Shown in pieces: positions 1-33,301 of a DNA stretch of 33,301 nucleotides. Source of the stretch: Pseudomonadota bacterium (lineage in GTDB: Bacteria > Pseudomonadota > Alphaproteobacteria > Sphingomonadales > Sphingomonadaceae). Where the stretch lies: the NCBI GenBank assembly GCA_018242165.1, contig JAFECL010000013.1:1-33301 (forward strand), in the 5' to 3' direction. Made by a program: the position numbers and the translations under genes. Each line of letters starts with the position of its first letter. Position 1 is the stretch's first letter. The notes under the pieces were generated by a model. That model was given only the letters and a program-made list of their open reading frames with translations. It made no database searches and was not told the DNA's origin.

Positions 1-1
1 G

Positions 2-61
2 ATCACCAACATCGTCGCGCTGCTGCTGCTCGCGGCGCTGGCGGCAGGCCACGCGGGCTGA
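2..61 (+). CDS. 3' end of an unidentified CDS (hydrophobic C-terminus)
   Basis: Only the last 19 codons are in the window. They read as a Leu/Ala-rich hydrophobic stretch ending in GHAG and a TGA at 59-61, which would fit a final membrane segment. The frame is supported by the strong intrinsic terminator that follows 32 bp later, so this is probably the end of a transcription unit. The family cannot be recognised from so short a fragment. Confidence 0.5.
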   Translation: MTNIVALLLLAALAAGHAG

Positions 62-93
62 TTTCAGCCTGCCAGCCCTGCTGGTGAACAGAG

Positions 94-125
94 GCCCCGC
101 CGGACCCGTCCGGCGGGGCTTTTTG
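94..125 (+). terminator. Rho-independent terminator
   Basis: A perfect 10-bp GC stem (94-103 GCCCCGCCGG pairing with 110-119 CCGGCGGGGC) closes a 6-nt loop and is followed at once by five T residues (120-124). This is a textbook intrinsic terminator for the gene ending at 61, and the clearest one in the window. Confidence 0.9.
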
Positions 126-213
126 TTGCCTTGCGCCGGGCATTTACCCTTCCTTGGTGGGCGCCTTGCTATGCCTCACGGTCAAGCGACCCCGTCAGGC
201 ACGAGGAATTCCA

Positions 214-1380
214 TTGGCCAGCCGCGCCGAGCCGATCAGCAATCTGCCCCCGCCAGCGGCCACCGGCCGTGGCGTGGCGCGGCTGGTGGCGTGCAGCGCC
301 GATGGCCTGGCCAGCCCTGCCGCGATCGCCAGCTGGGATGCCATCGCGCAATGGGCCAGCGAGCCCAATCCGTTTTACGAGAGCTGGTTCCTGCTGCCCG
401 CCGTGCGCCAGTTTGCCGCCACCCATCAGGCCAGCCTGCTGCGCTTCGAGCTGGACGAGCACTTCGCCGGGCTGATGCCGCTGTGCCATGCGCCGCGCTA
501 TTATGGCTGGCCGGTTCCGGTGATGGGCAACTGGCTGCACCCCAACTGCTTCCTTGGCGCACCGCTGGTCAGTGCCGGTACCGAACGCCTGTTCTGGCGC
601 GCACTGTTCGACTGGGCCGATCTGCATTGCCAGGGCGAACTGTTCCTGCACCTGCAGGATCTGCCGCTCGACGGACCGCTCCATCAGGCGCTGGTTGACG
701 AGCTGGCTGACCAGCAGCGCCAGGCCGCGCTGGTGCGCCGGCGCGAGCGGGTGGTGCTGCGCTCGCCGCTTGGCTCGCAGGCCTACTGGGAGGCCAGCAT
801 CTCGGCGAAAAAGCGCAAGGAGCTGCGCCGCCAGGCCAATCGTCTGGCCGAACTGGGCCGGGTCGGGCTGCAGCGTCAGCGCGATGCGGCGGGGTTGGAA
901 CAATGGATCGGCCAGTTCCTGGCGCTTGAGGCGGCGGGCTGGAAAGGCGCCGCCGGCACCGCGCTGGAATGTGCCGCCGAAACCCGCATCCTGTTCAGCG
1001 AGGCGCTGCATGGCGCCGCGGCCGGCGGCCGGCTGGAGCGGCTGACCCTGGCGCTGGACGGCACGCCGGTGGCGATGCTGGCCAACTTCATCACCGGCCC
1101 GGGGGTCTTCTCGTTCAAGACGACCTTCGACGAAAAGCTCAGCGCCTATTCGCCCGGCGTCCTGCTCCAGCAGGCCAACCTTGGCCTGCTCGACGACCCG
1201 GTGGTGCGGTGGAGCGATTCCTGCGCCTATGACGATCATCCGATGATCGCCCACCTGTGGCGCGAACGCCGCCCGTTCGGCAGCTACAACATTGCCATCG
1301 GCGGGCGGGCACGCCGCTTCGCCTTCGCCCAGTTCGCGCGCATCGAGCTCGCGCGCAGTCCGCTTGGGGGGCCCCAATGA
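214..1380 (+). CDS. GNAT-fold acyltransferase, BioF2-like (Acetyltransf_6 / CelD-like)
   Basis: About 388 aa. The central and C-terminal parts have the look of the BioF2-like/FemAB-type double-GNAT family: a KKRKELRRQ basic segment after the first half, an LALEAAGWKG motif, and an FKTTFDE...SPGVLL segment near the end, which in this family lines the acyl-CoA/acceptor cleft. Such proteins are usually linked to cell-envelope or polysaccharide acylation; the substrate cannot be read here. The reading frame is open from 154, but only TTG/GTG codons are available. I chose TTG 214 because a GAGGA Shine-Dalgarno (203-207) lies 6 nt upstream; TTG 154 is the longest alternative. The stop overlaps the next start (ATGA), so the two genes are translationally coupled. 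Confidence 0.8.
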   Translation: MASRAEPISNLPPPAATGRGVARLVACSADGLASPAAIASWDAIAQWASEPNPFYESWFLLPAVRQFAATHQASLLRFELDEHFAGLMPLCHAPRYYGWPVPVMGNWLHPNCFLGAPLVSAGTERLFWRALFDWADLHCQGELFLHLQDLPLDGPLHQALVDELADQQRQAALVRRRERVVLRSPLGSQAYWEASISAKKRKELRRQANRLAELGRVGLQRQRDAAGLEQWIGQFLALEAAGWKGAAGTALECAAETRILFSEALHGAAAGGRLERLTLALDGTPVAMLANFITGPGVFSFKTTFDEKLSAYSPGVLLQQANLGLLDDPVVRWSDSCAYDDHPMIAHLWRERRPFGSYNIAIGGRARRFAFAQFARIELARSPLGGPQ

Positions 1381-2213
1381 CGATCTTTCCCGAGGCATCG
1401 CGCCTGCATTTCGCCGCCCACTATCCCGAGGTACCGCACAAGCTGGACCACCGGCTGGACCGTCACCCGCTGCTCGAAATCGAGGCCCTGGCCAGCCTGG
1501 CCGAGGCGCTGCCCGAGGCCAGCGTCGAATACAACGCCGCCGATCAACCGATCGGGATCAGTGGCAAGCCCGAACCGACCGGGGTGCCGATCGGCGAGAC
1601 GATCCGCACCATCGAACGCAGCAACAGCTGGGCGGCGCTGAAGAACATCGAACAGGTGCCGGCCTATGCCGAACTGCTGCACGGCCTGATCGGCGAATTG
1701 CGCGGCGAGATCGAGGCGCGCACCGGGGCGCTGCTCAATCCGCAGGGCTTCATTTTCATCACCTCGCCCGGCGGGGTCACGCCCTACCATTTCGACCCCG
1801 AGCACAATATCCTGCTGCAGGTGCGCGGCACCAAGGTGATGACCCAGTTCCCCTCGGCCGATCCGCGCTATTCGCCCGCCACCGCCCACGAATCGTACCA
1901 CACCGGCGGCCCGCGCGAGCTGACCTGGCACGACAGCATGCTGGCCGGGGGCAGCGAATTCCCGCTCGCCCCGGGCGAGGCGCTGTTCGTGCCAGTGATG
2001 GCCCCGCACTTCGTCCGCAATGGCCCCACCCCCTCGGTCAGCCTGTCGATCACCTGGCGCTCGGACTGGTCCTACGCCGAAAGCGCCGCGCACGCCTTCA
2101 ACGCCCGGCTGCGCCGGCTGGGGCTGAACCCGCGCCGCCCGGGCCGCTGGCCGGCCCGGAACCTGGCCAAGGCCTATGCCTGGCGGGCGATGCAGCGGCT
2201 GGGCATTGGCTGA
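1377..2213 (+). CDS. Cupin-like/JmjC-type Fe(II)-dependent oxygenase domain protein
   Basis: 278 aa. The protein shows a JmjC/cupin_8 metal-binding pattern: H138-F-D140 in the motif TPYHFDPEHN, followed by a distal H211 in APHFVRN, spacing typical of a double-stranded beta-helix with an HxD...H iron site. LLQVRGTK after the HxD motif matches the strand that holds the 2-oxoglutarate-contacting lysine in this fold. Family members hydroxylate protein or small-molecule substrates; some are annotated as 'transcriptional regulators' without a DNA-binding domain, and none is visible here. The start at 1377 overlaps the preceding stop by 4 nt, so the protein is co-translated with the BioF2-like acyltransferase, suggesting a joint modification role (inference). 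Confidence 0.8.
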   Translation: MTIFPEASRLHFAAHYPEVPHKLDHRLDRHPLLEIEALASLAEALPEASVEYNAADQPIGISGKPEPTGVPIGETIRTIERSNSWAALKNIEQVPAYAELLHGLIGELRGEIEARTGALLNPQGFIFITSPGGVTPYHFDPEHNILLQVRGTKVMTQFPSADPRYSPATAHESYHTGGPRELTWHDSMLAGGSEFPLAPGEALFVPVMAPHFVRNGPTPSVSLSITWRSDWSYAESAAHAFNARLRRLGLNPRRPGRWPARNLAKAYAWRAMQRLGIG

Positions 2214-2273
2214 TCGCGTGCTGCACCGCGCAACGGGGTTGACGGGCACGTAAACCAGCCGCAAACCCTGCGG

Positions 2274-3182
2274 ATGAGCGATGATGAAACCCCCGCAGAA
2301 CCGACGCCCGAGGAACTGGTTGCCGATCTGATCGCGCTGCTGAACGTCGCCGAAACCGGCACCGACAGCTGGCGCGGGCGGCGCAAGAAGGGCGGCATCG
2401 GCCGGGTCTTCGGCGGGCAGGTGATCGCCCAGGCGCTGGTCGCGGCCGAACGCACCGTCGATCCGGCCCGGGCGGTGCACTCGCTCCACGCCTATTTCCT
2501 GCGCGGCGGCAACGAGGATTTCGAAATCGACTACGAAGTCGCGCGCGATTTCGATGGCGGGTCGTTCTCGAACCGGCGGGTGGTGGCCAGCCAACAGGGC
2601 CGCCCGATCCTGAACTTCACCGCCTCGTTCCAGGTGGCCGAGGAAGGGGTTCACCACCAGATCCCCATGCCCGAGGTGCCGGGGCCTGACGAATTGCTGT
2701 CGGTGCGCGAACTGCTGACCCGCGCCGGGGTTTCCAGCCACCACGCCGACGGCCGGCGCCACATGTTCAAGCCCCAGCCGGTCGAGATGCGCCCGGTCAA
2801 TCCGGGGCGCTGGGGCGGGCTGGAGCAGGGCGAGGCGCGGCAGGAAATCTGGATCCGCACCGTCGCGCCCCTGCCCGACGACCCGGCGCTGCACCGCGCG
2901 ATCCTGGCCTATGCCAGCGATTTCAGCCTGCTTTCCACCGCTGCGATCCCCCACGGGCTGAACTTCTTCCGCCGCAATATCCAGGCCGCCAGCCTTGACC
3001 ATGCGGTGTGGTTCCACGAACCGTTCCGCGCCGACGAATGGCTGCTCTACGCCACCGACAGCCCCTGGGCCGGCCATGGCCGGGGCTACAACCGGGGGCG
3101 GATCTACACCCGCGACGGGCGGCTGGTGGCCGAGGCGGCGCAGGAAGGGCTGATCCGCCGCCGGGTCGAAACCGCCTCCTGA
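2274..3182 (+). CDS. tesB: Acyl-CoA thioesterase II (TesB family)
   Basis: 302 aa, close to the usual ~285-300 aa, with the double hot-dog layout. The N-terminal half carries the conserved VFGGQVIAQAL motif and HSLHAYFLRGG; the C-terminal half carries LAYASDF, LDHAVWFHEPF and AAQEGLIR. The catalytic triad of E. coli TesB (Asp204, Thr228, Gln278) maps to D216, S240 and Q290, so the threonine is replaced by serine, a conservative change. The enzyme hydrolyses acyl-CoA to free acid and CoA in the cytoplasm. It starts 60 bp after the JmjC-like gene and is followed 21 bp later by the CMD-like gene, probably one transcription unit. Confidence 0.93.
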   Translation: MSDDETPAEPTPEELVADLIALLNVAETGTDSWRGRRKKGGIGRVFGGQVIAQALVAAERTVDPARAVHSLHAYFLRGGNEDFEIDYEVARDFDGGSFSNRRVVASQQGRPILNFTASFQVAEEGVHHQIPMPEVPGPDELLSVRELLTRAGVSSHHADGRRHMFKPQPVEMRPVNPGRWGGLEQGEARQEIWIRTVAPLPDDPALHRAILAYASDFSLLSTAAIPHGLNFFRRNIQAASLDHAVWFHEPFRADEWLLYATDSPWAGHGRGYNRGRIYTRDGRLVAEAAQEGLIRRRVETAS

Positions 3183-3203
3183 CCCCCTCGAAAGGATCAC
3201 GCC

Positions 3204-3770
3204 ATGCGCCTTGACCAGCCCCGCCTCGCCCCGCTCGGCGATGCCGAACTGTCCCCGGCGCAGGCCGAACTGATCGCCTCGTTCCAGGCGCGCGGGGCCG
3301 ATTACAACATCTTCCGCACCTTCGTGCGCGATCCCGCCGCGCTGCGCGCCTTCATGGTCTGGGGCGGGCATATCCTGTCCGAGAGCAACCCGCTGGGCAT
3401 CCGCCGCCGCGAACTGGCGATCCTGCGCACCGGGTTCCTGTGCAAGGCGGGCTATGAATGGGCCCAGCACGAACGGATCGGCCGCGCCGCCGGGCTGACC
3501 GACGCCGAGATCGCAGGGCTCAAGGCCGGGGCTGATGCCGCCTGCTGGGATGCCGCCGATCGCGCACTGCTGGCCGCCACCGATCAGCTGGTCACCCGCC
3601 ATTTCATCGACGATGCCGGCTGGGCCGCGCTGACCGACCACTTCAGCGAAAGCGAAGTGCTGGCGCTGATCTTCACCGTGGGCCAGTACACCATGGTGTC
3701 GATGTTCCTCAACACCACCGGGGTGCAGCTCGACGCGGATCTGGTCGCCGATCCGGACCTGCGGGCGTGA
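3204..3770 (+). CDS. Carboxymuconolactone decarboxylase (CMD/AhpD-like) family protein
   Basis: 188 aa, all-helical CMD-type sequence. The segment RELAILRTGFLCKAGYEWAQHERIG is the family signature, with one Cys in FLCK and the downstream Trp-x-x-His; the CxxC of true AhpD peroxidase reductants is absent, so it is more likely a decarboxylase-like or uncharacterised member than a thiol peroxidase partner. The start at 3204 is supported by AAAGGA at 3191-3196, 7 nt upstream. Its last codons overlap the SDR start (GTGA), a pairing that suggests both act on the same substrate; that substrate is not evident from sequence. Confidence 0.88.
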   Translation: MRLDQPRLAPLGDAELSPAQAELIASFQARGADYNIFRTFVRDPAALRAFMVWGGHILSESNPLGIRRRELAILRTGFLCKAGYEWAQHERIGRAAGLTDAEIAGLKAGADAACWDAADRALLAATDQLVTRHFIDDAGWAALTDHFSESEVLALIFTVGQYTMVSMFLNTTGVQLDADLVADPDLRA

Positions 3771-4582
3771 GGCTGGCCGGGCGGCGCTGCGCGATCATCG
3801 GCGCGGGGCAGACCCCGGGCGAGACGCTGGGCAACGGCCGCGCCATCGCGCTGCGCTTCGCCGCCGAAGGAGCCAGCCTGCTGCTGGTTGACCGCGATGG
3901 CGCGGCGGCACGGGACACGGCCGAGGCGGTGCTCGCCGCCACCCCGGGCGCCCGGGTGGCCGTTCAGCTGGCCGACATCACCGCCGTGGATGGCCCAGTC
4001 TCGATCGCCCGGGCGGCGGCCAAGCGGCTGGGCGGGCTGGACGGGCTGATCCACGTGGTGGGGATCGGCGATGGCCGCGATGCCCCCGCCGGGCGGCTGG
4101 ACGACACGGTGTGGGACCGGCTGATCGCGGTCAACCTGACCGGTGCCTTCCGCACGATCAGCGCCTGCCTGCCCTTGCTGCGCGAGGGTGCCGCCGGGCG
4201 CGCGGGCGGCGCGGCCATCGTCACCATCTCGTCGCTGGCCGCGCTGGCGCCGACCCCGATGCTGGCCTATTCGGTCTCGAAGGCCGCGCTCGACCGCCTG
4301 ACCCAGAGCGTGGCGATGCACGAGGCCGCCCATCAGGTGCGTTGCAACGCGGTGCTGCCCGGGCTGATGGACACGCCGATGGCGATCGAGAACATCGCCC
4401 GCAACCGGGGCATCGCCCCCGATGTGCTGCGCGCCGAGCGCGCCCGCGCGGTGCCGATGGGCCACATGGGCGATGCCATGGATACCGCCAACGCCGCGCT
4501 GTTCCTGACCAGCGACGAGGCGCGGTTCATCACCGGGGTGCTGCTGTCGGTCGACGGCGGCCAGTCGCTGAAGGTCGGCTGA
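3767..4582 (+). CDS. Short-chain dehydrogenase/reductase (SDR)
   Basis: 271 aa, classical SDR length. It has an N-terminal cofactor-binding region (IGAGQTPGETLGNG, a longer glycine-rich loop than the usual TGxxxGxG), the NLTG motif after strand 4, and the catalytic S155, Y168 and K172 (YSVSK). The C-terminal FLTSDEARFITG...VDGG is typical of classical SDRs. It should catalyse NAD(P)-dependent oxidation or reduction of a hydroxyl/carbonyl. Start GTG 3767 overlaps the CMD stop by 4 nt. Its own stop (4580-4582) lies one base from the stop of the convergent cysteine-desulfhydrase-like gene. Cofactor preference cannot be decided from the unusual loop. Confidence 0.92.
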   Translation: MRLAGRRCAIIGAGQTPGETLGNGRAIALRFAAEGASLLLVDRDGAAARDTAEAVLAATPGARVAVQLADITAVDGPVSIARAAAKRLGGLDGLIHVVGIGDGRDAPAGRLDDTVWDRLIAVNLTGAFRTISACLPLLREGAAGRAGGAAIVTISSLAALAPTPMLAYSVSKAALDRLTQSVAMHEAAHQVRCNAVLPGLMDTPMAIENIARNRGIAPDVLRAERARAVPMGHMGDAMDTANAALFLTSDEARFITGVLLSVDGGQSLKVG

Positions 4583-4583
4583 A

Positions 4584-5645
4584 TCAGCCCAGCAAGGCCG
4601 CCGCCCGTTCGGCTTCGGCGTGCCAGGCGATCCCTTCGGCCGCCAGCCAGGCGTCGTCGTAATAGGTCTGGGCATAGCGCTGGCCCGAATCGCATAGGAT
4701 CGTCACCACCGAGCCCTGCTCGCCGCGCGCCGCCATCTCCTCGATCAGCGTCAGGCAGGCGACCAGGTTGGTGCCGGTCGAACCGCCGACACCGCGCCCC
4801 AGCCGGGCGGAAAGCGCGCGCATCGCGCCGATGCTGGCGCCATCGGGCACCGCGATCATCCTGTCGATCACCTCGGGAATGAAGCTGGGCTCGACCCGGG
4901 GGCGGCCGATCCCCTCGATCCGGCTGCAGGCACCCGGTGGCGGTGCGGTGACGGTGCGATCGGCGAAGTGGCGGTGGAACACCGATCCTTCCGGGTCGGC
5001 CACGCACAGCCGGCTGGGATGCCTGCCATAGCGGATATAGCGCCCGATGGTTGCCGAAGTGCCGCCGGTGCCCGCGCCGCAGACGATCCAGCTGGGTATC
5101 GGGTGCTCTTCGCGCGCCATCTGGCAGAAGATGCTGTCGGCGATATTGTTGTTGCCGCGCCAGTCGGTAGCGCGTTCGGCGTAGGTGAACTGGTCGAGGA
5201 AGTGGCCGCCCTGCTCGGAGGCCAGCCGCTGCGCCTCGGCATAGATCGCCCCGGCACTTTCCGCCTCGTGCACCTCGCCGCCGTGGAAGCGGATCGCCGC
5301 GATCTTGGCTGGCGAAGTGCCGCGCGGCACCACCGCAACGAAGCGCAGCCCGATCAGCCGGGCGAAGTAGGCTTCGGAGACGGCGGTCGAGCCGCTGGTG
5401 GCATCGACCAGCAGGCTGTCGGGCCCGATCCACTGGTTGCACAGGCCATAGAGGATCAGGCTGCGCGCCAGCCGGTGCTTGAGGCTGCCGGTGGGGTGGA
5501 CGCTCTCGTCCTTGAGGTAGAGCGCGATGCCGGGAAAGCGCGGCAGGTCGAGCCGGATCAGGTGGGTATCGGCCGAGCGGTTGAAGTCCGCCTCGATCCG
5601 CCGCACCGCTTCGTTGGTCCAGTCCCGATCCACACGCTTGGTCAC
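4584..5645 (-). CDS. PLP-dependent cysteine synthase-family protein, Cds1-like L-cysteine desulfhydrase
   Basis: 353 aa, fold type II PLP enzyme. The Schiff-base lysine is K56 in [11 protein letters not shown]; the phosphate-binding loop is [12 protein letters not shown], and the substrate loop is [15 protein letters not shown]. The segments [20 protein letters not shown] and ADTHLIR resemble the actinobacterial Cds1 L-cysteine desulfhydrase more than CysK/CysM, so I expect cysteine to pyruvate, ammonia and sulfide; cysteine synthase activity remains possible. Start GTG 5645 has GAGGAG (5653-5658) 7 nt upstream; TTG 5648 is a closer, less well-spaced alternative. It follows uvrC by 13 nt on the same strand, so it is probably co-transcribed with it. 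Confidence 0.85.
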
Positions 5646-5658
5646 CAATAGTCTCCTC

Positions 5659-7599
5659 TTATCCGGCGGGGTGGTAGAAATCGTAGATGCTCCGCGCCAC
5701 CCCCTCGCTGACCCCGGGGGCGCGCTGCAGATCCTCCAGCGCCGCGGCGCGGACCTTGCTGGCGGTGCCGAAATGCAGCAGCAGCGCACGTTTGCGCCCC
5801 GGGCCGATCCCTGGGATTTCATCGAGCGGGCTGGCGCTGATCGCCCGGGCCCGCTTTTCGCGGTGCGCCCCGATGGCAAAGCGGTGAACCTCGTCGCGCA
5901 GCCGCTGGAGGTGGAACAGCACCGGCGAATTGACCGCCAGCTGCTTTTCGCGGCCATCGGGGAAATGGAACACCTCGCGCCCGTCGCGCCCGTGGTGCGG
6001 CCCCTTGGCCACCCCGACCAGCGCGACATCCTCCACGCCGAGTTCGGCCAGCACGCCCATCGCGGCCTTCAGCTGGCCCTTGCCGCCATCGATCAGCACC
6101 AGGTCGGGCCATTCCCCGCCCTCACGCTCGGGGTCTTCCTCCAGCGCCCGGGCAAAGCGGCGGCGGAACACCTCGCGCATCATCGCGTAATCGTCGTCGC
6201 TTGCCGCTTCCCTGATGTTCCACTTGCGGTACTGGCCCTTGCGAAAGCCCTCGGGCCCAGCCACCACCATCGCCCCCAACGCATGCGCGCCCTGGACATG
6301 GCTGTTGTCGTAAATCTCGACCCGGTCGGGCTCGTCGCCCAGTTCGAGGAATTCGGTCATCTCGCGCCAGACGCGCGCCTTGGTGCCGCTTTCGGCCAGC
6401 CGCCGGTCAAGCGCCTCGGCCGCGTTGCGGCTGGCCTGCTCGATCAGCCGGCGGCGATCGCCACGCTGGGGCACCGACAGGGTGACGCGCCCGCCAGCCG
6501 CCTCGTGCAGCGCCTCGGCCAGCAGCTCGGCCTCGGGCAGTTCGCGGTCGGTCAGGATCAGCCGGGGCGGCGGCACTTCGGCATAGAACTGGCCCATGAA
6601 GGCCTGCAGCACCGCGCCTTCGTCCAGCCCGTCGGTATGGCTGGGGAAGAAGGCCCGGTGGCCCCAGTTCTGCCCACCCCGGATAAAGAAGGCCTGCACC
6701 GCCACCGCCCCGCCCTTGGTGGCCATGGCGAAGATGTCGGCATCGCCCAGCCCTTCGGCATTGATCGCCTGGCTGCCCTGGATGAAGGTGGCGGCGCGCA
6801 GCCGGTCGCGCAGCATCGCGGCGCGCTCGAAATCGAGGCCCTCGGCCGCAGCTTCCATCTGCGCTGCCAGCCGCGCCTGCACCGCGCCCGACTTGCCGCC
6901 CAGAAAGTCGCGCGCCTCGGCCACCAGCGCGGCATAGTCCTCCGCCCCGATCCGCCCGACGCAGGGGGCCGAACAGCGCTTGATCTGGTAGAGCAGGCAG
7001 GGCCGGTCGCGCCGCGCCATGAAGCTGTCGGTGCAGCTGCGCAGCAGGAACAGCTTCTGCAGCGCGTTGATCGTGGTGTTGACCGATCCGGCGCTGGCAA
7101 AGGGGCCGTAATAGTTGCCCTCGGCCCGCCGCGCCCCGCGATGCTTCATGATCCGGGGGAAGGCATGATCGGAGCGCAACAGGATGAAGGGGAACGATTT
7201 GTCGTCGCGCAGCAGCACGTTGTAGGGCGGGCGAAAGCGCTTGATCAGCTGCGCCTCGAGCAGCAGCGCCTCGGCCTCGGAATTGGTGGTGACCACCGTC
7301 ATCCCCCGGCACTGGGCCACCATCCGCTGGAGCCGCTGGGGCAATCGCTCGATCTGGGTGTAATTGGCCACCCGGTTGCGCAGCACCCGCGCCTTGCCGA
7401 CGTAGAGCACATCGCCGCGCGCATCCTGCATGCGATAGACCCCGGGGCGTGCCGGCAGGGTGGCCAGCACCTCGCGGATCGCGGCCACGCCGCTGGCCAG
7501 ATCGCCCTGCCCGGCCCCCTTCAGGGTATAGGTCGCCCGCTCCTCGTTGAAGCGGTCGGGCGATTCCCGATCGGGGGGCGGGGCGGACCGGCGGGCCAT
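5659..7599 (-). CDS. uvrC: UvrABC excinuclease subunit C
   Basis: 646 aa, full length for UvrC. In order: an N-terminal GIY-YIG nuclease (G53-V-Y ... Y66-V-G, residues ~45-130) that makes the 3' incision; a cysteine-bearing region (CTDSF...[17 protein letters not shown]); a UVR/UvrB-binding motif ([13 protein letters not shown], ~265-285); the RNase H-like 5' nuclease domain ([20 protein letters not shown]); and a C-terminal tandem helix-hairpin-helix ([13 protein letters not shown] ... APGVSEGVA). It acts in nucleotide excision repair. The ATG at 7599 has AGGGAGG just upstream; the frame stays open further upstream but with no better start. It shares a 115-bp divergent promoter region with the acyltransferase gene at 7715. 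Confidence 0.98.
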
Positions 7600-7652
7600 G
7601 GCGCCTCCCTTAGGCCCGCGGGGCGGCTGGCGAAAGCCCCCGCGCCTGCCTG

Positions 7653-7680
7653 TTGACAGCAGCGGCGCGGGGCCTAGGCT
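7653..7680 (+). promoter_or_regulatory. Candidate sigma-70-type promoter for the WS/DGAT gene
   Basis: TTGACA (7653-7658) is followed after 16 bp by TAGGCT (7675-7680) and then, 34 bp later, by the ATG at 7715. A perfect -35 hexamer is rare in such GC-rich DNA, which is the main support; the -10 is weak. It sits in the 115-bp gap between the divergent uvrC and acyltransferase genes. Confidence 0.4.
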
Positions 7681-7714
7681 CACAGCCTGTCAGGGAACAG
7701 CAGGGGGAAGCGCG

Positions 7715-9187
7715 ATGCGGCAGCTGCAGGGGATGGACGCCTCGTTCGTGGCGCTGGAAACGCGCAATTCGCCGATGCATATCGGCTCGATCCTGATCTA
7801 CAATCCGGCCACCGCACCCGGGGGCTTCGTCCGCTTCAAGGATATCCTGCGGTTCTTCGAAAGCCGGCTGCAACTGTCGCGCACCGTGCGCCAGCGGCTG
7901 GTGCGGGTGCCCTTCGACGTCGACTATCCCTACTGGGTGGAAGACGAGCATTTCGACCTCGAATACCACGTCCGCCACCTGGCCCTGCCCAAGCCGGGCG
8001 ACTGGCGCCAGCTGTGCATCCAGGCGGCGCGGATCTTCGCCCGGCCGCTCGACCTGACGCGCCCGCCGTGGGAATTCACGGTGATCGAGGGGCTGGACAA
8101 TATCCCGGGCTTCCCGCCGGGCTGCTATGCCATGGTCACCAAGGTTCACCATGCGGCGATCGATGGCGTTTCCGGGATCGACCTGCTCGAGGCGCTGCAC
8201 AGCCTGATGCCCGAGCCGCCGCCGCTGAATCAGGCGGATTCGTGGAAGCCCGAGCCGGTGCCGCAGCCGCTGGCACTGCTCAGCAAGGGGCTGCTCCACG
8301 CCGCGATCAATCCGTTCCGGCAGGTCGAGGTGCTGGCCCGCGCCGTGCCGGGCATCGCCCGCGCGGTGGGTGGCCTCGCCAAGCGCGATTTCAAGGTCCA
8401 CGGCGAGATGCTGGCCCCGCGCACCCGCTTCAACGCGGTGATTTCGCAAGCCCGCGTGGTCGAGGGGCGGCGGGTGCCGCTGGCCGGGATCAAGGCGATC
8501 CGCGCGCTGTCACCCGGGGCCAAGGTCAACGACGTGTTCCTGGCGATCATCGGCGGGGCGCTGCGCCGCTATCTGCTGGCCAAGGAAGACCTGCCCGACA
8601 AGACCATGACCGCGATGGCCCCGATCTCGGTGCGCAGCAGCGGCGAAAAGAACGACATGGGCAACCAGGTGGCGGCGATGATCGCCCCGCTGGGCACCCA
8701 CCTGGCCGATCCGGGCGAGCGGCTGCGCTATGTCCACCAGCAGACCACCAATTCCAAGGCCATGTCCGACGCGGTGGGCGCCCGCAACCTGACCGAGATG
8801 AGCAAGGTTTCGCCCGCCCTGCTGATGGCGCTGGCGGCGCAGCTCTATTCGCGGCTGGGTCTGGCCAACCGGATGAGCCCGATCTTCAACACCGTGGTCA
8901 CCAACGTGCCCGGCCCGCCGGTGCCGATCTATTCGGCCGGGGCCCGGCTGGAAAGCATGATGGGCCTGCTGTGCCTGACCGACGGGCTGGGGCTGGGCCA
9001 CGTGGTGCAGAGCTATTGCGACGAGGCGACGATCACTTTCACCGCCTGCCGCGAACTGCTGCCCGACCCGGAATTCTACGCCGAATGCCTCGAGGCGAGC
9101 TTCCACGAATTGCTGGCCGCAGCCATGGCCGCCCCGGCCGAGCCCGCCCCGGCGGCGAAGCCGAAGCGTGCGCGCAAGAAGGTCTAG
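7715..9187 (+). CDS. Wax ester synthase/diacylglycerol acyltransferase (WS/DGAT) family O-acyltransferase
   Basis: 490 aa, in the usual 450-500 range. The catalytic HHxxxDG motif is H145-H146-A-A-I-D150-G within KVHHAAIDGVSG, and the N-terminus (LQGMDASFVALE...SPMHIGSI) and the later VTNVPGPP motif are hallmarks of the family. It should transfer acyl groups from acyl-CoA to fatty alcohol or diacylglycerol, making wax esters or triacylglycerol at the membrane; some members instead make other acyl esters. The ATG at 7715 has an AGGGGGA ribosome-binding site. The C-terminus is an Ala/Pro/Lys-rich tail (PKRARKKV). The stop codon overlaps that of the convergent TonB receptor gene within CTAG. Confidence 0.93.
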   Translation: MRQLQGMDASFVALETRNSPMHIGSILIYNPATAPGGFVRFKDILRFFESRLQLSRTVRQRLVRVPFDVDYPYWVEDEHFDLEYHVRHLALPKPGDWRQLCIQAARIFARPLDLTRPPWEFTVIEGLDNIPGFPPGCYAMVTKVHHAAIDGVSGIDLLEALHSLMPEPPPLNQADSWKPEPVPQPLALLSKGLLHAAINPFRQVEVLARAVPGIARAVGGLAKRDFKVHGEMLAPRTRFNAVISQARVVEGRRVPLAGIKAIRALSPGAKVNDVFLAIIGGALRRYLLAKEDLPDKTMTAMAPISVRSSGEKNDMGNQVAAMIAPLGTHLADPGERLRYVHQQTTNSKAMSDAVGARNLTEMSKVSPALLMALAAQLYSRLGLANRMSPIFNTVVTNVPGPPVPIYSAGARLESMMGLLCLTDGLGLGHVVQSYCDEATITFTACRELLPDPEFYAECLEASFHELLAAAMAAPAEPAPAAKPKRARKKV

Positions 9188-11670
9188 AAGATCTTGCGCA
9201 GCTCGATCCCGATCACCCGCCCCAGCGGGTCGATCAGGTCGGGCTGGTAGGCCAGCGGCACCTGCCCGCTGGCGTCGGTGACCCGCTGACGCCGGTTCAG
9301 CAGGTTAGTCACCCCCAGCCCCAGCCGCGCGCCCTTCAGCACCGGCCATTCAGTGGCGGCGGGCAGTTGCCCCAGTTCGACAAAACCCCGCAGGTTAAGC
9401 TTCAGCACCGAGCCGAAGCGCAGCGTGCTGCCGCTGCCCGCCACGGTGGTCGGGCTGGCCCAGTTGCCGGTCAGCCGCAGGCCCACGCCCTTGTAGAAGG
9501 CTCCGCCCTCGCCTTCGATGCTATGCCGGGCCACGCCACCACCCGACAGGGCATCGCCGTTCAGCAGGTCAAGCTCGGTGCTGCCCGGGGCGAGCCGGGC
9601 GCGATCGACGAACTGCACGGTGTGATAGAGCGAGACATTCCAGCGCCCCGGATAACGCGGGCCGCGCGGCCCGCCCGGGCCACCCGGCGGGCCACCGCCA
9701 AAGCCACCCCCGGCGCGCTGGCCGCCGCCTGGCCGGGGCCCACCCCCGCCAAAACCGCCGCCCAAGCCGCCGCCGCCGAACATCCCGCGCCCGCCCGGAG
9801 GCAGCGGCTGGCCCAGGTTGCCGCCCAGGTTCAGCCCCCAGCGCAGCCGCGCCTCGTGCTGGCTGGCAAGGGTGACGGGGCGCTGATCGACCAGGCTGAT
9901 CGCCCCGCCGCTGCGTACCACCCGGCCCGGATAGGCCGCCTCGACCGCCGGGGTCAGCAACGGAAACGGGATCGTGACATTGCTCGACCGGTTATCAAAA
10001 TACTCGACCAAGAGATTGGAATTACTGAGAACTGGCAGTTGCCAATTGGCTGACAGCTTGACGTCGTGCTGCTGCTGGCGGGCCAACAGGGGATTGCCTC
10101 CCGACAGCACCGTCGCCAGCACGCTGCGCCCGGTGGCGAAATCGAACATCGGCACGTTGAAGGTGGTGACCTGCGGATTGCCCAGATCGCCCAGCCCCGG
10201 CGCGGCCTGATTGCCGATCCAGCTGGCCTGCAGGCCCAGCCTGGTGGTGACGTTCCAGGTCAGCCCGGCGCTCCAGTCGATCAGCCAGCCGAAGTCGGAC
10301 AGGCGGTCGGCGCCCAGGCTGGTCTGCGCGGTGATATCGCCCAGGGCCTCGCCGACATGCTCGCGCCGGCTGGTCAGCGGCAGGGCCAGGGTCATCCCCG
10401 CCGAGGCATCGCCGCGCCGCAGGTCGCTGGCCGGGGTCAGCCCCAGCGAATCGCGGGCCGCCAGCCCGGTCCAGGTAAAGCCCGCCTTCACCGTCAGGCT
10501 GGCCGGCCCGGCCGGCAGGCGGAACGGACGGCCGATCAGCGTTGCCAGCGCCGTGGCATTGTCGCTGGCCGCCCGGCTGCGGCGGATCGCGCCCGGCATG
10601 ACCGAAGGCAGCGGCGCGGTAACGCTCAGCCCGCCCGCCAGCGCCGCCGCCGTCAGCCCGCTGGTGTCGGCCGGCTGGAGCCGGTCGGTCAGGGTCACGG
10701 TATGGCCGGCATCCAGCGTCGCCGCCAGTTGCCAGCCGCCGATGAAGCTGTTCAGCGCCGCCCCGCCCTGTACGGTATCGGTGGTGGTCTGGCGGGTCAG
10801 CGGCCCGGGCAGGTAGCGCAGCGCCGCCGGCCCGGCGGGAGCCACCAGCAGCACCTGGTTCAGCCCGCCCTGCCCCAGGCTTTCGCCATGGCTGGCACTG
10901 GCATTCAGGGTCAGCGTGCCGCCCGCGCCCTTTTCGCCCAGCCCCCGGGTCCAGACCAGATTGCCCGACAGGTCGCGCGCCCGGGCCACCAGCGTGCGGT
11001 TGGCGGCCGGATCGGGATCACCGCCGACATGGCCCAGCGCCCCCGCCGGAAGGTTGGGCGCCGGTTCGGCCACGCCCCGGTCGGCCTCGGTCAGCGGCGA
11101 GGTATGATCGGCCCGCAGCGTCAGGTTGAAGCGCTGCGGCCCCTTGATGCGCAACTGCCCGCCGTGGGCCTGCAGGGTGCGGGTGCCGCCCGCGCCGGGA
11201 ACGCTGGCCTCCACCTCGCCATGGCGGCTGCGGAAATTGTCCTTGAGGATGAAGTTCACCACCCGCTGGTCGGGCGGATAGCCATAGCGCAGCGCCACTT
11301 CCTCGGGCAGCACCTCGACCTTGCGGATCGCTTCCGGCGGATAGTCGCGCAGTTCGCGGAACGAGGAAATCCTCAGGCCATTGACCAGGATCACCGGCAT
11401 CCCGCCGCCGCGCCCGCGCCCCGAATTGGTCTGCGGGGCAATCGCCGCCAGCAGGTCGGTGATGGTCGCCGCGCCGTAGGAGGCGATATCTTCCTCGTCG
11501 AGGGTGATGACCGGGGCCTGCGGCACCTCGACCTGCCCGGCGATCCGCCCGGGATGCGCGGTGACGACGATTTCCCCCCCGCGCGCCGGCGCCGCATCGT
11601 CGGCGCGGGCCGGGGCGGCGATTGCGCCTAACGGCAGGGCAAGCAAGGCAAGACGATTGCGGGGGGGCAT
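9184..11670 (-). CDS. TonB-dependent outer-membrane receptor
   Basis: 828 aa. A signal peptide (residues ~1-23, MPPRNRL... ending APARA) is followed by EIVVTA, a plausible TonB box, and a plug domain ([46 protein letters not shown]). The rest reads as alternating beta strands of a 22-strand barrel, ending in IELRKIF with a C-terminal Phe that suits BAM recognition. The plug lacks an obvious siderophore signature, so the ligand is unknown. An unusual glycine-rich stretch lies at about residues 625-672 (9655-9800). Start ATG 11670 is chosen because it puts the signal peptide at the N-terminus; the frame is open to 11775. Its stop overlaps that of the convergent acyltransferase. Confidence 0.9.
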
Positions 11671-11755
11671 GGCCGAACCCCGTGGCCAATCGCGGTGCAG
11701 CGGGCAAGGCAGGGCGGGTAACATTTTGTCGCTTGGGCATGACAATGCGGCGACA

Positions 11756-11785
11756 CTTTCTTTTTGCCCCGCCATGCCCTATGGC
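11756..11785 (+). promoter_or_regulatory. Candidate promoter for infA
   Basis: CTTTCT (11756-11761), 17 bp, then CTATGG (11779-11784) has the same layout as CTTTCC-N17-CTATAG in front of purC. It lies 45 bp upstream of the infA start, in the 158-bp gap shared with the divergent TonB receptor gene. An inverted repeat TGTCGC (11727-11732)/GCGACA (11750-11755) lies just before it. Confidence 0.3.
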
Positions 11786-11828
11786 GCCGCCCAACCCGAA
11801 ACCCTGGCAGATGGACCAAGCGGCGCCG

Positions 11829-12074
11829 ATGGCGAAAGAAGAACTGCTCGAAATGCGCGGCACGGTTGTGGAATTGCTTCCCAATGCGATGTTCCGCGTC
11901 CGGCTGGAAAACGATCACGAGATCCTTGGCCACACCGCAGGCAAGATGCGCAAGAACCGGATCCGCGTGCTCGTGGGCGACGAGGTGTTGGTCGAGCTGA
12001 CCCCCTACGACCTGACCAAGGGGCGCATCACCTACCGCTTCATGCCCGGTCGCGGCGGCCCGGGGCCGTCCTGA
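11829..12074 (+). CDS. infA: Translation initiation factor IF-1
   Basis: 81 aa. The sequence [43 protein letters not shown] and [10 protein letters not shown] is a near-ideal S1/OB-fold IF-1, which occupies the ribosomal A site during initiation. Most IF-1 proteins have 72 residues; this one adds about nine after ITYRF ([10 protein letters not shown]). ATG 11829 is chosen by homology to the usual MAKEE start; there is no good Shine-Dalgarno, and in-frame ATGs at 11781 and 11811 would add 16 or 6 residues. It heads the cluster infA-maf-RNase E/G-like-yacG. Confidence 0.97.
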
Positions 12075-12094
12075 GCCGGCAGGGCTGAACGCCC

Positions 12095-12676
12095 GTGCCC
12101 GCAGCGCTGATTCTTGCCTCCGCCAGCCCGCGCCGGCGCGAGCTGCTGGGCCGTCTGGGGCTTGAACCCACCCGGATCGCCGCGGCCGACATCGACGAGA
12201 GCCCGGCGCAGGGCGAAATCCCCACCATCTATGCCCGGCGGATGGCCCGCGAAAAGGCCTTGGCCGCGCGCCGGATGACCGGCAGTGACGGCTTCATCCT
12301 GGCCGGAGACGCCGTGGTGGCCTGCGGCCGGCGGATCCTGCCCAAAGCCGAGGATGAGGCCACCGCGCGCACCTGCCTCGAACTGCTGTCGGGCCGCCGC
12401 CACCGCGTGCTTTCGGCCGTGGCGCTGCTGGCCCCGGATGGCACGCTGCGCGAACGCCTGTCGGAAACCGTGGTGCGGTTCAAGCCGCTGTCGACGACGG
12501 AAATCGCCGCCTATCTCGCCAGCGGCGAATGGCACGGCAAGGCCGGTGGCTATGCCATCCAGGGCCGGGCCGAGGCGTTGATCGCGTGGATCGGCGGCAG
12601 CCATTCCGGGGTGATGGGCCTGCCGCTGTTCGAAACCCGCGCCCTGCTGATTGCGGCTGGCCTGCTCGATGGCTGA
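12095..12676 (+). CDS. maf: Nucleoside triphosphate pyrophosphatase, Maf family
   Basis: 193 aa, typical Maf length. The N-terminal SASPRRRELLGRLG motif, AREKA, LAGDAVV and the GKAGGYAIQG...IGGSHSGVMGLPLFET block are the family signatures; the Asp in AGDAVV binds metal. Maf proteins hydrolyse non-canonical or pyrimidine NTPs (dTTP/UTP) to NMP and pyrophosphate. The start is GTG 12095, 20 nt after infA. The gene overlaps the next start by 8 nt, so maf and the RNase-like gene are co-translated. Confidence 0.95.
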   Translation: MPAALILASASPRRRELLGRLGLEPTRIAAADIDESPAQGEIPTIYARRMAREKALAARRMTGSDGFILAGDAVVACGRRILPKAEDEATARTCLELLSGRRHRVLSAVALLAPDGTLRERLSETVVRFKPLSTTEIAAYLASGEWHGKAGGYAIQGRAEALIAWIGGSHSGVMGLPLFETRALLIAAGLLDG

Positions 12677-13631
12677 CTGGCTGGTCGAGGAGGGGGTCGG
12701 CGAGCACCGCGCGCTGCTGGTCGGGCAGGGCACGGTGCTGGCCGCCAAGGTCGCCTGGCCGGGGCGGGCGATGCCCGGGCTGGTCTGCGATGCCCGCCTA
12801 GCCCATCGCGCCGCCGGCGCGGTGCGCGGCACCGTGGTGCTGCCCCATGGCGAGGAGGCGCTGGTCGACCACCTGCCGCGCGAGGCGAGCGAGGGGGCGA
12901 CGATCCGCGTTGCCATAACCCGCGCCGCAATTGCCGAGCAGGGCCGGCTGAAGCGCGCCCAGGCCCGCCCCACCAGCGAGGCCTGCCGCCCCGCCCCCAG
13001 CCTGGCCGACAGCCTGGGTGCCCGGGTGGTGCGCCGGTTTGAATCGGGGCTGTGGGACGGGGTGTTCGATCTGGCCTGGACCGGGCTGTGCCCCTTTGCC
13101 GGCGGCCTGCTGACCATTACCCCGACCCCGGCGATGACCCTGATCGACATCGACGGCAATCTCGCCCCGGCGGCGCTGGCCATGGCAGCAGTGCCCGCGC
13201 TGGCCACGGCCCTGCGCTGGCTCGATCTGGGCGGGGCGATCGGGATCGACTTCCCGGGCCTGCCCGACAAGGCGGCGCGGCGGGCGGTGGACGCGGCGCT
13301 GGACGACGCGCTGGCCGGCTGGCCACACGAAAGCACGGCGATGAACGGCTTTGGCTTTGTCCAGCTGGTCGCCCGGCTCAGCCAGCCCTCGCTGCTCCAC
13401 CTCTGCGCGCTCGACCGGCCGGGGGCGGCAGCCCGCGCGCTGCTGCGGCAGGTCGAGGGGCTGGAGCCCGGCGGCGGGCCGCTGCTGCTTGCCGCGCACC
13501 CCATGGTGCTGGGGGCACTGCGCGGGGACTGGCTGGAGGAATTGCAGCGCCGCACCGGGCGCACGGTGCGCCAGCAGGCCGATCCGGCGCTGGCGCTCGA
13601 CGGCGGTTTCGCGCAAGGGCTGGCGGCATGA
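12669..13631 (+). CDS. Minimal RNase E/G-like ribonuclease
   Basis: 320 aa, against ~490 for RNase G and over 800 for RNase E. The catalytic metal-binding region is recognisable: LIDIDG (D160, equivalent to the Asp of RNase E 'TIDVN') and, after LRWLDLGGAIGIDFPGL, D194 (equivalent to the second catalytic Asp of 'IDFIDM'). The Asn two residues after the first Asp in RNase E is Asp here (D162). The N-terminal ~100 residues look like a shortened S1-like barrel ending in TRAAIAEQGRLKRAQARP. The CPxC Zn-link that builds the RNase E dimer is absent, so tetramer assembly is doubtful. The position between maf and yacG is the usual place for this gene. Activity is inferred, not certain. Confidence 0.8.
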   Translation: MADWLVEEGVGEHRALLVGQGTVLAAKVAWPGRAMPGLVCDARLAHRAAGAVRGTVVLPHGEEALVDHLPREASEGATIRVAITRAAIAEQGRLKRAQARPTSEACRPAPSLADSLGARVVRRFESGLWDGVFDLAWTGLCPFAGGLLTITPTPAMTLIDIDGNLAPAALAMAAVPALATALRWLDLGGAIGIDFPGLPDKAARRAVDAALDDALAGWPHESTAMNGFGFVQLVARLSQPSLLHLCALDRPGAAARALLRQVEGLEPGGGPLLLAAHPMVLGALRGDWLEELQRRTGRTVRQQADPALALDGGFAQGLAA

Positions 13632-13795
13632 GCATCACCCGCAAATGTCCGGTCTGCGGCAAGCCGCGCCACGCCGAGCACACCCCGTTCTGTTCGCCGC
13701 GCTGCCGCGACCGCGACCTGCTGCAGTGGCTGGAAGAGGGCTATCGCCTGCCCGGCCCGCCGGCCACACCACCGCCCGGCGAGGATGAGGGCTAG
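13628..13795 (+). CDS. yacG: DNA gyrase inhibitor YacG (zinc-binding)
   Basis: 55 aa. Zinc ligands are C7, C10, C22 and C26 in CPVCGK and FCSPRCRDRDLLQWLEEGYRLP, the YacG signature; E. coli YacG binds GyrB and blocks gyrase. The C-terminal tail is Pro-rich and acidic. The start overlaps the preceding stop as ATGA, so it is coupled to the RNase E/G-like gene. Confidence 0.95.
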   Translation: MSITRKCPVCGKPRHAEHTPFCSPRCRDRDLLQWLEEGYRLPGPPATPPPGEDEG

Positions 13796-13824
13796 CCCGC
13801 TCCCCGCTCCGCCCACATTTCGCC

Positions 13825-13856
13825 CTTGCCAAGCGCGACGCCCTTCGCCATAGGGC
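13825..13856 (+). promoter_or_regulatory. Candidate promoter for tRNA-Phe
   Basis: CTTGCC (13825-13830), 18 bp, CATAGGGC (13849-13856), about 58 bp before the tRNA. The same CTTGCC-N18-CATAGGGC arrangement occurs before purS (32771-32802), which makes chance less likely. The 118 bp between yacG and the tRNA hold no ORF. Confidence 0.4.
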
Positions 13857-13913
13857 CGCTTCCAATGGCTGGCCTGCCCCACCGTACCAACCGGGGCGCG
13901 GCCTGCAGGCGAT

Positions 13914-13989
13914 GCCCGGGTAGCTCAGTTGGTAGAGCACGTGACTGAAAATCACGGTGTCGGTGGTTCGATCCCGCCCCCGGGCACCA
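13914..13989 (+). tRNA. tRNA-Phe (anticodon GAA)
   Basis: 76 nt with encoded CCA (13987-13989). The acceptor stem is GCCCGGG (13914-13920) with CCCGGGC (13979-13985), discriminator A13986. The D arm contains AGCTCAGTTGGTAGAGC; the anticodon stem-loop CGTGA-CTGAAAA-TCACG places anticodon GAA at 13947-13949; the T arm is GGTGG-TTCGATC-CCGCC with one G-U pair. All arms fold cleanly. Positions 13952-13989 are also antisense to the end of the FAD oxidoreductase gene. Confidence 0.98.
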
Positions 13990-14968
13990 TCCCTTCCATC
14001 ACCGGTTGACCGCGCGCGAGATTGTCGCCGCGGGTCTGCATCCGCCGGGCCAGCGCCCGCCCCGACAGCCAGGCCAGTTCCACCCGCGGGCCCAGCAGCC
14101 AGTCACCGCAGGCGCCAAGCCCCAGCACCGGGTTCCACAGCGCCGTGGCCGCGGCCCCGGCCGACATGGCATAGCGCCAGCGATGCGCGGCAAGGTAGGT
14201 CGGTTCGGGCAGCTGGCTGCTCCCGGCCAGCGCGGCCAGCTCGGCCAACAACAGCCGCGCCACCTGCTCGGGCTCGACCTCGATCCGCGCCGCCGACCAG
14301 CTGCCGCCGGCTTGCAGCACCCAGGTTTCCGCCCCCTCGCGCCCCGGCTTGGCGCCGTTGCGCGCCGCCCAGGCCAAGGCGCCATGATCACGCACCACAT
14401 CGCTGGCCACCGGCAAGGGCGCGGCAAAGGCGGCCAGCACCGTCCAGCACGGCTGCGAACGCGCCGCGATGGCCCGCCCGGCCATGGCGAGATCGTGGGC
14501 GCCGAGGAAGGCCAACGCCTGCTCCGCCGGCACCGCCACCACCGCCGCATCGAACGGCCCGTGGCACGCGCCATCGGCCAGCCGGACCTGCCAGCCGCCG
14601 CCCACCCGCACCAGCCCCATCACATGATGGGCAAAGCGCACCCCCAGCCGTGCCGCCAGCTGGGCCAGCGGGGCATTCATCGCCGGGGTGCCGACCCAGG
14701 CATCCTCGCCCGCCAGCGTCCAGGGCGCAACCAGACCCTCGCCCTGCCAGCGGCGCACCTGGGCCAGGAAGGCGGGATCGCGCGCGGTGAAATACTGGGC
14801 GCCATGGTCGAACGACAGCCGGCCCGCCGGCGTTTCGACCCGGCGGGTCGACATCCGCCCGCCCGGGCCACGCCCCTTGTCGAACATGGTCACGGCGCAG
14901 CCGCGGTCGGCCAGCGCCTCGGCGCAGGCCAGCCCTGCCATTCCCGCCCCGATCACCACTACCCGCAT
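13952..14968 (-). CDS. FAD-dependent oxidoreductase (renalase/amine-oxidase-like)
   Basis: 338 aa. The N-terminal dinucleotide-binding motif (VVVIGAGMAGLACAEAL), the acidic end of strand 2 (FDKGRGPGGRMSTRR) and DHGAQYFTARD match the renalase-like branch of the flavin amine-oxidase superfamily. The C-terminal ACGDWLLGPRVELAWLSG is the second FAD-contact motif. The substrate is unknown. It follows folE by 11 nt on the same strand. The C-terminus is odd: the frame runs through the tRNA-Phe gene in antisense and ends GGGIEPPTP, so the last ~12 residues are dictated by the tRNA. Confidence 0.9.
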   Translation of the reverse strand: MRVVVIGAGMAGLACAEALADRGCAVTMFDKGRGPGGRMSTRRVETPAGRLSFDHGAQYFTARDPAFLAQVRRWQGEGLVAPWTLAGEDAWVGTPAMNAPLAQLAARLGVRFAHHVMGLVRVGGGWQVRLADGACHGPFDAAVVAVPAEQALAFLGAHDLAMAGRAIAARSQPCWTVLAAFAAPLPVASDVVRDHGALAWAARNGAKPGREGAETWVLQAGGSWSAARIEVEPEQVARLLLAELAALAGSSQLPEPTYLAAHRWRYAMSAGAAATALWNPVLGLGACGDWLLGPRVELAWLSGRALARRMQTRGDNLARGQPVMEGMVPGGGIEPPTP

Positions 14969-14979
14969 GAAAGTTCTGC

Positions 14980-15615
14980 TCAGTAGCCCATCAGCGCCAG
15001 CAATTCGGAACGGCTGCTGCGGTCTTCAAGGAAGCAGCCCATCATCCGGCTGGTGACCATGCCGACCCCGGGGGTGCAGACCCCGCGCCCGGTCATGCAG
15101 CCGTGCTGCGCCTCGATCACCACCCCCACGCCCAGCGGCTGGAGATTGTCCCAGATGCATTGCGCCACTTCGGCGGTAAGCCGCTCCTGAATCTGCAGGC
15201 GCCGGGCATAGCCGTGCAGCACCCGGGCCAGTTTCGAGATCCCCACCACCCGGTTGCGCGGCAGGTAGGCGATCGAGGCCTTGCCGGTGATCGGGGCCAG
15301 ATGGTGCTCACAATGGCTGTGGAACGGGATGTCCTTCAGCAGCACGATCTCGTTGTAGCCGGCAACTTCCGAGAAGGTGCGGGCCAGATGCTCGCCCGGC
15401 TCCTCGTCATAGCCCCGGCAATATTCCCGCCAGGCCCGCGCCACCCGCGCCGGCGTATCCAGCAGCCCCTCGCGCGCTGGATCGTCGCCGGCCCAGCGCA
15501 GCAGCACCCGCACCGCTTCCTCGACCTCGCCGGGCACGGCGGGCTTGCCGCCGGGCAGCTGCTCCAGCGCATGATCATGATCGTGGCTGGCAAGGTCGGT
15601 GGTGTAGTAATTCAT
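14980..15615 (-). CDS. folE: GTP cyclohydrolase I
   Basis: 211 aa, usual size. Zinc-site residues are C102 and H105 in SHCEHHLAP and C173 in HGCMTGRGV; the 71-residue spacing between the cysteines equals that in E. coli (C110/C181). VVGISKLARVLHGYARRLQIQE is the other family signature. It converts GTP to 7,8-dihydroneopterin triphosphate, the first step to folate and pterin cofactors. ATG 15615 is chosen because the family-like sequence begins there, although the frame continues upstream. The N-terminus is His/Asp-rich (SHDHDHALEQ). It is divergent from the LOV-HTH gene (138-bp gap). Confidence 0.97.
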   Translation of the reverse strand: MNYYTTDLASHDHDHALEQLPGGKPAVPGEVEEAVRVLLRWAGDDPAREGLLDTPARVARAWREYCRGYDEEPGEHLARTFSEVAGYNEIVLLKDIPFHSHCEHHLAPITGKASIAYLPRNRVVGISKLARVLHGYARRLQIQERLTAEVAQCIWDNLQPLGVGVVIEAQHGCMTGRGVCTPGVGMVTSRMMGCFLEDRSSRSELLALMGY

Positions 15616-15753
15616 CGGCGGGCTCCCGGCCGGGGGCGGACCGTGGCACCACCCCGTTGCAAAAACGCTCTTGCCGGGGCGACGGCTTTGCGGGCAACAT
15701 GGCCAAAAGGTCAGGCCCGGCGGGCCGGGGCCATCAGCAAGGAGCATGGCCCG

Positions 15754-16335
15754 GTGCCCGTTTCGGAAATGATTGCCGGCAGCGCAGTGGCCGCGGTGAT
15801 CAGCAACCCCCGCCTGCCCGACAATCCGATTATCGAATGCAACGACGCCTTCGTGGCGCTGACCGGCTATACCCGCGACGAAATCGTCGGCCGCAATTGC
15901 CGCTTCCTGACGGGCGAAGACACCGAACCCTGGCTGATCGAAGCGCTGCGCGAAGGCATTCGCGAGGCCCGGCCGGTGATGGTCGAAATCCTCAACTACA
16001 AGAAAAACGGCCAGCCCTTTCGCAACGCGGTGCTGGTTGCGCCGATCTTCGATGCCAGCGGAGCGCTGGAATACTTCCTCGGCTCGCAGATGGAGATCGT
16101 CGACACCGGGGCGGGCGGGCGCCCTGCCGCCGCGCGCGCGCTGATCGAGGGGCTGACACCCCGCCAGCGGACCGTGCTGATCGCCATGGCCAAGGGCAAG
16201 CTCAACAAGCAGATCGCCTACGACATGGGGCTGGCCGAACGCACGGTGAAGATGCACCGTTCGGCGCTGCTGCAGGCGCTGGGGGTGCGCACCACCGCCG
16301 AGGCGGTGCGGCTGGCGATCGAAGCGGGCTACTGA
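15754..16335 (+). CDS. LOV-HTH blue-light transcription factor (EL222-like)
   Basis: 193 aa. Residues ~5-115 form a PAS/LOV domain with the flavin-adduct motif GRNCRFLTG, reactive cysteine C49, and the flavin-contacting ILNYKKNGQPFRNAVLVAP and YFLGSQMEI (the conserved Asn and Gln). Residues ~130-193 are a LuxR/GerE helix-turn-helix (LTPRQRTVLIAMAKGKLNKQIAYDMGLAERTVKMHRSALLQAL). The layout and many residues match EL222 of Erythrobacter litoralis, in which blue light forms a Cys-FMN adduct, frees the HTH and allows dimeric DNA binding. Start GTG 15754 has AAGGAG at 15739-15744; the ATG at 15746 is out of frame. It lacks the longer N-terminal extension of EL222. Confidence 0.93.
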   Translation: MPVSEMIAGSAVAAVISNPRLPDNPIIECNDAFVALTGYTRDEIVGRNCRFLTGEDTEPWLIEALREGIREARPVMVEILNYKKNGQPFRNAVLVAPIFDASGALEYFLGSQMEIVDTGAGGRPAAARALIEGLTPRQRTVLIAMAKGKLNKQIAYDMGLAERTVKMHRSALLQALGVRTTAEAVRLAIEAGY

Positions 16336-16414
16336 CACAGCCCGCCATCCGGCGGATTACCTGGTTATCGCCACATTGGCGACGAATAGACGGCCGATCT
16401 GACACCAATTCCGC

Positions 16415-16469
16415 TTCACTAAGGTGAATCCCTGAAGGTAAGTTCCCTTGTACGGGTCGGGTAACTTAC
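16415..16469 (+). promoter_or_regulatory. Inverted repeats upstream of the LuxR pseudo-receiver gene (candidate operators)
   Basis: Two dyads lie in the 153-bp gap before 16489: TTCAC-TAAG-GTGAA (16415-16428) and GTAAGTT (16438-16444) with AACTTAC (16463-16469). Their AT content contrasts with the GC-rich surroundings. Either could be a site for the LOV-HTH protein encoded just upstream or for the downstream LuxR protein itself; no match to a known site was established. Confidence 0.35.
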
Positions 16470-16488
16470 TACCGGGGCGTTGCGGACC

Positions 16489-17091
16489 ATGAACAATTCC
16501 ATGCAGATCTGGGTGCTGAACAGCTCCAGCAAAGGCCGGGCCGGGGTCAACTTCGCGCTTGCGCAGCTGGGGCTTCATGCCGACCTGTTCGAGGATTTTG
16601 CCGAGCTGCCGCTCGAGCTCAACGAACCGACCCTGCTGCTGATCGAGGAGCGGCTGGCGCTGTCGAGCGCCTTCGTTGCTTACCTGGGATCACTTAACGA
16701 GGTACCCGGCTACATCGTCCTGTCGGAAGAGCCGAACTGGCAATCGGCGGTATCGGCGATGCGCGCCAACGCGCTCGATTACCTGCCCTGGCCCTGCCCG
16801 CGCCAGACCCTGGCCGAGGCGATTGCCCAGGCCGGCGCTGACAGCCGCGTCTCGGTCCACCAGCGCCAGCGCCGCGACGTGGCCCGCCAGCGGGTCGAAC
16901 GGCTGTCGAAGCGCGAGCGCGAGGTGCTTTCGGGCGTGACCCGGGGCATGACCAACAAGGATATCGCGGCAGTGCTGGGGATCAGCCACCGCACCGTCGA
17001 CGTGCACCGGGCCAACCTGATCCACAAGCTGATGGTCCACAACACGCCCGAGGCGATCAAGGTCGCCATCGACGCGGGGATGCCGCTGTAA
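16489..17091 (+). CDS. LuxR/FixJ-type transcriptional regulator with degenerate receiver domain
   Basis: About 200 aa with the FixJ layout: an N-terminal receiver-like domain (~1-120) and a C-terminal LuxR HTH (VERLSKREREVLSGVTRGMTNKDIAAVLGISHRTVDVHRANLIHKL, ~140-200). The receiver lacks every phosphorylation residue: the first strand ends in NSSS where the acidic pair should be, the phospho-acceptor region reads LLLIEERL with E53/E54 for Asp, and the conserved Lys after strand 5 is replaced (DYLPWPCP). It is therefore a pseudo-receiver, either constitutively acting or controlled by a non-phosphate signal. Start ATG 16489; ATG 16501 is an alternative. It lies 153 bp after the LOV-HTH gene and converges on the hybrid kinase gene. 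Confidence 0.88.
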   Translation: MNNSMQIWVLNSSSKGRAGVNFALAQLGLHADLFEDFAELPLELNEPTLLLIEERLALSSAFVAYLGSLNEVPGYIVLSEEPNWQSAVSAMRANALDYLPWPCPRQTLAEAIAQAGADSRVSVHQRQRRDVARQRVERLSKREREVLSGVTRGMTNKDIAAVLGISHRTVDVHRANLIHKLMVHNTPEAIKVAIDAGMPL

Positions 17092-17125
17092 GGGCGGCCC
17101 AGGCCTGATAACAAAGTCCCTCGGT

Positions 17126-17158
17126 CGGCCGGGGCCCGGCACCCGCCGGCCCCGGCCG
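17126..17158. terminator. Bidirectional hairpin between convergent genes
   Basis: A perfect 11-bp stem (17126-17136 CGGCCGGGGCC with 17148-17158 GGCCCCGGCCG) sits between the stops at 17091 and 17166. On the minus strand it is followed by a moderately T-rich stretch; on the plus strand there is no T-run. It is a probable terminator for the kinase operon. Confidence 0.45.
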
Positions 17159-17165
17159 CTACCGT

Positions 17166-18743
17166 TCAGGCCGGCAGCGTCAGCCCCAGAACGGTGTCGA
17201 AACAGGCCAGCAAGACCTTGCGATCCAGCGGCTTCTTGGCGAACTGCCAGGCCGGCTCGAACTGGGCCGCGGGGGGCATGTAGCCGCTCATCAGCACCAC
17301 CCCGATCCCCGGCGAAAGCACCGACATCCGCCGGGCCAGTTCGATCCCGTCGAGATCCGGCATGACCACGTCGGTCAGCAGCAGATCGAAGTGCTGGCGC
17401 CGGGCCAGCTCGAGCGCGGCGGTGCCTGACAGCGCGGTGCTGACGGCAAAGCCTTCCCCCGCCAGCATCTCTGCCAGCGCCTCGACCGCATAGGGTTCGT
17501 CGTCGACCAGCAGAATGCGGATCTGATGCGGGGTGGCGGCACCGGCAGAGGGCGGGGCCAGGAGCGCCACCGGCGTTTCATCCGCGACACGCGGCAGGTA
17601 GAGGTGCACCGCCGCGCCCTTGCCCGGGGCGGAATCGACACAGGCCTCCCCACCGATCGCCCGGGTGAATTCGAGCACCGATGACAGGCCCAGGCCCGAG
17701 CCGTGCCCCTTGGTGGAATAGTGCGGCTCGAAAGCGCGGGCCAGAGTCTCGGCATCCATCCCGATGCCCGTATCGCGAACCACCACGGTGACATAGGCCG
17801 GCGGGGGCTGCAGCGGATCCGCCGTGGGCGGCCCGGCCTCGATCCGGGTGGTGATGGTGATCGTGCCCCCCGCCGGCATGGCGTCGCGTGCGTTGATCAG
17901 CAGGTTGGTCAGGCAGTTGAAGAACTCGGTCCGGCTGGTCCCGATCCGTGCTCCGGGCGCCCCAAGTTCCAGCCGCACCCCGATGGCGGCGCCGACGATG
18001 GTGGACAGGAAGGCGCGATCGGCCACCAGCGCCTCATCCACCACGATGCTGGCCAGGGCCTGCTCGCCGGTGCCGGTGATCCGCTGCAGCGAGCCGACCA
18101 GTTCCGAGCCGCGCTGCGTGGTCTCAAGGATGATGCCGATCATCCGCCGCTCGCGCTCGCCCAGCCCGGGCGCGCTCAGCAGGCGATGCGCATTGAGATC
18201 GATAATCGAAAGGAAATTGTTGAAATCGTGAACAATGTAACTGGCCACCCGCTGCACCTGATTGGCCAGATCGAAACCCCGCTCACGCTCGCGCGACAGT
18301 TCAAGCGCGTTCTGCTGCGCTTCCTCGAGCAGCGCCCGTTGTAGCGAGAGCAGCATCAGCACCGGCACAGCCGGATCGGACTTGCCGAAATTGGCGATAT
18401 CCAGCTGGTGGTGATCGATCGTGGCCGGCTGCGGCACCTGGTTCAGCGCCAGCAGATAGCCATCCGGCAGCCGCAGCACGCAGCCGCCGAACAGCAGGTG
18501 CTGTTCGCGGCAGCGCAATTGCAGGAACCCGACGTTGCTTGCCACCCGGTCCAGCTCCGCCCGCAGGTCGCAGCTGGCCGGCACGGTGGCGAAATAGGCA
18601 TCGACCAGGTCGCCCGGGCGGATCGGCGAGCAGCTGCGGGGATAGTAGGGCCCCATCTCGCGGATCCGCAGATCGTCGTCCACGATCAGATAGGCGGCGA
18701 ACAGTGCCGCGCAATGCGCCTGGGTCAGGACGACTTCCGCCAC
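17166..18743 (-). CDS. HNOBA-domain hybrid histidine kinase with C-terminal receiver (H-NOX-associated)
   Basis: 525 aa. Residues ~10-150 match the haem-NO-binding-associated (HNOBA) domain: AAYLIVDDDLRIREMGP, then LQLRCREQHLLFGGCVL, and DIANFGKSDPAVPVLMLLSLQRALLEEA leading into a coiled coil. The kinase core follows: the histidine H172 in VHDFNNFLSII, N-box LLINARDAMP, G boxes DTGIGM and GHGSGLGLSSV. A receiver ends the protein (LLVDDEPYAVEA, phospho-acceptor D458 in LLTDVVMPDLDG, KKP near the end). No membrane segment is seen, so it should be cytoplasmic. GTG 18743 overlaps the H-NOX stop by one base (TAGTG), so kinase and sensor are tightly coupled; H-NOX probably controls the kinase through HNOBA (inference). 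Confidence 0.9.
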   Translation of the reverse strand: MAEVVLTQAHCAALFAAYLIVDDDLRIREMGPYYPRSCSPIRPGDLVDAYFATVPASCDLRAELDRVASNVGFLQLRCREQHLLFGGCVLRLPDGYLLALNQVPQPATIDHHQLDIANFGKSDPAVPVLMLLSLQRALLEEAQQNALELSRERERGFDLANQVQRVASYIVHDFNNFLSIIDLNAHRLLSAPGLGERERRMIGIILETTQRGSELVGSLQRITGTGEQALASIVVDEALVADRAFLSTIVGAAIGVRLELGAPGARIGTSRTEFFNCLTNLLINARDAMPAGGTITITTRIEAGPPTADPLQPPPAYVTVVVRDTGIGMDAETLARAFEPHYSTKGHGSGLGLSSVLEFTRAIGGEACVDSAPGKGAAVHLYLPRVADETPVALLAPPSAGAATPHQIRILLVDDEPYAVEALAEMLAGEGFAVSTALSGTAALELARRQHFDLLLTDVVMPDLDGIELARRMSVLSPGIGVVLMSGYMPPAAQFEPAWQFAKKPLDRKVLLACFDTVLGLTLPA

Positions 18744-19285
18744 TACGGACCTTCGATCGTGATTTCGAACCGCGCCCCACCCGGCACTTCGCCGATCTCG
18801 AGCACCGATCCGCGCAAACCGAACCGGTCCAGCAGGCCTTCGAACAGCCCGACCACAAAGGGCTCCAGCCCGGCGCGATCGCTGCGATAATCGACCACCA
18901 TGCGCTGACCATGATCCTCGACCAGCACGAACGAGGGCACCCGCGCCTGGGGCATCGCGACGATCACCGCCTGATGCAGCCGGTCAAGATTGCCGATGAA
19001 TTCGCCCAGCGTGCGCCCGGTGAAGCTGAGCATCGAACCGAACGAACCGCGCTCCGCGAACTGCACCCACGATCGCCCGAAATCACGCATCATCGTCGCG
19101 GTGCCGATTTCCAGCTTGGCCGCGGCGCTGGCGATCATTCTGATGGTCAATTCGTCATCGTAGAGATTGAGACTGATGAATTCGGCCGGGCCGACCTGCA
19201 GATGCTGTTCAAGCTCGGCCCAGCCCTCGGGGCCAACCCGCTCGATCATCATGTCGCGCAGGCCCCGATGGATCATTCCGTACAC
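18743..19285 (-). CDS. H-NOX haem-binding gas sensor
   Basis: 180 aa, single-domain H-NOX (HNOB). It starts MYGMIHRGL as the family does. The proximal haem ligand is H104 (NLDRLHQAV), and the propionate-binding YxSxR motif is Y133-R-S135-D-R137, the same spacing as H102/Y131-R135 of the Thermoanaerobacter protein. A proline in MPQARVPSF matches the haem-distorting Pro. Bacterial H-NOX proteins bind NO (some O2) and regulate adjacent kinases or cyclic-di-GMP enzymes. Start GTG 19285 has a very strong GGAGGAGGG (19292-19300), which lies inside the end of the preceding small gene, three bases after whose stop this gene begins. Confidence 0.95.
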   Translation of the reverse strand: MYGMIHRGLRDMMIERVGPEGWAELEQHLQVGPAEFISLNLYDDELTIRMIASAAAKLEIGTATMMRDFGRSWVQFAERGSFGSMLSFTGRTLGEFIGNLDRLHQAVIVAMPQARVPSFVLVEDHGQRMVVDYRSDRAGLEPFVVGLFEGLLDRFGLRGSVLEIGEVPGGARFEITIEGP

Positions 19286-19288
19286 CGA

Positions 19289-19555
19289 TCACCCTCCTCC
19301 CGCACCGCCCTTGCGGCCCTGTTCGAGTCGCTCCGCCATCCGGTCGAGCAGCAGGGATGCCCTTTCCACCTGTTCCGCGATTCGGTCGAGTCGCGAATGC
19401 AGGTAGGCGGCCTGTTCCTCGGACAATTCGGCCCCCAGCCGCGACCGGAGATTGCCGGCGCTGAGGCTCACGACATTGAGTGGCTGACGCAATTCGTGTA
19501 GCATCTGGCCAAGATCGTTTCGCGCATCGTCGCGGATCAGCTCGGAAATCGCCAT
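19289..19555 (-). CDS. Stand-alone histidine-phosphotransfer/dimerisation (HisKA-like DHp) mini-protein
   Basis: 88 aa. Residues 12-75 read as a two-helix HisKA/DHp hairpin: the H-box is M-L-H20-E-L-R-Q-P-L-N-V-V, followed by a second helix (EEQAAYLHSRLDRIAEQVERASLLLDRM). No ATPase domain follows; the protein ends in KGGAGGG. ATG 19555 has AGGGGG 9 nt upstream. The gene is first in an operon with H-NOX (3-nt gap) and the HNOBA hybrid kinase. It could dimerise with the kinase, accept and relay phosphate, or act as a decoy; none of this is shown by sequence alone. Its H-box type (HELRQPLN) differs from that of the neighbouring kinase (HDFNNFLS). Confidence 0.8.
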   Translation of the reverse strand: MAISELIRDDARNDLGQMLHELRQPLNVVSLSAGNLRSRLGAELSEEQAAYLHSRLDRIAEQVERASLLLDRMAERLEQGRKGGAGGG

Positions 19556-19574
19556 ATACGGGTGCCCCCTCAGA

Positions 19575-19610
19575 TTTTACCGAAACGTAAAATATTAACG
19601 ATGGTTTTAC
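19575..19610. promoter_or_regulatory. TTTTAC/GTAAAA repeats in the H-NOX operon promoter region
   Basis: TTTTAC (19575-19580), GTAAAA (19587-19592) and TTTTAC (19605-19610) lie 20-55 bp upstream of the DHp gene start. The first two form an inverted repeat with a 6-bp spacer; the first and third are direct repeats exactly 30 bp apart. The 274-bp divergent region (19556-19829) is strikingly AT-rich against its surroundings. It must hold promoters in both directions; this cluster is the best operator candidate. Confidence 0.45.
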
Positions 19611-19829
19611 GCGATTGATCAGCCGTGAATCTCCATGGTGTGCGAATTCGTTGGTCATAGCAGCGTTTTGACGATATTACCCGTTTGATCGCTGCCATTT
19701 TAACACTTTCCGGCCCTTGCTGGGTTCTGGAAATAAGGGTTATTGACTATACCGCCGGGTCGCCCAACCAACCGGCAGTAAGTGCCGTCATATCGGGTTT
19801 AATTTTTTGATGGCGAACCGCGCGTGAAC

Positions 19830-20735
19830 ATGGGCCCCATTCCTCCGGCCTCGCAGTGCCGGGTGCTGATCGTCGACGACGATCGCGCCGCTGCGGAGGA
19901 GTATGCCGAGTCGGTGCGGCTGCTGGGCTATCAGGCCGAGGCAACCTTCGATGCCGCGACCGCGCTGCGCCGAATCGCTGCCGATGCCCAGATCGGCATT
20001 GTCATTTCGGATATCGACATGCCGGGCATGTCCGGCCTGTCGCTGCTGGACGAGATCGCGGCGCGCTTTGCCGCAACGCGCGATATCGTCGCGCTGGTGA
20101 TCACCGGCTATGGCGGGCTTGATGCGGCGATCGAGGCGATGCGCAGCGAGGCGATCGATTTCCTGCGCAAGCCGCTTTGCCCGGAAGACCTTGCCGCCGC
20201 GCTGCGCCGGGCGATCCGGCGCTGGCAGCAGCATCAGAACGCCCGGCTGACCGCCGCCAGTCTGCCTGCCTCCGCCGCTGATGGGCCCGGCCAGACCGGC
20301 GAGGCCGAACCGGGCGAGGCTGACGAGACGGCAACCTTGCTGCGCATGGTGCGCATGTTGATCCGCCTGCGCGAGCGGCGCGGCGAATTTCTCGATCCGC
20401 AGCTTTTCAGCGATCCGGTGTGGGATATCCTGCTCGATCTCACCTCGGCCTCGCTGGAGGGCAAGGTCAGCCCGGTGTCCAGCGTCTGCCTTGCCGCACG
20501 GGTGCCGATGAGCACCGCGCTCCGCCACATCCGCCACCTGGTCAAGACCGGCATGGTTCGCCGCTGGCAGGATCCGGATGACCGCCGGCGCGACCTGCTG
20601 GAACTGCAGCCCGAAGCGCGCGCCGCGATGCTGGATTACATCCGCGCCACCGCCGCGCGGGTCAGCAGCGAGGCGATCCGCCAGCCCCGCCCGGACGGCT
20701 CGGTTCCGCCACCGGCGTTCCGGCGCGTCGGGTAA
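19830..20735 (+). CDS. Response regulator: receiver plus MarR-like winged-helix domain
   Basis: About 301 aa. Residues ~9-130 are an intact receiver (VLIVDDDRAAAEEY, phospho-acceptor D61 in VISDIDMPGMSG, K114 in LRKPL). After an Ala/Glu-rich linker, residues ~180-275 resemble a MarR-type winged helix (LLDLTSASLEGKVSPVSSVCLAARVPMSTALRHIRHLVKTGMVRRWQDPDDRRRDLLEL; 'DPDDRR' is the MarR wing). Receiver-MarR fusions are uncommon. It is transcribed divergently from the DHp-H-NOX-kinase operon, making it the likely output regulator of that kinase (inference). No Shine-Dalgarno decides between ATG 19830 and GTG 19824. Its stop abuts the stop of the convergent XRE gene with no gap. Confidence 0.88.
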   Translation: MGPIPPASQCRVLIVDDDRAAAEEYAESVRLLGYQAEATFDAATALRRIAADAQIGIVISDIDMPGMSGLSLLDEIAARFAATRDIVALVITGYGGLDAAIEAMRSEAIDFLRKPLCPEDLAAALRRAIRRWQQHQNARLTAASLPASAADGPGQTGEAEPGEADETATLLRMVRMLIRLRERRGEFLDPQLFSDPVWDILLDLTSASLEGKVSPVSSVCLAARVPMSTALRHIRHLVKTGMVRRWQDPDDRRRDLLELQPEARAAMLDYIRATAARVSSEAIRQPRPDGSVPPPAFRRVG

Positions 20736-21293
20736 TCAGAAGCTGGGCGGGCTGCAGGCGCTCACCACCACCGTCGGCACCTCCCCCAGCGCGCGAAAGC
20801 TGTGTGGCCGGCTGCTGTCGAAGTAATAGGCATCGCCTGCGCCCAGCACAGCCCGCGTACCGTCGACCGTCACCTCCAGCTGCCCCGCGATCACCACCCC
20901 GCCCTCCTCGCCTTCGTGCCGCAGCGGCACCCGGCCCGAATCCGAGCCCGGTTGATAGCATTCGTGGAGGATCTGGATCGCCCGGGCCTGCCCCGCCCCG
21001 CCAACCTGGCGATAAGACACCGGACCCTTGCCGATCTCGACCAGTTCGGCCGCGCGAAAGAACGGGCCATCGCCCACCGCCGGCACCCCGGCGAAGAATT
21101 CCGCGAGGCCGACCGGCACCGCGTCGAGCACCCGCTTGAGCGCCCCGACCGAGGGGTTAGTGCGGTTCGCCTCGATCAGCGAGACGGTCGAATTGGTGAT
21201 CCCGGCCCGGCGCGCCAGTTGCCGCTGCGACAGGCCGGCCGCTTCGCGCACCTGGCGCAGCCGCGCGCCGATATCCAGCCCCGGATCGTCCAT
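20736..21293 (-). CDS. XRE-cupin transcriptional regulator (PuuR-like)
   Basis: 185 aa. Residues ~8-65 are an XRE helix-turn-helix (LRQVREAAGLSQRQLARRAGITNSTVSLIEANRTNPSVGALKRVLDA); residues ~105-180 are a small cupin domain (LRHEGEEGGVVIAGQLEVTVDG...GDAYYFDSSRPHSF). This is the layout of PuuR and related regulators of amine and amino-acid catabolism. The neighbouring divergent gene encodes an omega-aminotransferase, and a perfect 18-bp palindrome lies just 13 bp upstream of this start, so it most likely represses both itself and the aminotransferase until an amine-derived ligand binds the cupin. Confidence 0.93.
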   Translation of the reverse strand: MDDPGLDIGARLRQVREAAGLSQRQLARRAGITNSTVSLIEANRTNPSVGALKRVLDAVPVGLAEFFAGVPAVGDGPFFRAAELVEIGKGPVSYRQVGGAGQARAIQILHECYQPGSDSGRVPLRHEGEEGGVVIAGQLEVTVDGTRAVLGAGDAYYFDSSRPHSFRALGEVPTVVVSACSPPSF

Positions 21294-21305
21294 GCCTGTT
21301 GCCCC

Positions 21306-21323
21306 TGTTCGATATATCGAACA
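21306..21323. promoter_or_regulatory. Palindromic operator for the XRE-cupin regulator
   Basis: TGTTCGATATATCGAACA is a perfect 18-bp palindrome in the 140-bp gap between the divergent XRE-cupin gene (start 21293) and the aminotransferase gene (start 21434). Its position and symmetry suit a dimeric XRE repressor controlling both promoters. Confidence 0.75.
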
Positions 21324-21433
21324 ATCTGCACGTTAATCCGAGCAAAAGGCAAGCCCCGGTGCTGGCAAATAAACGGCTTGCCGCTGCGCCCGCCGGCGCG
21401 GATGAAGGCCGCAAACGCCGGAGACCCGCGATC

Positions 21434-22747
<1,314 letters not shown>

Positions 22748-22813
22748 GCTGCCCCCTCGCCTTTTGGCGCCGATCGCGCTAGGGCTGGCTCAGGGAATTG
22801 CCTGAGGGGTCGC

Positions 22814-24115
22814 ATGAAACGGGTCTGTCTATCACTAGCCACGGCGCTGGCCTTTGCCGCGCCGGTGGATGCCGCACCGGTGCCGCTGCTCGCCCCGGGC
22901 GACGTGGTGGTTTACCGCGCCCGCGCCGGCGATACGCTCTACACGCTGGCCCGGCTCTACTGCACCGGCATTTCGGTGGTCGGCACCCTGCAGCAGCTGA
23001 ACCACGTCCGCGATCCCTATCGCATTCCGGTGGGGCGCGAACTCAGGATTCCGCGCGAACTGCTGCGCTTCACGCCGGTTACCCTGCGCCTTGCCAGCTT
23101 CAGCGGGCCGGTGACGATGGCGGGGTCGGTCAACCAGCCGCGCCTGGGCCAGGTGCTGGCCGAGGGGGATCGGCTGGCCACCGGGCCGAACGGTTTCGTG
23201 CTGATTGCCGGATCGGATGGCTCTAAGCTGGCGCTGCCGTCGAATTCGACCGCGCGGATCGGCCGGGCGCGGCATTACCTGCTGGTCGATGCCGACGATC
23301 TGGCCGTGGCGCTGGACGGCGGGCGTGGCGAGATCCAGGCCGCGCACCAGAAGCCGCAGGGCCGCTTCCAGTTGCAGACCCCGGTGGCGGTTTCGGCGGT
23401 GCGCGGCACCCGTTTCCGCGCCAGCTATGAGGCGCAGGCCGGCAGCGCCACCACCGGGGTGACCGAGGGGCTGGTCGCGGTCAGTGCCGGGGCGACGGAA
23501 CTAGGCATTCCTGCCGGCCAGGGCGCGGTGGCCAGCCGCGATGGCGCCTTGCGGCAGGAGGCCTTGCTTGGTGCCCCGGGGGTGCCCCGCGCCGGCCGGG
23601 TCCAGACCGAACCGACAGTCGATTTCACCGTGGCGCCAGCGGCCGGGGCAGCGGGTTATCACCTGCTGCTGGCCCGCGATGCCGGCTTTACCGACCTGAT
23701 CGGCGAAGTCGAAACCAAGAGTTCGACCGCCAGTTTCAGCGATGTTGCCAATGGCAGCTATTTCCTGCGCGCCAGTGCCATCGCCCCCAGCGGGCTGGAG
23801 GGCCAGGCCGAAACCTACGCCTTCCGCCGCCAGCGGGTGGGCCTGAAGGCCGATGTCGGCCAGGTGGCGATCCCCGGCGCGCTGCGCTTCAACTGGCTGG
23901 TCGAGGGTGAGGGCAAGTCGATCTTCCGCTTCCAGCTGTTCGCCGCCAGCGGCACCACCCCGCTGATCGACGAGGCGGGGCTGGCCCAGCCGGGCCTGAC
24001 CCTTACCGGCCTCAAGCCCGGCGCCTATCGCTGGCGGGTGGGTGTGATCCAGACCGTGCCCGAAGGCAGCGCCGAGGTGTGGAGCCCGTTGAACACCTTC
24101 AACTTCGGGGGCTGA
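22814..24115 (+). CDS. Secreted LysM-FecR domain protein
   Basis: 433 aa. A signal peptide (~1-20, MKRVCLSLATALAFAAPVDA) is followed by a LysM-like module (YRARAGDTLYTLARLYCTG...IPVGRELRIP, ~33-78) and a FecR domain (~95-235: GPVTMAGSVNQPRLGQVLAEGDRLATG ... TPVAVSAVRGTRFRASYE). The C-terminal ~170 residues are repeated beta-rich segments resembling fibronectin-III-like folds. It should be periplasmic or bound to peptidoglycan. ATG 22814 has GAGGGG upstream. The next gene, a CHASE2 sensor kinase, starts at once after it, an order in which FecR and CHASE2 proteins are often paired; a role as a periplasmic partner of the kinase is inference. Confidence 0.88.
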   Translation: MKRVCLSLATALAFAAPVDAAPVPLLAPGDVVVYRARAGDTLYTLARLYCTGISVVGTLQQLNHVRDPYRIPVGRELRIPRELLRFTPVTLRLASFSGPVTMAGSVNQPRLGQVLAEGDRLATGPNGFVLIAGSDGSKLALPSNSTARIGRARHYLLVDADDLAVALDGGRGEIQAAHQKPQGRFQLQTPVAVSAVRGTRFRASYEAQAGSATTGVTEGLVAVSAGATELGIPAGQGAVASRDGALRQEALLGAPGVPRAGRVQTEPTVDFTVAPAAGAAGYHLLLARDAGFTDLIGEVETKSSTASFSDVANGSYFLRASAIAPSGLEGQAETYAFRRQRVGLKADVGQVAIPGALRFNWLVEGEGKSIFRFQLFAASGTTPLIDEAGLAQPGLTLTGLKPGAYRWRVGVIQTVPEGSAEVWSPLNTFNFGG

Positions 24116-24175
24116 CCCCTGTCGCGCCGCCGCCTCGCGCTGGAATGGCTGGGCAGCCTGGGTGCGGCGCTGCTG

Positions 24176-26269
24176 GTGGCGTGGTGGGCCCTGTTCAGCC
24201 AGGCCACCGCCGGGCTTGACCTGCGGCTGCTCGATCACGCCGCGACCCATGCTTCGCCCCCCAGCGACGCGCTGGTGATCGTCGGCATCGACGAACGCAG
24301 CCTGGCGACGGTGGGCCGCTGGCCGTGGGACCGGCGGCAGCTGGCCGCGTTGGTCGACCGGCTGCATGCCGCCGGGGCCAGGGCCGTGGCGCTCGACGTT
24401 CTGCTGAGCGAACCCTCGCCCGATCCCGCCGCCGATGCTGCGCTGGGCGCGGCGATCGCCCGGGCCGGCAATGTCGTCCTGCCCTATGGCTTTACCCTGG
24501 CCGAGGGGCGCAGCGGGGCCTTTACCCCCCTGCCCCCGGTGCCCGCGCTGGCCCGCGGGGCCGCCGGCCTCGGCCATGTCGTGCTGCGCCCCGATGGCGA
24601 TGGGGTGGTGCGCCGCGTGCCGCTGCAACTGACGCTGGATGGCACATCCTACCCCCATCTCCAGCAGGTGTTGTTCACCCGCATCGCCCCGGCCCGCCCC
24701 GCGCCGGGGGCATCGGGCGCTGAGCCGGCGGTGGTGCCGCTGCGCCCGGCCGGGGCCTATCGTAGCGTACCCGCCAGCGCGGTGATCGATGGCTCGCTAC
24801 CGGACGAGATGGTGCGCGGCAGGATTGTGCTGGTCGGCGCCACCGCGGCCGGACTGGGCGACCTCTATTCGGTACCCGCCGGTGCCGGCGGGGTGATGAA
24901 CGGGGTGGAAATTCAGGCCAACCTCTATCAGGCCCTGGCAGAGAACAGCTTCATCCGCCCCCTGCCCACCACTTGGGCGGCGCTGGTAGCGGCGCTGGTG
25001 CTGCTGGCTCTGTTCGCCGGGTTCTGGCGGCTCAGCCCGCGCGGTTCGCTGGTGCTGGCCAGCCTGCTCGCGCTGGCCGTGCCGCTGGCCAGCCTGGCAC
25101 TGGCCGGCTGGGCCCGGCTGTGGCTGGCGCCGGGGCCGATCGTGCTGGCGCTGGCGCTGGCCTATCCACTGTGGGGCTGGCGCCGGCTTGACGCGGTCAG
25201 TGCCTTTCTTGGCGCCAAGGCAGCGGTGCTGGGCCCGCCGCCCGCCCGGGCCGAAGGGTTCGACGCGCTGGCCCGTCAGGTCGGGCAGCTCGACATGCTG
25301 ATCGACGAGGTTGCCGGGCGGCGCGAATTTCTCCAGCGGGTGATCGACGCCGCCCCCGACGCGCTGTGCGTGTTCGATCGCGACCACCGCCTGCTGCTGC
25401 TGAACCCCCGCGCCGAAACGCTGTTCGGCCGAGCCACCGGCGCCACGCTCGAAACGGTGCTGGCCGGCGCGGGGGGGCGGCTCGACGCTGCGGCAGGTGA
25501 GCTTCAGCTGGCCGACGGGCGCATCTTCGCACTGACCGAGGGGATCAGCGACGGCCACCGCCCCGGCCCGGCGCTGGGCGAGCTGCACATCCTGCGGCTG
25601 ACCGAGGTGACTGCCATCCGCCGCGCCGAGGCCGAACGGCGCGAGATGCTGGAATTCCTCAGCCACGACATGCGCGGGCCGCAGGTGGCGATCCTGGGCC
25701 TGGCCGAGGGTGCCGATGCCCCCGGCCAGTTGGGCCGGATCCGCGACCATGCCCGGCGCACGCTCGATCTTGCCGATACCTTCGTCCAGCTCGCCCGGCT
25801 CGACCATGCTGCCCCGCAGTGGCTGACCTGTGATATGGCGGCGCTGCTCGACGAGGCCGCCGACCGGGCCTGGACCGCCGCCCGCGCCCGGGGCGCCAAG
25901 GTCGAGGTGGGGCATGACGGCGAGCCGGTCGAGCTGGTCAGCGACCCGGCCCTGCTGGCCCGGCTGTTCGACAACCTGATCGGCAATGCGATCAAGTACG
26001 GGCGCGATGGCGGCACGGTCCGCCTGGGGCTGCACGCCGACGAGGCGATCAGTGTTTCCGTGGCGGACGATGGGCCCGGCCTGCCCGAAAGCCGGCGTGC
26101 CGATCCGTTCCGCCGGTTCGGCAGCACCGGCGGCGGGGCGGGGCTGGGGCTGGCCTTCGTTGCTGCGGCGGTGGCGCGGCTGGGTGGCACGGTGGCCTGC
26201 GCCAGCGGGCCGGATGGCACCAGTTTCACCATCCGGCTGCCCCGCGCGCCGGCGGGCGACGCCGCCTAG
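24176..26269 (+). CDS. CHASE2-PAS sensor histidine kinase
   Basis: At least 697 aa. An extracytoplasmic CHASE2 domain (~25-245: IVGIDERSLATVGRWPWDRR, VALDVLLSEPS, GRIVLVGATAAGLGDLYSVP) is followed by three membrane segments (~265-340), a PAS domain (~385-480) and the kinase core: H497 in LSHDMRGPQ, N-box NLIGNAIKYG, DDGPGLP, and GGGAGLGLAFV. The first standard start codon is GTG 24176, but the frame is open back to the preceding stop and the codons from CTG 24119 encode a basic segment plus a hydrophobic helix, as expected for the N-terminal membrane anchor. The true start may thus be CTG 24119. Its stop overlaps the convergent lipoprotein stop within CTAG. Confidence 0.9.
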   Translation: MAWWALFSQATAGLDLRLLDHAATHASPPSDALVIVGIDERSLATVGRWPWDRRQLAALVDRLHAAGARAVALDVLLSEPSPDPAADAALGAAIARAGNVVLPYGFTLAEGRSGAFTPLPPVPALARGAAGLGHVVLRPDGDGVVRRVPLQLTLDGTSYPHLQQVLFTRIAPARPAPGASGAEPAVVPLRPAGAYRSVPASAVIDGSLPDEMVRGRIVLVGATAAGLGDLYSVPAGAGGVMNGVEIQANLYQALAENSFIRPLPTTWAALVAALVLLALFAGFWRLSPRGSLVLASLLALAVPLASLALAGWARLWLAPGPIVLALALAYPLWGWRRLDAVSAFLGAKAAVLGPPPARAEGFDALARQVGQLDMLIDEVAGRREFLQRVIDAAPDALCVFDRDHRLLLLNPRAETLFGRATGATLETVLAGAGGRLDAAAGELQLADGRIFALTEGISDGHRPGPALGELHILRLTEVTAIRRAEAERREMLEFLSHDMRGPQVAILGLAEGADAPGQLGRIRDHARRTLDLADTFVQLARLDHAAPQWLTCDMAALLDEAADRAWTAARARGAKVEVGHDGEPVELVSDPALLARLFDNLIGNAIKYGRDGGTVRLGLHADEAISVSVADDGPGLPESRRADPFRRFGSTGGGAGLGLAFVAAAVARLGGTVACASGPDGTSFTIRLPRAPAGDAA

Positions 26270-26769
26270 CGGGTCAGGGCCACCGCGAACTGATCGGCCA
26301 GTGTGGCCAGCGCGGCGGGGGCAATCGCACAGCCGGCCAGTTCGCCGCTGCCCTGCCAGGCCGGCGCGGCATCGGCCGGCGTGCCGGTCAGCGAGACCCG
26401 CAGGCGCCGCGCGCGGCAGCGATCGAACAGGTGCGGATGGCGCGGGGCCGAAGCCCAGTGCAGGGTGCGGATCGTCCCCTGCCTGTCGGCGGTGATCCCG
26501 CTGCTGTCGGGCCGCAACGCCAGTGCCACGTCGATCCGGTAGGGCGCATTGGTGGTGACCTGCACGCCATGGCGCTGCAAGGCTGCCGCCAGCGCCGTGG
26601 CGAAGGGCGCGGCCAGCTCTGGCGCAGCCTCGCCCTCGACCGGGGCCAGCCGTAGGGCCACGCGCGCCGGCACGGGCGATCCGGCCGTGGCGCCCGAGAT
26701 CAGGTGCGGCGGCACCGCCACCGCGCAGGCGCCCAGTGCCACCAGTGCCAGCACGGCCAGCCTTCTCAT
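26266..26769 (-). CDS. Predicted lipoprotein of unknown function
   Basis: 167 aa. The N-terminus MRRLAVLALVALGAC is a lipoprotein signal with the lipobox cysteine at C15, so it should be lipidated and anchored facing the periplasm. The mature part is Ala-rich with no recognised catalytic motif; IDVALALRPDSSGI and a late CAIAPAALATLADQF are the only distinctive stretches. ATG 26769 overlaps the response-regulator stop (ATGA), so the two genes are co-translated, which suggests a link to the CHASE2/OmpR signalling set. Confidence 0.8.
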   Translation of the reverse strand: MRRLAVLALVALGACAVAVPPHLISGATAGSPVPARVALRLAPVEGEAAPELAAPFATALAAALQRHGVQVTTNAPYRIDVALALRPDSSGITADRQGTIRTLHWASAPRHPHLFDRCRARRLRVSLTGTPADAAPAWQGSGELAGCAIAPAALATLADQFAVALTR

Positions 26770-27467
26770 GCCGCTTCCCCCCGTCCTTCGACGCTTTCCA
26801 GCCGGTAACCGAAGCCGAACACCGTCTGCAGGCTGAAGCCGCGATCAGGCCGCAGGTTCAGCTTGGCGCGCAGCCGCGAGATATGAACGTCGAGCGTACG
26901 CGTCTCGACCTCGGGGCTGTTCTGCCAGACCTTTTGCAGCATGTAGCCGCGCGACAGCGGGCGGTTGCAGTTCTCGAACAGCAACAGCGCCACCTCGAAT
27001 TCCTTGCGGGTCAGCTCGATCGGCTGGCCATCGCGGGTCAGGGTGCCTGAACCGCGATCGAAAGCAAAACTGCCGAAGGTGACGGTGGTGCTGGCCGCCG
27101 GCGGAGCGACCCGCCGCACCGCTGCGCGGGCACGGGCGCGCACCACCGCAGGATCCTCGGGCTTGATGATGAAATCGACCGCCCCGGCCTCCAGCGCAGC
27201 GATCACGTCCTCGCTGGCGGAACGGCTGGTCAGCATGATCACCGGCGGCGGCGCGGCGTGATGCTCGGCCATCCAGCCCAGCACGTCCAGCCCGCTCATC
27301 CCGGGCATGTTCCAGTCGAGCAGCACCAGATCGAAGGTCTCGCGCCGCAGCGCCGCGACCAGCCCCGCCCCACTGGAAAAGCGCTGGCAGCGTTCCCCCC
27401 CGGCCACCAGCGCAGCAATAATCGCGCTGACTTCCTCGGGATTATCGTCTACAACGGCAACCAGCAT
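26766..27467 (-). CDS. OmpR/PhoB-type response regulator
   Basis: 233 aa from ATG 27467. The receiver (~1-118) is intact: VAVVDDNPEEV, phospho-acceptor D51 in LVLLDWNMPGMSG, IMLTSRS, K in IIKPED. The C-terminal ~130-225 is a winged-helix Trans_reg_C domain (LTRKEFEVALLLFENCNRPLSRGYML, VETRTLDVHISRLRAKL, VFGFGYRLE). I prefer ATG 27467 because AAGG (27474-27477) is 6 nt upstream, whereas ATG 27473 is directly adjacent to it. It converges with the CHASE2 kinase across the lipoprotein gene and is its likely partner. Confidence 0.93.
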   Translation of the reverse strand: MLVAVVDDNPEEVSAIIAALVAGGERCQRFSSGAGLVAALRRETFDLVLLDWNMPGMSGLDVLGWMAEHHAAPPPVIMLTSRSASEDVIAALEAGAVDFIIKPEDPAVVRARARAAVRRVAPPAASTTVTFGSFAFDRGSGTLTRDGQPIELTRKEFEVALLLFENCNRPLSRGYMLQKVWQNSPEVETRTLDVHISRLRAKLNLRPDRGFSLQTVFGFGYRLESVEGRGEAA

Positions 27468-27556
27468 GGTCATCCTTTACGACCTGGGCAGCGGCCGGCG
27501 CAACCGAGGAAAGCTTATAAATACTATTTAGGCAGCGTTTTCCGAAGGATGCCGAG

Positions 27557-27611
27557 TTGCACGGGCGTTCAACAATTGCAAATGCGTTGCAACTGCAAAA
27601 TTGCGCTTGCA
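27557..27611. promoter_or_regulatory. TTGCA/TGCAA repeat cluster upstream of the OmpR-type regulator
   Basis: TTGCA occurs at 27557-27561, 27576-27580, 27587-27591 and 27607-27611, and its complement TGCAA at 27594-27598; two copies extend to the palindrome TTGCAA. Start-to-start spacings of 19, 11 and 20 bp are near one or two helical turns, as in arrays bound by OmpR-family regulators. It is 84-138 bp upstream of the regulator's own start. Confidence 0.4.
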
Positions 27612-27851
27612 TGGATCGCGTCACATTCTATTCAAGGACAGGCCCGAGCTACCCATCCGCGACCCGTGGTGGCTCGGGCAACCCGCCCAAATTACGCTCA
27701 ATTGAGCCGGAACCCCCTGCCCGCCAACGCACCGGGGGCGGGGTTGACGAGCAGGGAGGGCCGTGATGCCGTTGCGACCCACATCAGCGACCCGCTTGGC
27801 CCTTGGCACAAAACCGCCCGGAACGGGTGTAAACTGTGGTAAATTCGGTTA

Positions 27852-27869
27852 GGGAGGCGCCTGCCTCCC
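27852..27869 (+). repeat. Perfect hairpin upstream of the asparaginase gene
   Basis: GGGAGGC (27852-27858) and GCCTCCC (27863-27869) form a 7-bp stem with a 4-nt loop, ending 21 nt before ATG 27891. No T-run follows. It could be a leader structure or operator; function unknown. Confidence 0.45.
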
Positions 27870-27890
27870 CCATTTGCCTTGGAACCGACA

Positions 27891-28391
27891 ATGACCCAGA
27901 TCCTGGTGCTGACCACCGGCGGCACGATCGACAAGCTCTATTTCGACGCGCTCAGCCAATACCAGGTCGGCGAAACGGTAGTCGGCCGGGTGCTGGCCAC
28001 CGCCCGGGTCACCCACCCGCCCCGGATCGTCGAGTTGATGCGCAAGGACAGCCTCGAGCTGACCGGCGAGGATCGCACCATCATTGCCCAGGCCGTCGCC
28101 GAGGCGCCCGAAAGCCACATCGTCATCACCCACGGCACCGATACCATGGCCGATACCGCCCGCGCGCTGGCCACGGCCATTCCAGAGGTGCTGGAAAGCA
28201 AGACGGTGGTGCTGGTCGGCGCGCTGGCCCCGGCGCGCTTTGCCGAAAGCGATGCCCCCTTCAACCTGGGCATGGCCTTTGGTGCCGCGCAGAGCGCCCG
28301 CCCAGGGGTGTGGATCACCATGAACGGGCAGGTCTTCGATGGCCGCCATGTCCGCAAGGACCGCGCAATCGGCGCATTCGTGGGGAATTGA
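27891..28391 (+). CDS. Single-domain asparaginase-family protein
   Basis: 166 aa, half of a normal L-asparaginase (~330 aa). It carries both active-site motifs of the N-terminal domain: T12 in LTTGGTID and the T83-D84 pair in ITHGTDTMADTA, plus ALAPARFAESDAPFNLG near the end. The C-terminal domain, which completes the active site of the neighbouring subunit in type I/II enzymes, is absent, and the ORF ends in a proper stop with no remnant of it downstream. It may work as an altered oligomer or on another amide. ATG 27891 gives the natural MTQILVLTTGG start; TTG 27879 is possible. Confidence 0.87.
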   Translation: MTQILVLTTGGTIDKLYFDALSQYQVGETVVGRVLATARVTHPPRIVELMRKDSLELTGEDRTIIAQAVAEAPESHIVITHGTDTMADTARALATAIPEVLESKTVVLVGALAPARFAESDAPFNLGMAFGAAQSARPGVWITMNGQVFDGRHVRKDRAIGAFVGN

Positions 28392-28402
28392 GCGCCCCTG
28401 CG

Positions 28403-28431
28403 CTTTCCATTTGCCCCCGTCTGCCCTATAG
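28403..28431 (+). promoter_or_regulatory. Candidate promoter for purC
   Basis: CTTTCC (28403-28408), 17 bp, CTATAG (28426-28431), 84 bp upstream of the purC start. The layout matches the candidate infA promoter (CTTTCT-N17-CTATGG). Confidence 0.35.
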
Positions 28432-28515
28432 CAAGCCCATCGCCCCGGCCCCGCGCGCCCAGCCCGCCGCCGGGGCGTTTGATTTAGCCGGACCGGCCCC
28501 CTCGAAGGAAACCGC

Positions 28516-29301
28516 ATGATGTCGCGTCGCCGCCAGATTTACGAAGGCAAGGCCAAGATCCTTTACGAAGGGCCCGAGCCGGGCACGCTGATCCAGTATT
28601 TCAAGGATGATGCCACCGCCTTCAACGCCCAGAAAAAGGGCACGATCAACGGCAAGGGCGTGATCAACAACCGGATCAGCGAATATGTCTTCACCCGGCT
28701 GAACCATATCGGCATCCCCACCCATTTCATCCGCCGCCTGAACATGCGCGAACAGCTGGTGCGCCAGGTGGAGATCGTGCCGATCGAGGTAGTGGTCCGC
28801 AATGTTGCCGCCGGTTCGATCACCACGCGGCTGGGCATTCCCGAGGGTGAGCCGCTGCCGCACACCCTGATCGAATACTATTACAAGGACGATGCGCTGG
28901 GCGATCCGATGATCGCGGAGGAGCACATCGCCTGCTTCGGCTGGGCCAGCAACGAGGAAATGCACGACATTTCCAGCATGGCGATCCGGGTGAACGATTT
29001 CCTCTGCGGGATGTTCGCCGCGATCAACATCCGCCTGATCGACTTCAAGCTGGAATTCGGACGGATCTGGGATGGCGACTATAGCCGGATCATCCTGGCC
29101 GACGAGATCAGCCCCGACGGCTGCCGCCTGTGGGACATGACCACCGGCGAAAAGCTCGACAAGGATCGCTTCCGCCGCGACCTTGGCGGCGAGGAAGAGG
29201 CCTATCAGGAGGTTGCCCGGCGGCTGGGCCTGCTGCAGGAGGATGGCGGCCCCAGCCAGGTGTTCGACCTGAGCCACCACCGCAAGCTGCGCGGGAAATA
29301 G
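28516..29301 (+). CDS. purC: Phosphoribosylaminoimidazole-succinocarboxamide synthase (SAICAR synthetase)
   Basis: 261 aa, usual for Pur[16 protein letters not shown] is the ATP-binding N-terminus; [49 protein letters not shown] and [14 protein letters not shown] are the family signatures. It joins aspartate to CAIR using ATP in de novo purine synthesis. ATG 28516 is preceded by AAGGAAA; the in-frame ATG one codon later is an alternative. purS and purQ lie downstream on the same strand but are separated by two unrelated genes. Confidence 0.98.
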
Positions 29302-29302
29302 G

Positions 29303-29842
29303 GTGCTGCCAAGCCCGGCGGAGATTGTTGCCTTCTGGGCGGAAGCCGGCCCTGATCGCTGGTTTGCCAAGGATTCGGAATTCGACGCGGCGATCGCCGC
29401 GCGTTTTGCCGCGGCACATCACGCCGCCGCGCAGCGCAAACTGGATGGCTGGGCGGAAACCAGCGAGGGGGCGCTGGCGCTGCTACTGTTGCTCGACCAG
29501 TTTCCTCGCAACATCTTTCGCGGCTCGGCCCACGCCTTCGCCACCGACCCGCTGGCCCGAAACTTCGCCGAGCGGGCCATCGCCGCCGGGCACGATCGGG
29601 CGCAACCAGAGAGCCTGCGGGCCTTTTTCTACCTGCCGTTCGAGCATTCGGAAGCCCTGGCCGACCAGGAACGCTGCGTGGCCCTGTGCGCCGGCCTGCC
29701 CTTCGAGGCCGAACGCTGGGCGCGGGTGCACCGCGACATTATCGCGCGATTCGGCCGCTTTCCCCACCGCAACGCAACGCTGGGGCGGCTGACCACCCCT
29801 GAGGAGCAGGACTTTCTCGATGCGGGCGGATTCCATGGCTAG
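29303..29842 (+). CDS. DUF924 family protein
   Basis: 179 aa, helical, typical of DUF924 (distantly TPR-like). Recognisable segments are EIVAFWAEAGPDRWFAKD at the start, LLLLDQFPRNIFRGSAHAFATDPLA, YLPFEHSEALADQERCV and FGRFPHRNATLGR. The biochemical function is unknown. GTG 29303 begins one base after the purC stop, so it is very probably in the purC transcript. Confidence 0.9.
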   Translation: MLPSPAEIVAFWAEAGPDRWFAKDSEFDAAIAARFAAAHHAAAQRKLDGWAETSEGALALLLLLDQFPRNIFRGSAHAFATDPLARNFAERAIAAGHDRAQPESLRAFFYLPFEHSEALADQERCVALCAGLPFEAERWARVHRDIIARFGRFPHRNATLGRLTTPEEQDFLDAGGFHG

Positions 29843-29867
29843 GCCAGCAGCTTCACGAGGCCGCTGG

Positions 29868-32762
29868 ATGTCCACGCTGGCTCGGCTGGTGGCGGCTTTG
29901 CTGGCCGTGTCGTCCGGCGCGCCTGCGGCGCAGGCTGACGAGGTCCGCGCCAGCGCACCCCCCACCGCCGGCTGGGCCCTGCCCGCGTCCGACCTTGCGA
30001 TCGAGGCCGGCTATCAGCTGGGCACCCTGCCCAACGGCCTGCGCTATGCCATCCGCCGCAATGCCAACCCCGCCGGCACCGCGCTGGTGCGGCTGGTAGT
30101 CGAGGCCGGCTCGCTCGACGAGGATGACAGCCAGCGGGGCTATGCACATTTCGTCGAGCACATGGCCTTCCAGGGCAGCAGCCACGTTCCGCCGGGCGAG
30201 ATGGTTCGCCTGTTGGAACGGCAGGGGCTGGCCTTTGGCGCCGATACCAACGCCTCGACCTCGTACCGCGACACGATCTACAAGCTCGATCTGCCGCGGA
30301 GCGACCCGGCGCTGCTCGACACCGCGCTGATGCTGCTGCGCGAAACCGCCAGCGAGCTGAGCTTCGACCCTGCCCGGGTCGCCCGCGAACGCGGGGTGGT
30401 GCTGGCCGAACGGCGCGAGCGCGACAGCTGGGCGTTCCGTGCCGCGGTTGACCGCCAGCAGTTCACCGCCAGGGGCGCGCGGTTTGTCGAGCGGCTGCCG
30501 ATCGGCACTGTCGCCACGCTGGAGGCCGCCGATGCTGCGCGGCTGCGGGCCTTCTGGCAGGCCCATTACGTGCCGGGCCGCGCGGTGGTGATGGTGGTGG
30601 GCGATGTCGATCCGGCGCAGGCGCGCGCCGCAATCGAACGCCACTTCGCCGATTGGCACCCCGCCCCGCCCGCACCGCGCGGCACCGCCGGGCCGGTCAG
30701 CGCCGACCAGCAACCGCGCGAGAGCATCTATCTCGACCCCGCGCTGGGCGAGACGGTCAGCGTGCTGCGCCGCGACGCTTATCAGGACGAACCCGACAAC
30801 CGCGAAAGCCGCCGCCAGCACCTGTTGCGCGCGCTGGGCTATGCGATCGTCAACCGCCGGCTGCAACGGATCGCCCATCAGGCCCAGCCGCCATTCCAGG
30901 GCGCCTCGTTCGGCAGCAGCGACCTGTTCCGCGACGGGCGGATCACCGCGCTGAACGTCGAAACCGCGATCGGCAAATGGCCCGCCGGCCTCGCCGCCGC
31001 CAGCACCGAACTGCGCCGCGCGCTGGCACAGGGCTTTACCCGCGAAGAGCTGGACGAAGCGCTGGCCAATGCCCGCCGCGCGGCCGAGGATGCCGCCGCC
31101 GGGGCAAGCGGGCGGCACAATGCGGTGTTCGTCGGGGCGCTGGAGGCGCTGATCGACGACGAGGTAGTGCCGACCGACCCGGCCGCCAGCCTGGCCGATT
31201 TCAACCAGTTCGCTGCCACCATCACCCCGGCACAGGTGCTGGCGGCGCTGAAGTTCGAGGCCGTGCCGCTCGACGATCCGGCCCACCCGGCGCTGATCCG
31301 CTTCGAGGGGCGCACAGCCCCGGCCGGCGGCACAGCAGCACTGCGTGCAGCCTGGAATGCCTCGCTGGCGGTACCGGTTGCCGCTGCCGCCACCCACGCC
31401 ACCGGCCAGCTGGGCTATGCCAGCTTTGGCCCGGCGGGCCAGGTGATCAGCGACCGGCGCGACGAGCGGTTCGGCATCCGCCTGGTCCGTTTTGCCAACG
31501 GCGTGCGGTTGAGCCTGAAGCGCACGGGGATCGATCCCGACCGGGTCAGCCTGACCTATGCCATCGACGGCGGCGACCTGCTGCGCACCCGCGAGGCGCC
31601 GCTGGCCACGACCATGGCCGCCGCCCTGGGGGCCGGCGGGCTGGGGCTGCACAGCACCGACGAATTGCAGAGCCTGCTGGCCGGGCACACGGTGCGCCTG
31701 CCCTTCGGTTCGGGGCCCGACGCCTTCGGTGCCGCCGCCCAGACCACCCCGCGCGATCTGGCTCTGCAACTGCGGCTGCTGGCGGCGCTGATCAGCGATC
31801 CCGGCTATCGCCCCGAAGGCCAGCGGATGTGGCGCGACGGGGTCGACCGGCTTTACGCCATGCTAACCGCCACCCCCGGCGCGGCGCTGGCCGCGGCACA
31901 GGGCGGGCTGATTTCCGACAACGATCCGCGCTTCGCCCTGCCCACCAAGGCAGCGATGAAAGGGCTGACCTTTGCCGCGCTGAAGGCGGCAATCGCTGAC
32001 CGGCTGGCCCATGGCGCGCTGGAACTGGCGGTAGTGGGCGATATCGACGAGGCGGCGACGATCAAGGCGGTGGCCGAAACCCTGGGCGCGCTGCCCACGC
32101 GCGAAGCGGAATTCCGCACGTATGCCGAGGCCCGCCGCCGCAGCTTCACTACCGACCATCACCGCCGCGAGCTGCGCCACCAGGGGCCCGCCGATCAGGC
32201 GCTGGTGGCCGTCACCTGGCTGACCCGCGACGACAGCGACCCCGAAGCCAAGCAGGTGCTCAACCTGCTCGACCGGGTAATGCGGATCGAACTGAACGAG
32301 GCGCTGCGCGAAAAGCTGGGCAAATCCTATTCGCCCTTCTCAGCCAGCGATCCCTCGCGTGTCTGGCCGGGCTGGGGCACCTTTACCGTGCAGGCCAGCT
32401 GCGATCCGCGCGAGGTGGACGTGGTCGAGGCGGCCATCGCTGCGGCGGTCGAACGGCTCAAGGCCCAGCCTGTCAGCGCCGACCTGCTGACCCGCGCGCG
32501 CGAACCCCTGCTGCAAAGCATCGACAATGCGCTGAAGAGCGATGGCGGCTGGCTGCTGCTGGCAGCCGACGCCCAGCGCCACCCCGACCGGCTGGAGCGT
32601 CAGGCCCGCGCCCGCGAACGGTTGCTGGCCGTTACCCCGCAGGCGATCATGGCGGCGGCGCGGCTCTACCTGGTGCCCGAACGCGCACTACCGGTGCGGG
32701 TGCTGCCCGCCGCCAGGGCCGCCAGCCCGCCCCCGCCGCCGGCCAGTCCACCGGCGAAATGA
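29868..32762 (+). CDS. M16 family zinc metalloprotease (pitrilysin/PqqL-like), exported
   Basis: About 964 aa. After an N-terminal signal peptide, the first M16 domain has the inverted zinc motif H94-F-V-E97-H98 and the third ligand E181 (with E174 seven residues before it) in ARERGVVLAERRE. Later segments (YVPGRAVVMVVGDVDP, LRHQGPADQALVAVTWLTRDD and the KLGKSYSP region) match the inactive M16 repeats. The C-terminus is Pro/Ala-rich. The protein should be periplasmic or outer-membrane associated. ATG 29868 gives a compact signal peptide (MSTLARLVAALL... ending AQA) with GAGG 7 nt upstream; ATGs at 29820 (AGGA 8 nt upstream) and 29835 would add 16 or 11 residues. Confidence 0.92.
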   Translation: MSTLARLVAALLAVSSGAPAAQADEVRASAPPTAGWALPASDLAIEAGYQLGTLPNGLRYAIRRNANPAGTALVRLVVEAGSLDEDDSQRGYAHFVEHMAFQGSSHVPPGEMVRLLERQGLAFGADTNASTSYRDTIYKLDLPRSDPALLDTALMLLRETASELSFDPARVARERGVVLAERRERDSWAFRAAVDRQQFTARGARFVERLPIGTVATLEAADAARLRAFWQAHYVPGRAVVMVVGDVDPAQARAAIERHFADWHPAPPAPRGTAGPVSADQQPRESIYLDPALGETVSVLRRDAYQDEPDNRESRRQHLLRALGYAIVNRRLQRIAHQAQPPFQGASFGSSDLFRDGRITALNVETAIGKWPAGLAAASTELRRALAQGFTREELDEALANARRAAEDAAAGASGRHNAVFVGALEALIDDEVVPTDPAASLADFNQFAATITPAQVLAALKFEAVPLDDPAHPALIRFEGRTAPAGGTAALRAAWNASLAVPVAAAATHATGQLGYASFGPAGQVISDRRDERFGIRLVRFANGVRLSLKRTGIDPDRVSLTYAIDGGDLLRTREAPLATTMAAALGAGGLGLHSTDELQSLLAGHTVRLPFGSGPDAFGAAAQTTPRDLALQLRLLAALISDPGYRPEGQRMWRDGVDRLYAMLTATPGAALAAAQGGLISDNDPRFALPTKAAMKGLTFAALKAAIADRLAHGALELAVVGDIDEAATIKAVAETLGALPTREAEFRTYAEARRRSFTTDHHRRELRHQGPADQALVAVTWLTRDDSDPEAKQVLNLLDRVMRIELNEALREKLGKSYSPFSASDPSRVWPGWGTFTVQASCDPREVDVVEAAIAAAVERLKAQPVSADLLTRAREPLLQSIDNALKSDGGWLLLAADAQRHPDRLERQARARERLLAVTPQAIMAAARLYLVPERALPVRVLPAARAASPPPPPASPPAK

Positions 32763-32770
32763 GCCACGCC

Positions 32771-32802
32771 CTTGCCCCGGCGCCATGGCCGCGCCATAGG
32801 GC
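32771..32802 (+). promoter_or_regulatory. Candidate promoter for purSQ
   Basis: CTTGCC (32771-32776), 18 bp, CATAGGGC (32795-32802), ending 36 bp before purS. Identical in both blocks and in spacing to the candidate tRNA-Phe promoter at 13825-13856. Confidence 0.4.
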
Positions 32803-32838
32803 GCGCGTGATTCCCCGGCACATAGAAAGGCCCCGCCC

Positions 32839-33075
32839 ATGAAGGTTCGCGTCTACGTCAGCCTGAAGAACGGCGTGCTCGATCCGCAGGGCCGGGCGAT
32901 CCACCACGCGATCGAGGCACTGGGCTTCGCCGGGGTGGAAGATGTCCGCGCCGGCCGGCTGTTCGAGCTGGAAGTGGCCGACAGCGTCACCGACGAGGCG
33001 CTGGACCAGATCGCCCGCCAGTTGCTGGCCAACATGGTGATCGAGAACTACCGGATCGAACGGGTGGCCCAATGA
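32839..33075 (+). CDS. purS: Phosphoribosylformylglycinamidine synthase subunit PurS
   Basis: 78 aa, standard for Pur[30 protein letters not shown] is the family signature. PurS bridges PurQ (glutaminase) and PurL in the three-part FGAM synthase of de novo purine synthesis. ATG 32839 has AGAAAGG upstream. The stop overlaps the purQ start (ATGA). Confidence 0.97.
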
Positions 33076-33301
33076 GCCGGTTCAGCGCCGCCGTCATCAC
33101 CTTCCCCGGCTCGAACTGCGACCGCGACATGGCGGTGGCCATCGAGCAGATCAGCGGCGGCACCGTCCACCGCGTGTGGCACGGCGATGCCGGGCTGCCC
33201 CAGGGCCTCGATTTCATCGCCCTGCCCGGCGGCTTTTCCTACGGCGACTATCTGCGCAGCGGCGCCATGGCGGCGCGCAGCCCGGTGATGCGCGCGGTGG
33301 T
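33072..33301 (+). CDS. purQ: Phosphoribosylformylglycinamidine synthase subunit PurQ (5' part)
   Basis: The first 76 codons are present and the gene runs off the window. [20 protein letters not shown] and [17 protein letters not shown] are typical class I glutamine amidotransferase PurQ motifs. The catalytic nucleophile cysteine lies beyond the end. PurQ releases ammonia from glutamine for PurL. It is coupled to purS by a 4-nt overlap. Confidence 0.96.

Follow-up and report, generated by a model that had tools for sequence, protein, structure and literature searches.

A stand-alone DHp mini-protein leads MYG-type H-NOX operons in Sphingomonadales and is a candidate histidine phosphotransferase

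Spo0B of Bacillus and ChpT of Caulobacter are DHp-derived proteins that take up phosphate from an intermediate REC and hand it to a terminal response regulator (RR), as PMC9981736, PMC6136694, and PMC3433190 describe, and ChpT resembles a histidine kinase in its structure (PMC3433190, in part). In the general stress response of Sphingomonas melonis, the histidine-kinase-derived phosphotransferase PhyT is fed by the single-domain REC SdrG (PMC5898713, in part). The Vibrio parahaemolyticus H-NOX kinase HqsK passes phosphate along a His-Asp-His route to the Hpt protein LuxU, and in the V. harveyi homologue NO makes the H-NOX kinase a phosphatase, reversing the flow of phosphate (PMC6759604, excerpts).

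We describe here, from the window (the whole 33,301-nt stretch of DNA analyzed), an H-NOX operon led by the gene of a stand-alone DHp protein, mini-DHp, which comparison of sequences indicates is probably a DHp-derived histidine phosphotransferase acting between the REC of a hybrid kinase and an RR, as Spo0B, ChpT, and PhyT do. Spo0B and ChpT carry C-terminal catalytic-like domains; mini-DHp, in contrast, lacks any catalytic-like domain, comprises 65 to 88 aa, and belongs to a different pathway. The CckA-ChpT-CtrA system is laid out like the one proposed here, with a hybrid kinase, a DHp phosphotransferase, and an RR (PMC9981736, PMC6136694, PMC3433190, all in part). PhyT shares with mini-DHp a kinase ancestry and a sphingomonad host and has the phosphotransferase function proposed for mini-DHp, but it is membrane-anchored and has an HRxxN DHp and a degenerated ATPase domain (PMC5898713, in part). 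The H-NOX/HqsK-LuxU system likewise joins an H-NOX, a hybrid kinase with a REC, a separate His carrier, and an RR; LuxU, however, is an Hpt protein, whereas mini-DHp is a HisKA protein by profile and the product of the first gene of its H-NOX operon, and its presumed RR, a REC-winged-helix (REC-wHTH) protein, also sets it apart from that relay. The Vibrio relay thus gives the wiring a precedent; the type of carrier has none in the open-licence PMC literature searched, where the available text on H-NOX relays, including PMC8738867 and PMC6759604, yielded no kinase-less DHp component.

The initial annotation had read the locus (Table 1) as an 88-aa ORF with H20 in an HELRQPLN motif and no ATPase domain, followed by H-NOX after a 3-nt gap, with the H-NOX Shine-Dalgarno inside its coding end, and leading an operon for H-NOX and its hybrid kinase; ORF, Pfam, and sequence data bear out each of these points. 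The ATG of mini-DHp lies at 19555 on the minus strand, preceded by the G-rich stretch TGAGGGGG, and its stop ends at 19289, 3 nt from the GTG start of H-NOX at 19285. H-NOX adjoins its effector kinase, the two genes sharing 1 nt; HNOB, HATPase_c, and REC are all encoded downstream of the mini gene. In H-NOX, His104 and Tyr133-x-Ser135-x-Arg137 are invariant across the 7 relatives of alignment A1. In the kinase, HATPase_c and a C-terminal REC score over their cut-offs and an HDFNN-type HisKA scores under its own; the protein ends at the REC, with no Hpt by Pfam. The ~150 N-terminal residues are, we infer, HNOBA/PAS-like; HNOBA itself has no match in the window kinase and matches two relatives below cut-off.

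Table 1. Features of the H-NOX locus and its divergent regulator in the window
Feature	Position	Strand	Basis or remark
Hybrid histidine kinase, 525 aa	17166..18743	-	Pfam; motif alignment with 27 relatives
H-NOX haem sensor, MYG type, 180 aa	18743..19285	-	Pfam HNOB 3.6e-34; alignment A1
Candidate H-NOX Shine-Dalgarno GGAGGAGGG	19292..19300	-	Within the mini gene's final codons; read from sequence
Mini-DHp (stand-alone DHp/HisKA protein), 88 aa, putative phospho-acceptor His20	19289..19555	-	Pfam HisKA, alignment A3, dN/dS in relatives
Candidate operator, half-site ATGGCAGCGAT, at -142	19686..19711	-	Between RR and mini gene
Divergent response regulator (RR), REC and C-terminal MarR-like winged helix, 303 aa	19824..20735	+	Pfam

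Residues 17 to 79 of mini-DHp match Pfam HisKA (PF00512) over profile positions 8 to 65 of 66, with an E value of 1.2e-7 and 32.1 bits against a cut-off of 26.9, and H20 is the H-box His within this match. The ORF stops after the DHp, and Pfam gives no HATPase match, so that the catalytic (HATPase/CA) domain that defines a histidine kinase is missing. Neither the window protein at E 10 nor any of 31 family members at E 0.01 matches Hpt (PF01627), and the ChpT-type HPTransfase (PF10090) is likewise absent from all of them; HisKA at E 0.01 is found in 28 of the 31 and misses 3. The two-helix fold is predicted from the near-full-length HisKA match. A search of solved structures returned a single match, 5app (E 0.0085), a GCN4 coiled-coil fusion that is not useful here. 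Relatives measure 65 to 83 aa with start codons picked by eye.

That the ORF might be a broken kinase, which a frameshift would betray, had been named in advance as grounds for dismissing it, but the mini gene is separated from H-NOX by 3 nt and no kinase remnant comes after it; a similar short ORF in 28 named loci, ending 9 to 57 nt before H-NOX, rules out such a remnant as well. A chance ORF is ruled out by its presence in all 28 Sphingomonadales loci and by purifying selection, dN/dS lying between 0.037 and 0.304 in 14/14 close mini-gene pairs tested.

The search for homologues and their neighborhoods that the initial annotation had proposed finds the mini ORF retained beside H-NOX throughout the Sphingomonadales loci of our named-genome scan. 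An alignment of seven H-NOX proteins recovered 62 loci in that scan, 28 of them from Sphingomonadales (L061 to L087 and L105), and in all 28 the mini ORF lies directly upstream of H-NOX, scoring at least 69 bits against 13 for the next-best ORF (at least 90 against 11 with a larger mini-DHp profile). None of the other 34 loci, which come from Caulobacterales/Hyphomonadaceae, Rhodobacteraceae, other alphaproteobacteria, cyanobacteria, gammaproteobacteria, and a planctomycete, has it. Nearly all 62 H-NOX proteins start with MYG (L107 has MFG, and the L083 match starts three residues in). MYG also begins 33 of the 34 H-NOX proteins from outside Sphingomonadales, none of which has a mini ORF at its locus; mini-DHp is thus restricted to Sphingomonadales and, there, to the MYG type, and an accessory of every MYG-type H-NOX is ruled out.

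Denser sampling agrees with this boundary. H-NOX occurs in 47 of 298 genomes of a family sample; among the 30 loci fetched, the mini ORF accompanies 5/5 of the MYG type and 0/25 of the MKG-like ones, both by an H-box-like motif filter and by profile. A profile search of the same 298 genomes, with at most 18 candidates scored per genome, matched 15 at 1e-8; among the matches listed, short mini ORFs fall in the same five genomes only, and the other ten genomes match in frames of 364 to 857 aa. A genus sample held 49 H-NOX genes in 36 of 149 genomes, and with all 49 read the mini ORF accompanies 13/13 MYG-type genes and 0/36 others (one of these 36, L238 in G816, has an N-terminus that is not clear); six genomes carry both H-NOX kinds, with the mini ORF only at the MYG copy. 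A general H-NOX accessory is ruled out by its absence from the 25 family-sample and 36 genus-sample non-MYG loci. In a class sample, 104 of 385 genomes match the mini-DHp profile at 0.001, and the sole short frame listed is the window's own, among at most 14 candidates scored per genome, a depth at which copies could be missed. A search at E 1e-5 of 72,556 plasmid records gave no match, nor did a scan of genome contigs with a single mini protein as query.

Alignment A3 comprises 31 distinct mini-DHp sequences, which all have Q24, P25, N27, L31, N35, L52, R58, I59, and Q62. All but one of the 31 also have H20 (L073 has Gln), and an acidic residue, E or D, occupies the next position in 29, the exceptions being L062 (HQ) and L070 (HA). 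Four further copies stand outside A3 and its counts: His is kept in those of G781, G807, and G816 and lost in that of G753, Ala follows the His in G807, and QP becomes QT in G816 and QS in G753. In helix 1 of the CckA DHp, whose phospho-His is H322, the REC is contacted by N326, A330, L333, and Q337 (PMC9981736, in part). These contacts correspond to H+4, +8, +11, and +15; in mini-DHp +4, +11, and +15 are invariant and +8 is I or V in 31/31, a pattern that fits a conserved REC-docking face. The argument is a modest one (hypergeometric 0.03, by hand), since the conservation of H+4 and H+11 may be general to DHp domains.

The most informative neighbor of the mini gene, absent from the initial annotation, is the divergent RR (Response_reg 2.4e-19; MarR 3e-4, below cut-off), which we propose as the terminal phospho-acceptor. 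An RR homologue adjoins the operon in 25 of the 28 named loci, 13 times divergently and 12 times convergently, downstream of the kinase, and its REC Asp is present in all 27 aligned sequences (the 25 loci, the window, and G010). The three loci without it are L071 and L086, whose contigs end in or near the kinase, and L074, which has full flanks and no RR in the flank examined. Mini-DHp occurs alongside both an intermediate REC and a terminal RR, as would be expected of a DHp-derived phosphotransferase, except in L074, where the RR is missing. The genus sample gave 31 RR matches, 16 of them at 41% identity or more. The mini ORF lies within 1.5 kb of 14 of these 16; in G010, the fifteenth, the mini gene is 7.7 kb away, and in G768, the sixteenth, a frame-broken copy is about 8 kb away. 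No mini ORF came within 1.5 kb of any of the 14 RRs examined among the 15 less similar ones; one of these 14, the second RR of G781, has a mini gene 2 kb away. The G010, G768, and G753 genomes have no H-NOX match. Two free REC proteins are encoded beside the mini gene of G010. In G753 (L185) the mini gene, at 9273-9500 and with its His lost, has the RR on one side and a LuxR-type gene on the other, and the interval matches neither H-NOX nor a kinase. The RR tracks mini-DHp even without H-NOX, and the carrier thus seems to follow the REC donor and the RR, not H-NOX itself. In L153 (G010) and L184 (G768) the mini gene keeps company with single-domain RECs, the RR being about 8 kb off, a second signaling context.

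Between RR and mini gene, 12 of 14 divergent loci, the window among them, carry a TGGCAnCGAT-like half-site at -124 to -158 relative to the mini gene; L062 and L063 are the exceptions. The half-site is a near-perfect palindrome, TTGGTGCCAnnnTGGCACCGAT, in the Novosphingobium clade and was not found at the corresponding place in convergent loci; we infer that the RR binds this candidate operator. In the convergent, Sphingorhabdus-like loci L076 (4852-5529), L072 (2458-3135), and L070 (4922-5530), a protein that resembles the winged-helix part of the RR, apparently without a REC, is encoded on the same strand just upstream of the mini gene.

In the relay that we propose, NO would be the ligand of H-NOX, and NO-bound H-NOX would set the kinase/phosphatase balance of the hybrid kinase. 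Phosphate would pass from His172 of the kinase to Asp458 in the LLTD motif of its REC, from there to His20 of mini-DHp, which most likely dimerizes into a four-helix bundle, and then presumably on to the divergent winged-helix RR, whose REC would accept it; with the kinase acting as a phosphatase, it would return from the RR by way of mini-DHp. Six H-NOX kinases elsewhere (L114 to L119, five gammaproteobacterial and one labeled only Proteobacteria) offer a parallel. As in the window, H-NOX adjoins a HisKA-HATPase-REC hybrid kinase, but all six kinases are HisKA-HATPase-REC-Hpt proteins with the second His in a fused Hpt (27.9 to 34.4 bits, cut-off 24.6), whereas the window has a separate DHp protein; the fused Hpt appears to fill the role that we propose for mini-DHp. 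The G278 genome, 99% complete, has mini-DHp, hybrid kinase, and RR, and no Hpt at E 0.01. The G753 locus, with an RR, no H-NOX or kinase match, and a mini-DHp that has lost its His, also counts for the relay.

Several data weigh against the need for such a relay. The H-NOX kinases of nine loci from other taxa (L088, L090 to L093, L097, L100, L101, and L107), whose H-NOX is mostly of the MYG type, all have a REC, no Hpt, and no mini ORF at the locus; an H-NOX hybrid kinase thus needs neither, and our confidence in the relay is slightly reduced accordingly. In L073 the mini His is Gln, though the ATP-site motifs of its kinase look intact. ChpT is present in 6/6 genomes tested, and Hpt scores over cut-off in four of them (G828, G010, G753, and G329); in the genome of the window, which is 83.6% complete, a single Hpt-like frame scores 20.8 bits, below cut-off. 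ChpT or an Hpt protein could serve the kinase REC.

The kinases themselves provide a further line of evidence. We aligned 28 of them, from the window and 27 loci, leaving out the truncated L071 and using for L085 the longer of two pieces (at L085:4647-6208 the kinase gene is apparently split into two overlapping frames). All 28 retain the REC Asp, an LMSG[YF] motif, and the lysine of KP, and ATP-site motifs look intact in 21/28, the window kinase included. The other seven, all from one Novosphingobium clade (L061, L064 to L068, and L105), have lost the Asn of the N-box, the Asp of G1, and the glycines of G2, and their HATPase_c scores of 24 to 33 bits, 4/7 of them over the 26.4 cut-off, compare with 67 to 73 in three intact relatives. 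Judged by these motifs, the seven (e.g., L064:6562-8325) are apparently pseudokinases. They retain an HDxxN H-box, and the mini His is kept at all seven loci. Degenerate ATP sites beside a kept REC Asp and mini His argue against mini-DHp as an autokinase partner, and suggest that in this clade H-NOX governs the removal of phosphate through the relay.

Three roles had been suggested for mini-DHp, as a relay intermediate, as a heterodimer partner of the adjacent kinase, and as its inhibitor. The co-occurrence of REC donor and RR and the invariant REC-facing residues support the relay intermediate best, and the heterodimer is disfavored. Were mini-DHp such a partner, the ATPase domain of the adjacent kinase would phosphorylate it in trans, as in a split or heterodimeric kinase, and phosphate would go on to the RR, by-passing the REC. 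Kinases use an acidic residue after the H-box His, and most mini-DHp proteins keep one (29/31) and are encoded in one operon with the kinase; this acid is missing, however, in L062 and L070, the mini H-box is unlike the kinase's, with no significant similarity between mini-DHp and the kinase DHp (BLASTP E 1.5), the mini gene persists with its His where 7/28 kinases have lost catalytic residues, and G010 has mini-DHp in a genome without H-NOX. We regard phosphorylation in trans as quite unlikely.

An inhibitor or allosteric modulator, for which Sda and FixT offer likenesses, would bind the DHp or REC of the kinase and carry no phosphate. Sda and KipI do act as inhibitors of sporulation kinases, the probable mechanism being a block of the DHp/CA interaction (PMC12189002, in part), and the copies in L073 and G753 are naturally His-less, but inhibition leaves the conservation of His in 30/31 proteins unexplained, fits poorly with the association of mini-DHp with the RR and, in G010, a genome lacking H-NOX, with free RECs, and is at odds with the loss of His in G753, which has no H-NOX and shows no kinase match at the locus; we consider it unlikely. 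Improbable too, in our judgment, is a pure phosphate sink, in which mini-DHp only drains the RR to the hybrid REC as an H-NOX-controlled off switch and another kinase supplies the phosphate. The degenerate ATP sites of the Novosphingobium clade, with HDxxN H-box and REC Asp retained, speak for a sink, and a Vibrio H-NOX kinase does reverse phosphate flow with NO (PMC6759604, in part). Against it, the intact ATP-site motifs of 21/28 kinases, the window's among them, make forward flow possible there, and 4/7 degenerate kinases still pass the HATPase_c cut-off. A wider synthesis, which we advance tentatively and with some doubt, is that the CA-less DHp family consists of minimal phosphotransferases for one REC-wHTH RR, and that in the Novosphingobium clade the pseudokinase drains phosphate and NO is sensed by reversing the relay, with the phosphorylating kinase elsewhere.

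If mini-DHp is indeed a phosphotransferase between the hybrid REC and the RR, a DHp hairpin alone suffices for the task, with no degenerate catalytic part such as PhyT, Spo0B, and ChpT have, and H-NOX signaling gains a dedicated His carrier from its own transcript, together with a transcriptional output. The degenerate-kinase clade, G010 without H-NOX, and G753, which lacks both H-NOX and the His, would then be natural experiments on relay rewiring in a tiny protein.

Possible relatives of mini-DHp occur in larger frames: the proteins at L189:16709-18019 (436 aa) and L190:3850-5094 (414 aa) have an HDLAQPLN H-box, match neither HisKA nor HATPase of Pfam at E 0.1, each have a neighboring second protein with an HELRQPLF-type H-box, and are possibly degenerate-kinase phosphotransferases. 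Convergent with the kinase of the window lies a FixJ-like LuxR-type regulator at 16480-17091, which scores above the GerE cut-off and does not match REC at E 10, and a similar gene is found near the operon in several related loci. Beyond it, at about 15780-16335 on the plus strand, a frame with a GRNCRFL motif, read by eye, likely encodes a LOV/PAS-LuxR-type protein and overlaps an opposite-strand folE-like ORF, likewise recognized by eye.
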